Positions 1 through 64,000 of a stretch of 64,000 bases of DNA are shown in pieces (position 1 is the stretch's first letter; the number at the start of each line of letters is the position of its first letter). The stretch covers positions 1,759,501 through 1,823,500 of the forward strand of contig NZ_JAUSQV010000001.1 of NCBI RefSeq assembly GCF_030811475.1, given 5' to 3'. The stretch comes from Nakamurella flavida. Lineage in GTDB: Bacteria; Actinomycetota; Actinomycetes; Mycobacteriales; Nakamurellaceae. Below the pieces are notes generated by a model. It was not told the origin of the DNA and did no database searches. It saw only the letters and a list, made by a program, of their open reading frames with translations. The position numbers were made by a program, and so were the translations under genes.

Positions 1-91
1 CCAACCGGTCCGTCTCGGTGCCGAAGGAGGTGGTGAACGGGCTGACCAGGGGCATGCGCACCGTGCGCAGCTCCACACCGGTGATCTTCAC
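1..91 (-). CDS. MenC / N-succinylamino-acid racemase family, 5' end only
   Basis: Only the first 30 codons lie in the window; the gene continues off the left edge. The GTG start at 91 gives VKITGVELRTVRMPLVSPF, then TTSFGTE. This is the typical N-terminal strand and capping-domain start of o-succinylbenzoate synthase / N-succinylamino-acid racemase enzymes of the enolase superfamily. The start overlaps the stop of the upstream acyltransferase gene by four bases (GTGA), so translation is probably coupled. Family members either dehydrate SHCHC to o-succinylbenzoate in menaquinone synthesis or racemise N-succinyl amino acids. The neighbours (N-acyltransferase and M20 hydrolase) favour racemisation. 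The catalytic lysines and metal ligands lie outside the window, so the assignment rests on the N-terminus and context. Confidence 0.72.
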   Translation of the reverse strand, partial: MKITGVELRTVRMPLVSPFTTSFGTETDRL

Positions 92-1062
92 GGGGTCCTC
101 CAGGTCGACGGTGCAGCCGGGGTGGTGCGGGCAGCGCCGACGGTCCGGGCCAGGTACCACCCGGATCGCAGGAAGCCCTCGACGCGCAGCCGGTCCGAGG
201 CCAGCAGCGGACGCAAGGCGCGACGCAGCGCGAGCCGCCAGACCGACGCCAGCTGCGGGTCGCGGCGGCGCACGTCCTCGATGTCGGGCGGGATGCCGAT
301 GAGCACGTCGGCCGTGATGGAGGGATCAGCGGCGGCGAACGGCGGGACCGGGGCGCCGATCTCCGGCGTCCCGTCCGGTCCGACCCGCAACGGCACCCGG
401 GCCCCCAGCGCGGCCAGGGCTCCCGCATCCGGATCCGCCGCCCCCGTCGAACCATCCGTGCCCGCCCTGCCCGCGGACACCGCCGCGGCCGCGGCCCGGA
501 CCCGGTCACCCGTCAGGTTCCAGACGGCGGCGATCCGATCGGTGGGCTGGCCGCGGTTCAGCTCGTCGTTCATCGGGCCGTAGTGGTCGACGAGGTAGGC
601 GGCCATGTCCACGCCGAGGCGTTCGAGGTTGAAGAACGCGTTCCGGGCGATCAGCGGGTCGAACGTCCAGGTGGCCCGGGTGATGGCGCGGTCCAGCGCC
701 CAGGCCCGCTGGTGCCACTTCAGCGCGGCCCCGCCTCCCGGGTGGCCGGGCAGCATGCCGGTGATGTGGGAGTGCACCGTCGACCCGTCGGCGTCCCGGC
801 CGAGGAACCCGACGCTCACGCCGACCAGCCCGCCGCCGGCCCACGCCCCGGACAGGTAGTTGCCGGCGTGCCGCATCGCGACCATCAGCGCCGGGCTGAA
901 CTCCGGCGGGTCCTCGGGGCGCCGGCCCCACACCACGTCCAGCAGGTCGGCGGCGGCGACGAACTCGGCCAGCCCGTCGAGCTCCCGGACCTGCACGCCC
1001 GCCCGGTCCGCCGCGGCCGCCGCGGTGGCCCGAGGTTCGACCGGGTCCGGCGTCGGGTTCAC
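88..1062 (-). CDS. COG3375-type GNAT acyltransferase (probable amino-acid N-succinyltransferase)
   Basis: A 324-residue protein from a GTG start that overlaps the M20 stop by four bases (GTGA). It carries the signature of the COG3375 GNAT subfamily: VVWGR near residue 45, AMRHAGNYLSGAW, HSHITGMLPGHPGGGAALK as the acyl-CoA binding turn, then HQRAWALDRAITRATWTFDPL, ARNAFFNLERLGV and YGPMNDELNRGQPTDR. In the characterised Geobacillus cassette, a protein of this family N-succinylates amino acids, feeding a racemase and an M20 hydrolase. The same three gene types are translationally coupled here. The acyl donor and substrate are inferred from family and context. It is expected to be cytosolic, since there is no signal peptide or membrane segment. 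Confidence 0.78.
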   Translation of the reverse strand: MNPTPDPVEPRATAAAAADRAGVQVRELDGLAEFVAAADLLDVVWGRRPEDPPEFSPALMVAMRHAGNYLSGAWAGGGLVGVSVGFLGRDADGSTVHSHITGMLPGHPGGGAALKWHQRAWALDRAITRATWTFDPLIARNAFFNLERLGVDMAAYLVDHYGPMNDELNRGQPTDRIAAVWNLTGDRVRAAAAAVSAGRAGTDGSTGAADPDAGALAALGARVPLRVGPDGTPEIGAPVPPFAAADPSITADVLIGIPPDIEDVRRRDPQLASVWRLALRRALRPLLASDRLRVEGFLRSGWYLARTVGAARTTPAAPSTWRTP

Positions 1063-2213
1063 GGGGTCCCCGGCAGCGCGAGTCCCAGCTGGTCGGCGAG
1101 CAGGGCGACCAGCAGGGCGGTGCGCCCGGGCAGAGCCTCGAGCAGGACGTGCTCGTCGTCGGCGTGCGCCCCGCCGCCGCAGGCCCCCAGCCCGTCCAGG
1201 GTGGGCACGCCGATGCCGGCGGTGAAGTTGCCGTCCGAGCCGCCACCCACGCTCATCGCGGCGAGCTCGCCCAGACCGTGCGTCCCGGCCAGCGTCCGGG
1301 CCCGTTCGAAGAGCCCGGCGCCGGACGCCGGGTCCATCGGCGGCCGATTGATGCCGCCCTCGACCACCACCGAACAGCCGGGCACGGTCGCGGCGACGGC
1401 CTGCATCGCGCGGTCCACCCGGTGCTGCTCGGCCACCGTCCACACCCGGACGTCGATGTCCAGCCCGGCGGTGGCTGGGACGGTGTTGGCCGTGGAACCG
1501 GCCGACGCGGTGGTCGGGGTGACCGTCGTCCCGGCGGCAGGGTCGGCGAACTCCACCACCGACAGGATCTGCCGGGCCAGCTCGATGCCGGCGTTCGCGC
1601 CGCGTTCGGGCTCCAGACCGGCGTGCGCCGCGCGGCCGGTGATCCGCAGGTGATACCAGGACGTCCCCTTGCGGCCCGTCTTCAGGGCGCCGTCCGGGCC
1701 GGCCGCCTCGAGCACGAAGGCCGCCGCACAGCCGGCCGCCTCGGTCTCGATCAGTTCGCGCGACGTGGGCGAACCGATCTCCTCGTCCGCGGTGACCAGC
1801 AGGGACAGCCCGTCCAGCCGGTCGGGCCGCCCGTCGGCGAGCAACCCGATCGCGGTGAGCGCCTGCACGATCCCGGTCTTCATGTCGAAGCCGCCCGGCC
1901 CCCGCAGCACGCCGTCCCGCACCTGGGCGGGGTGGGTGGCCAGCGATCCGATCGGCCAGACGGTGTCGTGGTGCGCCAGGACGACCACCCGGCGCGGACC
2001 GGCGCCGAACCGCCAGCGCAGATGGATCCGGCCGTCCCGCTCGATCCGCTCCGGCGGCACCCCGACCAGGCGGGTGCCCGTCGTGGTGATCAGGTCGGCG
2101 CTGCGGGCGACCGCCGCCCGGTCGTGCGACGGGGACTCGCAGCCGACGAGCGCCAGGACGTCCGCCGTCATGGCCGGGAGCAGGGCGCGGGTGGCGGCCA
2201 GCAGGGCGGTCAC
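1059..2213 (-). CDS. M20 family metallo-amidohydrolase (probable N-acyl-L-amino acid hydrolase)
   Basis: A 384-residue M20 peptidase. The GTG at 2213 is chosen because it overlaps the stop of the Cds1-like gene (GTGA) and gives a family-length N-terminus without the non-homologous upstream extension. Metal-site motifs are AHHDTV (residues 80-85), GGFDMKTG with its bridging aspartate near 110, and TADEEIGS (141-148) with the catalytic Glu pair. The dimerisation insert follows from GRAAHAG, and the last metal ligand is in [11 protein letters not shown] near the end. It resembles glutamate carboxypeptidase-like M20A enzymes. Beside a COG3375 acyltransferase and a MenC/NSAR gene, the likely job is stereospecific removal of the N-succinyl group from N-succinyl-L-amino acids. 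Broader acylase or dipeptidase activity remains possible. Confidence 0.82.
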
Positions 2214-3373
2214 CGGCGGTCCCGCGGCCAGGCGCCGGTGGCCAGGAAGTCCCGGACGGTGCGGCGGGGTCCGGCGAGGTCCCACCCCTGGGCGGCGACC
2301 CAGTCGTCGTCGTAGTACGTGCCGGCGTACCGCTCGCCCCCGTCGCACAGCAGGGTGACCACCGACCCCCGGACGCCCTGGTCGCGCATCTGGGCGATGA
2401 GTTCGAAGCAGGCCCAGAGGTTGGTCCCGGTGGACGGCCCCACGCGGCGGCCGAGCACGGCACCGGCCTCGCGCATGGTGCCCACCGAAGCGGCATCGGG
2501 CACCCGCATCATCCGGTCGATGGCCTGCCCCACGAACGACGGCTCGACCCGGGGGCGGCCGATGCCCTCGATCCGGGACCCGGCACCCACCACCGACGGG
2601 TCACCCTCACGATAGGCGTCCAGGAACACCGAACCCTCCGGATCGGGCACGCACAGCCGGGTCTGGTGGCCGCGGTAGCGCAGGTAGCGGCCGATGGTCG
2701 CGCTGGTGCCCCCCGTGCCGGCGGCGATGACCACCCACTCGGGCACGGGATGGGGCTCCAGCCGCAGCTGGGCGAAGATCGACTCGGCGATGTTGTTGTT
2801 GCCGCGCCAGTCGGTGGCCCGCTCGGCGTGGGTGAACTGGTCCATGTAGTGCCCGCCGCATTCCGCGGCCAGCTGCCGGGAGCGGTCGTAGATGGCGGCC
2901 GGGTCCTCGACCAGATGGCACTGACCGCCCTGGGACTGGATCAGCGCGATCTTCTCCGGCGAGGTCCGGGCCGGCATCACGGCCACGAACGGCAGCCCGA
3001 TCAGCCGGGCGAAGTACGCCTCGGAGACCGCCGTCGACCCACTGGAGGACTCCACGACCGTCGTCCCCGGGGTGAGCCATCCGTTGCAGAGGGCGTAGAG
3101 GAACAGCGAGCGGGCCAGCCGGTGCTTGAGCGAGCCCGTCGGGTGGGTCGACTCGTCCTTCAGGTACAGGTCGATGCCCGGGACCGCGGGGAGCGGGAAA
3201 CGCAGCAGATGGGTGTCGGCGCTGCGCTGCGAGTCGGCCTCGATGAGCCGGACCGACCGGGCCACCCAGGCGCGGTCCTCGCCGTCGAACCGGTCGACCG
3301 ACCGGGCCTCACCCGGTGGCCCGACGACCCTGGCCGGGGCGGACATGTCGAGGGACACCGGCTCGCGCTGCAT
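2210..3373 (-). CDS. cds1: PLP-dependent cysteine desulfhydrase Cds1 family
   Basis: A 387-residue fold-type II PLP enzyme of the cysteine synthase family. The Schiff-base lysine is in [11 protein letters not shown] (about residue 83). The phosphate-binding segment is [13 protein letters not shown], and the second phosphate loop is [14 protein letters not shown]. The segments [22 protein letters not shown] and [11 protein letters not shown] match the M. tuberculosis Cds1 (Rv3684) subfamily more than true cysteine synthases. Cds1 degrades L-cysteine to pyruvate, ammonia and sulfide. The start is uncertain: ATG 3373 lacks a strong Shine-Dalgarno sequence, and in-frame starts at 3430 and about 3343 exist. 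It is the first gene of the overlapping operon that continues into the M20, GNAT and MenC-like genes, which suggests a wider amino-acid salvage unit. Confidence 0.8.
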
Positions 3374-3460
3374 TCCCGGAGGGTATCCAGGTGGGGTTGT
3401 CCCGCCGTCACGTGCCGGGACCGGGAGCACGCGCCGGGAGGATCGGTGGGTCCGGCCGGA

Positions 3461-3859
3461 TCAGTCCCGGCCGCCCTCGAGAGCCTCGCGCAGCTCCTGA
3501 CGGTGCCGACGGCGGGACGCCGACGCCGTGGCGACCGCCTCGTTCACCTTGCGGCGCTGCCGGGCGAAGATCAGCCAGGCCAGCGGCAGCTGGATGATGA
3601 TCGCGAACATCAGCGCGACGACCAGCGGCATGAAGAGGGTCAGGATGCCGGTGAGCACCGCGATCATCACGAAGCGCAGCGCGGTGTAGATCGCCAGGTC
3701 CCGACCGAGGTGGGCCGGCGGCCCGGCCGCCCCGTCCGCCGCATCCGGGCGGTCCGCCCCGGCGACACCGTCCGCCGCGGCGGCGTATCCCTCGAACCCG
3801 CCGGTCGGGACGCGCTCGGCGGACGGGACGGGACGATCGGGCGGCAGGGGTCCGGACAC
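3461..3859 (-). CDS. DUF4229 membrane protein
   Basis: A 132-residue protein with a disordered Asp/Ala/Pro-rich N-terminus of about 45 residues. It has two closely spaced hydrophobic segments (residues about 52-90), beginning YTALRFVMIAVLTGILTLF and ending in LPLAWLIFARQRRKV. A basic and acidic cytoplasmic tail (RRRHRQELREALEGGRD) follows. The YT-x-LR start and the double membrane hairpin with a positively charged exit match the actinobacterial DUF4229 family. No enzymatic motif is seen and its function is unknown. It is separated from the flanking genes by about 90 bases on each side and seems to stand alone. Confidence 0.75.
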   Translation of the reverse strand: MSGPLPPDRPVPSAERVPTGGFEGYAAAADGVAGADRPDAADGAAGPPAHLGRDLAIYTALRFVMIAVLTGILTLFMPLVVALMFAIIIQLPLAWLIFARQRRKVNEAVATASASRRRHRQELREALEGGRD

Positions 3860-3955
3860 GTCCTCCAGGATAGGCGCCGGGCGCTTCGACGAACCGGCCC
3901 GCGCGGAGCGGGCCGGCCGCGCGGGGACCCGATCCGCCCCCGGCGCCCGCCGTGA

Positions 3956-4411
3956 TCAGACCGGGTCGGCCAACCGGGCGGGCCGGTGCTCGAACCGGGT
4001 CGCCAGCACGACGGTCGTCCGGGTGCGGGCCACCCCCTCGATGGACCGCAGGCGGCCGAGGCACTCGTACAGCAGTCCCACGGTCGGCACCCGCACCTGG
4101 ATGACGAACGCCTCGTCCCCGGCCACCCCGTAGCAGCTCTCCACCTCCGGCATGGCGTGCAGGGCCGCGGCGATGACCTCGTCGCTGCCGCTCTCCCCCG
4201 GCTCGATCCCGACCAGGGCCGTCACCCCGAGGCCGATGGTCTCCGGGTCCACGGTGGCCCGGAAACCGGTGATCACCCCCGAGGACTCCAGTTTCGCCAC
4301 CCTCTCGTGGACGGCGGACGAGGACAGACCCACCATCCGCGCCAACTCCGCGTAACTGGCCCGCCCGTCCGTCCGCAGCGCCGTGATCAAAGTTCTGTCG
4401 ACCGAGTCCAT
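3956..4411 (-). CDS. Lrp/AsnC family transcriptional regulator
   Basis: A 151-residue Lrp/AsnC regulator. ATG 4411 follows a strong GGGGGAGGGG ribosome-binding site, so the longer in-frame extension to 4498 is rejected. The N-terminal winged helix-turn-helix reads DRTLITALRTDGRASYAELA, then VGLSSSAVHERVAKLE and GVITGFRA. The C-terminal RAM effector domain runs from about residue 65 (LGVTALVGIE) through CYGVAGDEAFVIQVRV to RTRTTVVLATRFE. Lrp-family proteins sense amino acids and regulate their metabolism. The nearby cysteine-desulfhydrase and D-amino-acid operon (start 3373) is a plausible target, but no operator was recognised. Confidence 0.9.
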   Translation of the reverse strand: MDSVDRTLITALRTDGRASYAELARMVGLSSSAVHERVAKLESSGVITGFRATVDPETIGLGVTALVGIEPGESGSDEVIAAALHAMPEVESCYGVAGDEAFVIQVRVPTVGLLYECLGRLRSIEGVARTRTTVVLATRFEHRPARLADPV

Positions 4412-4678
4412 GCGAACCCCTCCCCCTGAAGGCCGTACGCAGACCGTAGCGCCGCCCGCCCGAATCGTCGGGAGATCCACCCCGCCGCTGATCAGCACTG
4501 ACGGCGGGATCTTCGCAGCGAGTTCGCCGAAGGAGCCGAACTCCCCCGCTCACCCCATCACCCCAGCCGTGGTCACCCTGGCGATTCGCTGTGCGGTTTT
4601 CGGCCACGCACCGTGACCACGAAAATAGTGCACATCGGGAAGCCACGGGGGTCGATCAACCAGGGCGAAAGGAGCACA

Positions 4679-4734
4679 ATGGACACTGCGCCACCGTGGC
4701 GTGCGAGGCCAGTCGGGGCCTCTTTTGAGGAGGT
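4679..4734 (+). promoter_or_regulatory. bldC leader with competing hairpins and a decoy start
   Basis: The leader holds two mutually exclusive hairpins. GAGGCC (4705-4710) can pair with GGCCTC (4717-4722). Alternatively CCTC (4719-4722) can pair with GAGG (4727-4730) across a TTTT loop, which would bury the Shine-Dalgarno GAGGAGG (4727-4733) used by bldC. A second start, ATG at 4679 preceded by AAAGGAG, opens an out-of-frame reading frame that runs across the bldC start. The pairing is visible in the sequence; regulation is inferred. Confidence 0.4.
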
Positions 4735-4739
4735 GGCAC

Positions 4740-4946
4740 GTGACCATGGATACGGCCGAGAGACTGTTGACTCCCGGGGAGGTGGCGCTGATGTTCCGGG
4801 TCGATCCCAAGACCGTCACCCGCTGGGCGTCCGCCGGCCGGATCGGTTCCATCCGCACGCCGGGTGGGCACCGCCGGTTCCGCGAGTCCGAGGTGAGCTC
4901 GCTGCTCGCCGATCTGACCGTGGAGGCCTCGCGCACCAGCGCGTGA
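4740..4946 (+). CDS. bldC: BldC-type MerR-like DNA-binding protein
   Basis: A 68-residue protein, the same length as Streptomyces BldC. GTG 4740 is chosen over the ATG at 4746 because GAGGAGGT ends 6 bases before it. The body is a single winged-helix domain: LLTPGEVALMFRVDPKTVTR, then WASAGRIGSIRTPGGHRRFR and ESEVSSLL. VDPKTVTRWA is the recognition helix and GGHRRFRE is the wing. BldC binds repeated DNA sites head to tail and controls development in Streptomyces. It lacks the effector domain of classical MerR proteins. A strong hairpin follows the gene. Confidence 0.93.
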   Translation: MTMDTAERLLTPGEVALMFRVDPKTVTRWASAGRIGSIRTPGGHRRFRESEVSSLLADLTVEASRTSA

Positions 4947-4959
4947 CCCCAGCAGCACC

Positions 4960-4994
4960 ACGAACGCCCCGGCCGTCGCGGCCGGGGCGTTCGT
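4960..4994 (+). terminator. Terminator after bldC
   Basis: A perfect 15-base-pair stem (ACGAACGCCCCGGCC with its complement) and a five-base loop lie 14 bases after the bldC stop. There is no long T-run, as is usual in GC-rich actinobacteria. Confidence 0.8.
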
Positions 4995-5262
4995 CGTTCC
5001 CCGGGCGGTGCATCGCCGAGGCGTGGACCCGTTCCGGGCCGTCGGTCGGCCCAGCGATCCACGGCCGGACCTGGCCCGAATCCCGAACGGACGGCGCCCC
5101 CACGGCGGCGGCGGATGCCCGGGCACGACGACCGGCTCACCGTCATCGATCACGACCGTGGGTAGCGTCCCGGTCCGATCGCAGGCGGTCGATCGACGCC
5201 GGACCGAGACCCGCCGACCCCGGCGGAAATGCGTACTGTTGAACGGGACAAGGGAGGCACAG
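4995..5262. other. Intergenic region between bldC and the small membrane protein
   Basis: Apart from the bldC terminator just before it and the promoter near its right end, I see no gene, RNA or repeat here. Confidence 0.5.
5234..5239 (+). promoter_or_regulatory. -10 element for the small membrane protein
   Basis: TACTGT fits the actinobacterial TANNNT -10 pattern. It would start a roughly 17-base leader containing AGGGAGG before the ATG at 5263. No clear -35 is seen. Confidence 0.45.
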
Positions 5263-5481
5263 ATGTACATGCTCATCGCGATAGTAGTGACCGCAGTCGT
5301 CATTTTTCTGGCCTGGCGTGGAATCGGGGCACACCCGTCCGGCGCCACGGAGACGAGCGGCCCGCAGGCCCGGCACCCGTCCCGGCCGACGCGCCCGACC
5401 CGGACGATCGCCCCGGACGACGATCCGGAGTTCCTCGGTGAGATCGACCGCAAGCTCCGCGGCGAGGACAAGAGCAGCTGA
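5263..5481 (+). CDS. Small single-pass membrane protein
   Basis: A 72-residue protein with a good ribosome-binding site (AGGGAGG, 5 bases before ATG). Residues 3-19 form one hydrophobic helix (MLIAIVVTAVVIFLAWRG). The rest is a hydrophilic, Pro/Arg-rich cytoplasmic segment ending in the acidic DDDPEFLGEIDRKLRGEDKSS. No known family is recognised. The promoter, start site, codon use and terminator support a real gene. It converges on ccsB across a shared terminator, and any link to cytochrome maturation is only positional. Confidence 0.7.
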   Translation: MYMLIAIVVTAVVIFLAWRGIGAHPSGATETSGPQARHPSRPTRPTRTIAPDDDPEFLGEIDRKLRGEDKSS

Positions 5482-5557
5482 TCCACCGGGAGCCGGGTCC
5501 GCCCATGGTTCCGTGAGCCCCCCACGGGACCGGTGGCACCCCGCCCCGCCGGTACGC

Positions 5558-5600
5558 ACGACGAAGCCCCTGACCGCATCGCGGTCAGGGGCTTCGTCGT
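5558..5600. terminator. Bidirectional terminator between the small membrane gene and ccsB
   Basis: A perfect 20-base-pair inverted repeat (arm ACGACGAAGCCCCTGACCGC) with a three-base ATC loop lies between two convergent genes, so it can serve both strands. Confidence 0.88.
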
Positions 5601-5656
5601 GTCGGATGACCGCCGGCGGGGTCCGGGACCGGGCAGCGCGCGGTCCCGGCGGGCGA

Positions 5657-6712
5657 TCAGTTCAGGCCGGCGTAGGAGTGCAGGCCGGAGACGACCATGT
5701 TGATGAAGAAGAGGTTGAAGACGATCGTCGCGAAGCCGACGACCGACACCCAGGCCGCGGGGCGTCCGCGCCAGCCGGCCGTCGCCCGGGCGTGCAGGTA
5801 CGCCGCGTAGACCACCCAGGTGACGAAGGCGCAGGTCTCCTTTGGGTCCCAGCCCCAGTACCGACCCCAGGCGACCTCGGCCCACAGCGCACCGGCGATG
5901 ACCGCGAAGGTGTACAGCGGGAACGCGACGATGGCGGTCCGGTAGGCGATGCGGTCCAGGGTGGCCAGGGACGGCAGCCGGGACAGCAGCGAGGTGTCGG
6001 CGGCCAGGGACCGCGCCTCCCCCGCCGCGACCGTGCCGCTACCGGCCGACGCGACCAGGGTCTCCTGGGCGGACAGCCGCCGCTCGTAGCGACCACGGAT
6101 CAGGTACAGCACCGAAGCGGCGCCCGTCACCAGCAGGATGCTCGACGAGATCGAGATGGTGGAGACGTGGATCCACTTCCAGTACGAGTTCAGCGCGGGG
6201 ACGACCGGCCCGGCCGGGGTGTACAGAACGGAGAAGGCGACACCGGCCAGGATGACCACCGGCAGCATGACGAACAACCCGAGGGTGCGGGCCCTGGTCT
6301 TCACCAGCACGATCACCCAGCACAGCACGGCGGCCGCGCAGATCATCGACGTGAACTCGTACATGTTGGCCAGCGGCAGCCGGGAGGTGGCCAACCCCCG
6401 GAACAGGATGGACAGGATGTTGGCGGCCAACCCGATGACGGTGACCAGCACCGCGGCCGTGCCGAAGCGGGCACCGAGCGGAGCCGCCGACCGGCGGGGC
6501 GCCGACCCGATGTGCCCGATCGGCCCCTGCAGCGTCGCCGTCCCACCGCGCTGCCCCTGCCGGAGGCTGACGCTGGCCGCCTCGGCCTCGGTGGGGACCG
6601 CGCCGCGACGGGCGGCGAACTCGATCCCGTAGCAGACCAGGGCGACCACGTACCCGGCCAGGGCCAGCTCGAAGCCGATGTTCGACCAGTCGGCGAGCGT
6701 CTCGTTCACCAT
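5657..6712 (-). CDS. ccsB: Cytochrome c biogenesis protein CcsB (ResC)
   Basis: A 351-residue polytopic membrane protein of the system II cytochrome c maturation family (CcsA/CcsB/ResC). The tryptophan-rich heme-handling motif is WGRYWGWDPKETCAF near residue 283. Hydrophobic segments include the N-terminal GFELALAGYVVALVCYGIEF, one at VLVTVIGLAANILSILFRG, and several after residue 120. Histidines expected to ligate heme flank the motif (WIHVSTI, YLHARAT). With ResB it moves heme across the membrane and ligates it to apocytochrome c. It is the last gene of the tlpA-ccdA-resB-ccsB run, the same order as Rv0526-Rv0529. The ATG follows GGAGG. Confidence 0.95.
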   Translation of the reverse strand: MVNETLADWSNIGFELALAGYVVALVCYGIEFAARRGAVPTEAEAASVSLRQGQRGGTATLQGPIGHIGSAPRRSAAPLGARFGTAAVLVTVIGLAANILSILFRGLATSRLPLANMYEFTSMICAAAVLCWVIVLVKTRARTLGLFVMLPVVILAGVAFSVLYTPAGPVVPALNSYWKWIHVSTISISSSILLVTGAASVLYLIRGRYERRLSAQETLVASAGSGTVAAGEARSLAADTSLLSRLPSLATLDRIAYRTAIVAFPLYTFAVIAGALWAEVAWGRYWGWDPKETCAFVTWVVYAAYLHARATAGWRGRPAAWVSVVGFATIVFNLFFINMVVSGLHSYAGLN

Positions 6713-6837
6713 TGCTGTTCCTGCCTCCGGTACGTCCTGCTGATCACGATCGTGAACGCGGCCCGGTGGGGATCGCGTCGTGCTGGTGGTGGTCGTGCTG
6801 GTGGTGCCTGACCCTGCCTCGTGGGCCCTGCTCTGCC

Positions 6838-6861
6838 GAGCCGGCCCGATGCAGCCGGCTC
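6838..6861 (-). terminator. Hairpin at the resB stop codon
   Basis: An eight-base-pair stem (GAGCCGGC with its complement) and an eight-base loop start at the resB stop. It may attenuate transcription between resB and ccsB. Confidence 0.4.
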
Positions 6862-8563
6862 AGCGAGCCGAGCCGCCCTTGCCGGCCGCGGGATCCGGGC
6901 GGCCCAGGGTGACCAGGCGGTCGAACTCCTCGCCGTACCCGGCCTGGTCGGTGCGGGCCAACCCGCCCACGTCCACCACGGTACGTCCGACCACCGACGG
7001 TGGGGAGGCCGAGGCCGACCCCGTGGGTGTGACGGCGGCGACCGGCCGCAGTCGGAACCAGACCCGACGCCGCTTGACGGTCAACGAGATCATCAGGCCG
7101 ACCAGCAGCAGCACCGCGAACACCAGCGCGTACCCCTGCGCCGGGTCGTAGGACGTCTGCAGGGCGACCCACTGCCGGAACCCGCTGAAGGTGATGACCG
7201 TGCCGTCGTCCAGGGTGATGGACTGCCCGATGCTCAGGTTCTCCCGGGCCTGCTTGACCAGCGCGCCCTTGTCGACCTGGTTCTGGTCGATGGTGAACAC
7301 CGACTGGGCCAGGCCGCCCTCGAGCCCGAGGTCGCCGACGTAGACGTCGACGGCCACACCCGGGTCCCGCGGGGACGGGAACTGCGAGTCCATCAGGCCG
7401 TTCCGGATGACCTGGGTCGGCGCGAACAACCCGACGACGGCCAACTGGTGCTGGCGGACCTCGTCACCGACCCAACCGGGCGGGTCGGTCACCTTGACCA
7501 CCCCGGAGGACAGGAAGTTCGGATTGCCGTTCTCGGGCTGGAAGACCGCCTCGTAGGGGCGGACGGTGCCGTCCGGGTAGGTGACGGTGAACTGCGGGGT
7601 GAAGCCGTGACCGAGCAGGTAGAGCCGCTCCTGGCCCATCCGCAGCGGGTCGTTCACCTGCAGCAGGTCGGTGCCCCACCGATCGGTCCCGGCGTCCGCG
7701 CCGGACTGGTACTGCAGGCCGGCCTCGAAGGCGATGGCCTGACCCTGCTCGGTGTACCCGGCGTCGAAGGAGTCGACCTTGATGCAGAACGGCGCCATGT
7801 CGGTGCCGTCGATGGTCAGGCCGGGGCGGAAGTTGTCGTAGTTCGACGGCGAGGTCGAGCAGAACGGCTGGGTGACGCCGTTGACGTCCGGGCCGGCGTT
7901 GAGGATGACCGAGCCCTCGTAGCCGACGAGCTTGCCCACGGCGATGGCGACGAGCAGCCCGAGAAGGGACAGGTGGAAGACCAGGTTGCCGACCTCGCGC
8001 AGGTAGCCCTTCTCCGCAGAGACGGTGACCACCCCGCCCGGCTCCTCGCGGCGGGTGACACGCCAGCCCTTCAGGCCGCGCAGCACCCGGTCGGCGACCT
8101 CGTCCGGCGCGCCGGCGACCTGGTGGGTGTCGGCGTGCGGCAGCCGGGAGAGGTTGCGCGGGGTGGCCACCGGCGGCTGGCGGAGCTGGCGGTAGAAGTC
8201 CAGGCAGCGCGGCAGCACACAGCCGACGAGGGAGGTGAACAGCAGAAGGTAGATCGCCGCGTACCAGGGGGAGGCGAACACCTCGAAGAAGCCCAGTCGG
8301 TCCAGGATCGGGCCGAGGGTCGGATAGGTGTTGATGTAGGTCTGGGTCTTGGCCGCGTTCAGCGACCACTGCGGGAGCAGCGCGCCCGGCAGAGAGGCCA
8401 GGGCGAGCAGGAACAGCAGCACCAGCGCGGTGCGCATGCTGGTCAACTGCCGCCAGGTGTTGCGCAGGAAGGCCAGCGCAGCGCGTACCGGGCCCTGGCC
8501 CGGCCGCGGCGGCTGCGGATCGGGTGTGTCGTCGCGGGTGGAGATCCGGTCCTGGATGGACAT
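6860..8563 (-). CDS. resB: Cytochrome c biogenesis protein ResB (Ccs1)
   Basis: A 567-residue ResB/Ccs1 protein. After a Pro-rich start come three hydrophobic segments: TSMRTALVLLFLLALASLPG (about residue 41), SPWYAAIYLLLFTSLVGCVL (about 98) and LVFHLSLLGLLVAIAVG (about 192). A long extracytoplasmic domain follows, then a fourth segment (YALVFAVLLLVGLMISLTV) near residue 500. The SLPGALLPQW and YLREVGNLVFHLSL segments are typical. It partners CcsB in the heme exporter/synthetase. Its ATG immediately follows the ccdA stop codon with no spacer, which implies translational coupling. Confidence 0.95.
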   Translation of the reverse strand: MSIQDRISTRDDTPDPQPPRPGQGPVRAALAFLRNTWRQLTSMRTALVLLFLLALASLPGALLPQWSLNAAKTQTYINTYPTLGPILDRLGFFEVFASPWYAAIYLLLFTSLVGCVLPRCLDFYRQLRQPPVATPRNLSRLPHADTHQVAGAPDEVADRVLRGLKGWRVTRREEPGGVVTVSAEKGYLREVGNLVFHLSLLGLLVAIAVGKLVGYEGSVILNAGPDVNGVTQPFCSTSPSNYDNFRPGLTIDGTDMAPFCIKVDSFDAGYTEQGQAIAFEAGLQYQSGADAGTDRWGTDLLQVNDPLRMGQERLYLLGHGFTPQFTVTYPDGTVRPYEAVFQPENGNPNFLSSGVVKVTDPPGWVGDEVRQHQLAVVGLFAPTQVIRNGLMDSQFPSPRDPGVAVDVYVGDLGLEGGLAQSVFTIDQNQVDKGALVKQARENLSIGQSITLDDGTVITFSGFRQWVALQTSYDPAQGYALVFAVLLLVGLMISLTVKRRRVWFRLRPVAAVTPTGSASASPPSVVGRTVVDVGGLARTDQAGYGEEFDRLVTLGRPDPAAGKGGSAR

Positions 8564-9418
8564 CTAGAGCACCGTCCCGCTGCCGGACACGGACACCTGC
8601 AGCCACGCGATGACCTGACCCCAGACGCCCGTCACCATCAGGACGCCGAGGACGACCAGCGCGGCGGCACCGACCAACTGGATGGTCCGGCTGTGCCGGC
8701 GCAGCACGGCGACCGCGGTACCGGCCCAGCCGAAGCCCAGCGCCAGCAGCAGGAACGGCACGCCCAGGCCGGCGCAGTAGCAGAGCACCAGGACCAGACC
8801 GCGCGCCGACGAGTCCCCCCAGCTGGTGGAACCGGCCAGCGCGAGGACCCCGGCCAGGGTCGGCCCGAGGCACACGGTCCAGCCCAGGGCGAAGACCGCG
8901 CCCAGCAGCGGGGCGCCGAGGATGCGGCCGCGCGGGCGCAGGTGCAGGCGTCGTTCGGTCTGCAGCGGGCGGACGAACCCGGCCATGGCCACGCCCAGCA
9001 CGATGATGATCACGCCGCCGACCCGCAGCAGCACGTCCTGGTTGGTCAGCAGCAGCCGGGACAGGCCCAGCACCGCCCAGGACTGCAGCAGGAAGACGAC
9101 GGTGAACCCCAGCACGAAGAGCGCCGTCGCGCCGACGAGCCGACGGCGGGCGGGGCGGGCCGAGGCCTCCTGCGGCGCGGGTTCGGGCAGGCCCGCCGCA
9201 CCGGCCGGGACCGTCTGCGCCGGAACGGCTGTCCGAGCCTCGGCTCCGGTCAGCGACAGCAGGTAGGACAGATATCCGGGAACCAACGGCAGCACGCAGG
9301 GCGAGGCGAACGAGACGGCCCCGGCCGCGACGGACAGACCGGCGGCGACGAGGAACGGCCCGTCCTGCACGGTCCCGGTGATCCCCGGGGCCTGTGCGAG
9401 CACCGCCGAGGTGATCAC
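8564..9418 (-). CDS. ccdA: Thiol:disulfide membrane transporter CcdA
   Basis: A 284-residue membrane protein of the DsbD/CcdA family. The two redox cysteines sit in FASPCVLPLVPGYLSYL (about residue 42) and GWTVCLGPTLAGVLALA (about residue 175), each followed by the typical proline-glycine helix. It moves reducing equivalents from cytosolic thioredoxin to extracytoplasmic thiol proteins such as the TlpA-like lipoprotein encoded just upstream. This keeps apocytochrome c heme-binding cysteines reduced. GTG 9418 overlaps the tlpA stop (GTGA). A linker of about 40 residues rich in Pro, Ala and Arg separates helices two and three. Confidence 0.94.
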   Translation of the reverse strand: MITSAVLAQAPGITGTVQDGPFLVAAGLSVAAGAVSFASPCVLPLVPGYLSYLLSLTGAEARTAVPAQTVPAGAAGLPEPAPQEASARPARRRLVGATALFVLGFTVVFLLQSWAVLGLSRLLLTNQDVLLRVGGVIIIVLGVAMAGFVRPLQTERRLHLRPRGRILGAPLLGAVFALGWTVCLGPTLAGVLALAGSTSWGDSSARGLVLVLCYCAGLGVPFLLLALGFGWAGTAVAVLRRHSRTIQLVGAAALVVLGVLMVTGVWGQVIAWLQVSVSGSGTVL

Positions 9419-10029
9419 TGCTCGGTCGCGATCTGCCGGATGACCGGCACGATCTCGTCGGCGGTGACCCCGCGGAGCCAGATCTGCGCCACCCGGTGCT
9501 CGCGGTCCAGCACGATCGTCGACGGGATGCCACTGGTCGGGAACCCGCGCAGGGAGAGCAGCGTCGCCATCCCCGGGTCGTAGATCGAGGGGTACGGCGT
9601 CTGCTTGCCCGACGCGAAGTCGGCGGCGCTGTCCCGGGCGTCCTTCACGTTCAGGCCGAGGAACTGCACGCCGTCGCCGGCGAGCTCGTCGGCGGCCCGG
9701 TTCAGGTCGTCGGCCTCGGCCCGGCAGGGGGCGCACCAGGAACCCCAGAAGTTGAGCACCACGACCTTGCCGGTGTACTGGTCCAGGCTCACCGTCTCCG
9801 CCGCGTCGGACACGCTGGTGCCGGACAGGTTCTGCACCGTGCCGCGTTCCGCGGTCGGGTACGAGAGATCGATCTTGCCGTCCGGCGACACGAAGGTGAA
9901 CGTGCCGCCGAAGACGGCGGCATCGTTGCCGCTGCTGCAGCCGGCGGTCAGCAGGGCAACGGCGAGCCCCGCGGCCAGCAGCCGCGGGCGGGTTCGGCGC
10001 CGGTCGCGCACGGTGGTCCTCCCGGTCAT
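9415..10029 (-). CDS. TlpA/ResA-like thioredoxin-fold lipoprotein
   Basis: A 204-residue lipoprotein with an Arg-rich N-region, a hydrophobic helix and the lipobox LLTAGC (Cys31), so it should be anchored to the outer face of the membrane. The thioredoxin fold carries the active site WCAPC (Cys99 and Cys102) after VVVLNFWGS, and a cis-proline region in GIPSTIVLD. It is expected to reduce the CxxCH cysteines of apocytochrome c, using electrons from CcdA. It matches Rv0526 in order. Its ATG overlaps the phosphatase stop by four bases. Confidence 0.93.
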   Translation of the reverse strand: MTGRTTVRDRRRTRPRLLAAGLAVALLTAGCSSGNDAAVFGGTFTFVSPDGKIDLSYPTAERGTVQNLSGTSVSDAAETVSLDQYTGKVVVLNFWGSWCAPCRAEADDLNRAADELAGDGVQFLGLNVKDARDSAADFASGKQTPYPSIYDPGMATLLSLRGFPTSGIPSTIVLDREHRVAQIWLRGVTADEIVPVIRQIATEQ

Positions 10030-10697
10030 GGGGCCACCCCGGCGGCCGGGGTGGTGTCCCCGTCATTCTCCGCCGCGATGTGACGGGCCGGTTCGGCGTA
10101 GGAGAGCCCGACGTAGATCCCGTCCCGGAAGTGCAGCGAGGTGAGCGAGGCCAGCGAGCACTGCCGGCGGCGCGGATCGTGCCAGAGCCGCCGCCCCTCC
10201 AGGAAGCGGCGGACGGTGTAGACGGGCAGCTGATGGGAGACCAGCACGGCCTCCCGACCCGCTGCGACCTGCACCGCGACCGACACGGCGGCCAACATGC
10301 GGTGGGCGATGTCCAGGTACGGCTCGCCCCAGGACGGGGTGAAGGGGTCCCGCAGGGCCGGCCAGCGCCACGGCCGGGTGGCCAGTTCCAGCGCGGTGGA
10401 CCGGTCCATCCGGCGCCCCTGGAAGGAGTTCCCGGCCTCGATCAGCCGCTCGTCGGTGACGATCGGCACACCGAACCGCTCGACCATCGGCTCGGCGGTC
10501 TGCTGGGCGCGCACCAGCGGGGACGCGGCGAGGTGGGCGACGTCGGCGCCGGCGAGGAAATCCGCCGCGGCCCGGGCCATCGCGTGCCCGGACCGGGACA
10601 GCACGTAGCCGGGCAACCGCCCGTAGAGCACGTTGTCCGGGTTGTGCACCTTCCCGTGCCGGAGCAGGTGCACGGTGGTCAGCTCCGGGGCGCTCAT
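10026..10697 (-). CDS. Histidine phosphatase (phosphoglycerate mutase-like)
   Basis: A 223-residue histidine phosphatase superfamily protein. The catalytic LLRHGKVHN motif is at residues 10-18, with a second Arg in the SPLVRAQQTAEP segment, a Glu in ERLIEAGNSFQGR, and the second His in VLVSHQLPV. It corresponds in position to Rv0525, which is also placed before the tlpA-ccdA-resB-ccsB genes. The substrate is unknown; small phosphorylated metabolites are usual for the family. Both ends overlap the neighbouring genes by four bases (ATGA), so it belongs to the same transcription unit. Confidence 0.88.
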   Translation of the reverse strand: MSAPELTTVHLLRHGKVHNPDNVLYGRLPGYVLSRSGHAMARAAADFLAGADVAHLAASPLVRAQQTAEPMVERFGVPIVTDERLIEAGNSFQGRRMDRSTALELATRPWRWPALRDPFTPSWGEPYLDIAHRMLAAVSVAVQVAAGREAVLVSHQLPVYTVRRFLEGRRLWHDPRRRQCSLASLTSLHFRDGIYVGLSYAEPARHIAAENDGDTTPAAGVAP

Positions 10698-11134
10698 CCG
10701 GTGGCCTGCACGGGCGGCCGCCAGACGTCGTCCGGGTGGGTGCCCACGGCGGCGGGCGCAGGGAATTCCGGACCGTCCGGTGCGGGGTACGGATGGGGTG
10801 CTGCGGCGAGCACGGACACGTCCGGGACGAGCACGGCGTCGGTCCGGCGGCGGACGAGAGCGGTCACCAGGGTGACGGCCAGCAAGAGGCCGACCAGGGC
10901 GGCACCGGCCGCGGCGAGGACCCACGGAGTGGCGTAGTGCGGCACCGCGACGTCCGGCGCCCCGGCCGCGGGTGAAGGCTGCCGGTCGATCCGGACGGCG
11001 TGCCGGTAGAGCAGGACGGAGCCGACGAGCCCGGCCACCGCGCCTGCGCCGACGGCGATCGACCATCCGGGATGCGGTCGCCGGGTCACCCCAGCGGCCG
11101 GGGCCGCAGGAGCCGGGGCTGCGGCCGTGCTCAC
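10694..11134 (-). CDS. Two-helix membrane protein, unknown function
   Basis: A 146-residue protein from GTG 11134, which overlaps the upstream gene stop (GTGA). The first helix is WSIAVGAGAVAGLVGSVLLY and the second is WVLAAAGAALVGLLLAVTLV, with a short loop between them. A proline-rich cytoplasmic tail follows (HPYPAPDGPEFPAPAAVGTH). I recognise no domain. It sits inside the overlapping run upstream of the cytochrome c maturation genes, so it is probably co-transcribed with them. Confidence 0.65.
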   Translation of the reverse strand: MSTAAAPAPAAPAAGVTRRPHPGWSIAVGAGAVAGLVGSVLLYRHAVRIDRQPSPAAGAPDVAVPHYATPWVLAAAGAALVGLLLAVTLVTALVRRRTDAVLVPDVSVLAAAPHPYPAPDGPEFPAPAAVGTHPDDVWRPPVQATG

Positions 11135-11781
11135 TTCTGGGCGCCTCGGCGGCGGAGCATCACGAAGTACAGGTTGCCCCGGCCGATGAACGTCAGCATC
11201 ACGCCGACGACGAGCAGCAGCGTGGAGAGCAGCAACAGCGGGTTCTGCACCTGCAGGAACAGCGTCATCGCGACGAGCACGCCGACGGTGACGACCACGA
11301 CGGTGCGGCCCCGGCGCTGGCTGCGGTTGATCAGGATGCCGCCGGCCACGGCCGCGACGCCGAGGACGGCGACGACCAGACTGAGGATGACGTTGAAGCG
11401 CTTGGCGCTGGCGATCTGGTCGGCGGTCGGGGTGCTCAGCGCCTGACAGTTCGTCGCGGTGGTCTTGGCCTCGTCGGTGCCCTCGGTCGGAACCACGACG
11501 GAGGGGCCGGTGCCGATGCCCTGGCTGTTGCAAGTGGCGATCGCCTCGTTCACCCGGGTCACCTGCGCATCGGTGCTCGAGCCGGTGGCCAGGGCCGAAC
11601 TGACCCCGACGAACAACAGGATGGCGCCGGCGAGCAGAGCCAGCACCATCGCCACGGTGACCGAGCGGGGCCGGACGAGCGGGCCGCCGGTGTCCTCGGG
11701 CAGCGGCGGCGGGGTCATGGCCGCCCGGAAGGTGTCGAGGAAGCCGGGACGTTTCCGGGGGGCACCCGAGGCGGAACTCAT
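11131..11781 (-). CDS. Four-helix membrane protein, unknown function
   Basis: A 216-residue protein. The cytoplasmic N-terminus of about 40 residues (rich in Pro and Arg) leads to a hydrophobic helix, VTVAMVLALLAGAILLFVGV. An extracytoplasmic loop with two cysteines (ATCNSQG and TNCQALS) follows. Three more helices come next (VILSLVVAVLGVAAVAGGIL; TVVVVTVGVLVAMTLFL; LLLLSTLLLVVGVMLTFIG) and then a basic tail. The paired cysteines in the loop could form a disulfide. No family is recognised. It begins the overlapping operon that ends with ccsB. Confidence 0.68.
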   Translation of the reverse strand: MSSASGAPRKRPGFLDTFRAAMTPPPLPEDTGGPLVRPRSVTVAMVLALLAGAILLFVGVSSALATGSSTDAQVTRVNEAIATCNSQGIGTGPSVVVPTEGTDEAKTTATNCQALSTPTADQIASAKRFNVILSLVVAVLGVAAVAGGILINRSQRRGRTVVVVTVGVLVAMTLFLQVQNPLLLLSTLLLVVGVMLTFIGRGNLYFVMLRRRGAQK

Positions 11782-11857
11782 GGCCTCGAATCTACCGCCC
11801 CTGGTCAGCCGCCCCGGCCCCCTCGATCCTGACCACGCAGTGATCAGTTGCCGGCGA

Positions 11858-12406
11858 TCAGCCGCGGGCGATCTCGGCGGCCCGACGGCGCTTGGCCGCG
11901 GCGAAGTACTCGTTGGACGCGGGCAGCCACATGAGCACCAGGGCGACGATCGCGATGACCGGGCCGATGAAGTCCGTCGTGGACAGACCGGACCGCACCC
12001 CGCCGAAGAGGCTGAGGAGGTTCAGGACGCTGAAGATGGTGATCACGATCCGCGCCCAGTTGCGACCGGCCCGCATCTTGAACACGAAGAGCAGCGCGAT
12101 GGCCACGACGACCGCCCCGACGACCACGGCCACGATCTGCAAGGTCTGGACGAGCTGGTCCTCGGTCATGCCCTGGACCTGCTCGCCCTGGCGGACGGCG
12201 TCCCGGAGGGTCTGCTTGCCTGACTCGGTGAACACGAGCAGCGACAGCACGAAGGAGGCGATGGCGGAGACGAGGTAGATCCAGAAGGCGGCCTCGACGG
12301 TGCCAGGGCGCGGCACGGCGGGCGGGAGATCGCTGCCACCGGGATAGGCGGAGCCGGACGGGGCATTCCAGGGTGACGCCGGGGGCGGATTCTGTGGGGT
12401 CGACAT
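11858..12406 (-). CDS. Paralogous membrane protein A (proline-rich N-terminus)
   Basis: A 182-residue protein with a Pro/Ser-rich N-terminus of about 40 residues and four hydrophobic helices. The shared core FKMRAGRNWARIV, then VLMWLPASNEYFAAAKRR near the end, also occurs in the neighbouring gene 12545-13300, so the two are tandem paralogues. The layout resembles actinobacterial proline-rich four-helix membrane proteins of unknown function. Upstream starts exist in frame; ATG 12406 gives the best start of the Pro-rich region. It has its own intergenic gap and is not overlapped by its paralogue. Confidence 0.72.
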   Translation of the reverse strand: MSTPQNPPPASPWNAPSGSAYPGGSDLPPAVPRPGTVEAAFWIYLVSAIASFVLSLLVFTESGKQTLRDAVRQGEQVQGMTEDQLVQTLQIVAVVVGAVVVAIALLFVFKMRAGRNWARIVITIFSVLNLLSLFGGVRSGLSTTDFIGPVIAIVALVLMWLPASNEYFAAAKRRRAAEIARG

Positions 12407-12470
12407 GCCATGATCGTAACTCCCCGTGGGCAAAAAACAACGCTCCGTGTAGTCCGTCCGGCCGGAAACG

Positions 12471-12490
12471 GCGGCCTGCAGAGAGGCCGC
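12471..12490 (-). terminator. Hairpin after the second paralogous membrane gene
   Basis: A seven-base-pair perfect stem (GCGGCCT with AGGCCGC) and a six-base loop lie 55 bases past the stop at 12545, in the gap between the two paralogues. Confidence 0.5.
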
Positions 12491-12544
12491 AGGTCCTGGT
12501 CACGGATGTCCGACCGAGCTGGGAGCCTCCGGCCGAGCGCCCGT

Positions 12545-13300
12545 TCACCGCCCCTGGGCCACCAGCCACGCCTTGTGACGCTTGGCCGCGCCGAAGTACG
12601 CGTTGGACGCCGGCAGGTACATGAGCACGAGCCCGGCGATCGCCAGGACGGCCGTGATCCAACCCGGCCCGGAGTTGGCGACGAACTCCTGCCCGTTCAC
12701 GGTGACCCGACCCCTGGTCGTGGGGGTGAATGCGCTGAGCACGGTGAAAGCCCCCAGCACGGTGAGCACGATGCGCGCCCAGTTGCGTCCCGCGCGCATC
12801 TTGAAGGCGAAGAGCAGGTACAGCGCCACCAAGACCACCGCGACCCCGATGACGAGGACCTTGCCCACCGTCACCAGGTTGTTCACGTCGATGCCGGACG
12901 CGTCGAGGTTGCCCTGGCGGGCCGCCTCGTCGATGGCCTGCTGCCAGATGGGCGAGGTCAGCACGACGACGACACCCACGATCGACGCGACCGCGGTGAG
13001 CACCCAGCACACGAACGCACCGGTCACCGTGCCCGGTCGGGTCGGCTTCGCCGGCTCCGCTCCCCCGCCGTAGGCACCGGGGTAGGGCGAGGAGCTGGGC
13101 GGGGTCGGGTAGCCCTGCTGGGGCTGGTAGCCCTGCTGGCCCGGGTAGCCCGGCTGCTGCCCGTAACCCTGGGGGCCGGCGTACCCCTGCTGGTACCCGT
13201 CTCCGGGCTGCCCGGGCTGACCCGGCCGGCCGGAGCCCGACTGACCGGACCAGGGATCCTGCCCCGGCTGCTGCCCCGGGTACGGCGGAGGATTCGTCAT
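12545..13300 (-). CDS. Paralogous membrane protein B (Gly/Pro/Gln/Tyr-rich N-terminus)
   Basis: A 251-residue protein. The first 80 residues are a low-complexity stretch of PGQQ, GYQQGY and PQQGY units, typical of a disordered cytoplasmic tail. Four helices follow (VCWVLTAVASIVGVVVVLTS; VLVIGVAVVLVALYLLF; IVLTVLGAFTVLSAF; WITAVLAIAGLVLMYLP). It shares FKMRAGRNWARIV and LMYLPASNAYFGAAKRHK with the gene at 11858-12406, consistent with local duplication. Function is unknown. Between helices three and four lies a loop with VNGQEFVANSGPG. Confidence 0.75.
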   Translation of the reverse strand: MTNPPPYPGQQPGQDPWSGQSGSGRPGQPGQPGDGYQQGYAGPQGYGQQPGYPGQQGYQPQQGYPTPPSSSPYPGAYGGGAEPAKPTRPGTVTGAFVCWVLTAVASIVGVVVVLTSPIWQQAIDEAARQGNLDASGIDVNNLVTVGKVLVIGVAVVLVALYLLFAFKMRAGRNWARIVLTVLGAFTVLSAFTPTTRGRVTVNGQEFVANSGPGWITAVLAIAGLVLMYLPASNAYFGAAKRHKAWLVAQGR

Positions 13301-13377
13301 GGCGGGCAGATTAGCGCCGCCGAGGCCCGACGGCACAGGGCCGGCCGACCCGTCCGGGCCGACCGGCGCCCCCGCGC

Positions 13378-14901
13378 TCAGCGTCGGCGGGGGGACTTCC
13401 GGGGCGGCGGCAGCGCACCCTCGGACCGCAGTCGGGTGGCGTGGTCCGCGAGCGCCTCGACCAGGGCGTCCAGTTCGGCGATCTCCGGCTGGACGTCGAC
13501 CCGGAGGCCGAACTCGCGGGCGGTCTCGGCCGTCTTCGGGCCCAGGCAGGCCACGATCGACCGGGTGTGCGGCTTGCCGGCGATGCCGACGAGGTTGCGC
13601 ACGGTCGAGGCGGAGGTGAAGCAGACCGCCTCGAAGCCGCCGGTCTTGATGGCCTCGCGGACCGGCGCGGCCGGCGGCGCCGCCCGCACGGTGCGGTACG
13701 CGGTGACGTCGTCGATCTCCCAGCCGCGTTCCCGCAGGCCTTCGGCCAGCGTCTCGGTGGCGATGTCGGCGCGGGGCAGCAGCACCCGGTCGACGGGGTC
13801 GAGCACGTCGTCGAAGTCCGGGAAGTCCTCCAGCAGTCCGACGCACGACCCCTCGTGGGCGGACACCAGCTCGCAGCGCAGACCCAGGGCGCGCAGCGCA
13901 TGCTCGGTGGCGGAGTCCACGCAGGCGATCTTCACGCCGGCGAACGCACGGGCGTCCAGGCCGAACTCGCAGAACTTCTCCCACACCGCCCGCACCGAGT
14001 TGGTCGAGGTGAACACGACCCACTGGTAGCGCCCGTCGACCAGGCCCTTCACCGCCCGCTCCATCTGGGCGGGGGTGCGCGGCGGTTCCACCGCGACGGT
14101 GGGGACCCGCTGCGGGATCGCACCGTGCTGCCGGAGCAGGTCGAGCATGTCGTCGGAGGAGTCCCGGGTCTGCGGGATGAGCACCCGCCACCCGTACAGG
14201 GCGCGGGACTCCCACCAGGAGAGCTTGGCCCGGGAGGACACGCCGGCTCCCACGGTGACCACGAGCGGCCCCGGGAGCTCGCGGCCGATGCCGTCCAGGG
14301 TGGCCAGCGTGCCGTCCACGGTGCGCTGGTGGGGAGTGGTGGCGCCGCAGATGACGGCGGCCGGGGTCTCCGCGGCCAGACCGGCCTCGGCGAGCAGGGT
14401 CGCGGTGTCGGCGAGGTGCCCGGCCGAGGCCTGCAGCATCAACGTGCCCGGGGCGCCGGCCAGGGCGTGCCAGTCCGAGGCGGACCGGACGTCGGCGACG
14501 GTGTGCACGGACCCGACGGGGATGCCGGAGTACGAAGCGGCTGCCGCCGCGGCGGACACCCCGGGGATGATCTCGAAGACGGCCGAGCTGCGGGCCACCG
14601 CCTGCAGTTCCTTGATGACCGGATCGGCGGTGAGCACGTCGCCGGCGACCAGGCGGACCACGTACTGCCCGGCCCGGTACCCGTTGACCAGGGCCTTGGC
14701 CACGTCGGCGGGCTCCCCCACCGCGGGCCGCACCTCGGCGTGCCCGGCCAGCTCGGTCACCTCGGCGGGAACGTCCGGATCGGTGAGGACGACGGCGGCC
14801 GCCCGCAGCGCCTCCTGGGCTCGGACGGTCAGGAGACCGCGGTCTCCGGGACCGGCTCCGACGAAGGCAATCCGGCCGCCGGTCCTGCGCGCACGGGTCA
14901 T
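13378..14901 (-). CDS. hemD: Uroporphyrinogen-III methyltransferase/synthase fusion (CobA-HemD)
   Basis: A 507-residue two-domain protein. Residues about 8-240 are a tetrapyrrole methylase domain starting IAFVGAGPGDRGLLTVRAQE, with EIIPGVSAAAAAASYSGIP. Residues about 250-500 are uroporphyrinogen-III synthase, from GWRVLIPQTRDSSDD through VVFTSTNSVRAVWEKF and EAVCFTSASTVRNLVG. HemD closes hydroxymethylbilane to uroporphyrinogen III. In the methylase half the usual GGDPxxFGRGxEE segment reads AGDVLTADPVIKEL, so methyltransferase activity is doubtful; other actinobacterial fusions are also divergent there. The hemA, hemC and hemB genes that normally flank this gene are missing. Confidence 0.92.
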   Translation of the reverse strand: MTRARRTGGRIAFVGAGPGDRGLLTVRAQEALRAAAVVLTDPDVPAEVTELAGHAEVRPAVGEPADVAKALVNGYRAGQYVVRLVAGDVLTADPVIKELQAVARSSAVFEIIPGVSAAAAAASYSGIPVGSVHTVADVRSASDWHALAGAPGTLMLQASAGHLADTATLLAEAGLAAETPAAVICGATTPHQRTVDGTLATLDGIGRELPGPLVVTVGAGVSSRAKLSWWESRALYGWRVLIPQTRDSSDDMLDLLRQHGAIPQRVPTVAVEPPRTPAQMERAVKGLVDGRYQWVVFTSTNSVRAVWEKFCEFGLDARAFAGVKIACVDSATEHALRALGLRCELVSAHEGSCVGLLEDFPDFDDVLDPVDRVLLPRADIATETLAEGLRERGWEIDDVTAYRTVRAAPPAAPVREAIKTGGFEAVCFTSASTVRNLVGIAGKPHTRSIVACLGPKTAETAREFGLRVDVQPEIAELDALVEALADHATRLRSEGALPPPRKSPRRR

Positions 14902-15034
14902 GTCCTGCTCCTAGGGCGAGAGGGAACGCCGGCGCCGGAATCCTCGGCACCGACCGGGAAGAGCTCCGCGGACGCCCGGGGGGCGGACGCGGTCGTGCTG
15001 TCACGGGTGGTGCTGCGGGCGGGGCCGGCGGAGG

Positions 15035-15757
15035 TCATGACGACACCGCCACCCCGGTCGGGGCGGGATCGGCGCGGCGACCCTCGTGGAAGGCGAGCAT
15101 CTGCAGCTCGAGGGCGAGGTCGACCCGGCGCACCTGCACGTCGTCGGGGACCAGCAGCACGCCCGGGGCGAAGTTGAGGATGGAACGCACCCCGGCCCCG
15201 ACGAGGACGTCGGCGACCGGCTGGGCGGCGTGCTCGGGGGTGGCGATCACCCCGATGGCGATGCCCGCCTCCCGGCACACCCGCCCGGCGTCGCCGATGT
15301 CCTGGATGACCAGGCCGGCGACGGTGCGGCCGATGCGCTGCGGGTCGGCGTCGAAGAGAGCGGCGATCCGGAACCCGCGACCGCCGAACCCGGCGTACCC
15401 GGCCAGCGCCTGTCCGAGGTTGCCCAGGCCGACCAGGGCGACCGGAGCGGACCGGTCGGCGCCGAGCGCCGCGCTGATCCCGGTGGTGAGCAGGTGGATG
15501 TCGTACCCGACACCGCGGACACCGTAGGAGCCCAGGAAGGTCAGGTCACGTCGGAGATTGGCCGGCTTCACGCCGGCCAGGCGGGCGAGGTCGGCGGAGG
15601 AGATCGTCCGCGGGTGGCCCAGCGGGGCGGCCGGACCCGTTGCCGCCCAGCGCAACTCGGTGAGAACGCGGAGATACACGGCGAGCCGGGCCACGGTGGC
15701 GTCCGGAACGGGCCGGCCGTGGCCGCCGTCCGGGGCGTCTGGGACCTGCGCTGTCAC
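15035..15757 (-). CDS. rex: Redox-sensing repressor Rex
   Basis: A 240-residue Rex protein. GTG 15757 is preferred because GGAGG lies 6 bases before it; a longer frame reaching 15928 has no homologous content. The N-terminal winged helix-turn-helix is ISSADLARLAGVKPANLRRD, then LTFLGSYGVRGVGY. The Rossmann NAD(H) domain begins APVALVGLGNLGQALAGY (GxGxxG), with ALFDADPQRIG following. Rex represses respiratory genes when the NADH/NAD+ ratio is low and releases DNA when NADH rises. In many actinobacteria it is the first gene of a rex-hemACD operon. Here it is followed directly by hemD, after a gap of 133 bases. Confidence 0.94.
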   Translation of the reverse strand: MTAQVPDAPDGGHGRPVPDATVARLAVYLRVLTELRWAATGPAAPLGHPRTISSADLARLAGVKPANLRRDLTFLGSYGVRGVGYDIHLLTTGISAALGADRSAPVALVGLGNLGQALAGYAGFGGRGFRIAALFDADPQRIGRTVAGLVIQDIGDAGRVCREAGIAIGVIATPEHAAQPVADVLVGAGVRSILNFAPGVLLVPDDVQVRRVDLALELQMLAFHEGRRADPAPTGVAVSS

Positions 15758-15985
15758 CCGTTGCCTCCACGGGAGGGGGAAGGGCCCCGCCCTGAGCTGT
15801 GGCGATCCACGTGTGGTAGGTCGCTGGTAGCCGCAGAGTAACCACAGGTGAGGGACGACACCAAGTCGTCCGGCCGGGCCGCTCCCAGCATGTGAGAACC
15901 GGTGAACGGCGGGTTTCCCGGTCCGCACCCGGGCCCGGTCCGGCCGGTGAACAGCCCCCGAACAGGGGTATTTATTCGACGTTCG

Positions 15986-16222
15986 TCATCCGGTCAGGGC
16001 ACGGCGCAGACGGTCGGCGTCCACCTCGAAGTAGCCGTGCTCGACCCCGTCGATCACCACCACCGGGACCCGGTCGCCGTACTCGGCCCGATCCTCCGGG
16101 TCGGCGTCCACGTCGACCTCGCGGAACTCCGCGCCGGTGTCGGCGCACACGGGGACGGCGACGTCCTTGGCGACATCGCAGAGGTGGCAGCCGACGCGGG
16201 TGTAGAGGATGACCTGGTGCAT
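15986..16222 (-). CDS. Glutaredoxin-like protein
   Basis: A 78-residue small thioredoxin-fold protein: HQVILYTRVGCHLCDVAKD carries a CxxC (Cys-His-Leu-Cys) near residue 12, then FREVDVDADPEDRAEYGD and the cis-proline RVPVVVIDG. It matches the DUF836/glutaredoxin-like family, represented in M. tuberculosis by Rv0508 next to hemA. The substrate is unknown; a redox role near rex is plausible by position. It lies on the same strand as rex, 229 bases upstream. Confidence 0.88.
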   Translation of the reverse strand: MHQVILYTRVGCHLCDVAKDVAVPVCADTGAEFREVDVDADPEDRAEYGDRVPVVVIDGVEHGYFEVDADRLRRALTG

Positions 16223-16250
16223 GGCACCAGTCTCCCCCGGGCCCGGCCGG

Positions 16251-17414
16251 TCAGGGCCGGCGCGGCGCCTGGCGCAGCGAGCGGGCGATGAGCACGCGCT
16301 GCACCTGGTTCGTGCCCTCGACGATCTGCAGCACCTTGGCCTCGCGCATGTAGCGCTCCACCGGGTGGTCCTCGACGTAACCGGCCCCGCCCAGCACCTG
16401 CACCATGTCGGTGGTCACCGCCATCGCCGTGTCCGTCGCGATGAGTTTGGCCATCGCCGCCTCGGTCGAGAACGGGCGGCCGGCGTCCTTGCGGCGGGCC
16501 GCGTACAGGTAGAGCTGACGGGCGGCCGCGATCCGGGCCGCCGCGTCGGCCAGCAGGAACGAGACGCCCTGGAACTCGTCGATGGGCCGCCGGAACGCGG
16601 TGCGCTGCGCCGCGTACTCGGCCGCGCAGTCCAGCGAGGCCTGGGCCAACCCCACGGCGCAGGCCGCGATGCCCAGGCGCCCGGAGTCCAGGGAGCTCAT
16701 CGCGATCCGGAACCCCTGGCCCTCGAAGCCGATCCGCCGGTCGGCGGCCACGCGCGCGCAATCCAGGTGCAGGGTCGAGGTCGGCGAGGCGCGCAGGCCC
16801 ATCTTGCGTTCCGGCGGCCCGGCGACCACCCCGGGCGTCCCGCCGGGGACCAGGAAGGTGCTGATGCCGTGCGAGGCGTCGTCCCCGGTCCGGGCGGCGA
16901 CGAGGAAGAAGTCGGCCACCGGGCCGTGGGTGATCCAGGCCTTGTCACCGGTGAGGACGTACTCGTCGCCGTCGCGTACCGCCCGGGTGCGCAGCGCCCC
17001 GGCGTCGGAGCCGGCGTGCGCCTCGGACAGGCAGTAGGCGCCCAGGGTGGCCCCGCCGAGCATGTCGGGCAGCAGTGCGTCCTGCTGGTCGGCCGTGCCG
17101 AAGTCGACCACCGCGCCGCAGGCCAGCAGATGGACGCTGACGCCGAGGGCGACGGTGAGCCATCCGCGCGCCAGCTCCTCGATCACCTGCAGGTTGACCG
17201 CCGACGGTTGGTCCCCGCCGCCCCACCGCGACGGGAAGGGCAGCGACAGCAGTCCGAGATCGCCGAGCTGGGCGAGCACGTCCCGGGGGAAGGCGCTCTG
17301 CGCCTCGGCCTTGGCCACCCGCGGGGCGAGCTCGTCGCGGACCAGCCGCCGCACCAGATCCATCAGCTCGACGGATTCCGGCGTGGGCAGTTCCCGGTCG
17401 ACCGTGCTGGGCAT
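16251..17414 (-). CDS. Acyl-CoA dehydrogenase
   Basis: A 387-residue FAD acyl-CoA dehydrogenase. ATG 17414 follows GGGGG and gives the usual N-terminus. The signature motifs are present: GAYCLSEAHAGSDAGALRT (flavin/substrate loop), WITHGPVADFFLVAAR, RKMGLRASPT and the catalytic region near GYVEDHPVERYMREAKVLQI, which continues IVEGTNQVQR. The Glu in the EGT motif region is present. It oxidises acyl-CoA to trans-2-enoyl-CoA with transfer of electrons to ETF. The neighbouring AMP-ligase-like gene would be an expected partner for fatty-acid activation. The specific chain length is unknown. Confidence 0.9.
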   Translation of the reverse strand: MPSTVDRELPTPESVELMDLVRRLVRDELAPRVAKAEAQSAFPRDVLAQLGDLGLLSLPFPSRWGGGDQPSAVNLQVIEELARGWLTVALGVSVHLLACGAVVDFGTADQQDALLPDMLGGATLGAYCLSEAHAGSDAGALRTRAVRDGDEYVLTGDKAWITHGPVADFFLVAARTGDDASHGISTFLVPGGTPGVVAGPPERKMGLRASPTSTLHLDCARVAADRRIGFEGQGFRIAMSSLDSGRLGIAACAVGLAQASLDCAAEYAAQRTAFRRPIDEFQGVSFLLADAAARIAAARQLYLYAARRKDAGRPFSTEAAMAKLIATDTAMAVTTDMVQVLGGAGYVEDHPVERYMREAKVLQIVEGTNQVQRVLIARSLRQAPRRP

Positions 17415-17510
17415 GCCGTTCCCCCGTCCGCCCCGGAGCCGGCCCGTCATCGTTGACGGGATGACCGACTGTCGGACCTCCGAGTATCCACGCCGCGCGT
17501 GGGAGGGCGC

Positions 17511-19607
17511 TCAGAAGAGGTCGTCGTCGGTGTCCCGGCGCCCGCGGTGCCGGCGGTCGCCGGGGGCGGGCAGGCGGGTGCCCAACTGGGTGATGTCGCC
17601 GACCTGCTCCGGGGTGACGTCGACCGCGGCGTCGTCGGGCGATCCGGCGTCGTCGGGAGTCGCGCCGGACGGCGGCACGGCGGTCAGCTGCGGCGGGCGG
17701 TGCCGCCCCCAGGTCCGGACGTAGTCCCGCGCCACCTCGGGCCGGTCGATCCGGCCCACCTCGGTCCGCGGCAACGTCGGCACCTGCTGGTACGCGGCGG
17801 GGTACTTGAACTGGGCCAGATGGGCCTCCACGTGGGCCCTCAGCTCGGCCACGGTCAGCGGAGCACCGGCGGGCGGCGCATCCTTCGACGTCGCAGCCTT
17901 CCACGTCACAGCCTCCGACGTCACAGCCTTCGACGGGGCAGCCGTCGACGGCCGGTCCTGCGTCCGGGCGCCGTCGGCGCGGTCGGTGGCCCCTGCTCCC
18001 TCGGCGACCTCGGCGACCTCGCCGGACGGCTCGGCTCCCGCGGTGACGGCCGGCGCGCCGTCCGCGCCGTCCACCGCCGCGCCGTCCCCGCCCGCCGACC
18101 CGTCCGCCGGGTCCGCGGTCTCGTCCTCCCCGGTCCCCGGCGCGGGCCGGACGGTGTAGACGGCGACGACCTGCTGACCGGCCGGTCCCGGGACCCCGAC
18201 GACGGCGGCCTGCGCGACCCGCGGGTGGGCCCGCAGCACGTCCTCGACCTCCCGCGGGTACACGGTGAACCCCGAGACGCTGATGGTCTCGGCGAACCGG
18301 TCGACCAGCCGCAGCTCGCCGGTCTCGTCCTGGTAGCCGAGATCGCCGGTGACGAACCACCCGTCGACACCCGGGCCCGCCTTGCCGTCCGGCCAGTAGC
18401 CGGAGAACAGGCTGGGCGAGCGGACCACGATGCGGCCGACCTCGCCGTCCGAGCCCAGATCGGCCGACGGGTCGTCCAGACCGCCCCCGTCGTCGGTGTC
18501 GTCCGACGGCTGTGGGCCGGGGGCGGGTTCGACGTCCCGGCCGTCCTGCCCGACGATCCGGACCTGGACGCCGGGCAGGGCCCGACCCACCGAGCCCAGG
18601 CGGGGTTCGGCGGTGGTCAGGGTGCTCGTCACCACCCCGCACGACTCGGTGATCCCGTACCCCTCCCAGACGGGCCGGGAGGTCACCTCGCGGGCCAGGG
18701 CCACATCGGCCGGGGCCAGCGGGGCGGTGGCCGAGGTGATCAGCCGCACCGAGGCCAGCGCCTGCGCGGCGCCGGGGGCGGTCAGCAGTTCGTGGCACAG
18801 GCCCGGGGTGGTGGGCAGCACGGTGGCCCGGTGCCGGGCGATGGCGACCAGCCCGGCGCGAGCCGGGCCCCGCGCCGGATGCGGATCGGCTGCGGCGGTC
18901 GGCGGCACCGGATCGGGGTGCACGGCCGCTCCCCCGACCACGGTGAGCGGCAGGAAGGAGGTCACCCAGCCGGCCAGGTGGTGCAGCGGGAGCAGCTGCA
19001 GGACCCGGTCGTCGCCGGTCAGGGCCAGGCCGGGCAGGGCGGGGACGGCGGCCGAACCGGCCAGGATCGCCCGGTGGGAGATCATCACCGGGCGGGGCCC
19101 GCGGCCCGCCCGGGCCAACCAGACCAGGTCCTCCCCGCCGGCGACCGCGGGCGTCGACTCCGTGGGCGCACCACCGGCCGGGGTGCGGTCCCACCACTGC
19201 GCGACGCGCGGGGCGTCGATGGCGATGGGCAGCCAGTGACCGCGGTCCAGGGCGATGGCCGCGGCCGCACCCACCAGATCGGCGACCGCCCCGACATCCC
19301 GACGGTCCGGCCCGATGGGAACGGCGACCAGGCCGGCCCGGGCCAGCGCGAGGAGGGTGACGACCAGGTCGGGGCCGCTGGGCAGGGCCACCACCACCCG
19401 CTCGCCGACGCCCAGACCGAAACGGGCCAGGTCCGCGACCCCCGCGTCCACCGCGGCGTCGACCTGGGCCCAGGTCCGCTCCGGGCCGGAGGACAGCAGG
19501 GCGGGGCGGTCACCGAACCGGACGGCCGCCGACCGCACCAGATCGGCGACGTTCCGCGGCGGGCGGGACGCGGTCTCCGGTCGACTGACGGGCGGGTCGG
19601 TGTTCAC
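17511..19607 (-). CDS. AMP-dependent ligase-like protein with altered catalytic motifs
   Basis: A 698-residue protein of the ANL (acyl-CoA synthetase) family. GTG 19607 follows GGGGAG at a better distance than ATG 19616. Family hallmarks retained are [31 protein letters not shown] (A5), [28 protein letters not shown] (A7) and [20 protein letters not shown]. Two expected features are altered. The Ser/Thr/Gly-rich P-loop (usually SSGTTGxPKG) reads [17 protein letters not shown], and the A10 catalytic lysine position reads [14 protein letters not shown] with Arg in place of Lys. An insertion of about 80 residues, low in complexity, precedes A10. It may be an inactive or specialised ligase. It is adjacent to an acyl-CoA dehydrogenase. 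Confidence 0.85.
17888..17947. repeat. 15-base tandem repeat (4 copies) in the ligase-like gene
   Basis: Four imperfect copies of a 15-base unit (first unit ACGTCGCAGCCTTCC on the plus strand) encode a five-residue repeat on the minus strand (variants of AVTSK and AATSK). They sit inside the linker insertion before the A10 motif. Confidence 0.8.
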
Positions 19608-19767
19608 GGCGATCATTCTCCCCGCCGGGCCGGGTGCCGGTCGTCACGACCCCCCGACACCGGGTGGGGACGCCGGGCATCACCCGGGCGCCGCAACCGG
19701 ACGTCCACCCGCCTCCCCGGCGCGTGCCCCGCGGCGCCGACCGACCGTCACGCACGACTCCGCTCGG

Positions 19768-19773
19768 TACTGT
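19768..19773 (+). promoter_or_regulatory. -10 element for the HAD phosphatase gene
   Basis: TACTGT, a TANNNT-type -10, would give a leader of about 55 bases. No clear -35 is visible. Confidence 0.4.
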
Positions 19774-19833
19774 GATCTCGAGCTGCGCAGTCGTCGACCA
19801 CGAGCCGCGCGGGAGTCGGCGAGGGGGTGGGTG

Positions 19834-20820
19834 ATGGTCCGCGTGCCCTTCCGGCGGTCCCGGGCCCTGCGCGCCGAGCTGGCCGGCGAGGCGTCCGCGG
19901 CGGCCACCTACGAGGCCGAGCACCACGCCGACGTGCTGACCGGGGTGGCCCCGGACACCGATCACGGGGCGGAGGCCCCACCGCCGCCCGTGGATCTCAC
20001 CGCGGCCGCGTTCTTCGACGTGGACAACACGATGATGCAGGGCGCGTCGGTCTTCCACTTCGCCCGCGGGCTGGCCGCCCGCAAGTTCTTCACCACCGGC
20101 GACCTCGTGCGCTTCGCGGTGCGGCAGGTCCGTTTCCGCGTCGGCGGGGAGAACCAGCTGGACATGACCACGGTCCGCGAGCAGGCGTTGTCGTTCGTGG
20201 TGGGCCGCCGGATGGGGTTGATCGTCGAGCTCGGCGAGGAGATCTACGACGAGCTGATGGCCGACCGGATCTACCCCGGCACGCTGGCCCTGGCCCGCCG
20301 GCACCTGGCCGCCGGCCAGCGCGTCTGGCTGGTCACGGCGACACCCACCGAGCTGGCGCAGATCATCGCCCGCCGGTTGGGACTGACCGGCGCGCTCGGC
20401 ACGGTGGCGGCGGTCGACGCCGACGGGCTCTACACCGGCGCGCTGGTCGGCGAGATGCTGCACGGCCAGGCCAAGGCCGCGGCGGTCCGCGCGCTGGCCG
20501 CCCGGGAGGGTCTGGACCTGAGCCGGTGCTCGGCGTACTCGGACTCGGTGAACGACGTGCCGATGCTGTCGGCGGTCGGCACCGCCGTGGCCGTCAACCC
20601 CGACGGGGCTCTGCGGGACGTCGCCCGGGAACAGCAGTGGCAGATCGTGGACTACCGCACCGGCCGCAAGGCCGCCCGGATCGGCGTGCCCTCGCTGGCC
20701 GGCCTGCTGCTGGCCGGCGGGCTCGGCGTCGCCGTCCGGGCCTTCCTGCGTCGGCGCCGGCTGAACCGGATCATCGCCGTGCTGCCGGCGGGTACCCGGC
20801 GCTGGATCCGTCGGCTCTGA
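19834..20820 (+). CDS. HAD-superfamily IB hydrolase (SerB1-like)
   Basis: A 328-residue HAD-IB phosphatase. Motif I is [15 protein letters not shown] (DxD with the nucleophile Asp), motif II Thr/Ser lies in [13 protein letters not shown], and motif III/IV is [12 protein letters not shown]. The cap region between them is helical. About 55 residues precede the domain, and a hydrophobic C-terminal segment ([18 protein letters not shown]) suggests membrane attachment, followed by a basic tail. It corresponds to Rv0505c (serB1) in position but the substrate is not established. ATG 19834 overlaps a GTG at 19831 and either may be the start. Confidence 0.88.
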
Positions 20821-20851
20821 CCCGTCGCCGACCCACCCGGGGGCCGGGCGA

Positions 20852-21802
20852 TCAGCCCAGGAACGGGTGTCCGCGGCGGAGCAGCAGGCGGTACAGCGAC
20901 TGCTGGATGGTCTCCCGCACGCGGTCGGTCAGGTTGAACACGACGATCGGGTCGTCGGCGGACCCCTCCGCGTAGCCGCTGGTGTCGATCGGCTCGCCGA
21001 ATTCGATGATCCACTTGCTCGGCAACGGGACGGCCCCCAGCGGACCCAGCAGCGGGAAGGTCGGGGTGATCGGGAAGTACGGCAGGCCCAGGGCCCGGGC
21101 GAGCGGCTTGAGATTGCCCAGGAGCGGGTACGTCTCCTCCGCCCCGACGATCGAGCACGGGATGATCGGCACGCCGGTGCGCAGCGCGGCGCTGACGAAG
21201 CCGCCACGGCCGAACCGCTGCAGCTTGTAGCGCTGCGAGTACGGCTTGCCGACGCCCTTGAACCCCTCCGGGAACACGGCGACCAGCTCACCGCCGAGCA
21301 GCAGCCGTTCGGCGTCCTCGTTGCAGGCCAACGTGTTCCCGCCCTTGCGGGCGACGGGCCCGAGCACGGGGGTGTCGAACACGAAGTCCGCACCGAGCAG
21401 CCGGAGCAGGCGGTGCTGCGGATGGTGGTCGTGGACGGCGACGGCGGCCATCAACGCGTCGACGGCGATCGTCCCGGAGTGGTTGGCCACCAGCAGCGCC
21501 CCGCCGGTGGCCGGGATGTTCTCCATCCCGACGGTCTCCACACGGAACCACTTCTCGTACAGCAGGCGCAGCGGGGGCCGCAGCACCGTGTCGGTGAAGT
21601 CGGGGTCGTACCCGAAGTCGTCGACCTGGTAGTCGCCGGTGATCCGGCGGCGGGCGAAGGCCAGTGCCCCGGCCAGCGACCGCTTCCATCCGGTCTCCCC
21701 CGACGACGTCTCGGGAACGGCGCCGACCGGCGGCACGGAGGCCCCGGGCGGTGGGGATCCAGGCGTTGGCGATCCGGGCGCTGACGGGTCGTGAGGGGTC
21801 AT
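20852..21802 (-). CDS. PlsC-type 1-acylglycerol-3-phosphate acyltransferase family
   Basis: A 316-residue acyltransferase. After a Pro-rich N-terminus of 40 residues come the family blocks: NHSGTIAVDALM (the catalytic His and Asp), PVARKGGNTL, ELVAVFPEGFKGVGKPYSQR and PIIPCSIVGAEETYP. It is the homologue of Rv0502. Such proteins acylate glycerolipid or related acceptors at the membrane. Its ATG overlaps the stop of the upstream epimerase by four bases (ATGA), so the two are co-translated, as in M. tuberculosis Rv0501-Rv0502. The acceptor is not known. Confidence 0.9.
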   Translation of the reverse strand: MTPHDPSAPGSPTPGSPPPGASVPPVGAVPETSSGETGWKRSLAGALAFARRRITGDYQVDDFGYDPDFTDTVLRPPLRLLYEKWFRVETVGMENIPATGGALLVANHSGTIAVDALMAAVAVHDHHPQHRLLRLLGADFVFDTPVLGPVARKGGNTLACNEDAERLLLGGELVAVFPEGFKGVGKPYSQRYKLQRFGRGGFVSAALRTGVPIIPCSIVGAEETYPLLGNLKPLARALGLPYFPITPTFPLLGPLGAVPLPSKWIIEFGEPIDTSGYAEGSADDPIVVFNLTDRVRETIQQSLYRLLLRRGHPFLG

Positions 21803-22938
21803 CGGGTCCTCCGGCGGCGGGGCGCGCCGGGTGCGTCGCCCGGGATGCCGATCAGCGTGGGGCGGGCGGCTGCGTCGGCTGCGTCGGCCGTGGCCGGCCC
21901 GGGGTCGCTGCGGACGCCGAGGAGGGCGGCGACCTTGTCCTGGGCGGCGCGGACCTGCTCGGCGGACAGGGCGGGGCTCAGACCGGCGACGAAGTCGTCG
22001 AACGCGCCTGCCGTGGTGAACGCGGGGCGGAAGCCGGCCACCCCGGTGAGCCGGCGGGTGTCCAGCACCCGCCCGGAGGACAGCGCCCGCAGCTGTTCGG
22101 GCGCGAACCCACGCACCCCGGCCAGCGCCGCCAGGCGACCGATGATCCCGAGGGATCCCGACGGCAGCGGCAGGGGCACCCGGCCCGCCCGATGGACGGC
22201 CTGGGTCAGCGTCAGCACACCCGAGCCGGCCACGTTCACGATGCCGGCGAAGTCACCGAGCGCGAGATGCTGCATGACGGCCACCGCGTCGGTCTCGTGG
22301 ACGAGCTGCAGGCGGGCGTCCCGACCCAACAGGGTGGGCACGATCGGGCTCAGGCTCAGGTACCGGGTGGCGGGTGTCTGCACGGTGGGCCCGATGATCT
22401 CGGCGAACCGGGGGACGGCGACCCGCACATCGGGCCGGCGGCGGCCGAAACCCCGCACGTATCCCTCGATGTCGACCGCGTCCCGGGCCGGACCCTTGGT
22501 GGGCACGCCGCGCGGCACCACGTCCTCGCAGAAGACGGCCGGATCCCGGGGGGACGAGCCGTAGACGGCGGCCGTCGAGCGGACCACCAGGTGGGCGACG
22601 CTGTCCGCCCGCTGGCAGGCGGCGAGCAGCTGCATGGTGCCCAGGACGTTCATCTCCTTGGCCATCGTGCGGGCCGCGGAGGACAACGGCGCAGCCGAGG
22701 CCGAGGCGTGCACGACCGTGTCCACCCCGGCCGCGTCGATGACCCGGGAGATGAGCGGGTTGCGGATGTCCACCCGGGCGAACTCGGCCCCGGCCATCCG
22801 GGCGCGGGCGGCCGGCTCGGGCAGGGCCGCGTCCACCCCGATGACCCGTTCGACATCGGGGTGCGCCGCCAGCAGCCCGGCCAGGGCGCTGCCGATGTAC
22901 CGCGTCACCCCGGTGACCAGGACGATCCGGCCGCTCAT
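21799..22938 (-). CDS. NAD-dependent epimerase/dehydratase (GalE2-like)
   Basis: A 379-residue extended short-chain dehydrogenase. The N-terminal GRIVLVTGVTRYIGSALAGL contains a TGxxxxIG variant of the NAD-binding motif. D52-type residues are in VIGVDAALPEP, and a conserved Ser/Thr pair is in VVRSTAAVYGSSP. The usual YxxxK is replaced: no tyrosine plus lysine pair is visible where the family has it, so the activity is uncertain. It matches Rv0501 (annotated galE2) in position, followed by the acyltransferase. The C-terminus is a disordered stretch rich in Ala and Arg. Confidence 0.85.
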   Translation of the reverse strand: MSGRIVLVTGVTRYIGSALAGLLAAHPDVERVIGVDAALPEPAARARMAGAEFARVDIRNPLISRVIDAAGVDTVVHASASAAPLSSAARTMAKEMNVLGTMQLLAACQRADSVAHLVVRSTAAVYGSSPRDPAVFCEDVVPRGVPTKGPARDAVDIEGYVRGFGRRRPDVRVAVPRFAEIIGPTVQTPATRYLSLSPIVPTLLGRDARLQLVHETDAVAVMQHLALGDFAGIVNVAGSGVLTLTQAVHRAGRVPLPLPSGSLGIIGRLAALAGVRGFAPEQLRALSSGRVLDTRRLTGVAGFRPAFTTAGAFDDFVAGLSPALSAEQVRAAQDKVAALLGVRSDPGPATADAADAAARPTLIGIPGDAPGAPRRRRTR

Positions 22939-22978
22939 CCCCGCCCCTCTCCGCGCACATCGCACACCCGGGAACGCG

Positions 22979-23016
22979 AAACGGGTGGGCCGCCGTCGTT
23001 CGCGGACCCACCCGTT
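22979..23016 (-). terminator. Terminator after the bS22 gene
   Basis: ACGGGTGGG pairs with CCCACCCGT, extended by CCGC/GCGG with one bulge. The hairpin lies 25 bases past the bS22 stop on the minus strand. Confidence 0.65.
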
Positions 23017-23040
23017 CCAGCGCTCATCCCCGCTGGAGAA

Positions 23041-23142
23041 CTACTTGCCGGCCTTGCGACGGGCCACACGGGTCTTGCGCAGCAGCTTGCGGTGCTTCTT
23101 CTTGGCCATCCGCTTGCGCCGCTTCTTGATGACAGAACCCAT
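23041..23142 (-). CDS. Small ribosomal subunit protein bS22 (AURKAIP1/COX24 domain)
   Basis: A 33-codon gene: [20 protein letters not shown], then [13 protein letters not shown] and TAG. More than half of the residues are Lys or Arg. This matches the actinobacterial AURKAIP1/COX24-domain protein, seen as bS22 in mycobacterial ribosome structures and encoded by Rv0500B in M. tuberculosis. GAGGG lies 8-12 bases before ATG 23142. It is too short for most gene finders. The order HTH protein, bS22, epimerase, acyltransferase is the same as Rv0500A-Rv0502. Confidence 0.95.
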
Positions 23143-23375
23143 GCCACACCCTCAATGACCATGCCGCCGGGAGTGCCGACGGGAACGGGAGACGACCGGA
23201 GCGGCCTTCTCGTGGACCTCCACCCGCCGGACACACCGGCACACCCGCGACAGGACCGCGGGGCGCCCGGACACGCCGGACAGGATGGAACTCGGGTCAT
23301 CGTACCGTCCGGCCGACCCACCCCGTCGCGCCGCGAACCGGGACGCCCGGCCGGGGACGGAACGCGGGCGGCCGG

Positions 23376-23711
23376 TCAGCCGACGTCGTTGAAGGCGGTG
23401 CGCAGGTACTCGTGGACGGCGTGCTCCGGCACCCGGAACGAACGGCCCACGCGCACGGCCGGCAGTTCCTCGGAATGGACCATCCGGTAGACGGTCATCC
23501 GGGACACCCGCATCACCGCGGCCACCTCGGCGACGGTCAGGAATCGGATCTCGGACAGCAGCGCGTCCCGCGGGACGGCCTCGGCGCGGACCGCCGGCCG
23601 GGGCGCGGGTCGGGTGACCTTGCCGGGGCCGGGGGCGGCGCGCAGCCCGGGTTCGGGCGACGTGACCCCCGAACGCTCCGTCGGGTCGCTGGGTGGTTCC
23701 GGTTGCTTCAT
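23376..23711 (-). CDS. Excisionase-family helix-turn-helix protein (Rv0500A type)
   Basis: A 111-residue protein. Residues 1-50 are Pro/Ala-rich and probably disordered; residues about 53-107 form an excisionase-like winged helix: FLTVAEVAAVMRVSRMTVYR, then MVHSEELPAVRVGRSFRVPE. RMTVYRMVHSEELPAVRVGR is typical of the HTH_17 family. The M. tuberculosis homologue is Rv0500A, in the same gene order between proC and bS22. The target sequence is unknown. GGAGAGG lies 12 bases before the ATG. Confidence 0.88.
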   Translation of the reverse strand: MKQPEPPSDPTERSGVTSPEPGLRAAPGPGKVTRPAPRPAVRAEAVPRDALLSEIRFLTVAEVAAVMRVSRMTVYRMVHSEELPAVRVGRSFRVPEHAVHEYLRTAFNDVG

Positions 23712-23925
23712 CGTGCACAGCCTCTCCGGGCACGGACCGGGCCGATGGCTTCCCCTCCGCCGACCTCCGCGTGCTGGATGAACTCTAGCGGTACGGATGG
23801 GACGGAAGCGATGCCCCGTTCATGCGATCCTCACACCCCGTTCGGGACGACCGAGGGGACGGACGACCCCACGACCTGCGTGGACGGACGAAACGGACAC
23901 CCCTGCCCGGTCGGTCGGGAGCCGG

Positions 23926-24741
23926 TCACGCCGACGGCTCGTGCGCCCGACCGAGCTGGGCCGACCGCAGCGCCGCGGCCTCGATCGCGGCCAGCAGGGC
24001 GGCCCGCACGCCGTGGTTCTCCAGCTCCCGGATGGCCGCGATGGTGGTCCCCCCGGGCGAGGTGACCGCCTCGCGGAGCAGCACCGGATGATCGCCGGAG
24101 TCCCGGAGCATCAGGGCGGCCCCGACGGCGGACTGGATGATCAGGTCGGTGGAGACCCCCCGCGGCAGCCCGAGCAGGATCCCGGCGTCGATCATCGCCT
24201 CGACGAGGAAGAAGAAGTAGGCCGGCCCGGACCCGGACAGCGCGGTGACCGCGTCCTGCTGGCTCTCCGGGACCCGGACGACCTTCCCGACCGAGGCCAG
24301 CATCTCCTCGACGAGAGCCAGATGCTCGGCCGTGGCGTGACTCCCGGCCGAGATCGCACTCATCGCCTCACCCACCAGCATCGGGGTGTTCGGCATCACC
24401 CGGACCACCGCGGTGCCGGCGGGCAACCGGCGTTCGTACAGCGAGGTCGGCAGCCCGGCGGCCAGCGACACCACCAGGGTCCCGGGCCGGACGACCGGGG
24501 CCAGGGCGTCCAGCAGGGGCTCGATGTCCTGCGGCTTGACCGCGACCACGAGCACGTCCGCCAGGGCGGCGGCCTCGTCGTTCTCCACCCCGCGGACCCC
24601 GTACTGCTCGGTCAGTTCGACGACCCGCTGCGGGTAGCGCTCGGTGAACAGCACATCGGCCGGTCGGCGGCCGGCCTTGAGCAGGCCGGCCAGCAACGCC
24701 TCGCCGATCTTGCCGGCGCCCAGGATCGCAATCGTCGTCAT
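23926..24741 (-). CDS. proC: Pyrroline-5-carboxylate reductase
   Basis: A 271-residue P5C reductase, the last step of proline synthesis. The Rossmann motif is TTIAILGAGKIGEALLAGLL. The catalytic and substrate region includes VVRVMPNTPMLVGEA and the signature ALSGSGPAYFFFLVEAMIDA, followed by AVTSPGGTTIAAIRELE near residue 230. Length and motifs are typical. The start ATG 24741 lies at the first codon before the Rossmann strand. In M. tuberculosis it is Rv0500, directly before the HTH and bS22 genes, as here. Confidence 0.96.
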   Translation of the reverse strand: MTTIAILGAGKIGEALLAGLLKAGRRPADVLFTERYPQRVVELTEQYGVRGVENDEAAALADVLVVAVKPQDIEPLLDALAPVVRPGTLVVSLAAGLPTSLYERRLPAGTAVVRVMPNTPMLVGEAMSAISAGSHATAEHLALVEEMLASVGKVVRVPESQQDAVTALSGSGPAYFFFLVEAMIDAGILLGLPRGVSTDLIIQSAVGAALMLRDSGDHPVLLREAVTSPGGTTIAAIRELENHGVRAALLAAIEAAALRSAQLGRAHEPSA

Positions 24742-24820
24742 GGCCGACAGCGTCCCACGGTGCCGGGACGCACCCGTTCCGCCACCCGGCCGGGACGAGG
24801 GTGACGACCGGCCGGGGCTC

Positions 24821-24826
24821 TACTGT
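24821..24826 (+). promoter_or_regulatory. -10 element for a leaderless MFS transcript
   Basis: TACTGT is followed by six bases and then GTG at 24833, so transcription should start at or beside the start codon. No Shine-Dalgarno is present. Confidence 0.55.
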
Positions 24827-24832
24827 CCACGG

Positions 24833-26029
24833 GTGCCCCTGTCCCCCGCCCGGACCCGTCTGCTGGTCGGCGCCGGCGTCGTCCTGCTGGCCCTGAACCT
24901 GCGGCCCGCGGTCAACGCGGTCGGTGCCGTCATCCCCGTCCTGCAGCCCGATGTCGGCCTGAGCGGCACCGGCAGCGGCCTGCTGCTGTCCCTGCCGACC
25001 GTGGCGTTCGCCGTGCTCGGCCTGAGCGCCCCGCGGGTCGCCGAACGGTTCGGCGCCGAGCGCACCGTCGTCGCCGCTCTCGCCGCGATGATCGTCGGCC
25101 AGGTGCTCCGCTCGCTCGTCCCAGGCCTGCCGGCGCTGTTCGGCGGCTCGCTGATCGCCCTCACCGGCATCGCGGTGGCCAACGTGCTGATCCCGGGGTT
25201 GGTGCGCAAGTCGTTCCCCGACCGGATCGCCGGGATGACGGCCGCCTACACCGTGGCGCTCACCCTCGGCGCGGCGCTCTCGGCGGCGGTGACCCTGCCG
25301 TTCGGCGACGCGGTGGGCGGCGGCTGGCGGACCGGGCTGGCCCTGTGGGCCGCCACCGCGGCGGTGGCGATGGTCCCGTGGCTGGCGGTCGCGCACGTGC
25401 CGACCGAGAAGGAACGGGCGGACACCCCGGAACGCATCGGACTCGGGCGTCTCGCCCGGACCTCGATGGCGTGGGTGCTGGCCGGGTTCTTCGGCACCCA
25501 GGCGCTCATCGCCTACGTCACCTTCGGCTGGCTGCCGTCCATCGCCGTCGACCGCGGTCTGTCGACCACGGCGGCCGGTCTGCAGGTCACCCTGGCCACG
25601 GCGGTCGGTCTGCCCGTCGCCGCGATCGTGCCGCTGATCCTGGGTCGGGCCCGCCGTCCCGGCCTGCTGGTGCTCGCCCTGTCGGCGGGCTACGTGCTCG
25701 GATTCGGTGGGCTGATCCTCCAGGTCGGCCCGATCTGGCTGCTGGCCACGCTGATCGGGGTCGGCACCGGGGTCTTCCCGCTCGTGCTGACCCTGATCGC
25801 CTTGCGGGCGCGGACCACCGCGGGGGCGCTCTCCCTGTCGGCCTTCACCCAGAGCGTCGGCTATCTGCTGGCGTCGGCGGGGCCCGTCGGGTTCGGCGCG
25901 CTGCACGACGCGACCGGCGACTGGACCGTGCCGTTGCTGGCCCTGCTCGTGGTCGCCGTCGCGCAGGCCGTCCTGGGCCTGTCCGCGACCCGCCCCCGGT
26001 ACATCGAGGACGCGCTCAGCCGGCGGTGA
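24833..26029 (+). CDS. Major facilitator superfamily transporter (CynX/NimT type)
   Basis: A 398-residue transporter with about 12 hydrophobic segments. The first segment is [20 protein letters not shown], where LNLRPAV is typical of the CynX/NimT subfamily. The cytoplasmic loop between helices two and three is [16 protein letters not shown]. The substrate cannot be named; family members export or import small anions such as cyanate or nitroimidazole-type compounds. GTG 24833 is expected to be leaderless. It converges on ispDF, and the two stop codons overlap by 14 bases (26016-26029). Confidence 0.88.
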
Positions 26030-27251
26030 CCGGCATCAGCAGGGCGGTGGCGGTGGCCGCCCGACCCTCACCGCGACCGGTCAGCCCCAGTCCGTCGGTC
26101 GTCGTCCCGGCGACGGACACCGGGGCGCCGAGGACGGCCGTCAGGACCGCCTCCGCCTCGACGCGCCGGGGTGAGAGACGGGGCGTGTTGGCCAGCACCT
26201 GGACCGCGACGTTGCCGATCCGGTAGCCCGCGGCCTCCACCCGCCGGCGGACCTCGGTCAGCAGCTCGGCACCCGACGCACCCGCCCATCGCGGGTCCGA
26301 GGTGCCGAACACGGTGCCGAGATCGCCCAGGCCCGCGGCGGAGAGCAGGGCGTCGCACATCGCGTGGGCAGCGACGTCCCCGTCGGAATGCCCGGAGCAG
26401 CCGTCCACGTCGGGGAAGAACAGGCCGGCGACGTGACAGTCCCGCCCGGCCTCGACGGGGTGCACGTCGGTACCGGTGCCGACCCGGGGTGCGGCGGGGG
26501 TGGAACCGGTCATCCTGCGGGCCTCCTGCAGATCGGCCGGGGTGGTGATCTTGAGACCGTCCCGGTCCCCGGGGACGGTGTGCACGCGCACCCCGGACGC
26601 CTCGACCAGCGCGGCGTCGTCGGTGACGGCGACGAGCGGCCCGGGTCCGGCCACCGCGTACCCGGGGTGCCCGTGGGCGGCGAGCAGGATGTCGGGGCGG
26701 AAGCCCTGCGGGGTCTGCACGATGCGCAGGTTCGCCCGGTCGACCACCTGCTCGCACGCGCCGTCCGGAGACACGGTGCGGATGGTGTCGACGACGGGCA
26801 GGACCGGGATGACCGCGGGGGCCCCGGACCGGACAGCGGCGATGACGGCGCGGATGACGACCTCGGGCTGGAAGGCCCGGGCGGCGTCGTGCACGAGCAC
26901 GACGTCGGTCGGCACCGGATCGGCGGGCGTCCCGCCGATCGGCCAGTGGGCGAGCAGGCCGGCCAGCACGGAGGCGACGCGGTCGGCCCCGCCCACGACC
27001 ACCTCGACCGATCCCCCGGTGACCGCTCCCAGCGCCAGCCGGGCGGTGTCCAGGTCGGCCGACGGCACGGCCGCGACGACGTGGTCCACGCCGGCGGCGA
27101 GCAGTCGCCGGACAGCGTGGACGAGCAGGGAGTCCCCGCCGATCTCGACGAACGCCTTCGGGACGCCGAGACCCAGCCGGTCGCCGCTGCCGGCGGCGGG
27201 GACGACGGCCAGGACCCGCCCGGGCCCGACGTGCAGCGGAGCGGTACCCAC
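26016..27251 (-). CDS. ispDF: Bifunctional IspD-IspF (MEP pathway)
   Basis: A 411-residue fusion. GTG 27251 begins two bases after the carD stop. Residues about 12-235 are IspD (2-C-methyl-D-erythritol 4-phosphate cytidylyltransferase), with the CTP-binding [20 protein letters not shown], and [12 protein letters not shown]. Residues about 250-411 are IspF (MECDP synthase), with the metal motif [42 protein letters not shown] and [15 protein letters not shown]. The MEP enzymes make isoprenoid precursors. M. tuberculosis encodes ispD and ispF as separate adjacent genes (Rv3582c, Rv3581c); here they are fused in the same order. It is co-oriented with carD. Confidence 0.94.
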
Positions 27252-27253
27252 GA

Positions 27254-27736
27254 TCAGGAAGCCAGGACCTCGTTCAGGATCAGCTCGGCCTTGTCCTCGT
27301 TGGTGCCCTCGGCCAGGGCCAGCTCGGAGACCAGGATCTGCCGGGCCTTGGCCAGCATCCGCTTCTCGCCGGCGGACAGACCGCGTTCGCGATCGCGACG
27401 CCACAGGTCGCGGACGACCTCGGCCACCTTGTTCACGTCGCCGGAGGCCAGCTTCTCGAGATTGGCCTTGTAGCGACGGCTCCAGTTGGTGGGCTCCTCG
27501 GTGTGCGGGGCCCGGAGCACCTCGAAGACCTTGTCCAGCCCGGTGCGGTCGACCACGTCACGAACCCCCACGAATTCGGCGTTGTCGGCGGGGACCTTCA
27601 CGGTGAGGTCGCCCTGGGCGACCTTGAGGACGAGATAGAGCTTTTCGACACCCTTGACGATCCGGGTCTCGGTGGCCTGGATGAGCGCCGCCCCGTGGTG
27701 GGGGTACACAACAGTTTCGCCGACCTTGAAAACCAT
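27254..27736 (-). CDS. carD: RNA polymerase-binding transcription factor CarD
   Basis: A 160-residue CarD. The N-terminal RNA polymerase interaction domain is [19 protein letters not shown] through [19 protein letters not shown]. The C-terminal DNA-binding domain contains [20 protein letters not shown] and [20 protein letters not shown], with [18 protein letters not shown]. The conserved Trp wedge (W in NWSRR) is present. CarD stabilises the open complex at rRNA and other promoters. Matches Rv3583c; the ispDF gene follows as in M. tuberculosis. Confidence 0.97.
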
Positions 27737-27763
27737 GATTTCGCAGCCCCTTTCGCTGGCCCC

Positions 27764-27769
27764 ATCTTA
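27764..27769 (-). promoter_or_regulatory. -10 element for carD
   Basis: TAAGAT read on the minus strand, about 28 bases before the ATG. AAAGGGGC, about 9 bases before the ATG, would be the ribosome-binding site. Confidence 0.45.
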
Positions 27770-27992
27770 ACACGACTTTACTTGGGCTTTCCCGGTGTTC
27801 TCGCAGGTCAGAGCAGGTCGAACACTTGACAACGGTGAACGATCGTGCATCGAGCAGGTGAGTCATTCCGCCCGGCCCGGCGGCACGGGGGTGGCCCCGT
27901 CGGGGCGAGCGCACCGACCGCGCCGCCCGCCCCGGCCCCCGAGCGGTCGCACGCCCGGTGCGCCCGTCGCGCCACCGGGGTCGCCCGGCGGC

Positions 27993-27998
27993 TAACCT
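27993..27998 (+). promoter_or_regulatory. -10 element for lpqE
   Basis: TAACCT, giving a leader of about 105 bases before GTG 28111. No -35 consensus is seen. Confidence 0.35.
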
Positions 27999-28110
27999 GG
28001 GACCTGTCCCCCCGGGTCGTCGCCGCAGTCGGCGCCGTCGCACCCTCCCTCCGGGTGGGCACCGCCGCATTTCGCACGGACCGGCCGAACGCCGAGAGAA
28101 GGGGACCGTC

Positions 28111-28764
28111 GTGTTCCGCAGCACCCGACCCTCGCGCTTCCTCCTGCCCGGCGTCGCCGCCGCGGCCGCCCTGGCCCTGAGCGGCTGTGCCGCCGGCCAG
28201 ATCTCGCAGACCGCGCAGCAGGTCGCCGCCATCGACGGCGCCAACGCCGACACCGGTTCGATCAGCATCCGCAACGTGCTGCTGGCCGAGCCCGAGCGGA
28301 CCAACGGCTACCCGGCCGGTTCCGACGCCCGGGTGCTGCTCTACGTGTCCAACATCGGCCTGAACGCCGACACCCTGACCTCGGTCAGCTCCTCCGTCGC
28401 CGGGTCCGCCACCATCGACGGCACCGCCGAGGTCCCGCCGCAGACCCTCGTGGACATGGCCACCGACACCGGCGTGCAGATCGCCCTGGAGGACCTGAAC
28501 CGGGACGTCTTCTTCGGGCAGTCCATCCCGGTCACCTTCACCTTCGAGAACGCCGGGTCGATGACGGTCCAGGTCCCCGTCGAGGTCCCGACCGAGCGCT
28601 CCACCGACCGGCCGACGGTCGAGATCCTCCCGGCTCATCCCGTCCCCCTGTGGGAAGAGGAGAGCCACGGCGAGGAGGGCGGCACCGAGGGGCACATGGA
28701 CTCCACCTCGACCGCCGCCGTGCCGACCGGTGGCGCCGTCCCGGAGCAGGGCTCCGAGGGCTGA
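28111..28764 (+). CDS. lpqE: LpqE-like lipoprotein
   Basis: A 217-residue lipoprotein with lipobox LALSGCAAGQ (Cys26), exported and anchored outside. After the Cys the segment AGQISQTAQQVAAIDG and then ISIRNVLLAEPER match M. tuberculosis LpqE (Rv3584), which begins AGQISQTA. A beta-sandwich-like region runs to about residue 170 (FTFENAGSMTVQVPVEVPTE). The C-terminal 40 residues are acidic and Thr/Ser-rich. It is the expected neighbour of carD. GAGAAGGGGA precedes the GTG start. Function is not established; LpqE has been linked to a copper-chaperone-like fold, but the metal motif is not seen here. Confidence 0.85.
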   Translation: MFRSTRPSRFLLPGVAAAAALALSGCAAGQISQTAQQVAAIDGANADTGSISIRNVLLAEPERTNGYPAGSDARVLLYVSNIGLNADTLTSVSSSVAGSATIDGTAEVPPQTLVDMATDTGVQIALEDLNRDVFFGQSIPVTFTFENAGSMTVQVPVEVPTERSTDRPTVEILPAHPVPLWEEESHGEEGGTEGHMDSTSTAAVPTGGAVPEQGSEG

Positions 28765-28774
28765 TCGCCCGGAG

Positions 28775-28790
28775 CCCGGACGTTTCCGGG
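28775..28790. terminator. Small hairpin between convergent lpqE and the RT gene
   Basis: CCCGGA pairs with TCCGGG around a four-base loop in the 27 bases between the lpqE and reverse transcriptase stop codons. The stem is short, so confidence is low. Confidence 0.4.
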
Positions 28791-28791
28791 T

Positions 28792-30327
28792 TCAGTCGTC
28801 GGGCCAGGTGATGGCGTCGAACGCAGCCAGCAGGCGCGCCCCGCGTCCCGGGTGGGACGCGGCGACGTACGCGATCCGGCCCTGCAGGTGCTCCCGGAAG
28901 CGAAGGTGGTCGTCGGCCTGAGCGGCCGGTCCGTCCGTCCCGCACCGGTGGAGCACCGCCCGCAGCCGGTCGTACTCCGTGCGGGGTACCGCTGCGGATG
29001 CGTTCACCACCAGACCCGTGACCAGCTGCCGCTGGTGCGCTCCGCGGATCCGGGTCTTGGCCTCGTTCACCCGGAAACCCGCCGAAGCGACCATCCCGGT
29101 CACGGCCTCGGCCAGCCGGAGCGCGGCCCGCCCGGCGCGGGCTCCGCCGGTGCCGCCTCCCGGAAGGGAGAACGTCAGGTCGTCCGCGTACCGCGTGTAA
29201 CGCCAGCCGGCGCGCGCTGCGTAGTCCGTCAGCCGCCGGTCCAAGGTGAACGCGACCAGGTTGGCCAGCGCGGGTGAGGTCGGTGACCCCTGCGGGAGGT
29301 GGGGGACGTCCAACCGGCGGCCGAGTCGCCAGGCCGCGGACGTCGTCGCGGCCGCACCGGTCGGCATGCGCCGTCGTACGTCCACCGGAGTGCGCAGGGT
29401 GCACACCCCGGCCAGCAGGTGGGCCACCGGCTCCGGATACCCCGCCGACCGGAGCACCCCGTACACCCGCCCCGCCGTCACCGCCGAGAAGAACGACTCC
29501 AGATCCATCGTCAGGACCACGGCGGCGTCCTCGTGCACCCGGGCGCCGGTGATCGCCGACCGCCCGGTGACGCCGTGGGCCGCCGGATGCATCGGCAGCG
29601 GCGCCAGCAGCCCGTCCAGGATCCGCCGCTGGATGCTGCGCAGCCGCGGCCGCGGAGCCTCCAGCAACCGCGGTACCCGGCCGGGCCGCTCCACCCAGGC
29701 GAACCGGTAGTGCCTCAGCTCCGACCGGGTGTCCCGGCGCTGGAAACCCCGGGTGTCGGCGAACCACAGCAGTTCGCCCGTCGTGAGGGCGAGACGAGAG
29801 GCGAGAGCAGCGATGTAGTCCACCGCCGGGACCGGCCAGCGGCGTGGGCCCATCGCGGTGGAGGCGGCGAGGCGGCGGACCACGACCGGGCCGGGCACCG
29901 GCTCGAACAGGGCGGGCCAGGCACCCGTGAACGCACCTCCGCCGTCCTCCTCGTCGTCCTCCTCGTCGTCGTCCTCCCCGTCGTCCTCGTCCTGCTCGTC
30001 CTCGTCCTGCTCGTCCGCGCGGTGTCCTGCTCCGGTCGGCTCCCCCGCGGGCACGAGAACCGACTGCCACGTCGTCACTCCCACGTCCGGCGGCAGCGCC
30101 AGGTCGATGAACACCATGAACTCCCGTGGGGCGTCGGCCGGCGGGAACGGATGCGCGGCGAGGACGGCCCCGACCAGGTCCGCACCCCACGGTCCGACCG
30201 GGTCGATGCTCTCCGCCAGCCGCGCGAGCATGGCGGCGGCGGTCCACGGACCGGCCAGCAGGGCGTCGGACGCTGCGGCGACCAGCGCGGGGCGGGCGTG
30301 CGGACGAGGGAACGAACGGCCGGCCAT
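28792..30327 (-). CDS. Retron-type reverse transcriptase (Mx162-like)
   Basis: A 511-residue reverse transcriptase. ATG 30327 follows GGGGGGAGAGG. Catalytic palm motifs: TMDLESFFSAV (D275), LPQGSPTSPALANL (344-357), YTRYADDLTFS with YADD at 380-383, then GFRVNEAKTRI and RQLVTGLVVN with the retron-type VTG at 436-438. The segments MHPAAHGVTGRSAI and HEDAAV match the fingers of retron RTs. The C-terminus GRIAYVAASHPGRGARLL resembles myxobacterial Mx162 RT. Residues 1-100 are an unassigned domain, and 104-128 are an acidic linker (DEQDEDEQDEDDGEDDDEED and so on). The preceding 173 bases carry the expected msr-msd layout. The locus is inserted between lpqE and radA, which are adjacent in M. tuberculosis. 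Confidence 0.93.
   Translation of the reverse strand: MAGRSFPRPHARPALVAAASDALLAGPWTAAAMLARLAESIDPVGPWGADLVGAVLAAHPFPPADAPREFMVFIDLALPPDVGVTTWQSVLVPAGEPTGAGHRADEQDEDEQDEDDGEDDDEEDDEEDGGGAFTGAWPALFEPVPGPVVVRRLAASTAMGPRRWPVPAVDYIAALASRLALTTGELLWFADTRGFQRRDTRSELRHYRFAWVERPGRVPRLLEAPRPRLRSIQRRILDGLLAPLPMHPAAHGVTGRSAITGARVHEDAAVVLTMDLESFFSAVTAGRVYGVLRSAGYPEPVAHLLAGVCTLRTPVDVRRRMPTGAAATTSAAWRLGRRLDVPHLPQGSPTSPALANLVAFTLDRRLTDYAARAGWRYTRYADDLTFSLPGGGTGGARAGRAALRLAEAVTGMVASAGFRVNEAKTRIRGAHQRQLVTGLVVNASAAVPRTEYDRLRAVLHRCGTDGPAAQADDHLRFREHLQGRIAYVAASHPGRGARLLAAFDAITWPDD
29951..30022. repeat. Low-complexity tract encoding the acidic RT linker
   Basis: A GTCCTC/GTC-rich tract contains two direct copies of TCCTCGTCCTGCTCG side by side near 29991-30020. 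On the minus strand it encodes the Asp/Glu-rich linker, so its length could vary by slippage. Confidence 0.75.
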
Positions 30328-30380
30328 CGCCTCTCCCCCCGGAGCCCGTCCGCGCTTCGCTCGGTCGTGAACGCATGTCG

Positions 30381-30398
30381 ACGGGACGAGACGCACGA
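30381..30398 (-). repeat. Retron a2 repeat
   Basis: TCGTGCGTCTCGTCCCGT on the minus strand; complements a1 apart from one extra base. Confidence 0.8.
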
Positions 30399-30536
30399 CC
30401 GGTGTCGCTGTGCGGGCAGGTCCTGGCGCGGAGCGCCATGCGCCTGCCTGCGGCGTGCTGGTGGAGCTGACCTGCTCGACCCCGGGGGTACCCCGGAGAG
30501 TCCCGGCCCCGGGCGGACCCGGGGACTCGGACGTTC

Positions 30537-30553
30537 TCGTGCGCTCGTCCCGT
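30537..30553 (-). repeat. Retron a1 repeat
   Basis: ACGGGACGAGCGCACGA on the minus strand; pairs with 30381-30398. Confidence 0.8.
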
Positions 30554-30562
30554 TCGCGGGCC

Positions 30563-30568
30563 AGCCTG
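30563..30568 (-). promoter_or_regulatory. Possible -10 for the retron transcript
   Basis: CAGGCT on the minus strand, 9 bases before a1. Its start point would fall at or beside the first base of a1. No good -35 was found. Confidence 0.3.
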
Positions 30569-30691
30569 CCACACCGCGGGTGATCGTTCCCGGGCGAGAC
30601 GGGGCGGTGCCCCGGGGCGGTGGTCCGCGTGCCGCCCGGCGACGCGGGCGAGTCGTACGCGTGTTCGGGGGTGACTGTCGGGGGTCGGGCC

Positions 30692-30697
30692 TACCGT
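30692..30697 (+). promoter_or_regulatory. -10 element for leaderless radA
   Basis: TACCGT is followed by six bases (GACGCC) and ATG 30704. There is no Shine-Dalgarno, so a leaderless transcript is likely. Confidence 0.55.
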
Positions 30698-30703
30698 GAC
30701 GCC

Positions 30704-32134
30704 ATGCCTTCCGCCCCGCCCTCGTCCCGCTCCGCGGCCAAGCCGGCCCGCCCGGCCTACCAGTGCTCCGAGTGCGGCAACGCCGCGGCCAAGTGGCACG
30801 GCCGCTGCCCGGAGTGCCAGGCCTGGGGCACGCTGCTCGAGGTGGGCGCACCGAAGGCGAGCCTGCGCCGCGTCACCGCCGGCCCGGTGAGTGCACCGGC
30901 GGTGCCCATCGCCCAGGTCCCGGCGGACTCGGTGCGGGCCCGGCCGAGCGGGCTGGCCGAGCTCGACCGGGTGCTCGGTGGCGGCCTGGTGCCCGGTGGT
31001 GTCGTGCTGCTGGCCGGTGAACCCGGTGTCGGCAAGTCGACGCTGCTGCTGTCGGCGGCGGCCGCCTGGGCGGCCGGCGGCCAGGGCGCCGTACTCATCG
31101 TCAGCGGCGAGGAGTCCGCGGCCCAGATCAGGCTGCGGGCGGACCGGATGGGCGCCCTGCATCCGCAGGTGTACCTGGCCGCGGAGAGCGAGTTGTCCGC
31201 CGTGCTCGGTCATCTCGACGCCGTCTCCCCCACCCTGCTGATCCTCGACTCGATCCAGACCATCGCCAGCGCCGAGGCCGAGGGCACCGCGGGCGGGGTC
31301 ACCCAGGTGCGCGCGGTGGCCGCCGCGATCACTGCGGTGGCCAAGGAGCGGGGCGTGGCGACGGTGCTCGTCGGGCACGTCACGAAGGACGGGGCCATCG
31401 CCGGGCCGCGCGTGCTGGAGCACCTGGTCGACGTGGTCCTGCACTTCGAGGGCGACCGGCACTCCAGCCTGCGGCTCATCCGCGGGGTGAAGAACCGCTT
31501 CGGCCCGTCCGACGAGGTCGGCTGCTTCCAGATGGTGCACGACGGGATCGTCGGTCTCAGCGATCCGTCCGGTCTGTTCCTGTCCGGTCGGCGCAGCGCC
31601 GTCCCCGGAACCTGCGCCACCATTGCCCTGGAGGGCCGCCGGGCGCTGCCCGTGGAGCTGCAGGCCCTGGTGACGGAGTCGTCCGGCGAGCACGCCAGGC
31701 GGACCGTCTCCGGGCTGGACATGTCCCGGATGACGATGGTGCTGGCCATCCTGCAGCGGTGGGGCGGGGTCAGCCTGGCCGGCAAGGAAGTGCTCGCCGC
31801 GACGGTCGGCGGGGCTCGGATGGTCGAGCCGGCCGCGGACCTCGCCCTGGCCCTGGCCCTGTGGTCCTCCGCGCGGGACATCGCCCTGCACGGGTCCCTG
31901 GTGGTGCTCGGTGAGCTCGGCCTGTCCGCCGAGGTCCGGCCGGTCACCGGGCTCCCCCGGCGGCTGGTGGAGGCCCGCCGGCTCGGGTTCACCCATGCGA
32001 TCGTCCCGGTCACCGCCGATCTGGCCGTCCCGGCCGGGATGCGGGTGGACCAGGTCGCCGATCTCGGTCAGGCCTTCCGGTGCATGGGCAACGACGACGG
32101 TGTGGTGCGCTGGCTGAAGAAGCGGGGCAGCTGA
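30704..32134 (+). CDS. radA: DNA repair protein RadA
   Basis: A 476-residue RadA (Sms). The N-terminal zinc finger is CSECG (Cys21, Cys24) and CPEC (Cys35, Cys38). The RecA-like ATPase has Walker A GEPGVGKST and Walker B near TLLILDSIQT, and the RadA-specific motif GVKNRFG. A C-terminal Lon-like domain includes SLAGKEVLAATVGGARMVEP and LGELGLSAEVRPV. It processes branched recombination intermediates. In M. tuberculosis Rv3585 radA lies next to lpqE and disA; disA follows here as well. Confidence 0.96.
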   Translation: MPSAPPSSRSAAKPARPAYQCSECGNAAAKWHGRCPECQAWGTLLEVGAPKASLRRVTAGPVSAPAVPIAQVPADSVRARPSGLAELDRVLGGGLVPGGVVLLAGEPGVGKSTLLLSAAAAWAAGGQGAVLIVSGEESAAQIRLRADRMGALHPQVYLAAESELSAVLGHLDAVSPTLLILDSIQTIASAEAEGTAGGVTQVRAVAAAITAVAKERGVATVLVGHVTKDGAIAGPRVLEHLVDVVLHFEGDRHSSLRLIRGVKNRFGPSDEVGCFQMVHDGIVGLSDPSGLFLSGRRSAVPGTCATIALEGRRALPVELQALVTESSGEHARRTVSGLDMSRMTMVLAILQRWGGVSLAGKEVLAATVGGARMVEPAADLALALALWSSARDIALHGSLVVLGELGLSAEVRPVTGLPRRLVEARRLGFTHAIVPVTADLAVPAGMRVDQVADLGQAFRCMGNDDGVVRWLKKRGS

Positions 32135-32278
32135 TCCCACCGGACGGCGGTGATCCGTCGGGGGGCGAACAGCCCGGTCCGATCACGACGGGGGCGGGCG
32201 TGATCCCGCCGTCGGGTGGGTCGTCGACCGGTGGCCCGGGAACGGCCCTGCCTGGTCCGGGCGGGTGGCGGGCGACTT

Positions 32279-32284
32279 TAGACT
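32279..32284 (+). promoter_or_regulatory. -10 element for disA
   Basis: TAGACT fits the -10 consensus. It would give a leader of about 25 bases containing AAGGGGG before GTG 32316. Confidence 0.5.
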
Positions 32285-32315
32285 GGCCCCGACCGGCTCG
32301 AAGGGGGTTCCAGGG

Positions 32316-33407
32316 GTGGATGAACGGGCGGCCGTCGCCGCGCAGCGCGAGGTGGTCGCGCGCGTCGCGCCCGGGACCGAACTCCGCGACGGGCTGGAGC
32401 GGATCCTGCGGGGACGGACCGGGGCGTTGATCGTCCTGGGCTTCGACCGGACGGTGGAGGCCATCTGCGACGGCGGCTTCCGGCTCGACGTCGAGTTCTC
32501 CCCGACGCGACTGCGGGAGCTGTCCAAGATGGACGGGGCGGTCGTCCTGAACGAGGACGCAACCCGCATCCTGCGGGCCAACGTGCAGCTCATGCCCGAC
32601 GCGACGATCCCCACCGTCGAATCCGGCACCCGGCACCGCACCGCGGAACGGACGGCCCTGCAGACCGGTCACCCGGTCATCTCGGTCAGCCACTCCATGT
32701 CGATCATCAGCCTGTACTTCGCCGGGCGGCGTCACGTCGTCGCCGATCCGCCGACCATCCAGGGGCGGGCCAACCAGGCCCTGGCCACCCTGCAGCGCTA
32801 CCGGGCCCGGCTCGACGAGGTCGCCCGCGGCCTGTCCGCGGTGGAGATCGAGGACTTCTCCACCCTGCGGGACGCCATGACGGTGCTGCAACGACTGCTC
32901 ATGGTGGGGCGCATCGCCGAGGAGCTGACCAGTGACGTGGTCGAACTCGGCACGGACGGCCGCCTGCTGGCACTGCAGCTGGAGGAACTGCTCAACGGCA
33001 CGCAGGGCATGCGCGAGATGCTCATCCGCGACTACCTCCCCGAGGACCCGACCGCCGAGGCGGTGGAGCAGAGCGCCCGGACCCTCGAGGGGATGGACGA
33101 CACCGATCTGCTCGACCTGAACGCGCTGGCCCGGGCGGTCGGCTACTCCTCGACCGCGGCGGACGCCCTGGACACCGGCGTCAGCACCCGCGGGTACCGA
33201 CTCCTGTCCGGGATCCCCCGCCTGCCGCCGGCCATCCTCGACCGGCTCATCAGCCACTTCGGCAACCTGCAGGGTCTGCTGGCCGCCACCGCGGCCGACC
33301 TGCAGGCGGTCGACGGCGTGGGTGAGACCCGCGCCCGCGGGGTCCGGGAGGGCTTGTCCCGGCTGGCGGAGTCCTCGATCGTGGACCGGTACGGCTCGGC
33401 CTTCTGA
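32316..33407 (+). CDS. disA: DNA integrity scanning diadenylate cyclase DisA
   Basis: A 363-residue DisA (DacA-type domain at the N-terminus). The active-site motifs are DGA (residues 73-75, [10 protein letters not shown]) and RHR (106-108, GTRHRTAE). A helical linker follows, then a C-terminal HhH DNA-binding domain ([20 protein letters not shown]). It makes cyclic di-AMP and pauses at branched DNA. The GTG start is preferred because AAGGGGG lies before it. The last codons (GSAF) and the stop are the first unit of an 18-base tandem repeat that continues downstream. Confidence 0.95.
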
Positions 33408-33491
33408 TCCGGCTCGGCCTTCTGACCCGGCTCGGCCCTCTCATCCGGCTCGGCCCTCTGATCCGGCTCGGCCCTCTGATCCGGCTCGGCC
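33393..33491. repeat. 18-base tandem repeat overlapping the disA stop
   Basis: About five and a half copies of an 18-base unit (first unit GGCTCGGCCTTCTGATCC). Unit one encodes the last disA residues and its TGA; the later units are near-identical (TTCTGA, CTCTGA or CTCTCA variants). This is a minisatellite with a duplicated stop codon. No gene is contained in it. Confidence 0.92.
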
Positions 33492-33620
33492 CCGTCGACC
33501 GACCGGGGCGCGAACGGTATCGCCGGCACTGCCGGGGTCCGGTGTCGACCGGCCTCGCCTACCGACGTCAGCGGCCCGCTCGGCGCCGGCCGGCATCCGC
33601 TGCTGCGAGCTGGATCCGGC

Positions 33621-34556
33621 TCAGCCGACGATGAAGCCGGCGGGGCCGCTGCTCAGACCGCCGAGCGCGGCGACCACCGTGTAGGCACCCGGGGCCAGGG
33701 GCACCCGGTCCCCGACGCAGCCCGGTGCGGAGGTCGTCCCCGACCACTTGACGGTGTACCGGACCTGCTGGCCGGGCTCGAGGGTGCGCACCTCGGTGCC
33801 CTCGCCCGGGAAGCAGTCGGCGGTGGACCACTGGCGACTGCCGTCGGCGCCCAGCACGGTGAAGACCTGCAGCGTGCCGGACACGTCCCGCTGGCAGGCC
33901 TGGGTACCGGTGTTGGTGATGACCATGCTGAGGTTCGCCTGCTGGCCCGTGGCCAGCTGGGCCTGATCGGTGCCGGCGGTGACGGCGATCGCGCTGTCCG
34001 CGCAGATCAACCGGCCCTGGGCGTCGTAGCTGGGAGCGGGCTCCGGCGCGGGGGCCGGCGCCGGTTCGGCCGGGGCCGGGCCGATCGAGCCTTCGCCGGC
34101 CGGGGGCGCGGCGGGCGTCTCGGCCGGAGCCGGGGCGGGTGTCTCCACCGGGGCCGGGGTCTCCGCCGGGGCGGGGCTCTCGGCGGGCGGCGGCGCCGGC
34201 TCGGTGGACGCGGGCGCGGCCTCGGGGGTGCTCGGCGCGGCGGTCGTCGGTGCGGCCGGGCTGGTGGGCACCTCGCTGCTCGGGGTGGTGCTCGCCGCGG
34301 CCGGGTCGGTCGTCGGGGTGGCGGGCGGCGTCGAGGTGGGCGGCGGGGTGCTCGTGCTGGCCAGGACCCCGGTGAAGGTCGGGGCGGCGGACCCGACCGC
34401 GGCGGCGGTGGCGGTGGACGGATCCTCACCGGAGGAACGGGAGCTGCGCGCCGCGAGGAACCAGACGACGCCGATCAGCACGACGACCGCGGCGCCGATG
34501 GCCAGGATCCGGCGAAGCCAGTACACCGTGGGCGAGAGGGGGCCGACGGGGTGCAT
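33621..34556 (-). CDS. Proline-rich membrane-anchored protein (Rv3587c-like)
   Basis: A 311-residue exported protein. One N-terminal membrane helix (YWLRRILAIGAAVVVLIGVVWFLAARSS) precedes a long Pro/Thr/Ala/Ser-rich linker of about 130 residues (TPPPTSTPPATPTT, PAPAPAETPAAP). The C-terminal domain of about 130 residues has four cysteines (LICADS, QACQRD, DCFPGE, PGCVGD) and a beta-sandwich-like pattern. It matches the M. tuberculosis Rv3587c position beside disA. The spacer is likely to cross the peptidoglycan. A GTG start is possible at 34559. Function is unknown. Confidence 0.82.
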   Translation of the reverse strand: MHPVGPLSPTVYWLRRILAIGAAVVVLIGVVWFLAARSSRSSGEDPSTATAAAVGSAAPTFTGVLASTSTPPPTSTPPATPTTDPAAASTTPSSEVPTSPAAPTTAAPSTPEAAPASTEPAPPPAESPAPAETPAPVETPAPAPAETPAAPPAGEGSIGPAPAEPAPAPAPEPAPSYDAQGRLICADSAIAVTAGTDQAQLATGQQANLSMVITNTGTQACQRDVSGTLQVFTVLGADGSRQWSTADCFPGEGTEVRTLEPGQQVRYTVKWSGTTSAPGCVGDRVPLAPGAYTVVAALGGLSSGPAGFIVG

Positions 34557-34570
34557 CACTCGGGCGACGG

Positions 34571-34576
34571 TAGTCT
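34571..34576 (+). promoter_or_regulatory. -10 element for canB
   Basis: TAGTCT, giving a leader of about 36 bases with a GAGGGG ribosome-binding site before the GTG. It lies in the 62-base divergent gap. Confidence 0.5.
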
Positions 34577-34618
34577 GCGGCTGACGTCGAACCGGGTTGC
34601 AACGCCGAGGGGACCCCT

Positions 34619-35209
34619 GTGACCGCCATCGAAGAACTGTTGCGCCGCAACCACACCACCGCCCTGTCGCACCCGGGCTTCATGGGCCCGAAGCCGACGC
34701 TCGGGGTCGCCGTGGTCATGTGCATGGACGCGCGGGTGGACGCGCACGCGGCCTTTCGCCTGCAGCCCGGCGAGGCCCACCTGATGCGGAACGCCGGCGG
34801 GGTGGTGACCGACGACGTCATCCGGTCGCTGGCCATCTCCCAGCACGCGCTGGGGACACGCGAGATCATGGTCATCCATCACACCGACTGCGGCCTGGCC
34901 CGGCTCGAGGAGGACTCCTTCCGCGCACACCTGGCGCAGTTCGCCGGGTACCGCCCGACCTGGTCGGTGCAGGCGTTCAAGGACCCGCACGACTCCGTCC
35001 GCGAATCGCTGCGCCGCATCCGCGACTCCCGCTTCCTGGCTCATCGTGACGGGGTCCGCGGGTTCATCTTCGACGTGGAGTCCGGCCTGCTCGAGGAGGT
35101 CTTCGCCGACGACGACGGCATCTCACCGCCGACCGTCCAGCCGGGCGACGACGTCGCGGGCGCGACGCCCGCTCCGGTCGGCGGGTCCGCGTCCGCGGAT
35201 CAGCACTGA
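34619..35209 (+). CDS. canB: Beta-carbonic anhydrase CanB
   Basis: A 196-residue beta-class carbonic anhydrase. Zinc ligands are Cys35 (VVMCMDARVD), His88 and Cys91 (IHHTDCGLA). The Asp37-Arg39 dyad is in the CMDAR motif. It interconverts CO2 and bicarbonate in the cytosol. It resembles Rv3588c, which is next to mutY in M. tuberculosis, as here. The last 30 residues are a low-complexity tail (PPTVQPGDDVAGATPAPVGG). The GTG start lies 6 bases after GAGGGGA. Confidence 0.95.
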   Translation: MTAIEELLRRNHTTALSHPGFMGPKPTLGVAVVMCMDARVDAHAAFRLQPGEAHLMRNAGGVVTDDVIRSLAISQHALGTREIMVIHHTDCGLARLEEDSFRAHLAQFAGYRPTWSVQAFKDPHDSVRESLRRIRDSRFLAHRDGVRGFIFDVESGLLEEVFADDDGISPPTVQPGDDVAGATPAPVGGSASADQH

Positions 35210-35265
35210 CCGGACCGGGACCCGGTCGAAGCACCGCGCCGACCGGTCCGGCGCACCGCACGACC

Positions 35266-36156
35266 GTGACCCCACCGGGGGGCGCACCGGGCACGGTGTT
35301 CCCGGTGGACGACCTGCTGCAGTTCTACGCCGATCACCGCCGTGATCTCCCCTGGCGCGCACCGGGTGTCGGCGGCTGGCCCGTGCTGATCAGCGAGGTC
35401 ATGCTGCAGCAGACCCCGGTCGCGCGGGTGCTGCCGGTCTATCTCGAGTGGGTCGCCCGATGGCCCACGCCCGCCGATCTCGCGGCCGACGCCCCCGGCG
35501 ACGCCGTCCGGGCGTGGGGCCGGCTCGGATACCCGCGTCGCGCGCTGCGGTTGCACGCCGCGGCGACCGCCCTGGTGCAGCGGTTCGGCGGGGTCGTCCC
35601 GGACACGGTCGAGGAGTTGCTCTCGTTGCCCGGGGTCGGGGAGTACACCGCCCGGGCCGTCGCGGCGTTCGCCTTCGGTCGCCGGGAGCCGGTGGTCGAC
35701 ACCAATGTCCTGCGGGTGCTGTCCCGGGTGGTCCGGGGGGTCGACACGCAGGCGAGCGCGACCGCGGCGGACCGTCGGGAGATGGCCGCGCTGTTGCCGC
35801 AGGACGCAGCGGTCGCGGCGGTCCTGTCGGTGGCGGTCATGGAGTTCGGTGCCCTGGTGTGCACCAGCCGCTCCCCCGGTTGCGACGGATGCCCGGTCCG
35901 GCCGGACTGTGCCTGGTGGGCCGCGGGCCGGCCACCGCCGACGGTCCGTCGCAAGGCGCAGGGGTTCGCCGGGACGGACCGCCAGGTGCGGGGGTTGATC
36001 GTGGGTGCCCTGCGCGCCGGCGGCGAGTCGGTGAGCGAGGACGATCTCGCCACCCTGTGGCCCGACCCCGTCCAGTGGCGTCGCTGCCTGGACTCGTTGA
36101 TCGTCGACGGCCTGGCCGTCCCCGACGGCTCCGGCCGGATCACCCTCCCCCGCTGA
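35266..36156 (+). CDS. mutY: A/G-specific adenine glycosylase MutY
   Basis: A 296-residue MutY. The HhH-GPD domain contains the catalytic Glu in SEVMLQQTPVARV, the HhH LLSLPGVGEYTARAV and the catalytic Asp in PVVDTNVLRVL. The iron-sulfur cluster motif is CTSRSPGCDGCPVRPDC (C-x6-C-x2-C-x5-C). It removes adenine opposite 8-oxoguanine. The C-terminal NUDIX-like recognition region is short (about 60 residues), close to the mycobacterial length. The start is uncertain: GTG 35266, or GTG at about 35299 (VFPVDDLL). Confidence 0.93.
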   Translation: MTPPGGAPGTVFPVDDLLQFYADHRRDLPWRAPGVGGWPVLISEVMLQQTPVARVLPVYLEWVARWPTPADLAADAPGDAVRAWGRLGYPRRALRLHAAATALVQRFGGVVPDTVEELLSLPGVGEYTARAVAAFAFGRREPVVDTNVLRVLSRVVRGVDTQASATAADRREMAALLPQDAAVAAVLSVAVMEFGALVCTSRSPGCDGCPVRPDCAWWAAGRPPPTVRRKAQGFAGTDRQVRGLIVGALRAGGESVSEDDLATLWPDPVQWRRCLDSLIVDGLAVPDGSGRITLPR

Positions 36157-36212
36157 CCCCGACAGTTCTCGCACCGAACGGGACTCGCTGGTCCGGGCGG
36201 GACGGGAACGCA

Positions 36213-36248
36213 GGAACGGCCCGCCCCCGCGAGGGGACGGGCCGTTCC
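36213..36248. terminator. Bidirectional terminator mutY/clpC
   Basis: GGAACGGCCCG pairs with its complement CGGGCCGTTCC, with an extra CCCC/GGGG pairing inside. It lies between two convergent genes. Confidence 0.8.
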
Positions 36249-36282
36249 GGTGGTGCGCGCGATCGACGTCAGAGCTGGAGGG

Positions 36283-38814
36283 TCACTCCTTCTCGAGATT
36301 GATCCCGTCGGTCTCGATCGTGAGGCCGGCCGGCACCGTCTCGGGCACCAGCTCCTCCCGGGGGACGCCGCGGAAGGTGAACTGCTGCTCCGCGCCCTCT
36401 CCCTCGACGTCGACCACGATGATCTGGCCGGCGCGGACCTCGTCGAACAGGATCTTCTCGGACAGCTTGTCCTCGATCTCCCGCTGGATGGTGCGACGCA
36501 GCGGCCGCGCACCCAGCACCGGATCGAAGCCACGCTCGCCGAGCAGCGTCTTGGCCGCGTCGGTCACCTCGATGCCCATGTCCTTGTTCTTCAGCGCACC
36601 TTCGACCCGCTTCAGCATGAGGTCGACCATCTGGTGGATCTCGACGCTGGTGAGCTGGTGGAACACGACGACGTCGTCGATGCGGTTGAGGAACTCGGGC
36701 CGGAAGTGGCGCTTGAGCTCGTCGTTGACCTTGGCCTTCATGCGGTCGTAATTCGACTCCGTCGTCCCCTGGGAGAAGCCCATGCCGACAGCCTTGGAGA
36801 TGTCGGAGGTGCCCAGGTTGGAGGTGAACACGATCACCGTGTTCTTGAAGTCGACCGTGCGGCCCTGGCCGTCGGTCAGCCGGCCGTCCTCCAACACCTG
36901 CAGCAGCGTGTTGTAGATGTCCTGGTGGGCCTTCTCGATCTCGTCGAAGAGGATCACCGAGAAAGGCTTCCGGCGAACCTTCTCGGTCAGCTGGCCGCCC
37001 TCCTCGTAGCCCACGTACCCGGGAGGGGCACCGAAGAGCCGCGAGGCGGTGTAGCGGTCGTGGAACTCGCCCATGTCGACCTGGATGAGTGCGTCCTCGT
37101 CACCGAAGAGGAACTCGGCCAGCGCCTTGGTCAGCTCGGTCTTCCCGACGCCCGAGGGCCCCGCGAAGATGAACGAGCCCGACGGACGCTTCGGGTCCTT
37201 CAGACCCGCACGGGTCCGGCGGATCGCCTGCGAGACCGCCTTGACGGCCGGCTCCTGGCCGATGATCCGCTTGTGCAGCGCGTCCTCCATGCGCAGCAGG
37301 CGGGTCGTCTCGGCCTCGGTCAGCTTGACCACGGGGATGCCGGTCCAGTTGCCCAGCACCTCGGCGATCTGCTCGTCGTCGACCTCGCTGACGACGTCGA
37401 GATCGCCGTCCTTCCAGGCCTTCTCGCGCTCGGCCTTCTTGGTCAGCAGCTGCTTCTCGTTGTCGCGGAGGGCAGCGGCCTTCTCGAAGTCCTGGGAGTC
37501 GATGGCCGACTCCTTGTCGCGACGCACGACGGCCAGCTTGTCCTCGAACTCGCGGAGGTCCGGCGGCGCGGTCATCCGACGGATGCGCATCCGGGCGCCG
37601 GCCTCGTCGATCAGGTCGATCGCCTTGTCCGGGAGGAAGCGGTCGCTGATGTACCGGTCGGCCAGGGTGGCCGCGGCGACCAGCGCGTCGTCGGTGATGG
37701 TGATGCGGTGGTGCGCCTCGTAGCGGTCCCGCAGGCCCTTGAGGATCTCGATGGTGTGCGCCACCGAGGGCTCGCCGACCTGGATGGGCTGGAAGCGCCG
37801 CTCGAGCGCTGCGTCCTTCTCGACGTACTTGCGGTACTCGTCGAGGGTGGTCGCACCGATGGTCTGCAGCTCGCCACGGGCCAGCATCGGCTTGAGGATC
37901 GAGGCGGCGTCGATCGCGCCCTCGGCGGCACCCGCACCCACCAGGGTGTGGATCTCGTCGATGAACATGATGATGTCGCCGCGGGTGCGGATCTCCTTGA
38001 GCACCTTCTTCAGGCGCTCCTCGAAGTCACCGCGGTAGCGGGAGCCGGCGACCAGCGAACCGAGGTCGAGGGTGTAGAGGTGCTTGTCCTTCAGGGTCTG
38101 CGGGACGTCGCCGCGGATGATCGCCTGGGCCAGGCCCTCGACCACCGCGGTCTTGCCGACGCCGGGCTCGCCGATCAGCACCGGGTTGTTCTTGGTGCGG
38201 CGGGACAGCACCTGCATGACCCGCTCGATCTCCTTCTCGCGCCCGATGACCGGGTCGAGCTTGCCCTCGCGGGCGGACTGGGTCAGGTTGCGGCCGAACT
38301 GGTCCAGGACCAGCGAGGTCGACGGGGTGCCCTCGGAGCGCCCGCCCTCGGCGGCGGCGGTCTCCTTGCCCTGGTAGCCGGACAGCAGCTGCAGGACCTG
38401 CTGGCGGACCCGGTTGAGATCGGCGCCCAGCTTCACCAGGACCTGGGCGGCGACGCCCTCGCCCTCGCGGATGAGCCCGAGCAGGATGTGCTCGGTGCCG
38501 ATGTAGTTGTGACCGAGCTGCAGCGCCTCGCGGAGGCTGAGCTCGAGGACCTTCTTGGCCCGGGGGGTGAAGGGGATGTGGCCGGACGGGGACTGCTGGC
38601 CCTGGCCGATGATCTCCTCGACCTGGGCGCGCACCCCTTCCAACGCGATACCGAGCGACTCGAGGGCCTTGGCGGCGACACCCTCGCCCTCGTGGATCAG
38701 GCCGAGCAGGATGTGCTCGGTCCCGATGTAGTTGTGGTTGAGCATCCGGGCCTCTTCCTGGGCCAGGACGACCACCCGCCGTGCTCGGTCGGTGAACCGT
38801 TCGAACATGTGCAC
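36283..38814 (-). CDS. clpC: ATP-dependent chaperone/protease subunit ClpC
   Basis: An 843-residue HSP100. Two N-terminal ClpN repeats start [20 protein letters not shown] and include [12 protein letters not shown] twice. The first AAA domain has Walker [17 protein letters not shown]. The middle (UVR/M) domain holds [16 protein letters not shown]. The second AAA has [16 protein letters not shown], with an arginine finger region and [10 protein letters not shown]. The C-terminus has [16 protein letters not shown]. It works with ClpP to degrade proteins. AAGGAGTGCAC precedes the ATG. Matches Rv3596c; lsr2 lies just upstream, as in M. tuberculosis. Confidence 0.97.
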
Positions 38815-38928
38815 TCCTTACGGGCGTGCGCGCAGAGATGAGACGGCGGACGATGCACGGACTGAATCCGACGGCGCCCGGTGGGGATGGTCTCCCCGCC
38901 GCGCGCCGATGTCCTGGACTGTAGTCCG

Positions 38929-38947
38929 GCGGCCCGGTCTGGGCCGC
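38929..38947 (-). terminator. Hairpin between lsr2 and clpC
   Basis: GCGGCCC pairs with GGGCCGC around a five-base loop. It lies about 160 bases past lsr2 and could end that transcript. The rest of the 289-base gap (38815-39103) shows no gene. Confidence 0.4.
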
Positions 38948-39103
38948 TGGTCCACAGGTGTGGTGCCGGTGGTTCCGACGGCACTGCGCACTGTGCCGCC
39001 GTGTCCTTCAACGCTGCCCGAGCGCGAGGCGTTCCGCCACGACCCCGGCTACGCCGACGGCGAACAGGCCCGCCCGCCGACGTCCACGATGCGGTCGGTG
39101 AGC

Positions 39104-39469
39104 TCAGTGAGCGGCCTGGTACGCCTCGATGACGGCTGCGGACAGCCGGCCACGCTCGGACACCTCGTGGCCGTTGGACCGGGCCCACTCGCGGATGGCG
39201 GCGGTCTGCTCGCGGTCCGGGGCGGTCCGGGCCGGCTTGGCCGATCCGCCGCGGGCGGCGCGGGCGCGGGCCCGGGGGGCGGCGGCACGGCGGCCGTCGA
39301 CCCGACGGGCGTGCTCGACGTAGACGCCGAGCGCCTCGCGCAGACGCTGGGCGTTGGCGTCGTTGAGGTCGATCTCGTAGGCGGTGCCGTCCAGACCGAA
39401 GGAGACCGACTCGTCGGCGTCGGTCCCGTCGAGATCGTCGACGAGGGAGACGGTGGTCATGGTCGCCAT
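39104..39469 (-). CDS. lsr2: Nucleoid-associated protein Lsr2
   Basis: A 121-residue Lsr2. The N-terminal dimerisation region is [20 protein letters not shown], then [19 protein letters not shown] basic linker ([20 protein letters not shown]) follows. The C-terminal DNA-binding domain is [18 protein letters not shown], with the RGR minor-groove motif at 106-108. ATG 39469 is preferred as AGGAGAGG lies 7 bases before it; MTTVSLV at residue 4 is an alternative. It binds AT-rich DNA and silences horizontally acquired genes. The upstream gap of 267 bases (39470-39736) is less GC-rich than its surroundings and contains no gene. Confidence 0.96.
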
Positions 39470-39545
39470 AGCAATTCCTCTCCTACGGCCTTCCCGGCCG
39501 TGGAATTCTTGGAGGTCGTTGGCGCAGTGATTCCGCGGCGAGCCG

Positions 39546-39551
39546 ATGATA
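39546..39551 (-). promoter_or_regulatory. -10 element for lsr2
   Basis: TATCAT on the minus strand, about 77 bases before the lsr2 ATG. No convincing -35. Confidence 0.4.
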
Positions 39552-39736
39552 ACCGCAGGATCGACGGGTCACGGGCGCCGTGCGCACGCCGCCACACATC
39601 GACATCATTTCGTTGCCGCCCTTCCCGGGGAACGGCGGGAAAACGTGTCGAAGACCACCGTCGGGGCGGGCAACCGATCTTCCCGTGACGACGCGGACCG
39701 TCGGCGACCGCCGTTGTCCCGGCGGTCGCCGGAGTT

Positions 39737-41287
39737 TCACTCCGCGGGCTTGATGAACGGAAACAGGATGGTCTCCCGGATTCCCAACCCGGTCAGCGCC
39801 ATCAGCAAACGGTCCAGTCCCATGCCCATGCCACCGGCCGGCGGCATGCCGTACTCCATGGCACGCAGGAAGTCCTCGTCGAGCACCATCGCCTCGTCGT
39901 CACCGAGACCGGCGAACCGGGCCTGGTCGACGAAACGCTGCCGCTGCACGACCGGGTCGACGAGTTCGGAGTAACCGGTCGCCGTCTCGTAACCGCGGAT
40001 GTACAGATCCCATTTCTCGGCCAACCGCGGATCGTCGCGGTGCCCGCGCGTCAACGGAGCCGTCTCGGCCGGGAAATCACGCACGAAGGTCGGCGCCTGC
40101 AACGTCCGCGCCACCAGTTCGTCGAACAGTTCCTCGGCGAGCTTGCCCGGCCCGAAATGCGGGGCGACCTCGACCCCGATGCGCGCTGCATGTCGCTCGA
40201 GCTCACGCATCGATGTGCCCACGGTCACCTCTTCACCCAATGCGGTGGAGATGGCGCCGTAGAGGGTGACGGACTGCCATTCCCCGCCCAGGTCGAACTC
40301 GCTGCCGTCGGCGTGCACGGCCACCGTCGACCCGAACGTGGCGATCGTGGCCTGCTGCACCAGATCCCGGGTCAGCGCCGCGATCCCGTCGTAGTCGCTG
40401 TACGCCTCGTAGGCCTCCAGCATGACGAACTCCGGCGAGTGCGAGGAGTCGGCGCCCTCGTTCCGGAAATTGCGGTTGAGCTCGAACACCTTGTCGATCC
40501 CGCCGACCAGGGCCCGCTTGAGGTAGAGCTCCGGCGCGATACGCAGGAACAGGTCCATGTCCATCGCGTTCATGTGCGTGGAGAACGGGCGGGCGGCGGC
40601 GCCACCGTGCAGCACCTGCAGCATCGGCGTCTCCACCTCGAGGAAACCGCGGTCGTACAGGGTCGTCCGGATGGAACGGTTCACCGCGGCGCGGGTCTGG
40701 ACCGTGCGGCGCGCCTGCGGGCGCACGATCAGGTCGACGTAGCGCTGGCGGACGCGGCTCTCCTCGGACAAAGCCCTGTGCGCCACCGGGAGCGGTCGCA
40801 ACGCCTTGGCCGTGATGGCCCAGGAATCCGCCATCACCGACAGTTCGCCGCGCCGGGAGGTGATGACGGTGCCGTGCACGAACAGGTGGTCACCGAGATC
40901 CACGTCGGCCTTGAACGCGGCGAGGGAATCGGCCCCCACGGCGGCCAGCGAGATCATCACCTGCAGTTCGGTGCCGGTCTCCCCGGCACCGCCCTCGCGC
41001 AGGGTCGCGAAACACAATTTCCCGGAGTTCCGTTGGAACAACACACGACCGGTGACGCCGACGATCTCACCGGTGTCGGTGTCCGGCGGCAGATCGGGAT
41101 GATCGGCGCGCAGTCGGGCCAGGGTGGTGGTCCGGGCCACGCCGACGGGATAGGGCTCGATCCCCTGTTCCACCAACCGCCGGCGCTTCTCGCGTCGCAC
41201 CCGCATCTGCTCGGGCAGGTCCTCGTCGAGGGTCTGGGAGCCGGGATCGGGCAGGACCGGATCGGCAGGGCGCGGGTCGGAGTTCAC
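39737..41287 (-). CDS. lysS: Lysyl-tRNA synthetase class II
   Basis: A 516-residue class II lysyl-tRNA synthetase. The OB-fold anticodon-binding domain is at residues about 60-180 ([18 protein letters not shown]). Motif 2 is [20 protein letters not shown] and motif 3 is [22 protein letters not shown] in place of the usual HNPEF is as in M. tuberculosis LysS1 (Rv3598c). The GTG start is expected to be leaderless: TAGGCT lies 8 bases before it on the minus strand. The 36-base gap to the next gene is a divergent promoter. Confidence 0.96.
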
Positions 41288-41323
41288 GGAAGATCAGCCT
41301 ACTGGCCGGGCGATACTGCTCCG
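41288..41323. promoter_or_regulatory. Compact divergent leaderless promoter pair
   Basis: The 36 bases between lysS (GTG 41287) and the next gene (GTG 41324) contain TAGGCT on the minus strand (41301-41296) and GATACT on the plus strand (41312-41317). They lie 8 and 6 bases from the respective start codons. Neither gene has a ribosome-binding site. Both -35 regions must lie inside the opposite coding sequence. Confidence 0.6.
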
Positions 41324-42346
41324 GTGCCCCGTCCGCCCCTCACCCCCTCGCTCGTGGACCCCGCCGCCGACCCGGCCGGGCACGCCGGGTCCGTGACGCT
41401 CACCCGCGCCGAGTGGCTCGAGAAGGAACAGCAGCACCGGACACGGGTCGACGACCTGCTCGCCGGGCACCGGGAACGGGCCGCCCGCGGCCGGGCGCAC
41501 CCGGTGGAGGACTTCCTCTTCACCTACTACTCCCAGCGCCCCGGGCACCTGCGGCGATGGTTCCCCGGCGTCGGCGTGGTGCTCCAGGACGCGGATGAAC
41601 GCGTCGGGCAACCCTGGGCCCTGGTCGTGCCCGGCACGGACCGGCCGTCCGGGGTCGTCCTGGACGCCGCGGGGTTCGCCGAGCGCCGGGCGCCCCTGCT
41701 GGCCTTCCTGCACCGCTACCTGGCCGCCACCGCCTCGGCCACCCCGGTGTTCGGCTGCTTCGGCCTGCACGAGTGGGCGATGGTCTACCGGGACGGGGCC
41801 GGCGGGGACGAGGCGCCGGGCAGCCCGGCCGGCCCGACCACGGCGACATCCGGCGGCATGGGCGGTCGGCGGCACGCGCAGTACCCGCTGCGCCTCGGTG
41901 CGGCCGGCACGGACGCCGTGGTCGAGGAGGCGGGGGTCCGGTGCACGCACTTCGACGCGTTCCGCTTCTTCACCCCCGAGGCCCGACCCCGCAACGCCGG
42001 CGCCCTGACGCGCGAGGGTGCCGTGCACGACGACCAGCCCGGCTGCCTGCACGTGGGGATGGATCTGTACAAGTGGGCCTACAAGCTCGCCCCGGCCGTG
42101 CCGGCGGAGCTGGTCGTGGACTGCTTCGTCCTGGCTCGGGACATCCGCGAGCTGGACATGCGGGCCTCCCCGTACGACCTGACCGCCCTGGGGTACTCCC
42201 CGGTCCCGATCGAGACCGCTCAGGGCCGTTCCCGGTACGCCGCCGAGCAGCGGGCGATGACCGTCCGGGCCCGGCCGCTGCGCGAGCGCCTGCGCGCGGT
42301 GGTGGCGGAACTGCGGGCGGCCACGCCGCCGGTACCGGGCAACTGA
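41324..42346 (+). CDS. Conserved actinobacterial protein annotated as 3-methyladenine DNA glycosylase
   Basis: A 340-residue protein with the family pattern: ARGRAHPVEDFLFTYYSQRP, then FPGVGVVLQDADE, TPVFGCFGLHEWAMVYRDG, RRHAQYPLRLGAAGTDAVVE, CTHFDAFRFFTPEARPRN, DDQPGCLHVGMDLYKWAYKL and ELDMRASPYDLTALGYSPVP. The family is widely labelled as 3-methyladenine DNA glycosylase, but I see no characteristic glycosylase motif, so the function should be treated as unproven. The transcript is likely leaderless. It replaces the coaX/pan genes that lie here in M. tuberculosis. Confidence 0.78.
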   Translation: MPRPPLTPSLVDPAADPAGHAGSVTLTRAEWLEKEQQHRTRVDDLLAGHRERAARGRAHPVEDFLFTYYSQRPGHLRRWFPGVGVVLQDADERVGQPWALVVPGTDRPSGVVLDAAGFAERRAPLLAFLHRYLAATASATPVFGCFGLHEWAMVYRDGAGGDEAPGSPAGPTTATSGGMGGRRHAQYPLRLGAAGTDAVVEEAGVRCTHFDAFRFFTPEARPRNAGALTREGAVHDDQPGCLHVGMDLYKWAYKLAPAVPAELVVDCFVLARDIRELDMRASPYDLTALGYSPVPIETAQGRSRYAAEQRAMTVRARPLRERLRAVVAELRAATPPVPGN

Positions 42347-42403
42347 CACCCGGGGGGAGCCGGCGTCGGCGGTCCGGACCGGGGTCGACCTGCCGGGGAA
42401 GTG

Positions 42404-42895
42404 TCAGCGGCCGGAGCGGCCGGCGTCCGGAGCGCGCAGGCAGTGCTCCAGGTACAGCCCGCCGCCCACCATGACCAGAGCGCCGGCCACCCCGATCAGG
42501 GCGCTGGGGGTGTCGGCCGCGGCCGCGAGCACCTGGGCCGAGCGGGGCCACACGTAGGCGAGCAGCCCGACCCACAGACCGAGCAGCGCCGACCCGGCCA
42601 GCGAGGTGGCCTTGGCCGCCATCAGGGCGCGGGCGGCGGTCAACGGCGGCACCGGCCGCCGTGACGGACCGGGGGCACCGATCGGCGTGCCGTCGGGCCG
42701 ACGATCGGCGGAGTCCTGGATGCGGGCGCGGAAGCCGTGCCCGACGACGGCCTCCCCCACCCCGAGCAGGGCGGGGACGAGGCCGGCCAGGCGGGGTAAC
42801 GGCGGCAGGCTCGAGTAACCCGCCAGCACGAGCAGGAACCCGACCACGGCGGCGACCAGAACGACGGCGACCAGATCGCGGCCTCGGGTGAACAT
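42404..42895 (-). CDS. DUF3180 membrane protein
   Basis: A 163-residue membrane protein of the DUF3180 family with four hydrophobic segments (LVAVVLVAAVVGFLLVLAGY; LPRLAGLVPALLGVGEAVVG; SLAGSALLGLWVGLLAYVW; ALIGVAGALVMVGGGLYLE). A short polar loop joins helices two and three (ADRRPDGTPIGAPGP). It is next to folK, as is Rv3605c. GTG 42898 is an alternative start. Function is unknown. Confidence 0.85.
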   Translation of the reverse strand: MFTRGRDLVAVVLVAAVVGFLLVLAGYSSLPPLPRLAGLVPALLGVGEAVVGHGFRARIQDSADRRPDGTPIGAPGPSRRPVPPLTAARALMAAKATSLAGSALLGLWVGLLAYVWPRSAQVLAAAADTPSALIGVAGALVMVGGGLYLEHCLRAPDAGRSGR

Positions 42896-42905
42896 CACCC
42901 CCGGG

Positions 42906-43403
42906 TCACCCCCCATGGACGCTGCCGATCCGCTCCACGTCGCTGGTGTCCAGCCCGGCCAGCAGGGCCGCCACCGGGCCGTGTCCGGGCAGCTCGGCGT
43001 CCGGGTCGATCTCCGCCCACGGCACCAGCACGAACGCACGCGCGGCGGCCCGCGGGTGGGGCAGGGTCAGCTCGGGATCGTCGTCGACCACGTCGAGGTC
43101 GCCCATCCGCACGGTCACCACATCGGCGTCCAGGGTCCGCGGCCCCCACCGGACCGATCGATCCCGCCCGGCGGCCGCCTCGAGCTCACGGCAGCGGGCC
43201 AGCCATCCGGCCGGACCGAGGTCGTCGTCCCGGGCGACCAGCGCCAGGTTGAGGTAGTCCGGCTGCGGGACCGGGCCCCACGGCGGCGTCCGGTACAGAT
43301 GGGACACAGCGAGCACGGCCGGCCCCAGAGCGGCGACGGCCGTCCGCAGGTGCGCCGCACGATCGCCGAGGTTGGAGCCCAGGGACAGCACCGCGCGGCT
43401 CAT
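42906..43403 (-). CDS. folK: HPPK, folate pyrophosphokinase
   Basis: A 165-residue 6-hydroxymethyl-7,8-dihydropterin pyrophosphokinase. The N-terminus [20 protein letters not shown] and the [19 protein letters not shown] segment mark the ATP/pterin site. The [12 protein letters not shown] and [18 protein letters not shown] segments are standard. It transfers pyrophosphate from ATP in folate synthesis. The ATG overlaps the folB stop (ATGA). Confidence 0.95.
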
Positions 43404-43801
43404 CCGGGCCCCGGCCCGGTGGCCGCTCCGGTGCGGCCGCCGCGCGTCGACCGGCGGACGGTCACCGCGACGTCGTCGAAGGTGAGCGGGATCGGTGCGG
43501 CGGGCTTGTGCACGGTGACCTCGACGGCGTGCACCGGATACCCGTCCATGATCGCGTCGGCGATCCGGGCCCCCACCACCTCGATCAGGTTCGCCGGCGG
43601 TCCGGCCACGACATCCGCGGCGAGCTGGGCGATCTCGCCGTAGTGGATGGTGTCGGTGACGTCGTCGGACGCGGCCGCCGCCGAAGCGTCGAACCACAGG
43701 GTCACGTCGACGACGAACTCCTGCCCGTCGCGGCGCTCGTGCTCGAACACCCCGTGACGACCGAAGACCCGCAGGCCGGTGAGGGCGATCCGATCAGCCA
43801 T
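43400..43801 (-). CDS. folB: Dihydroneopterin aldolase
   Basis: A 133-residue dihydroneopterin aldolase: [49 protein letters not shown] and [12 protein letters not shown]. The conserved Glu of VFEHER, the Tyr in the IHYGE motif and the KP motif are present. It makes 6-hydroxymethyl-7,8-dihydropterin. It overlaps folP by 8 bases at the 3' end of folP and folK by 4 bases. Confidence 0.94.
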
Positions 43802-44720
43802 GAGCTCCACCCACCCGGACTGCCGGGACCGGCCGCGCCCGGTCGACGGCGTCGACCACCCGGACGGCGTCCAGACTGTCGCCGACCTCGTGGACACGCA
43901 CGCCCCAGGCGCCGGCCGCGGCGGCGAGGGCCGAGACGGCCGTGGTCGCGGCCTCCCGCCCCGCCGCCGGGCGCGGCTCACCGTCCACGGCGAGCAGATC
44001 ACCCAGGAAGCGCTTGCGGGAGGCGCCCACCAGCAGCGGAAGGCCCATCCCGCCGGTGTCCACCGGCCCGGCGAGCTCGGCCAGCGCGGCGAGCAGGGCC
44101 CAGTTGTGCCGCCCGGTCTTGGCGAACCCCAATCCGGGATCGAGCACGATGCGGTCCTCGCGGACCCCGGCGGCCAGCGCCACGCCGACCCGGCCCAGCA
44201 ACTCGGCGCGTACCTCGGCGACGACGTCGTCGTAGTGGGCCCGGCTCTGCATGTCCGCGCTGTGGCCGCGCCAGTGCATCAGCACGCAGGGCACCTCGAG
44301 CTCGGCCACGGCGGGGATCATCGCCGGGTCGGCGAGACCGCCGGAGACGTCGTTGACGAGCACCGCCCCGGCGGCGACCGCGGCGCGGGCGATCTCGGCA
44401 CGGGTGGTGTCGACACTGCACGGCACGCCCTGGGCCGTGAGCTCGCGGATGACCGGGAGGACCCGCTCGCGTTCCTGGTCGGCCGGTACCCGGTGCGCGC
44501 CGGGGCGGGTCGACTCCCCGCCGACGTCGACGATGTCCGCACCCTGGGCGTGCAGCTGCCGGCCGCGCGCCACCGCCCGGTCGGTGTCCAGGAAACGGCC
44601 GCCGTCGGAGAACGAGTCGGCGGTCACGTTCACCACGGCCATGACCAGGCAGCGATCGGGGTGGGGCAGGCCGGGCACGGGGCCGTCGGGGCGCCCGGAA
44701 CGCGCGGGACGGACGGACAC
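43794..44720 (-). CDS. folP: Dihydropteroate synthase
   Basis: A 308-residue DHPS. GTG 44720 lies two bases after the folE stop. The signatures are [20 protein letters not shown] (loop 1), [13 protein letters not shown] (loop 2) and [11 protein letters not shown] (the pABA/pterin contact loop). The C-terminus includes [20 protein letters not shown], typical of the family. It condenses pABA with the pterin pyrophosphate. Target of sulfonamides. Confidence 0.95.
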
Positions 44721-44722
44721 GG

Positions 44723-45357
44723 TCAGCGGCCCGTGATCAGGCTCATCGCCTCGGCCCGCGTGCGCGCCTCGGTCTTGAACGCACCCCGGACGGCCGAGGT
44801 GACCGTCACCGCGCCGGGCTTGCGGATGCCCCGCATGCCCATGCAGAGATGCTCGGCCTCGATCACCACGATGACGCCGACCGGGTGCAGCCGGCGGACC
44901 AGGGCATCGGCGATCTGCGTGGTCAACCGTTCCTGGACCTGCGGTCGGCGGGCGTACCCGTCGACGAGCCGGGCCAGCTTGGACAGCCCGGTCACCCGGC
45001 CGTCGCGCCCGGGGATGTAGCCGACGTTGGCCTTGCCGAAGAACGGCAACAGGTGGTGTTCGCAGGTGGAGAACAGCTCGATGTCGCGGACCAGCACCAT
45101 CTCGGCGTGGTTCTCGTCGAACGTCGTGTCCAGCACGTCGTCGGGGTTCTGGGAGAGGCCGGAGAACTGCTCGACGTACGCCCGGGCCACCCGGTCCGGG
45201 GTGGCCAGCAGACCGTCCCGGTCGGGGTCCTCGCCGATGGCCAGCAGCAGTTCACGGACGGCGGCCCGGGCGCGGACCAGGTCCACGCCCGACACGGGGT
45301 CTCCGACCGGGCCGTGGGGGGAGTCGACCCCCACGGCGTGCGCGGAGACCATCGGGC

Positions 45358-45361
<4 letters not shown>
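44723..45361 (-). CDS. folE: GTP cyclohydrolase I
   Basis: A 212-residue GTP cyclohydrolase I. GTG 45361 overlaps the ftsH stop (GTGA); ATG 45352 is an alternative. The zinc-binding [20 protein letters not shown] and the segments [20 protein letters not shown] and [17 protein letters not shown] are present, with both cysteines and two histidines. It converts GTP to dihydroneopterin triphosphate, the first step of folate synthesis. It matches Rv3609c in order. Confidence 0.95.
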
Positions 45362-47781
<2,420 letters not shown>

Positions 47782-48082
47782 GTGGCGTGCGGCCGCTGAG
47801 GCGGCCTCGACCCTCCCTGACATCACCGGGCGCCCTCGCGGGCAGAACGGGCGGCGGTGCCGGCGCGTACCCCGCCTTGGCGTCACTGCCGGTGATTGGA
47901 AGTGACGTCAAGGAGCGGCGCCCGAGCGCGGCCGATCGGCTCAGCCTACCGCGCAGCCTGTGGCGGACCGGGGCGTTCGCTGCGGGGAGAACGGGGAACC
48001 TTCGACAGCCTGGCGCGGCCCGAACACGCCCGGTGACCGGGCCACGGGCAGGCCCGTCGGACTCGTGGGCCCGATCCCGGTA

Positions 48083-48799
48083 TCAGCGGTACATGTGCTC
48101 CCCGAGCAGGCCGACGAACGGCAGGTCGCGGTAGCGCTCGTCGTAGTCGAGCCCGTAGCCGACGACGAACTCGTTGGGGATGTCGAAGCCGACGTAGTCG
48201 ACCTCGATGTCGACCTTGACCGCCTCGGGCTTCCGGAGCAGGGCGACCACGTCGATGGCCGCCGGCCCGCGAGTGGCGAGATTCTTCAGCAGCCACGAGA
48301 GCGTGAGACCGGAGTCGATGATGTCCTCGACGATGATCACGCGGCGGCCGGTGATGTCGCGGTCCAGGTCCTTCAGGATCCGCACCACCCCCGAGGACGA
48401 GGTCGCCGAGCCGTACGAGGTGACCGCCATGAACTCCAGCTCGGCCGGGATGGGCAGCGCCCGGGCGAAATCGGTGACGAACATCACCGCCCCCTTGAGG
48501 ACGCAGACCAGCAGCGGCGGGGTGTCCAGGTGGTGGTCGGCGGCCACCGCGGCGGCCAGCTCGGCGATCTTCGCCTGCAGGGTCGCGCCGTCGATGAGGA
48601 CGGCGGACAGCTCGTCGGCATACCCGTGGGGCGCACCGGAATCCGTCGCGTCCGATCCGGGGGCCCGACGCTCGGCCGGTGCGGAGACCGCCGTGGTCAG
48701 GGCCTGACCTGCGCCTGCGGACCGATCGCGGGCGGCGGCGCCGGCGGCCGACTCGGGCAGGGCGGATGCGGGCGACGACTCCGGGGACTTGCTGGTCAC
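48083..48799 (-). CDS. hpt: Hypoxanthine phosphoribosyltransferase
   Basis: A 238-residue purine phosphoribosyltransferase. The PRPP motif is [20 protein letters not shown], with [19 protein letters not shown] and [23 protein letters not shown] 48799 is preferred as GGAGCTCATC lies before it; a 17-residue longer start exists. The N-terminal 65 residues are Ala/Ser/Pro-rich and absent from the enzymes I know. It salvages hypoxanthine and guanine. It follows tilS as in Rv3624c/Rv3625c. Confidence 0.93.
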
Positions 48800-48956
48800 G
48801 ATGAGCTCCGCAGGGGTCGGGGGGCTCGGGCCAGCCGAGCAGGATGCCACCGATCACGTTCCGGTCCGTTCCGGGCCAGGCTCGCGTCCGGTCGCGCTCC
48901 CAGAGTGTCACCCACCCGGCAGGGCCGGATCGCCGGGTACCGCGCGTCGGCCACGA

Positions 48957-49982
48957 TCACCCCGGTCGGTGGCCCGTCACGACCGGCGTCAGGACGAGCC
49001 GCCCGGCCCGCCTGGTCACGTCGAGTCCCGGCGGCACGCGGACGGCACTGCCGGCCGGGCCGGGCCGGGTGAGCGCGTCGACCCGGGTCAGGTGTTCGTG
49101 GGTCAGCGGCCCGGCACCGGCGTCGGCGAGCCAGGCCCGGAGCATCCGGCGACGGACGGCGGTGGGCTCCCCGACCAGCCGGTCGCACCCGATCGTCACC
49201 GCGCCGCCGACCGGCCCGTCCCCCGTCGACGCCCCCGCCGCGGGATCCGCGTGCGCCGACAGGCGGGCCCGGGCCAGCTCGTCGAGTGCATCGGTGTCCT
49301 GTGCGGTCAGCTCGGCCGTCCGGGCCAGGGCCGCGACGACCCCTCCGCCCAGCACCTCGTCCAGCAGCGGCATGACCTCGCGGCGCACCCGCACCCGGGT
49401 GTACGCGGGGTCGAGGTTGTGCGGGTCCTGCCAGGGCGTGAGCCCGGCCTCGGCGCACCGGCGCTCGGTGTCCGCCCGACGGACCCCGAGCAGGGGACGG
49501 CCCCACGGCGGCCGCCAGGCCCGCATCCCGGCCAGCGAACGGGGTCCCGAACCCCGGGCGAGACCGAGCAGGACCGTCTCGGCCTGGTCATCGGCGGTGT
49601 GCGCGAGGAGCACGGCCGCCGCCGGTCCGGCCGGCCGGACGCTCTCGGCCAGGGCGGCGTACCGGGCCCGGCGCGCCGCGGCCTCCGGCCCCCCGGGCCC
49701 GTCCACCCGCACGGTGCGGACGTCCACGGCGGAATACCCCATGTCGCGCAGCACGGTGGCGGTCGTTCGGGCCCGGTCGGCCGAACCGTCCTGCAGACCG
49801 TGGTCGACGGTCACGGCGCTCGTCGGGCGACGGCCGGCGACGGCGCGGACGGCCAGAGCCAGCGCGAGGGAATCGGCTCCGCCGGAGCAGGCCACGCACA
49901 CCGGATCGTCGGGGCCCAGGGTGGCGTCGAGCCACCTCCGGACGGCCCGGTCCACCCCGGACGGGTGATCGACCGGTGTCAT
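48957..49982 (-). CDS. tilS: tRNA(Ile)-lysidine synthetase
   Basis: A 341-residue TilS. The PP-loop motif is VCVACSGGADSLALALAV, followed by VDHGLQDGSADRART and HTADDQAETVLLGLARGSG. The RVRVRREVMPLLDEVLGG segment is also typical. It modifies C34 of the minor isoleucine tRNA to lysidine. The C-terminal region is short and divergent, as in mycobacteria (MesJ, Rv3625c). The start ATG 49982 is supported by its fit to the family. Confidence 0.93.
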   Translation of the reverse strand: MTPVDHPSGVDRAVRRWLDATLGPDDPVCVACSGGADSLALALAVRAVAGRRPTSAVTVDHGLQDGSADRARTTATVLRDMGYSAVDVRTVRVDGPGGPEAAARRARYAALAESVRPAGPAAAVLLAHTADDQAETVLLGLARGSGPRSLAGMRAWRPPWGRPLLGVRRADTERRCAEAGLTPWQDPHNLDPAYTRVRVRREVMPLLDEVLGGGVVAALARTAELTAQDTDALDELARARLSAHADPAAGASTGDGPVGGAVTIGCDRLVGEPTAVRRRMLRAWLADAGAGPLTHEHLTRVDALTRPGPAGSAVRVPPGLDVTRRAGRLVLTPVVTGHRPG

Positions 49983-50097
49983 GCCGCGATCGGCGGTGTC
50001 GGTGCGGATGTCGGCGGTGCCGGCCTCGCCGGTGCTGATCCCGCCGGTGCGAACTCCGGCGGCACGGACCCGCGCGGTGCGGACGGGGGTCGCATGC

Positions 50098-51150
50098 TCA
50101 GCCCAGGACGCGGGTGACCCAGGCGTCCGGGTCGGTGATCTCCGCCCGGGTGGGCAGGGTCTGCGGGGAGGTCCAGACGGTGTTGAACCCGTCCATGCCG
50201 ACCCGGTCGACCACGGCGCCGACGAAGGCGGCGCCCCTGACGTACTGGGCCGTCTTCATGTCCATGCCGAGCAGCGAGCGCAGGATGCGGTCGAAGGGGC
50301 CCTGACCCTTGCGGCGGCGGACGGTGAACGCCGCCCGGATCTTCTCCACGGACGGGACGACATCCGGGCCCACCGCGTCCATGACGAAGTCCGCGTGCCC
50401 CTCGAGCAGGCTCATCAGGCCCATCAGGTCGTCGAAAACCGCGCGCTGGGCCGGCGTCTGGATGGTCTCCACCCACGACCGCGGATCGGCGGACGAACGC
50501 CGCCGCGCGGTCACGCCCTCGAGGATCCGTTTGAGCAGGTCCGGCAGATCGGTCTCGGTGGCGTCGGCGAACGCGGCCACCTGCGCGCGGAAGTGATCAC
50601 GCAGCCAGGGCACGGCGGTGAACTGCAGGCGGTGGGTGCTCTCGTGCAGACACACCCACAACCGGAAGTCGGTCGGGTCGACCTCGAGCTCCCGCTCGAC
50701 CTTGACGATGTTCGGGGCGACCAGCAGCAGCCGACCGGGATCGTCCGGGTCGCCACCGAGCGGGTCGTACTGGCCGAGCACCTTGCCGGAGAGGAAGCCG
50801 AGCACCGCACCGATCTGACTGCCCGCCGCGGACGGCGCCCGTCGGCCCCCCTTGCCGCCGGCCTTGGCCAGCGCGGCGGACATCTTGGCCGAGAGGGGTT
50901 CGGTCAGCAGCTCCATGCCCTGCGCCGTGGCCGTGATCCAGCCGCGCCGGTCCACCACCTCGGCGTCCTGCACGGGCAGCTCGGCCCCGAGCCGGGTGGT
51001 GACCCGGACGGCCAGCTCGGCCCGCGCGGAGAACTCCCGCAGATCGCGGACGACGGCCGCGGCCTCGGCCGGGCCGACCGCCGGGCCGGTCGGTGCCACC
51101 CGGTGCCCGGCACGCACGGCGGCGGCCCAGTCGATCGCGTCAGCTGGCAT
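50098..51150 (-). CDS. DUF2342 zinc-dependent metalloprotease-like protein
   Basis: A 350-residue protein with a zincin motif CLHESTHRLQF (HExxH) near residue 168 and a later GHADFVMDAVG with possible third ligands. It matches the DUF2342 family (Rv3626c), annotated in part as F420-biosynthesis-associated. The central part, NIVKVERELEVDPTDFRLWV, and the C-terminal region RRRKGQGPFDRILRSLLGMD are conserved. The substrate is unknown. It is encoded with tilS and dacB in the conserved block. Confidence 0.9.
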   Translation of the reverse strand: MPADAIDWAAAVRAGHRVAPTGPAVGPAEAAAVVRDLREFSARAELAVRVTTRLGAELPVQDAEVVDRRGWITATAQGMELLTEPLSAKMSAALAKAGGKGGRRAPSAAGSQIGAVLGFLSGKVLGQYDPLGGDPDDPGRLLLVAPNIVKVERELEVDPTDFRLWVCLHESTHRLQFTAVPWLRDHFRAQVAAFADATETDLPDLLKRILEGVTARRRSSADPRSWVETIQTPAQRAVFDDLMGLMSLLEGHADFVMDAVGPDVVPSVEKIRAAFTVRRRKGQGPFDRILRSLLGMDMKTAQYVRGAAFVGAVVDRVGMDGFNTVWTSPQTLPTRAEITDPDAWVTRVLG

Positions 51151-51219
51151 GGCGCCCACGGTAGAGCAGCGCCCCGACAAGCCCCCGGTGCTCCGCACCG
51201 GACGGGTCGGTGGCCGGCG

Positions 51220-52644
51220 TCAGCGGCAGCCGCATCCCCGGAGGGCGGCGGCGACCGCATCCTGCGCCCACCGCGCTGCGTCGCCGCTCACCCCGTTGGA
51301 GTTGAACGAGAAGACCAGGATCCGGCCGTCGACATCGGGCACGTAACCGGCCAGGGCGTAGGTGACGTCGAGCGAGCCCGTCTTGGCCCGGACCCACCCG
51401 GCGGCGGCATTGCTCTCCGGCCGCAGGTACCGGTCCTTCAGGCTCCCGGTGGCGCCGGCGATGGGCAGTCCGGTGAGCATGCTGCGCAGGGCCGGGACCT
51501 GACCGTTCACCGCCAGGGTCACCACCTGGGCCATGACCGCCGGCGGAACGCGATCGGACGTGGACAGCCCGGAACCGTCCGACAACTCGACCCCGATGGT
51601 GTCGATCCCCAGGGCCCCGAGCGCCTCGAGGGTCGCCGCGGACGCGCCGGCGAAGCTGGGCGGTGCCCCGCGGGCGATGGCGACCTGCCGGGCCAGGGCC
51701 TCGGCCAGGATGTTGTCCGAGTTCTCCAGCGCCTGGGCGAGCAGGACCGACATCGGCTGCGACTGCACCTCGCCGAGCACCGCGGTTCCCTCCGGGGCGG
51801 TCCCGGGCACGAGCGGGACGTCCGGCAGCCCCAGGAAGGTGGCGAAGGCCTTCCCCGCGGTGACAGCCGGATCGCCGGTCCGGCGGGAGTTCTCGGTGGC
51901 CGGGTCGATGCGGTCGCCGTCGACCATGAGCGGTGACATCCGGGTCAGGTACCCCTTGCCGATGTCCTCGGTGAGCCATCCGTCGGCCAGCGCCGGTCCC
52001 GACCAGTAGGAGGTGTCCAGCACGATGCGTTGCACCGGCACGCCGGTGGCCTTGACCTGCTCGGCCAGGTCGGCCATCGAGGCCGCCCCCGGCGTGACGG
52101 TGGCCGCGCCCTCGGCCCGGGCCGACAGGGTGACGTCCCCGCCGCCGATGAGGATGACGTCGCCGGCCTGGTCACCCTGCACCACGCGGGTGGTGAACCG
52201 ACTGTCCGGATCCAGCGAGGTCAACAGGGCGGCGCCGGTCAGCAGCTTCGCCGTGGACGCCGGCAGCTGGGGCGTCGCCGCGTCGGTGTTCCACAAGGTC
52301 TGCCCGGTGGCGGCGTCCACGACGATGCCGGTGAACTGCTTCAGCTCCGGGTTGCTCAGCGGGCCGGCCAACTGGGCGGCCACGCCCGCCTCGGTCGGGA
52401 CCGCGTCCGAACCGGTGATGGGCACGATGCGCGCGGCGGGCGCGTTCACCGGTGGGTCCGGCACCTCCGCCACCGTGGTGGTGGAGGAGGCGGTCGAGTC
52501 GGACCCGCCGGATCCGTTCAGCAGCAGCACCGTGGTCACCGCGGCGATCAGCAGCACGGCGGCCACGATCACCGAGATCACCACGGTCCGCCGCTTGGAC
52601 GCCACCACCGACACCCGAACCTCCCGATCGATCAGGCCGGTCAC
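51220..52644 (-). CDS. dacB: D-alanyl-D-alanine carboxypeptidase/endopeptidase (PBP4, DacB)
   Basis: A 474-residue PBP4-type enzyme. An N-terminal membrane helix (TVVISVIVAAVLLIAAVTTV) anchors or exports it, followed by a Ser/Thr-rich linker. The penicillin-binding motifs are PASTAKLLT (SxxK), NSDNILAEALAR (SxN) and RAKTGSLDVTYALAG (KTG). It trims peptidoglycan stem peptides outside the membrane. It is divergent from ppa. Matches Rv3627c. Confidence 0.94.
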   Translation of the reverse strand: MTGLIDREVRVSVVASKRRTVVISVIVAAVLLIAAVTTVLLLNGSGGSDSTASSTTTVAEVPDPPVNAPAARIVPITGSDAVPTEAGVAAQLAGPLSNPELKQFTGIVVDAATGQTLWNTDAATPQLPASTAKLLTGAALLTSLDPDSRFTTRVVQGDQAGDVILIGGGDVTLSARAEGAATVTPGAASMADLAEQVKATGVPVQRIVLDTSYWSGPALADGWLTEDIGKGYLTRMSPLMVDGDRIDPATENSRRTGDPAVTAGKAFATFLGLPDVPLVPGTAPEGTAVLGEVQSQPMSVLLAQALENSDNILAEALARQVAIARGAPPSFAGASAATLEALGALGIDTIGVELSDGSGLSTSDRVPPAVMAQVVTLAVNGQVPALRSMLTGLPIAGATGSLKDRYLRPESNAAAGWVRAKTGSLDVTYALAGYVPDVDGRILVFSFNSNGVSGDAARWAQDAVAAALRGCGCR

Positions 52645-52743
52645 CGGCCACGACGGCCGGGGACTCGTGCCGACGGCCCCCCGGGAGCCGGGCGGCCGCG
52701 AACGTCACAGCGACCGGGCAGGACCGGCGCGGCGCCCTCAGAC

Positions 52744-52749
52744 TAGGCT
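52744..52749 (+). promoter_or_regulatory. -10 element for ppa
   Basis: TAGGCT, giving a leader of about 135 bases before GTG 52891. Confidence 0.4.
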
Positions 52750-52890
52750 CTGCCCGGGCGGTCTAGTGGGGCCGCGCCGCGTCCACTCGTGCTCCGGGCG
52801 TCGCCGCCGACGAGGCGGTGGCCCCGTTCTGCCCTCGGACGCGACGACTGGGCGCGGGGTACACACCGCCCGAAGTGGAAGGCGACACCT

Positions 52891-53466
52891 GTGGACTTCG
52901 ACGTGACCATCGAGATCCCGAAGGGGAGCCGCAACAAGTACGAGGTGGATCACCATTCGGGGCGGATCCGGCTCGACCGGACGCTCTTCACCTCGACGCA
53001 GTACCCGGCCGACTACGGGTTCATCGACGACACCCTCGGCCAGGACGGTGACCCGCTGGACGCCCTCGTCCTGCTCACCGAGCCGACCTTCCCCGGTTGC
53101 CTCATCTCGGCCCGGGCCATCGGGATGTTCCGGATGACCGACGAGCAGGGTCCGGACGACAAGGTGCTGTGCGTGTCGGCCAACGACCCGCGCCAGGAGC
53201 ACCTGCAGGACATCGGCGACCTGCCGATCTTCGACCGGCTCGAGATCCAGCACTTCTTCGAGGTCTACAAGGACCTGGAGCCCGGCAAGAGCGTCGAGGG
53301 CGCGAACTGGGTCGGCCGCGGTGACGCGGAGACCGAGATCCGCATCTCCTTCGACCGCGAGAAGAAGCGCCTCGCCGCCGAGGCCGCCCAGAAGGGCCAC
53401 AGCGAGCCGACCGGTCACGGCAACGCCGTCGAGGCGCCCAGCCCGGGTCGCGACGTCACCGACTGA
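52891..53466 (+). CDS. ppa: Inorganic pyrophosphatase
   Basis: A 191-residue family I soluble pyrophosphatase: [49 protein letters not shown] and [15 protein letters not shown]. The Asp cluster (GDPLDALVL) and the Lys/Tyr/Glu active-site residues are present. The C-terminal tail of about 30 residues ([20 protein letters not shown]) is disordered. It hydrolyses pyrophosphate made by biosynthesis. Matches Rv3628. Confidence 0.95.
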
Positions 53467-53494
53467 GCGACACCCGATAGCCCCGGACACACGA

Positions 53495-53523
53495 CGAAGG
53501 CCCCCGCTCAGCGGGGGCCTTCG
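53495..53523. terminator. Terminator after ppa
   Basis: A perfect 13-base-pair stem (CGAAGGCCCCCGC with its complement) with a three-base loop. It lies between ppa and the convergent DUF2516 gene and may serve both. Confidence 0.85.
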
Positions 53524-53577
53524 GTCGTTGCGGGGCTCAGGTCGTCGCGGGACGGTGGCCCCGACGGGTCGACGGGA

Positions 53578-53886
53578 CTACCAGCGTCCACCGCTCTGCA
53601 CCTCGCGGAGTCGCGGGCGGACGTCGAGCAGATAGACCAGGGAACCGACGAGGCCGGCCAGCCACAGCAGCGACTGGGGCGGGAAGAGCCCGGGGATACC
53701 CAGACCCAGCACCACGGCCGCAGCCACGGTGATCCCCGTCCAGGTGCCCTTGGTCTGCTTGTCCGCGGCCGCGTAGGCGTCCGGGCGACGACTCAACGCG
53801 TCGACGACCGCGAAGACCCCCAGCAGCGCCCCGCCGATGGCCAGCACCCATTCGATCGCGATGATCACCGGTATGACGAGTTCCAC
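53578..53886 (-). CDS. DUF2516 membrane protein
   Basis: A 102-residue protein with three hydrophobic segments: VIPVIIAIEWVLAIGGALLG, GITVAAAVVLGLGIPGLFP and LLWLAGLVGSLVYLLDVRPR. The ADKQTKGTWTGI and YLLDVRPRLREVQ motifs are typical of DUF2516 (Rv0476). GTG start. It is downstream of the HBHA-like gene, as in M. tuberculosis (Rv0475-Rv0476). Function is unknown. Confidence 0.88.
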   Translation of the reverse strand: MELVIPVIIAIEWVLAIGGALLGVFAVVDALSRRPDAYAAADKQTKGTWTGITVAAAVVLGLGIPGLFPPQSLLWLAGLVGSLVYLLDVRPRLREVQSGGRW

Positions 53887-53946
53887 TCCCCCAGCGTACG
53901 GCCTGCACCGCGCGACGCCGGGCCGCGTCCGGATCGGGGACGGGGA

Positions 53947-54471
53947 TCAGGACGCGACGCCGTCGACCACCGATCCGGGGCCGCCGCCGGCCCGCGCCCG
54001 GGACCAGGTGCGCCGCCCCCGGACCGCCAGCGCGCTGTACACCGTCCCGGCCAGGTGTCCGTAGGCCTCCGCGGTGTCCCGCAACGCATCCGGGGCGAAC
54101 TGGCCCGCGAGGGCACCGAGGTCGGCGACCCGCTCGGGGAACTCTGCCGCGATCCGCCCGACCCGGTCCGGGATCTGTGCGGCCAGGTCCGCCGCTGCCT
54201 GCCGGGCCCGCTCGACGGGATCCGCCCCCGGCGTCCCGTCGTCCCCGTGCGGAACGCGGGATCCGGCGTCGGCCCGGGGGTCGCCCGCCGGCGCCGGGGC
54301 GGGGCCGTCCACGACGGAGGCTGCGGCCTCGCGCAGCTCCTGCATCTGCTCGGCGATGAAGTCCCCCGCGCCGATGACGGCCAGCACCGGGCGCGGCAGA
54401 TCGGAGAACCGGACCGCCAGCCGGGTCACCGCGTCGGTGGACGCCGTGCGCAGATCGCCCAGCACCGACAT
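53947..54471 (-). CDS. HBHA-like protein lacking the lysine-rich tail
   Basis: A 174-residue protein: SVLGDLRTASTDAVTRLAVR, LPRPVLAVIGAGDFIAEQMQ, then a Pro/Ala/Asp linker and helices (AADLAAQIPDRVGRIAAEFP; GHLAGTVYSALAVRGRRTW). It follows the plan of heparin-binding hemagglutinin (Rv0475), including its position beside DUF2516. The usual C-terminal lysine/alanine/proline repeats that bind heparin are absent and the tail is short. AAGGAGAACCC precedes the ATG. Its role as an adhesin is therefore doubtful. Confidence 0.75.
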   Translation of the reverse strand: MSVLGDLRTASTDAVTRLAVRFSDLPRPVLAVIGAGDFIAEQMQELREAAASVVDGPAPAPAGDPRADAGSRVPHGDDGTPGADPVERARQAAADLAAQIPDRVGRIAAEFPERVADLGALAGQFAPDALRDTAEAYGHLAGTVYSALAVRGRRTWSRARAGGGPGSVVDGVAS

Positions 54472-54555
54472 GGGTTCTCCTTCCGGTCCGACCGGATCGA
54501 GCCGCACGGCCGGTCCGGGTCGGAGCCGACGGTACCGGCCGGTGGGTCCGGAGTC

Positions 54556-55137
54556 TCAGGGCGTCCCCGCCACCGCCGGGGCTCCGGGATGGTCGTAGGA
54601 CACCACCAGATCGGCCCGGTCGGCCGGGCCGGTCCGGGCGTACCGCTCGACGGCCTCGGCCCACCAGTCGCGGTCCGGCGGCAGGATCCGGCGGACCCGG
54701 CCCGGCGACACGGCGAGATGCACGGTGAGGTCCAGCGGCAGTGCCCCGGTCAGCAGGAACGGGCCGTCGAGCACCAGCACCGTGCCCGCCGGGGACGGCC
54801 GACGACTCTCCCGCACCGACCGGTCGGCCGCCGGGTCCCGCAACCGGGTCAGGTGCTCCCCCGACCCGCCGGGGCCCAGCGGGTCCAGCACCTCCCGGCG
54901 CAGGGCCCCGGCGTCCACCCAGCCGTCCAGCAGCATGTCGACGTCCTGCCGCCCGTACTCCAGGCGCAGCGCCGCCGACCGCCACCACCAGGAGGTGTCG
55001 ACCCGCACCACACCCCGCCCCCGGGTGCGCAGCACCTCGGCGAGCCGGTCGGCCAGCTCCCCGGCCCCGGCCTCGGCGAGTCCGTCGATGCCGACGCGCA
55101 AACGGTCCGGGTGTCCGGCCACCCGGTCGGCGAGCAC
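54556..55137 (-). CDS. Uridine-kinase-like protein without a P-loop
   Basis: A 193-residue protein of the actinobacterial uridine kinase-like family. GTG 55137 is the first in-frame start; homology probably extends about 13 codons further upstream, where only CTG is available, so the true start is uncertain. The Walker A region reads RVGIDGLAEAGAGELADRL and lacks GK(S/T). The later segments LRLEYGRQDVDMLLDGW, REVLDPLG, RDPAADRSVRES and VLVLDGPFLL are characteristic. The last is the expected Walker B. The gene overlaps or abuts the DUF445 gene (stop at 55185). Function is not established. Confidence 0.75.
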   Translation of the reverse strand: MLADRVAGHPDRLRVGIDGLAEAGAGELADRLAEVLRTRGRGVVRVDTSWWWRSAALRLEYGRQDVDMLLDGWVDAGALRREVLDPLGPGGSGEHLTRLRDPAADRSVRESRRPSPAGTVLVLDGPFLLTGALPLDLTVHLAVSPGRVRRILPPDRDWWAEAVERYARTGPADRADLVVSYDHPGAPAVAGTP

Positions 55138-55184
55138 CTCGACCAGCCCCGCGGGGTCGACCGGGCGGAACCGGCGCGCAGCGG

Positions 55185-56513
55185 TCAGGACAGCACCAGC
55201 TGGGCGAAGGTGTAGATGGCCAGTCCGGCCAGGGCGCCGACGACGGTGCCGTTGATGCGGATGAACTGCAGATCCCGGCCGACCTGCAGCTCGATCTTGC
55301 GACTGGTGGCCTGACCGTCCCAACGGGAGATGGTCTCGTCGATGATCCCGGTGATCCCCCGGGCGTGGTGCCGGGCCAGGTAACCGGCCGCGTCCGCCAC
55401 CCAGGCGTCCACCTTGGCGCCCAGCTCGGCGTCCTCGGTCAGCCGGACCCCGAACTCCTGCAGGGAGGTCGTCACCGACCGCCGGAGGGTGGAGTCCGGG
55501 TCCTCGGCCGCCTCGATCAGGGCCGACTTGACCGACGACCAGGCGCTGGCGGCGAGCGAACGGACCTGCTCGTTGCTCAGGATGCGATCCTTGATGTTCT
55601 CGGCGCGCTCGATGGTCGCCGGGTCGTCCTGCAGGTCCTGGGCGAACTCGGCGAGGAAGGTGTCCAGGGCCAGGCGCATCTGGTGCTGCGGGTCGGTCTT
55701 CACGGCCAGGGCGAAGGCCTCCACCTCCCGGTAGAGCCGGTCGGAGACCATCGAGTCCAGGAAGCGCGGCGACCACGACGGGGAACGTTCGGACACCACG
55801 CGGGACACCGTCGTGTAGTTGTCCCGGATCCAGGCGTGCAGCCGGTCGACGACGAAGTCGACGAGGGCGTGGTGGTCCCCGCGTGCGAAGACCTCCCCGG
55901 CGATGCGCCCGAGCGGCGGACCGACCTTGGTGTCGGCGATCTTGCGCAGCGCGATGGACTCGAAGAGCTGGGCGACCTGGTCGTCCCGCAGCACCGTGGT
56001 CAGCCCGCGGACCGCGCTGGCCATCTCGGCGGTGACCCGTTCCGCGGTCTCGCGCCGGGACAGGAACGCCCCCGCCCGGCGGGCCACGGAGAAGTCCGCG
56101 AGCTTGGCCCGCACCACGTCCTCGGACAGGAAGTTGGTGGCCACGAACTCCGACAACGAGGAGCCGATGGCGTCCTTGCGGTTCGGGATGATCGCCGTGT
56201 GCGGGATGGGCAACCCCATCGGTCGGCGGAAGAGCGCCGTCACGGCGAACCAGTCGGCCAGCGCGCCGACCATGCCGGCCTCGGCCATGGCCCGGACGTA
56301 CCCGAGCCACGGGTGGCGGTCCTGCAGCAGGTAGGCGACGACGAACAGCACCGCCATGAAGACCAGGGCCCCGGTGGCCACCGCCTTCATGACGTTCAGC
56401 CGGCGGCGTCGCTCCTGGTCGGCCGGGCTCAGATCGGTGACCCGGGAACGGGCGCGGGACGGCCGGGACGCCTCCGGACGGGGCGCGGTCGGGTCCGCGG
56501 CGGGGGTGCTCAT
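55185..56513 (-). CDS. DUF445 membrane protein
   Basis: A 442-residue protein of the DUF445 family. The N-terminal part has a helix (AVATGALVFMAVLFVVAYLL) and the family signature GMVGALADWFAVTALFRRPM, followed by IPHTAIIPNRKDAIGSSLSE. The long middle is helical (residues about 130-400). The C-terminal segment INGTVVGALAGLAIYTFAQL is hydrophobic. The topology suggests two membrane anchors with a large cytosolic or periplasmic helical domain. Function is unknown. Confidence 0.9.
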   Translation of the reverse strand: MSTPAADPTAPRPEASRPSRARSRVTDLSPADQERRRRLNVMKAVATGALVFMAVLFVVAYLLQDRHPWLGYVRAMAEAGMVGALADWFAVTALFRRPMGLPIPHTAIIPNRKDAIGSSLSEFVATNFLSEDVVRAKLADFSVARRAGAFLSRRETAERVTAEMASAVRGLTTVLRDDQVAQLFESIALRKIADTKVGPPLGRIAGEVFARGDHHALVDFVVDRLHAWIRDNYTTVSRVVSERSPSWSPRFLDSMVSDRLYREVEAFALAVKTDPQHQMRLALDTFLAEFAQDLQDDPATIERAENIKDRILSNEQVRSLAASAWSSVKSALIEAAEDPDSTLRRSVTTSLQEFGVRLTEDAELGAKVDAWVADAAGYLARHHARGITGIIDETISRWDGQATSRKIELQVGRDLQFIRINGTVVGALAGLAIYTFAQLVLS

Positions 56514-57069
56514 GGGGTCATTCTGCTGGCAACCGCCGACGGCGGGACACGGCGGCCGGCCGGACCGGCCCGGCCGGCGCGACGTCCCGCGGTGGTGCTC
56601 GCGGCCGTCACGGTGAGCGATGTCGGGGTCGGTCCCGTTCGGGGGGACGGGCCCCCGGGGCGCACGGCCGGGTCACCGGCGGGCCACCGCGTGCAGTGGC
56701 CGGACCGCGCCCGGGTGGACGGGGTGCCCGTCGGAGTGGACTCCCCCCGACGGCGTTCCCAGCGCACCACCGCTTTGTTAATCTCTCCTCAGAGCGCAGC
56801 AGCGGAGACATCCGCAGGCCGCTCCAGCAGGGATCGCTCGCCGATCGACCTGTCCCCGTCGTCGCACACCATCGGTGCCTGTGGCGCAACGGGTTTCGCC
56901 GCCGCCCGGCCGTCGCCGGGCCGCGGACCCGACGGACGCCCAGCGTCCACGCATACCCGGACGCACTGCGTCCGCGTACTCCCGACCCGTTGGCGGGTCG
57001 CATGAATCGGTGTTGTCCGGGCCCCGGTGGCCGCGCAGCCCCGCCGCTCCCTCTCCTGAAGGACCTCCC
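56514..57069. other. Divergent gap DUF445 / GH16-1 with structured leader
   Basis: A 556-base gap. TAATCT (56779-56784) on the plus strand is a good -10 and gives a leader of about 280 bases for the GH16 gene. The leader has adjacent hairpins: CGGAC..GTCCG (56958-56974) and CGACCCG/CGGGTCG around TTGG (56983-57000). It does not match a riboswitch I know. No ORF with homology is seen in the rest. Confidence 0.5.
56779..56784 (+). promoter_or_regulatory. -10 element for the first GH16 gene
   Basis: TAATCT preceded by an AT-rich TTTGT, about 286 bases before ATG 57070. Confidence 0.45.
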
Positions 57070-58692
57070 ATGTCTGTGTTGCGCTCGTTCTCCGCCCGCG
57101 GTGCCGGCGTGATCCTCGGTGTCGCCGTCCTGGCGCTGTCCGGCTCGACCCTGGCCAGCGCCCAGATGCCCTCGCCCACACCGGTTCTGCCGGCGCTGTC
57201 CGCCGCGCCCGCCGACACCGACGCCGACGGTGCGGAGGCCGCTGCCGCCGATGCCGCCGCAGCCGGCCCGTCGATCGAGCTGTCCAGCACGTCCCGGGAC
57301 GACACGCTCAGCGCGGCGGAGGTCGAGAAGGTCGCCGCCCAGCCCCACGTCAGCTACACGGGCTCCGGCCTGGTCGCCGCGGTGAACGGTTCCACGGTCA
57401 CCGCATCGGTCACCCTGAAGGCATCCCGCACCGTCGACGTCAGCGAGATCGGGATCTGCGTCCGGGATTCCGCGTCCGGCAACCGGGACTTCCCCAAGGA
57501 CCAGGGTGGCAACCTGCCGATCACCGGCCGGACCATCCTCAAGACGCAGACCTTCCAGCCGGGTACCTACACCTACTGGGGCTGCGCCAAGGTGAACGGC
57601 GGCTGGTACAACGTCGGTCAGGCCAAGGCCTTCACCATCAAGGCCGGGGCGACCACCTCCACCGCCCACGTGTCCTACAGCACCAGGGATCTCGACGCGT
57701 CCGTGAACGGCTCCTCGGTCACCGCGAAGGTCACCATCGCCGCGACCCGGTCGGTGACGGCCGGTCAGGCCGGCATCTGCGTGAAGAACGCCGCAGGTGT
57801 CAACCAGGACTTCGTCAAGGACGCGGGGGTCACCCTGGGCACCGGCGGCCGGACCTTCACCAAGACCAAGTCCTACGTCCCCGGCACCTACACCTACTGG
57901 GGCTGCGCGATGGTGAACGGCGGTTGGTACAACATCGGCGAGAAGAAGACCTTCACCGTCCGGGCCGCGGACGGCGGCCGGGCCACCGCCGGTGGCGAGG
58001 ACATGCCCGCCGACGCGCCCGGTGGCTGGACGCGGGTCTTCTCCGAGGACTTCGCCACCGCCCAGGACAAGGGGCACTTCCCCGGGGTGTACGGAGCGAA
58101 GTGGCGGAGCTACCACGGCTTCCCGGACACCTCGCAGAAGGGTGACTACGACCAGGGCATCATCTCGGTGCACGACGGCGCGCTCGACGTGAACCTGGGC
58201 ACCGGTGCCGACGGCCGCCCCAAGGGCGCCGCGCCGATCCCGCTGCTCGACGACAGCGGCAAGGTCACCGGCCAGGTCTACGGTCGCTACACGATGCGGT
58301 TCAAGGCCGACAACATGCCCGGCTACGGCATGGCCGGACTGCTCTGGCCGTCCAGCGGCACCTGGGCCGACGGCGAGATCGACTTCCCCGAGGGTGCCTT
58401 CGACGGCGGCATCTGGGCCTACACCCACTGCGTGGGCAACCCCCAGAAGAACTGCTCCTACCTGGAGACCGGCGTCGGCTGGAGCGGATGGCACACCGCC
58501 ACCATCGAGTGGATGCCCGGCCGGATCAACTACATCCTGGACGGCAAGGTCCTGCAGACCGTCACCAAGAGCGTGCCGACCAAGGCCATGCAGTGGGTCC
58601 TGCAGACCGGCACCATGGGCGACGGTCCGGCGAAGGGCACCAAGGGCCACCTGTTGATCGACTGGGTGACCGTCGAACGCTGGAACGGCTGA
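57070..58692 (+). CDS. Secreted glycoside hydrolase family 16 protein with two N-terminal repeats
   Basis: A 540-residue exported enzyme. The signal peptide ends near ASA-Q (about residue 31). After an acidic Ala-rich linker (to residue 90) come two homologous beta-sandwich repeats of about 100 residues (HVSYTGSGLVAAVNGSTVTA and HVSYSTRDLDASVNGSSVTA), each with GICV and TYTYWGCA. The GH16 domain starts near residue 315 with the catalytic motif DGEIDFPEG (E-x-D-x-x-E) of the bulge-type (laminarinase-like) GH16. The order of catalytic residues fits. The substrate is a beta-linked polysaccharide, possibly the exopolysaccharide made nearby. The second GH16 gene at 60745 is a shorter paralogue. 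Confidence 0.92.
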   Translation: MSVLRSFSARGAGVILGVAVLALSGSTLASAQMPSPTPVLPALSAAPADTDADGAEAAAADAAAAGPSIELSSTSRDDTLSAAEVEKVAAQPHVSYTGSGLVAAVNGSTVTASVTLKASRTVDVSEIGICVRDSASGNRDFPKDQGGNLPITGRTILKTQTFQPGTYTYWGCAKVNGGWYNVGQAKAFTIKAGATTSTAHVSYSTRDLDASVNGSSVTAKVTIAATRSVTAGQAGICVKNAAGVNQDFVKDAGVTLGTGGRTFTKTKSYVPGTYTYWGCAMVNGGWYNIGEKKTFTVRAADGGRATAGGEDMPADAPGGWTRVFSEDFATAQDKGHFPGVYGAKWRSYHGFPDTSQKGDYDQGIISVHDGALDVNLGTGADGRPKGAAPIPLLDDSGKVTGQVYGRYTMRFKADNMPGYGMAGLLWPSSGTWADGEIDFPEGAFDGGIWAYTHCVGNPQKNCSYLETGVGWSGWHTATIEWMPGRINYILDGKVLQTVTKSVPTKAMQWVLQTGTMGDGPAKGTKGHLLIDWVTVERWNG

Positions 58693-58732
58693 CAGACCTG
58701 GCGGACGGTCCCCCCACCGCCCGGCCGGCACC

Positions 58733-58760
58733 TGCCGGCGACCCGCCCGGGTCGCCGGCA
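58733..58760 (+). terminator. Terminator after the first GH16 gene
   Basis: A perfect 12-base-pair stem (TGCCGGCGACCC with its complement) and a four-base loop lie 40 bases past the stop. Confidence 0.8.
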
Positions 58761-58803
58761 TCGTGCTGTCCGGGGCGGGCGCGGCGCTGGTCGGGGGCCG
58801 CGA

Positions 58804-60093
58804 TCAGCGGCGGGCGATGCGGACCAGCATCTTCCGGGCCCGGGTGCGCACGGTGCCGATCGGCCCGTAGATCTCACCCCGGCGGATGGCCTTGACCAAC
58901 GCCGCCTCCAGCTCGCGATCGGGCTCGGGCAGACAGCGCATCTCGTTCAGGTTCTCCCGCGCGTGGGTCTGGGAGTTGCGGTCGAAGCGCATCCGCTGCA
59001 GGAAGGCGGTGCTGACCTCGGCGGGCAGGGTGTGGCAGGCCCCCTGCGCGCCCACGGCACGGAAGTTGAGGATGGTCCGGACGCACTTCTCGCACCGCCC
59101 GCAGTTGTACGAGCCGTCCCGGTTCTGCCAGCACACCCGGAGGTGGTCCATGGCCACCGGGTTCTGGGCGATCAGCGCGACCTTGCGCGGCCGACGGACG
59201 TCGGCCCCGTGGTGCACGAACCGCACCGACTCGCTGCTCCACAGCGGGTCCAGGATGGGATGCGAGCCCCAGGGACGCAGGTCGTCGACGTTCCAGCTGG
59301 CCGGGATGAGGATCTCGCCCAGGATCGGCGCGAGCAGAAGGCCGACCAGGGCCAGGGCCGCGCCGTGGTACTCGACCCCCCAGTCGGTGTACCGGTCGGA
59401 GATGCGCCGGATGTCGGTGGTCAGTTCGACGAGCTGGATGCCGAGTTGCTCGGCGATCTCCCGGTTGGCCCGCAGCGCGCGGTCGGCCACCTCGTGCTCG
59501 TCGATGTCGATGTCGAAGCCGTGCACGAACACCAGGTGGGTGATCTCCGACCGGCGGGCCAGCACGCTGTAGAAGGAGTCGACGCCACCGCTGAAGAAGC
59601 AGCCGACCCCCTTCGCCGGCGGGCGTGGCTCCGGCATGCTGTCCGCCGTCACCGGCACCTCGTGCAGGCCCGGGTGCCAGTTGGACAGGAACCGGGTGAT
59701 CGCCGGGGCCGACCGGAGCAGGGTTCCGTCGACCGGACCGTTCAGGTGGAGGGGGACGTCGGAGTACATGGCCAACGGCAGGGCCGCGGCGAGCCAGGGC
59801 GTGGTCTCGGTGTCCAGGTCCACGTTGGCCGTGATGGAGATCCGACCGATGCGACGGGTGCCCGATCTGAGCTCGGCCACCACCGATCGCCCCGTGTGGT
59901 CGACCACGGTCATCGTCATGCCGCCGGAAGCCACCTGCGGAAAGTACCAGCGGTGCGGCCCGGGCCCTAGCCGGTCACCGTCCGCCCCATCACCCGCCGG
60001 ACGGCCGGTGCCGCCCCGGGACCGGCGGACCACCGGGTCGGGCGGACCACCCACCGGTCGGCCGGGTCCGATCGTGGGGTGCCGGTGGACCAC
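58804..60093 (-). CDS. PP-loop ATP pyrophosphatase-like protein
   Basis: A 429-residue protein at most. The PP-loop motif is CFFSGGVDSFYSVLARR (SGGxDS). A later Cys-rich segment NCGRCEKCVRTILNF has a CxxC zinc-like motif. The segments THLVFVHGFDIDIDEHEVAD and WGVEYHGAALALVGLLLAPI are typical of a PP-loop family related to QueC/ExsB. The start is uncertain: GTG 60093 is the longest frame, while homology begins near residue 48 (HRWYFPQVASGGMTM). It lies between the two GH16 genes. A role in making a modified sugar or in polymer synthesis is only suggested by position. Confidence 0.72.
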   Translation of the reverse strand: MVHRHPTIGPGRPVGGPPDPVVRRSRGGTGRPAGDGADGDRLGPGPHRWYFPQVASGGMTMTVVDHTGRSVVAELRSGTRRIGRISITANVDLDTETTPWLAAALPLAMYSDVPLHLNGPVDGTLLRSAPAITRFLSNWHPGLHEVPVTADSMPEPRPPAKGVGCFFSGGVDSFYSVLARRSEITHLVFVHGFDIDIDEHEVADRALRANREIAEQLGIQLVELTTDIRRISDRYTDWGVEYHGAALALVGLLLAPILGEILIPASWNVDDLRPWGSHPILDPLWSSESVRFVHHGADVRRPRKVALIAQNPVAMDHLRVCWQNRDGSYNCGRCEKCVRTILNFRAVGAQGACHTLPAEVSTAFLQRMRFDRNSQTHARENLNEMRCLPEPDRELEAALVKAIRRGEIYGPIGTVRTRARKMLVRIARR

Positions 60094-60446
60094 GCCGGTC
60101 CTCCCCCCGCTCCTCCCCGGTCATTCCCGAACGCACCCACCGCCGGGAAAGTCCGTCACGGGTCGCCGGCGGGTTGCCTGCGGACCGGGTCGGGATACGT
60201 AACCTGCGTCACGTCCGTCCGGCACACCGGGTGACTCCATGCCCACGCATCGAAGGCGAATGGCCCCATCTGCCGGGATCGACAGGCGTGATGGTCGGCG
60301 AACGGGTCGTCGTGCGGGGAGAAGAACCCGGAGGGAGTATCGCCGTCCGGACGACCGTCACCGTCGCCAAATTCCTTTGCCTTGCTCAGCATCGTGGCGA
60401 ACGGGTGACAAAATGGCGGACCGGATCGTCGGGCGTAAGCCGCTGT

Positions 60447-60452
60447 TAGTCT
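60447..60452 (+). promoter_or_regulatory. -10 element for the second GH16 gene
   Basis: TAGTCT. The predicted start is near 60459, about 10 bases before the palindrome at 60470. No good -35 seen. Confidence 0.4.
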
Positions 60453-60469
60453 TCCCCCGAGTTCATCGT

Positions 60470-60487
60470 GATGATCTCGAGATCATC
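60470..60487. promoter_or_regulatory. 18-base perfect palindrome near the GH16 transcription start
   Basis: GATGATCTCGAGATCATC is its own reverse complement and lies just after the predicted start of the second GH16 transcript. It could be a dimeric repressor operator or a hairpin. Which protein binds is unknown. Confidence 0.55.
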
Positions 60488-60744
60488 GGGCCGCCATTCG
60501 AGGAATTGTTTGATCCACTGCTTCCCCGGACGCGCACCCGGTCATCGACGGCTCGCGCCGTGAGAAACATCCCAGCGTTCGCCGTGCCCACGGTCAGCGC
60601 ACCCGCGGTCTTCGTGTTTCCCGGAATGCCGGGAACGCCGGCCTGCCCTGCTCCACCGGATCACCCGCACGACCCGTCGACACCTGCACCCCCGCCCGTG
60701 ACGGCCGGGGGTGCCGATGACCCCGCAGCCGAAGAGGAATGCCG

Positions 60745-61875
60745 ATGAAGACCCCGCGGAAATCGCGAACCTGGGCCCTGCCCCTGGTCGCCCTGATGAC
60801 GGCCGGCCTCGCCGTCACCGGCGCCACCCCGGCCTCGGCCGACGTCTCGTTCTCCGCGTCGGGCCTGACCGCCTCGGTGGACGGCACGTCGGTCACCGCC
60901 TCCGTGAAGGTGGCGTCCGACGCCGCCGCCCTCGTGCGCCAGGTGGGCATCTGTGTCCGAGATGCCAACGGGGGCAACGAGGACTTTCCCAAGTGGGGGC
61001 GCACCTGGCTGAACTCCGACGGCAGGACCCTGACCGTCTCCGGCGATCTGCCGTCCGGCACCTACACCTACTGGGCCTGCGTCCTGGACGAGGGTGCCTG
61101 GTACCAGGCCGGATCCCGCGAGAGCTTCACCGTGGGCGGCGGCAGCGCTTCCCCCGCCCCGGCCGTGTCCGCCGGCGGGTCGAGCATGCCGGTGGGCAAC
61201 CTGTCCGGCTGGCGGCAGATCTTCACCGAGGACTTCCGGACCGATCAGGCCGAGGGCCGGTTCCCCGGCGTGTACGCGGCCAACTGGAAGAGCTACGACG
61301 GGTTTCCCGACACCCACAAGAACGGCTGGTACAACCAGGACATCATCTCCGTCCACGACGGATACCTGGACATGCGCCTGCACAGCAAGAACGGAATGCC
61401 GCAGGGCGCCGCCCCCATCCCGTTGTTGGACGACAGCGGAAAGGTCACCGGCCAGACCTACGGGCGGTACAGCGTCCGCTTCAAGGCCGACAAGCTCCCC
61501 GACTACGGCATGGGCTGGCTGTTGTGGCCGACCAGCGGCAATTGGAACGACGGGGAGATCGACTTCCCCGAGGGTGACCTCGGCAAGACGATCCACGGCT
61601 ACAACCATTGCCTGGGCAATCCCTCGGTGAACTGCGCCATCGTCGAGACCGGTGTCCCGTTCGCCGGCGGCTGGCACACGGCCACCCTGGAGTGGACCCC
61701 GTCGCGGATCACCTTCATCCTCGACGGAGTCACCTACCGCACCACCACCAAGAGCGTGCCGAGCAAGCCCATGCAGTGGGTCCTGCAGACCGCGTCCGCC
61801 GGCACCCCGGCCGACTCGACCGCCGGCCACGTCCTGATCGATTGGGTGTCGATCTACGCCTGGAACGGCGCCTGA
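60745..61875 (+). CDS. Secreted glycoside hydrolase family 16 protein (one N-terminal repeat)
   Basis: A 376-residue paralogue of the first GH16 gene with one N-terminal repeat. ATG 60745 is preferred over 60739 because AGAGG lies 7 bases before it. The signal peptide has KTPRKSRTWALPLVALMTAG and probably ends near ASA-D. The repeat runs VSFSASGLTASVDGTSVTAS with GICV and TYTYWACV. The GH16 domain has NDGEIDFPEG and shares GAAPIPLLDDSGKVTGQ and LLWPTSG with the other gene. It is likely secreted and acts on the same or a related beta-glucan-type polymer. Confidence 0.92.
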   Translation: MKTPRKSRTWALPLVALMTAGLAVTGATPASADVSFSASGLTASVDGTSVTASVKVASDAAALVRQVGICVRDANGGNEDFPKWGRTWLNSDGRTLTVSGDLPSGTYTYWACVLDEGAWYQAGSRESFTVGGGSASPAPAVSAGGSSMPVGNLSGWRQIFTEDFRTDQAEGRFPGVYAANWKSYDGFPDTHKNGWYNQDIISVHDGYLDMRLHSKNGMPQGAAPIPLLDDSGKVTGQTYGRYSVRFKADKLPDYGMGWLLWPTSGNWNDGEIDFPEGDLGKTIHGYNHCLGNPSVNCAIVETGVPFAGGWHTATLEWTPSRITFILDGVTYRTTTKSVPSKPMQWVLQTASAGTPADSTAGHVLIDWVSIYAWNGA

Positions 61876-61908
61876 CCCTGTCGTCCGCCCCGGCGGATCA
61901 CGCACCAT

Positions 61909-61943
61909 CGAACGGCGGCCGCCCGCGGGGCGGCCGCCGTTCG
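61909..61943 (+). terminator. Terminator after the second GH16 gene
   Basis: A perfect 16-base-pair stem (CGAACGGCGGCCGCCC with its complement) and a three-base loop lie 33 bases past the stop. Confidence 0.85.
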
Positions 61944-62031
61944 GCGTCTCCACCGGGTACGGGCCGATCCCCGGGATCACCCCGCCCCTGCGCGGGGAGC
62001 AGCACCGGGGGAGCGCCCGCCGGACCGATCC

Positions 62032-62059
62032 GGTCCGGGACGACCGGTCCGGGACGACC
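62032..62059. repeat. 14-base direct repeat, two copies
   Basis: GGTCCGGGACGACC is repeated in tandem without a spacer. Confidence 0.85.
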
Positions 62060-62294
62060 GGCCGGGCAGGTGGATGGATGGAGGGAACGCCGACCGGATC
62101 GCGTCCCGGTCCGTTCGCCTGCCCGGGGATGCCGTCGGGCGACCACCCGCGCCCGGGCCGCCTCGTGCCCACCGCGGACGGGGGTGGGACGTTCGTGGGC
62201 GGCAGCGACCGACCCGGTGCGCAGCACCTCCGGGCCCAGCCAGGTGCCGGCCGGCCGGACCGGGCCACGGTCACCCCGGCTGCTCCCGGAGTCC

Positions 62295-62325
62295 CGGGTG
62301 AACCGGGTGCACCGGGTGCACCGGG
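62295..62325. repeat. 9-base tandem repeat after the flippase gene
   Basis: CGGGTGAAC, CGGGTGCAC, CGGGTGCAC, then CGGG: three and a half units, 12 bases past the flippase stop at 62338. Confidence 0.85.
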
Positions 62326-62337
62326 ATGTGCGGGGAC

Positions 62338-63930
62338 TCAGGCCTTGCGGGAGGCGCGCAGTCGCAGCAGGAACCAGGGGGCGCAGGCCAGGGCGGCCGC
62401 CGCCCGGACCAGGTTCCAGGTCAGGGTCTGCGGGATCAGCACCGACCCGGCCGCGATCACGACGGCCACCCCGATGAGTACGGGCACCTGGCGCGGCGCC
62501 CGCGGCCACCGGGCGGTGCGCGGCAGCAGCAGTCGCTGCAGCAGACCCTGCAGGGCGAAGGCCAGCACGGTGGCGACGGCGGAACCGGTGATGCCCCAGA
62601 ACGGGATCAGGGCGATGTTCAGGGCGATGTTGGACGCGGCCGCGAGCAGACCGGCCCAGGCCAGCGGGCGGGTCCGCCGACCGGTGAGCAGCGCGCGCTG
62701 ACTGGCCCCGGCGGCGGCGACCGGGAAGGCGGACACCGCGACCAGGAAGACGACGAGCAGCAGCGGCTCGAGGTCGTAGTCGGCGGGGGCGACGATGCGC
62801 AGCCCGATCGGCGCGACGAGGGTCACCCCGAGCACCATCGGTGCGAGCAGCAGGTAGAGCTCGTCACGGGACCGGCCGATCAGGTCCCACCGTTGCTGCT
62901 CGTCGCGGACGGCGGCGATCCGCGGGGTCCAGGCCTGGCTCACCGACCCGAGGAGCAGCACGACGACGTACCCCACGGTGTAGGCGACCTGGTAGCGGCC
63001 GACCTCGACCGATCCGAGCATCCGCTGGATCACGATGCGGTCGCTGGCGTTCAGCACGAACAGGGTCAGCCCGCTGATGGCGACGGGGATGCCGACCTGG
63101 AGCGCGCGGCCGAGCAGCACCCTGTCGAACGCCCCGCGCAGGGCGGGGCGGGCCAGCAGCAGGCCGACGATCATCGCGGCGCCCTGGCAGATGACCCCGC
63201 CCCAGGCGTAGGTGGTGGCGTTGCGTTCACCGGCCAGCAGCAGGACGATGCCGACCACCGGCCCGCCGACGGAGGACAGGATGCTGACGGCGGCGAACGC
63301 GGGCATCCGGTCGGCGGCCATGAGCATGGCCAGCACCATCATCACCACGGCCCCGGGCGCGGTCCACAGCACGACCACGAACGCGAGTTCGCTGTAGCCG
63401 TCGAAGCCGATGGCCGGGCTCCAGACCCATCCGGTCAGCCCGACCAGGACGGCGACGGCCACCGACAGCAGGGCACCGACGGTCAGCAGCTTGCGGGCGG
63501 CGTGGTCGTCACCGTCCTCGGCGCGCTGCAGGCTGATGGCCCGGTCGAACCCGATCACCGCGAGCACGATCAGGATCTGGTAGACGGCGATGGCCGTGGC
63601 CAGGAGACCGAACTCGGCCGGGCCGAGGATGCGGGCGAGCACCGGGGAGATCAGCACGGAGCTCAGTAGCTGGAACGACCAGATGACCACGTACAGCAGG
63701 TCGCGGCCGAACAGTCGGCCCAGACCGGGAGCGGCCGGCGCGGCGGTCGGCCCGCCCGGCAGGGGCTGGCCGCTCGTGGCGTCCGGAGCAGCCGCGGTGG
63801 GGGCCGCGGATGTCGAGGGGGCGTCGCCGGTCGCGCTGATACCGGGCTCCTGACTGGTCGGGGCGGGGGTGGGCTGCTCCGGGTCGAGGTCGCCGCGGTC
63901 CCGTGCGGAGCCCGGGTCGGGGGTGGTCAT
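62338..63930 (-). CDS. Polysaccharide flippase (Wzx/MATE-like)
   Basis: A 530-residue membrane protein with a 70-residue Pro/Thr/Ser-rich N-terminus and about 14 hydrophobic segments. The first segment begins LLYVVIWSFQLLSSVLISPV, then LARILGPAEFGLLATAIAVY. The polysaccharide flippase pattern ARILGPAEFGL and a later VQVGIP/TPRI arrangement fit the Wzx family. It flips undecaprenyl-linked repeat units across the membrane. Its ATG overlaps the stop of an upstream frame (ATGA). It probably belongs to a larger exopolysaccharide cluster to the right. Confidence 0.9.
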   Translation of the reverse strand: MTTPDPGSARDRGDLDPEQPTPAPTSQEPGISATGDAPSTSAAPTAAAPDATSGQPLPGGPTAAPAAPGLGRLFGRDLLYVVIWSFQLLSSVLISPVLARILGPAEFGLLATAIAVYQILIVLAVIGFDRAISLQRAEDGDDHAARKLLTVGALLSVAVAVLVGLTGWVWSPAIGFDGYSELAFVVVLWTAPGAVVMMVLAMLMAADRMPAFAAVSILSSVGGPVVGIVLLLAGERNATTYAWGGVICQGAAMIVGLLLARPALRGAFDRVLLGRALQVGIPVAISGLTLFVLNASDRIVIQRMLGSVEVGRYQVAYTVGYVVVLLLGSVSQAWTPRIAAVRDEQQRWDLIGRSRDELYLLLAPMVLGVTLVAPIGLRIVAPADYDLEPLLLVVFLVAVSAFPVAAAGASQRALLTGRRTRPLAWAGLLAAASNIALNIALIPFWGITGSAVATVLAFALQGLLQRLLLPRTARWPRAPRQVPVLIGVAVVIAAGSVLIPQTLTWNLVRAAAALACAPWFLLRLRASRKA

Positions 63931-64000
63931 CGGCGACCCGGTGCGGTCGGCCTCACCACGGGCCTGGCCCGGCAGGACGGGACGGTCCGCCCGTGTCGTC
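63927..64000 (-). CDS. Possible C-terminus of an upstream gene
   Basis: On the minus strand a frame enters from the right edge and ends with TGA at 63929-63927, overlapping the flippase ATG by four bases. Only about 24 codons are visible (ending APGRR), with no identifiable homology. It is supported only by the overlap pattern used throughout the window. Confidence 0.3.
   Translation of the reverse strand, partial: RHGRTVPSCRARPVVRPTAPGRR

Follow-up and report, generated by a model that had tools for sequence, protein, structure and literature searches.

The stretch of DNA analysed here (the window, 64,000 nucleotides of Nakamurella flavida) contains, between lpqE and radA, what is in all likelihood a retron-like retroelement: an msr-msd RNA followed by a reverse transcriptase (RT), together making msDNA. 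It belongs to a divergent and apparently effector-less clade and very probably produces msDNA. The initial annotation had read the segment upstream of the RT as the msr-msd, and this reading is supported by the fold of the RNA, its covariation and its RT-linked distribution in relatives. The features of the element are collected in Table 1.

Table 1. Features of the retron-like element, in positions of the window
Feature	Position	Strand	Basis
a1 arm, 5' end of the RNA	30537..30556	-	Fold; conserved, co-varies with a2 in relatives
a2 arm, pairs with a1	30379..30398	-	Fold; covariation
Guanosine next to a1 on its 3' side, candidate for branching (priming)	30536..30536	-	G in 66 of the 70 RNAs aligned
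Hairpin I (msr), variable length	30500..30532	-	Fold; 5 of 5 pairs with double changes
Hairpin II (msr), CTCCGGGG-NNN-CCCCGGGG type	30480..30498	-	Nearly invariant in the family; 99.5% of cells paired
Hairpin III, probable msd (template) hairpin	30412..30451	-	Fold and covariation
Putative reverse-transcribed template, upper bound 81 nt, hairpin II to a2	30399..30479	-	From the retron mechanism
-10-like hexamer CAGGCT just before a1	30563..30568	-	Near-match to the TANNNT of relatives
RT gene	28792..30327	-	511 aa (stop included); ORF translation, profile and fold matches
Ribosome-binding-like GGGGGGAGAG	30331..30340	-	5' of the RT start; read from sequence
YADD catalytic motif, residues 380-383	29179..29190	-	Sequence; YxDD in all 63 clade RTs aligned
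Small helical N-terminal region, residues 11-75	30103..30297	-	Low-confidence part of the model; in many, not all, relatives
Asp/Glu-rich linker, residues 104-129	29941..30018	-	Sequence; low model confidence

In the retron anatomy set out in PMC6868368, an RNA upstream of the RT and on the same strand is closed by the arms a1 and a2, with a G at the edge of a1 and hairpins inside. The window has a structured RNA at 30379-30556 (reverse strand), upstream of the RT and on its strand, in which an a1/a2 stem encloses three conserved hairpins. The minimum free energy of 30375-30560 (reverse strand) is -109.7 kcal/mol, compared with a mean of -85.8 (standard deviation 4.1) for 200 dinucleotide shuffles; this is 24 kcal/mol better than the shuffle mean (z -5.85), and none of the 200 shuffles folded as low. 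The inverted repeat first described as 17 base pairs is real and turns out to be slightly longer, with 19 pairs and one bulged base in each arm. The fold also bears out the hairpins noted inside the stem, and the G adjoining a1 is the base at 30536. Hairpin III is the probable msd, given its position before a2. There is no run of T after hairpin II. No Rfam family matched the window at the gathering threshold, and around the RNA there were three chance-level matches at E<=10.

Single-base shuffles predict 7.4 loci with a TANNNT hexamer within -45 to -10 of the start of the RNA model; 41 of the 64 loci have one, usually at -21 to -25. This placement before the RNA suggests that transcription probably starts at the a1 end. 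At the other end, the distance from the RNA model to the first in-frame ATG, GTG or TTG has a median of 24 nt over 61 loci, not all of these codons being real starts.

The RNA is conserved well beyond the window. An RT search matched 33 of 101 relatives, and in 28 of the 30 loci fetched a pattern search found hairpin II upstream, flanked by a1 and a2 arms complementary over 10-26 nt, mismatches allowed. In these 28 loci, arms from the same locus scored 43.5 on average versus 26.7 for arms from different loci. Own pairing was better than all 20 of a locus's own shuffles in 24 of the 28 and better than all 27 mispairings in 14, some of the other loci having met the arms of near relatives. The window's arms were equalled by five of the 27 foreign arms and are not outstanding in this test, which is ungapped, because of their bulge.

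From 24 of the 30 loci we prepared alignments A1 and A2 and a covariance model, R1, of 142 positions and 34 pairs; L004 and L029 were omitted (hairpin pattern not found), as were L020, L023, L025 and L030, which are divergent. At E<=0.001 R1 has one match in every locus of a chosen set of 70, which is not an independent count because 35 of these loci (L162-L196) were themselves retrieved through R1; in this set L197 replaces L004. R1 gives the window RNA 84 bits, against 104-122 for seven RNAs of the same genus and 47-85 for three others. A second match in the window (55833-55949, reverse strand; 21.8 bits, E 0.014) lies far from the RT and is probably due to chance.

In the alignment of the 70 RNAs (A3), which was fitted to the R1 structure and includes the 24 RNAs that trained it, 92.5% of cells pair, compared with 70.3% after shuffling (none of 500 as high) and only 36-44% when partners are slid. 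Double (compensatory) changes are found in 29 of the 34 pairs, including all eight of a1/a2, so that the inverted repeat is indeed kept in relatives with compensatory change. On an unfitted MAFFT alignment of 24 RNAs, RNAalifold gave 16 of 26 pairs doubly changed, in the three hairpins. The a1/a2 stem is absent from this unfitted consensus, and independent support for the predicted pairing is the test of own against mispaired arms.

The base following the inner pair of a1 is G in 66 of the 70 aligned RNAs. The remaining four have their stem shifted by one base in the model, and a direct stem search gives G for L020, L023 and L025. The commonest contexts of this base are AGGA (19), GAGA (18), GAGG (10) and GAGC (9); priming contexts given for known retrons are TAGC, CAGA, CAGC, GAGC and ACGC (PMC6868368). 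By its position G30536 corresponds to the G that retrons carry at the inner end of a1, and it is our candidate for the priming base. A conserved coding frame through the RNA was considered and ruled out by lengths that are not kept in multiples of three: division by three leaves 0, 1 or 2 in 25, 20 and 25 of the 70 for the RNA core, and in 10, 25 and 35 for the part from hairpin II to a2. In 58 of 69 loci the RT frame stays open back into the RNA, which is usual for high-GC sequence.

When 298 genomes of the host order were searched separately with the RNA model and the RT protein, the RNA was found in 65, an RT match in 74 and both in 64. In all 64 the RNA lies upstream of the RT on the same strand and contig; 24 of these RNAs had trained R1 and 40 had not. 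The Fisher p value for co-occurrence, 4e-53, counts related genomes as independent and so overstates the association. In the only genome with the RNA alone (G065), the contig stops 152 bases from the RNA, on the side expected to hold the RT. The ten genomes with an RT alone have matches that are weak or short (G021, G565, G620, G097), matches that are broken or fragmentary (G091, G488, G524, G608), or distinct RTs (G582, 37%; perhaps G615, 36%). RNA and RT are about 2 kb apart in G523 and about 4 kb apart in G009, where the RNA hit scores 47 bits and other genes stand between. In the latter (L197; G009:C24:211000-219500, 2938-6972) these are an ABC transporter gene, a small HTH gene and a weakly SecB-like gene, the last two in what we take to be a toxin-antitoxin-chaperone-like order; either the retron has been split by insertion, or the RNA found there is a stray copy.

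In a sample taken across the phylum, 4 of 396 genomes were positive, counting that of the window. R1 also matches on plasmids of Tsukamurella (59 bits), Dietzia (75 bits) and Burkholderia pyrrocinia (L145, 43 bits) and in a Myxococcales MAG (L086, 55 bits), all of them members found through the RT protein alone. The same RNA in L145 and L086, outside the Actinobacteria, suggests transfer between phyla. On 80 distant loci R1 matched only L086, which belongs to the window's own clade, at E<=0.001, and no Nannocystis locus; weak matches lie upstream of the RT in L073 (0.12) and L099 (0.25). A single-sequence inverted-repeat scan scored above every one of 12 shuffles in 12 of the 67 distant RT loci and, within the RNA-bearing clade, in no more than 12 of 28. 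Such a scan is too weak in GC-rich DNA, and its silence in the planctomycete and Nannocystis group is therefore uninformative.

The window translation confirms the RT as first described, with 511 residues, YADD at 380-383 and an intact VTG at 436-438; the start codon is an ATG preceded by the ribosome-binding-like sequence. The retron-like finger motifs that had also been claimed are only partly there, NAxxH being reduced to its A and H (GARVH, 261-265). Among 63 aligned clade RTs, the N of this region X motif is found in none, the A in 48 and the H in 62; in region Y, V is kept in 39, T in 18 and G in 62. NAxxH is present in 14 of 16 validated retrons and so is not strictly defining (PMC6868368), while VTG has been reported for 47% of retron and retron-like RTs (PMC4244168). 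The window RT alone among the 63 has a six-residue insert (388-393) after the catalytic strand. An AlphaFold model built with 53 sequences has most of the catalytic core above pLDDT 90; it is good over most of the RT core and poor at the N terminus (mean pLDDT 73). The small N-terminal region has no Pfam match above cut-off; a loose pattern search picked it up in 47 of 69 loci. Short RTs judged by sequence to be without it (L020, L023, L025, L190) still have the RNA, and this region is therefore no universal effector. The linker is repeat-like, with GACGAG/GAGGAC units, and is absent from the N-terminal regions of relatives that were compared.

The closest profiles to the window RT, beyond the general Pfam match to RVT_1, are the PADLOC families RT_other (PDLC02949, 499 bits) and RT_outgroup (PDLC03740, 473 bits), which cover nearly its whole length including the N-terminal region; the RT of congener G001 scores 550 bits with RT_outgroup. 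PADLOC retron types come next at no more than 282 bits, the NCBIfam retron models reach 144-173 bits, short of the cut-off in every case, and the group II maturase and DRT2 models give 37 and 34 bits. In a phmmer search of PDB sequences retron RTs came first. Foldseek ranks 1-18 are all retron RTs, with at most 25% identity to the window RT, followed by group II introns at 1e-8, the best DGR at rank 26 (1e-7), and DRT2 at 1.6e-7, below several group II and DGR chains.

The RT tree was made from 98 of 147 sequences, with 28 of the distant set kept and no DGR included; L004, L018, L166, L187, L192, L195, L108 and L110 had been left out as fragments or near-copies. In it the RNA-bearing RTs (61 actinobacterial rows, the window among them, together with L086 and L145) are grouped on one side of a fork (SH-aLRT 80), and Ec86, Ec67 and St85 with planctomycete and Nannocystis RTs form the other (SH-aLRT 86). 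The clade thus stands beside the sampled retrons and is not nested among them. The key forks have moderate support (80-92), and a sister relationship to retrons is likely, if not firm because the outgroup branches are long. As the initial annotation had expected, the RT falls in the retron lineage; it is set apart from group II introns by profiles, tree and fold, and from DGRs by Foldseek rank only. Its likeness to Mx162-type enzymes holds for the N-terminal extension, described for Mx162, Sa163, Mx65 and Ne144 (PMC6868368; Mx162 was compared by this description), but not for grouping: the Nannocystis RT loci (e.g. L045 and L061) belong to another clade, have an N-terminal region that looks unlike this one by eye, and lack an R1 match.

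The proposed insertion into a conserved lpqE-radA block is supported by same-genus genomes. Thirteen of 16 lpqE loci have radA beside lpqE, with 185-401 nt between the aligned parts in 11 of the 13 and 771 and 1370 nt in the others. The interval in the window is about 2.1 kb, and therefore about 1.7-1.9 kb is extra there. The nine same-genus neighbourhoods fetched were compared with the window block for 11 of its genes, and in no case was one of them found near the RT. Host lineages are also mixed on the RT tree, where same-genus genomes G004 and G016 carry RTs of another subclade. Since the element stands at different genomic sites in mixed host lineages, the RNA-RT pair is, as judged from these comparisons, mobile.

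The lpqE-radA interval itself is variable and may be an insertion hotspot. A gene of a nickel-insertion family follows lpqE in G016 (L199), as a 344-aa ORF without a Pfam match does in G011 (L200), and the 8-kb stretches of G014 (L198) and G016 showed no radA. In L112, L116 and L130 (G001, G005 and G004), a shared ORF and a tRNA-Lys gene are found 2.4-4.6 kb from RTs of two different subclades, always to the same side, as though different copies had arrived in a single region. tRNA genes were considered as insertion sites and rejected; five of 20 neighbourhoods contain tRNA genes, in every case more than 2 kb from the RT.

Across 23 neighbourhoods and their 25 largest ORF families, no neighbour gene has a fixed place beside the RT, and therefore no effector is visible; neither an effector gene nor a fused domain of the tripartite defence retrons was found. 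Two candidate families were rejected. The most frequent one (eight loci, upstream) proved to overlap the RNA wherever this was checked (four loci), and an ABC-transporter-like family has four loci at 30-33% identity across host families, in varied places and orientations. Other families reach at most four loci each, several of them being common to genomes of one family or genus.

The element shares with Retron-Eco1 (Ec86), Ec67, Ec78/Ec83 and Eco8 the RT fold, the upstream RNA on the same strand, the a1/a2 stem, the G at the edge of a1 and the hairpins, one of which precedes a2. Its clade differs from these retrons in that NAxxH is absent, VTG is mostly lost and no effector gene is seen, and in that many members have the small helical N-terminal region. 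The protein family is already catalogued as retron-related, under PADLOC RT_outgroup and RT_other. What seems new, as judged from our literature search, is the RNA of this clade; the search found no description of such an actinobacterial retron RNA, though one may exist, and PADLOC has msr-msd covariance models of its own (PMC9252829).

If the element works as retrons do, one transcript would carry the msr-msd RNA and then the RT message. After pairing of a1 with a2, the RT would bind the RNA and prime from the 2'-OH of G30536. The stretch before a2, with hairpin III and at most about 81 nt, would be copied to single-stranded DNA, which would stay attached to the RNA by a 2'-5' bond. Defence against phages, as a role for the product, is a guess by analogy with other retrons.

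Other readings of the locus can be weighed against the same data. RNA and RT may have been kept while msDNA is no longer made in this host, the copy being decayed or domesticated. Remnant-like RT matches without the RNA (G091, G097, G488, G524, G620) would fit such decay, as would the lower R1 score of the window RNA relative to most of its congeners, the unique insert and the acidic linker; against it, the frame is open, YADD and VTG are intact, 19 a1/a2 pairs can form and the core is mostly modelled above pLDDT 90, and we consider loss of function improbable. Slightly less probable again is a defence-associated RT like DRT2, DRT9 or DRT10, in which the upstream RNA would give rise to repeated or protein-primed cDNA, perhaps encoding a peptide, rather than to branched msDNA. 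An RT beside a structured RNA and without an effector gene does recall DRT2 (PMC12039810). However, the DRT2 model scores far below RT_other, the DRT2 fold match ranks below all 18 retron chains, RNA lengths outside multiples of three leave no conserved frame, and the a1/a2 stem with its adjoining G is retron anatomy.

The least likely of these readings, to which we give very little credence, is that the RNA serves the RT gene as a cis-regulatory leader and does not act as a template. The RNA does lie directly upstream, at the short median distance from possible starts given above, but its long closing stem, the retron-like G by a1 and the lack of a T run after hairpin II speak against this reading; the RNA may still have a regulatory role besides.

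Returning to the msDNA-producing retron, we propose, tentatively and as a possibility we do not favour outright, that it stands for a deep-branching effector-less lineage centred on one actinobacterial order, with its own msr-msd family without an Rfam match, spreading as a bare RNA-RT pair. Its msDNA might act alone, via the N-terminal region of the RT, or on a host factor encoded elsewhere. Retrons listed as experimentally characterised in a 2022 review (PMC8867640) come from Delta-, Gamma- and Alphaproteobacteria and Bacteroides. Here RTs of the PADLOC 'outgroup' and 'other' classes go with a co-varying RNA of msr-msd type in 64 of the 298 genomes searched within a single actinobacterial order and on plasmids, which provides a searchable RNA model and a candidate priming base. 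A retron without a visible effector would allow the role of msDNA by itself to be asked, and high-GC hosts may gain a native tool for producing RT-DNA. Four distant RTs, with 24-29% identity, were also found on viral contigs of 88-190 kb (L225-L228).
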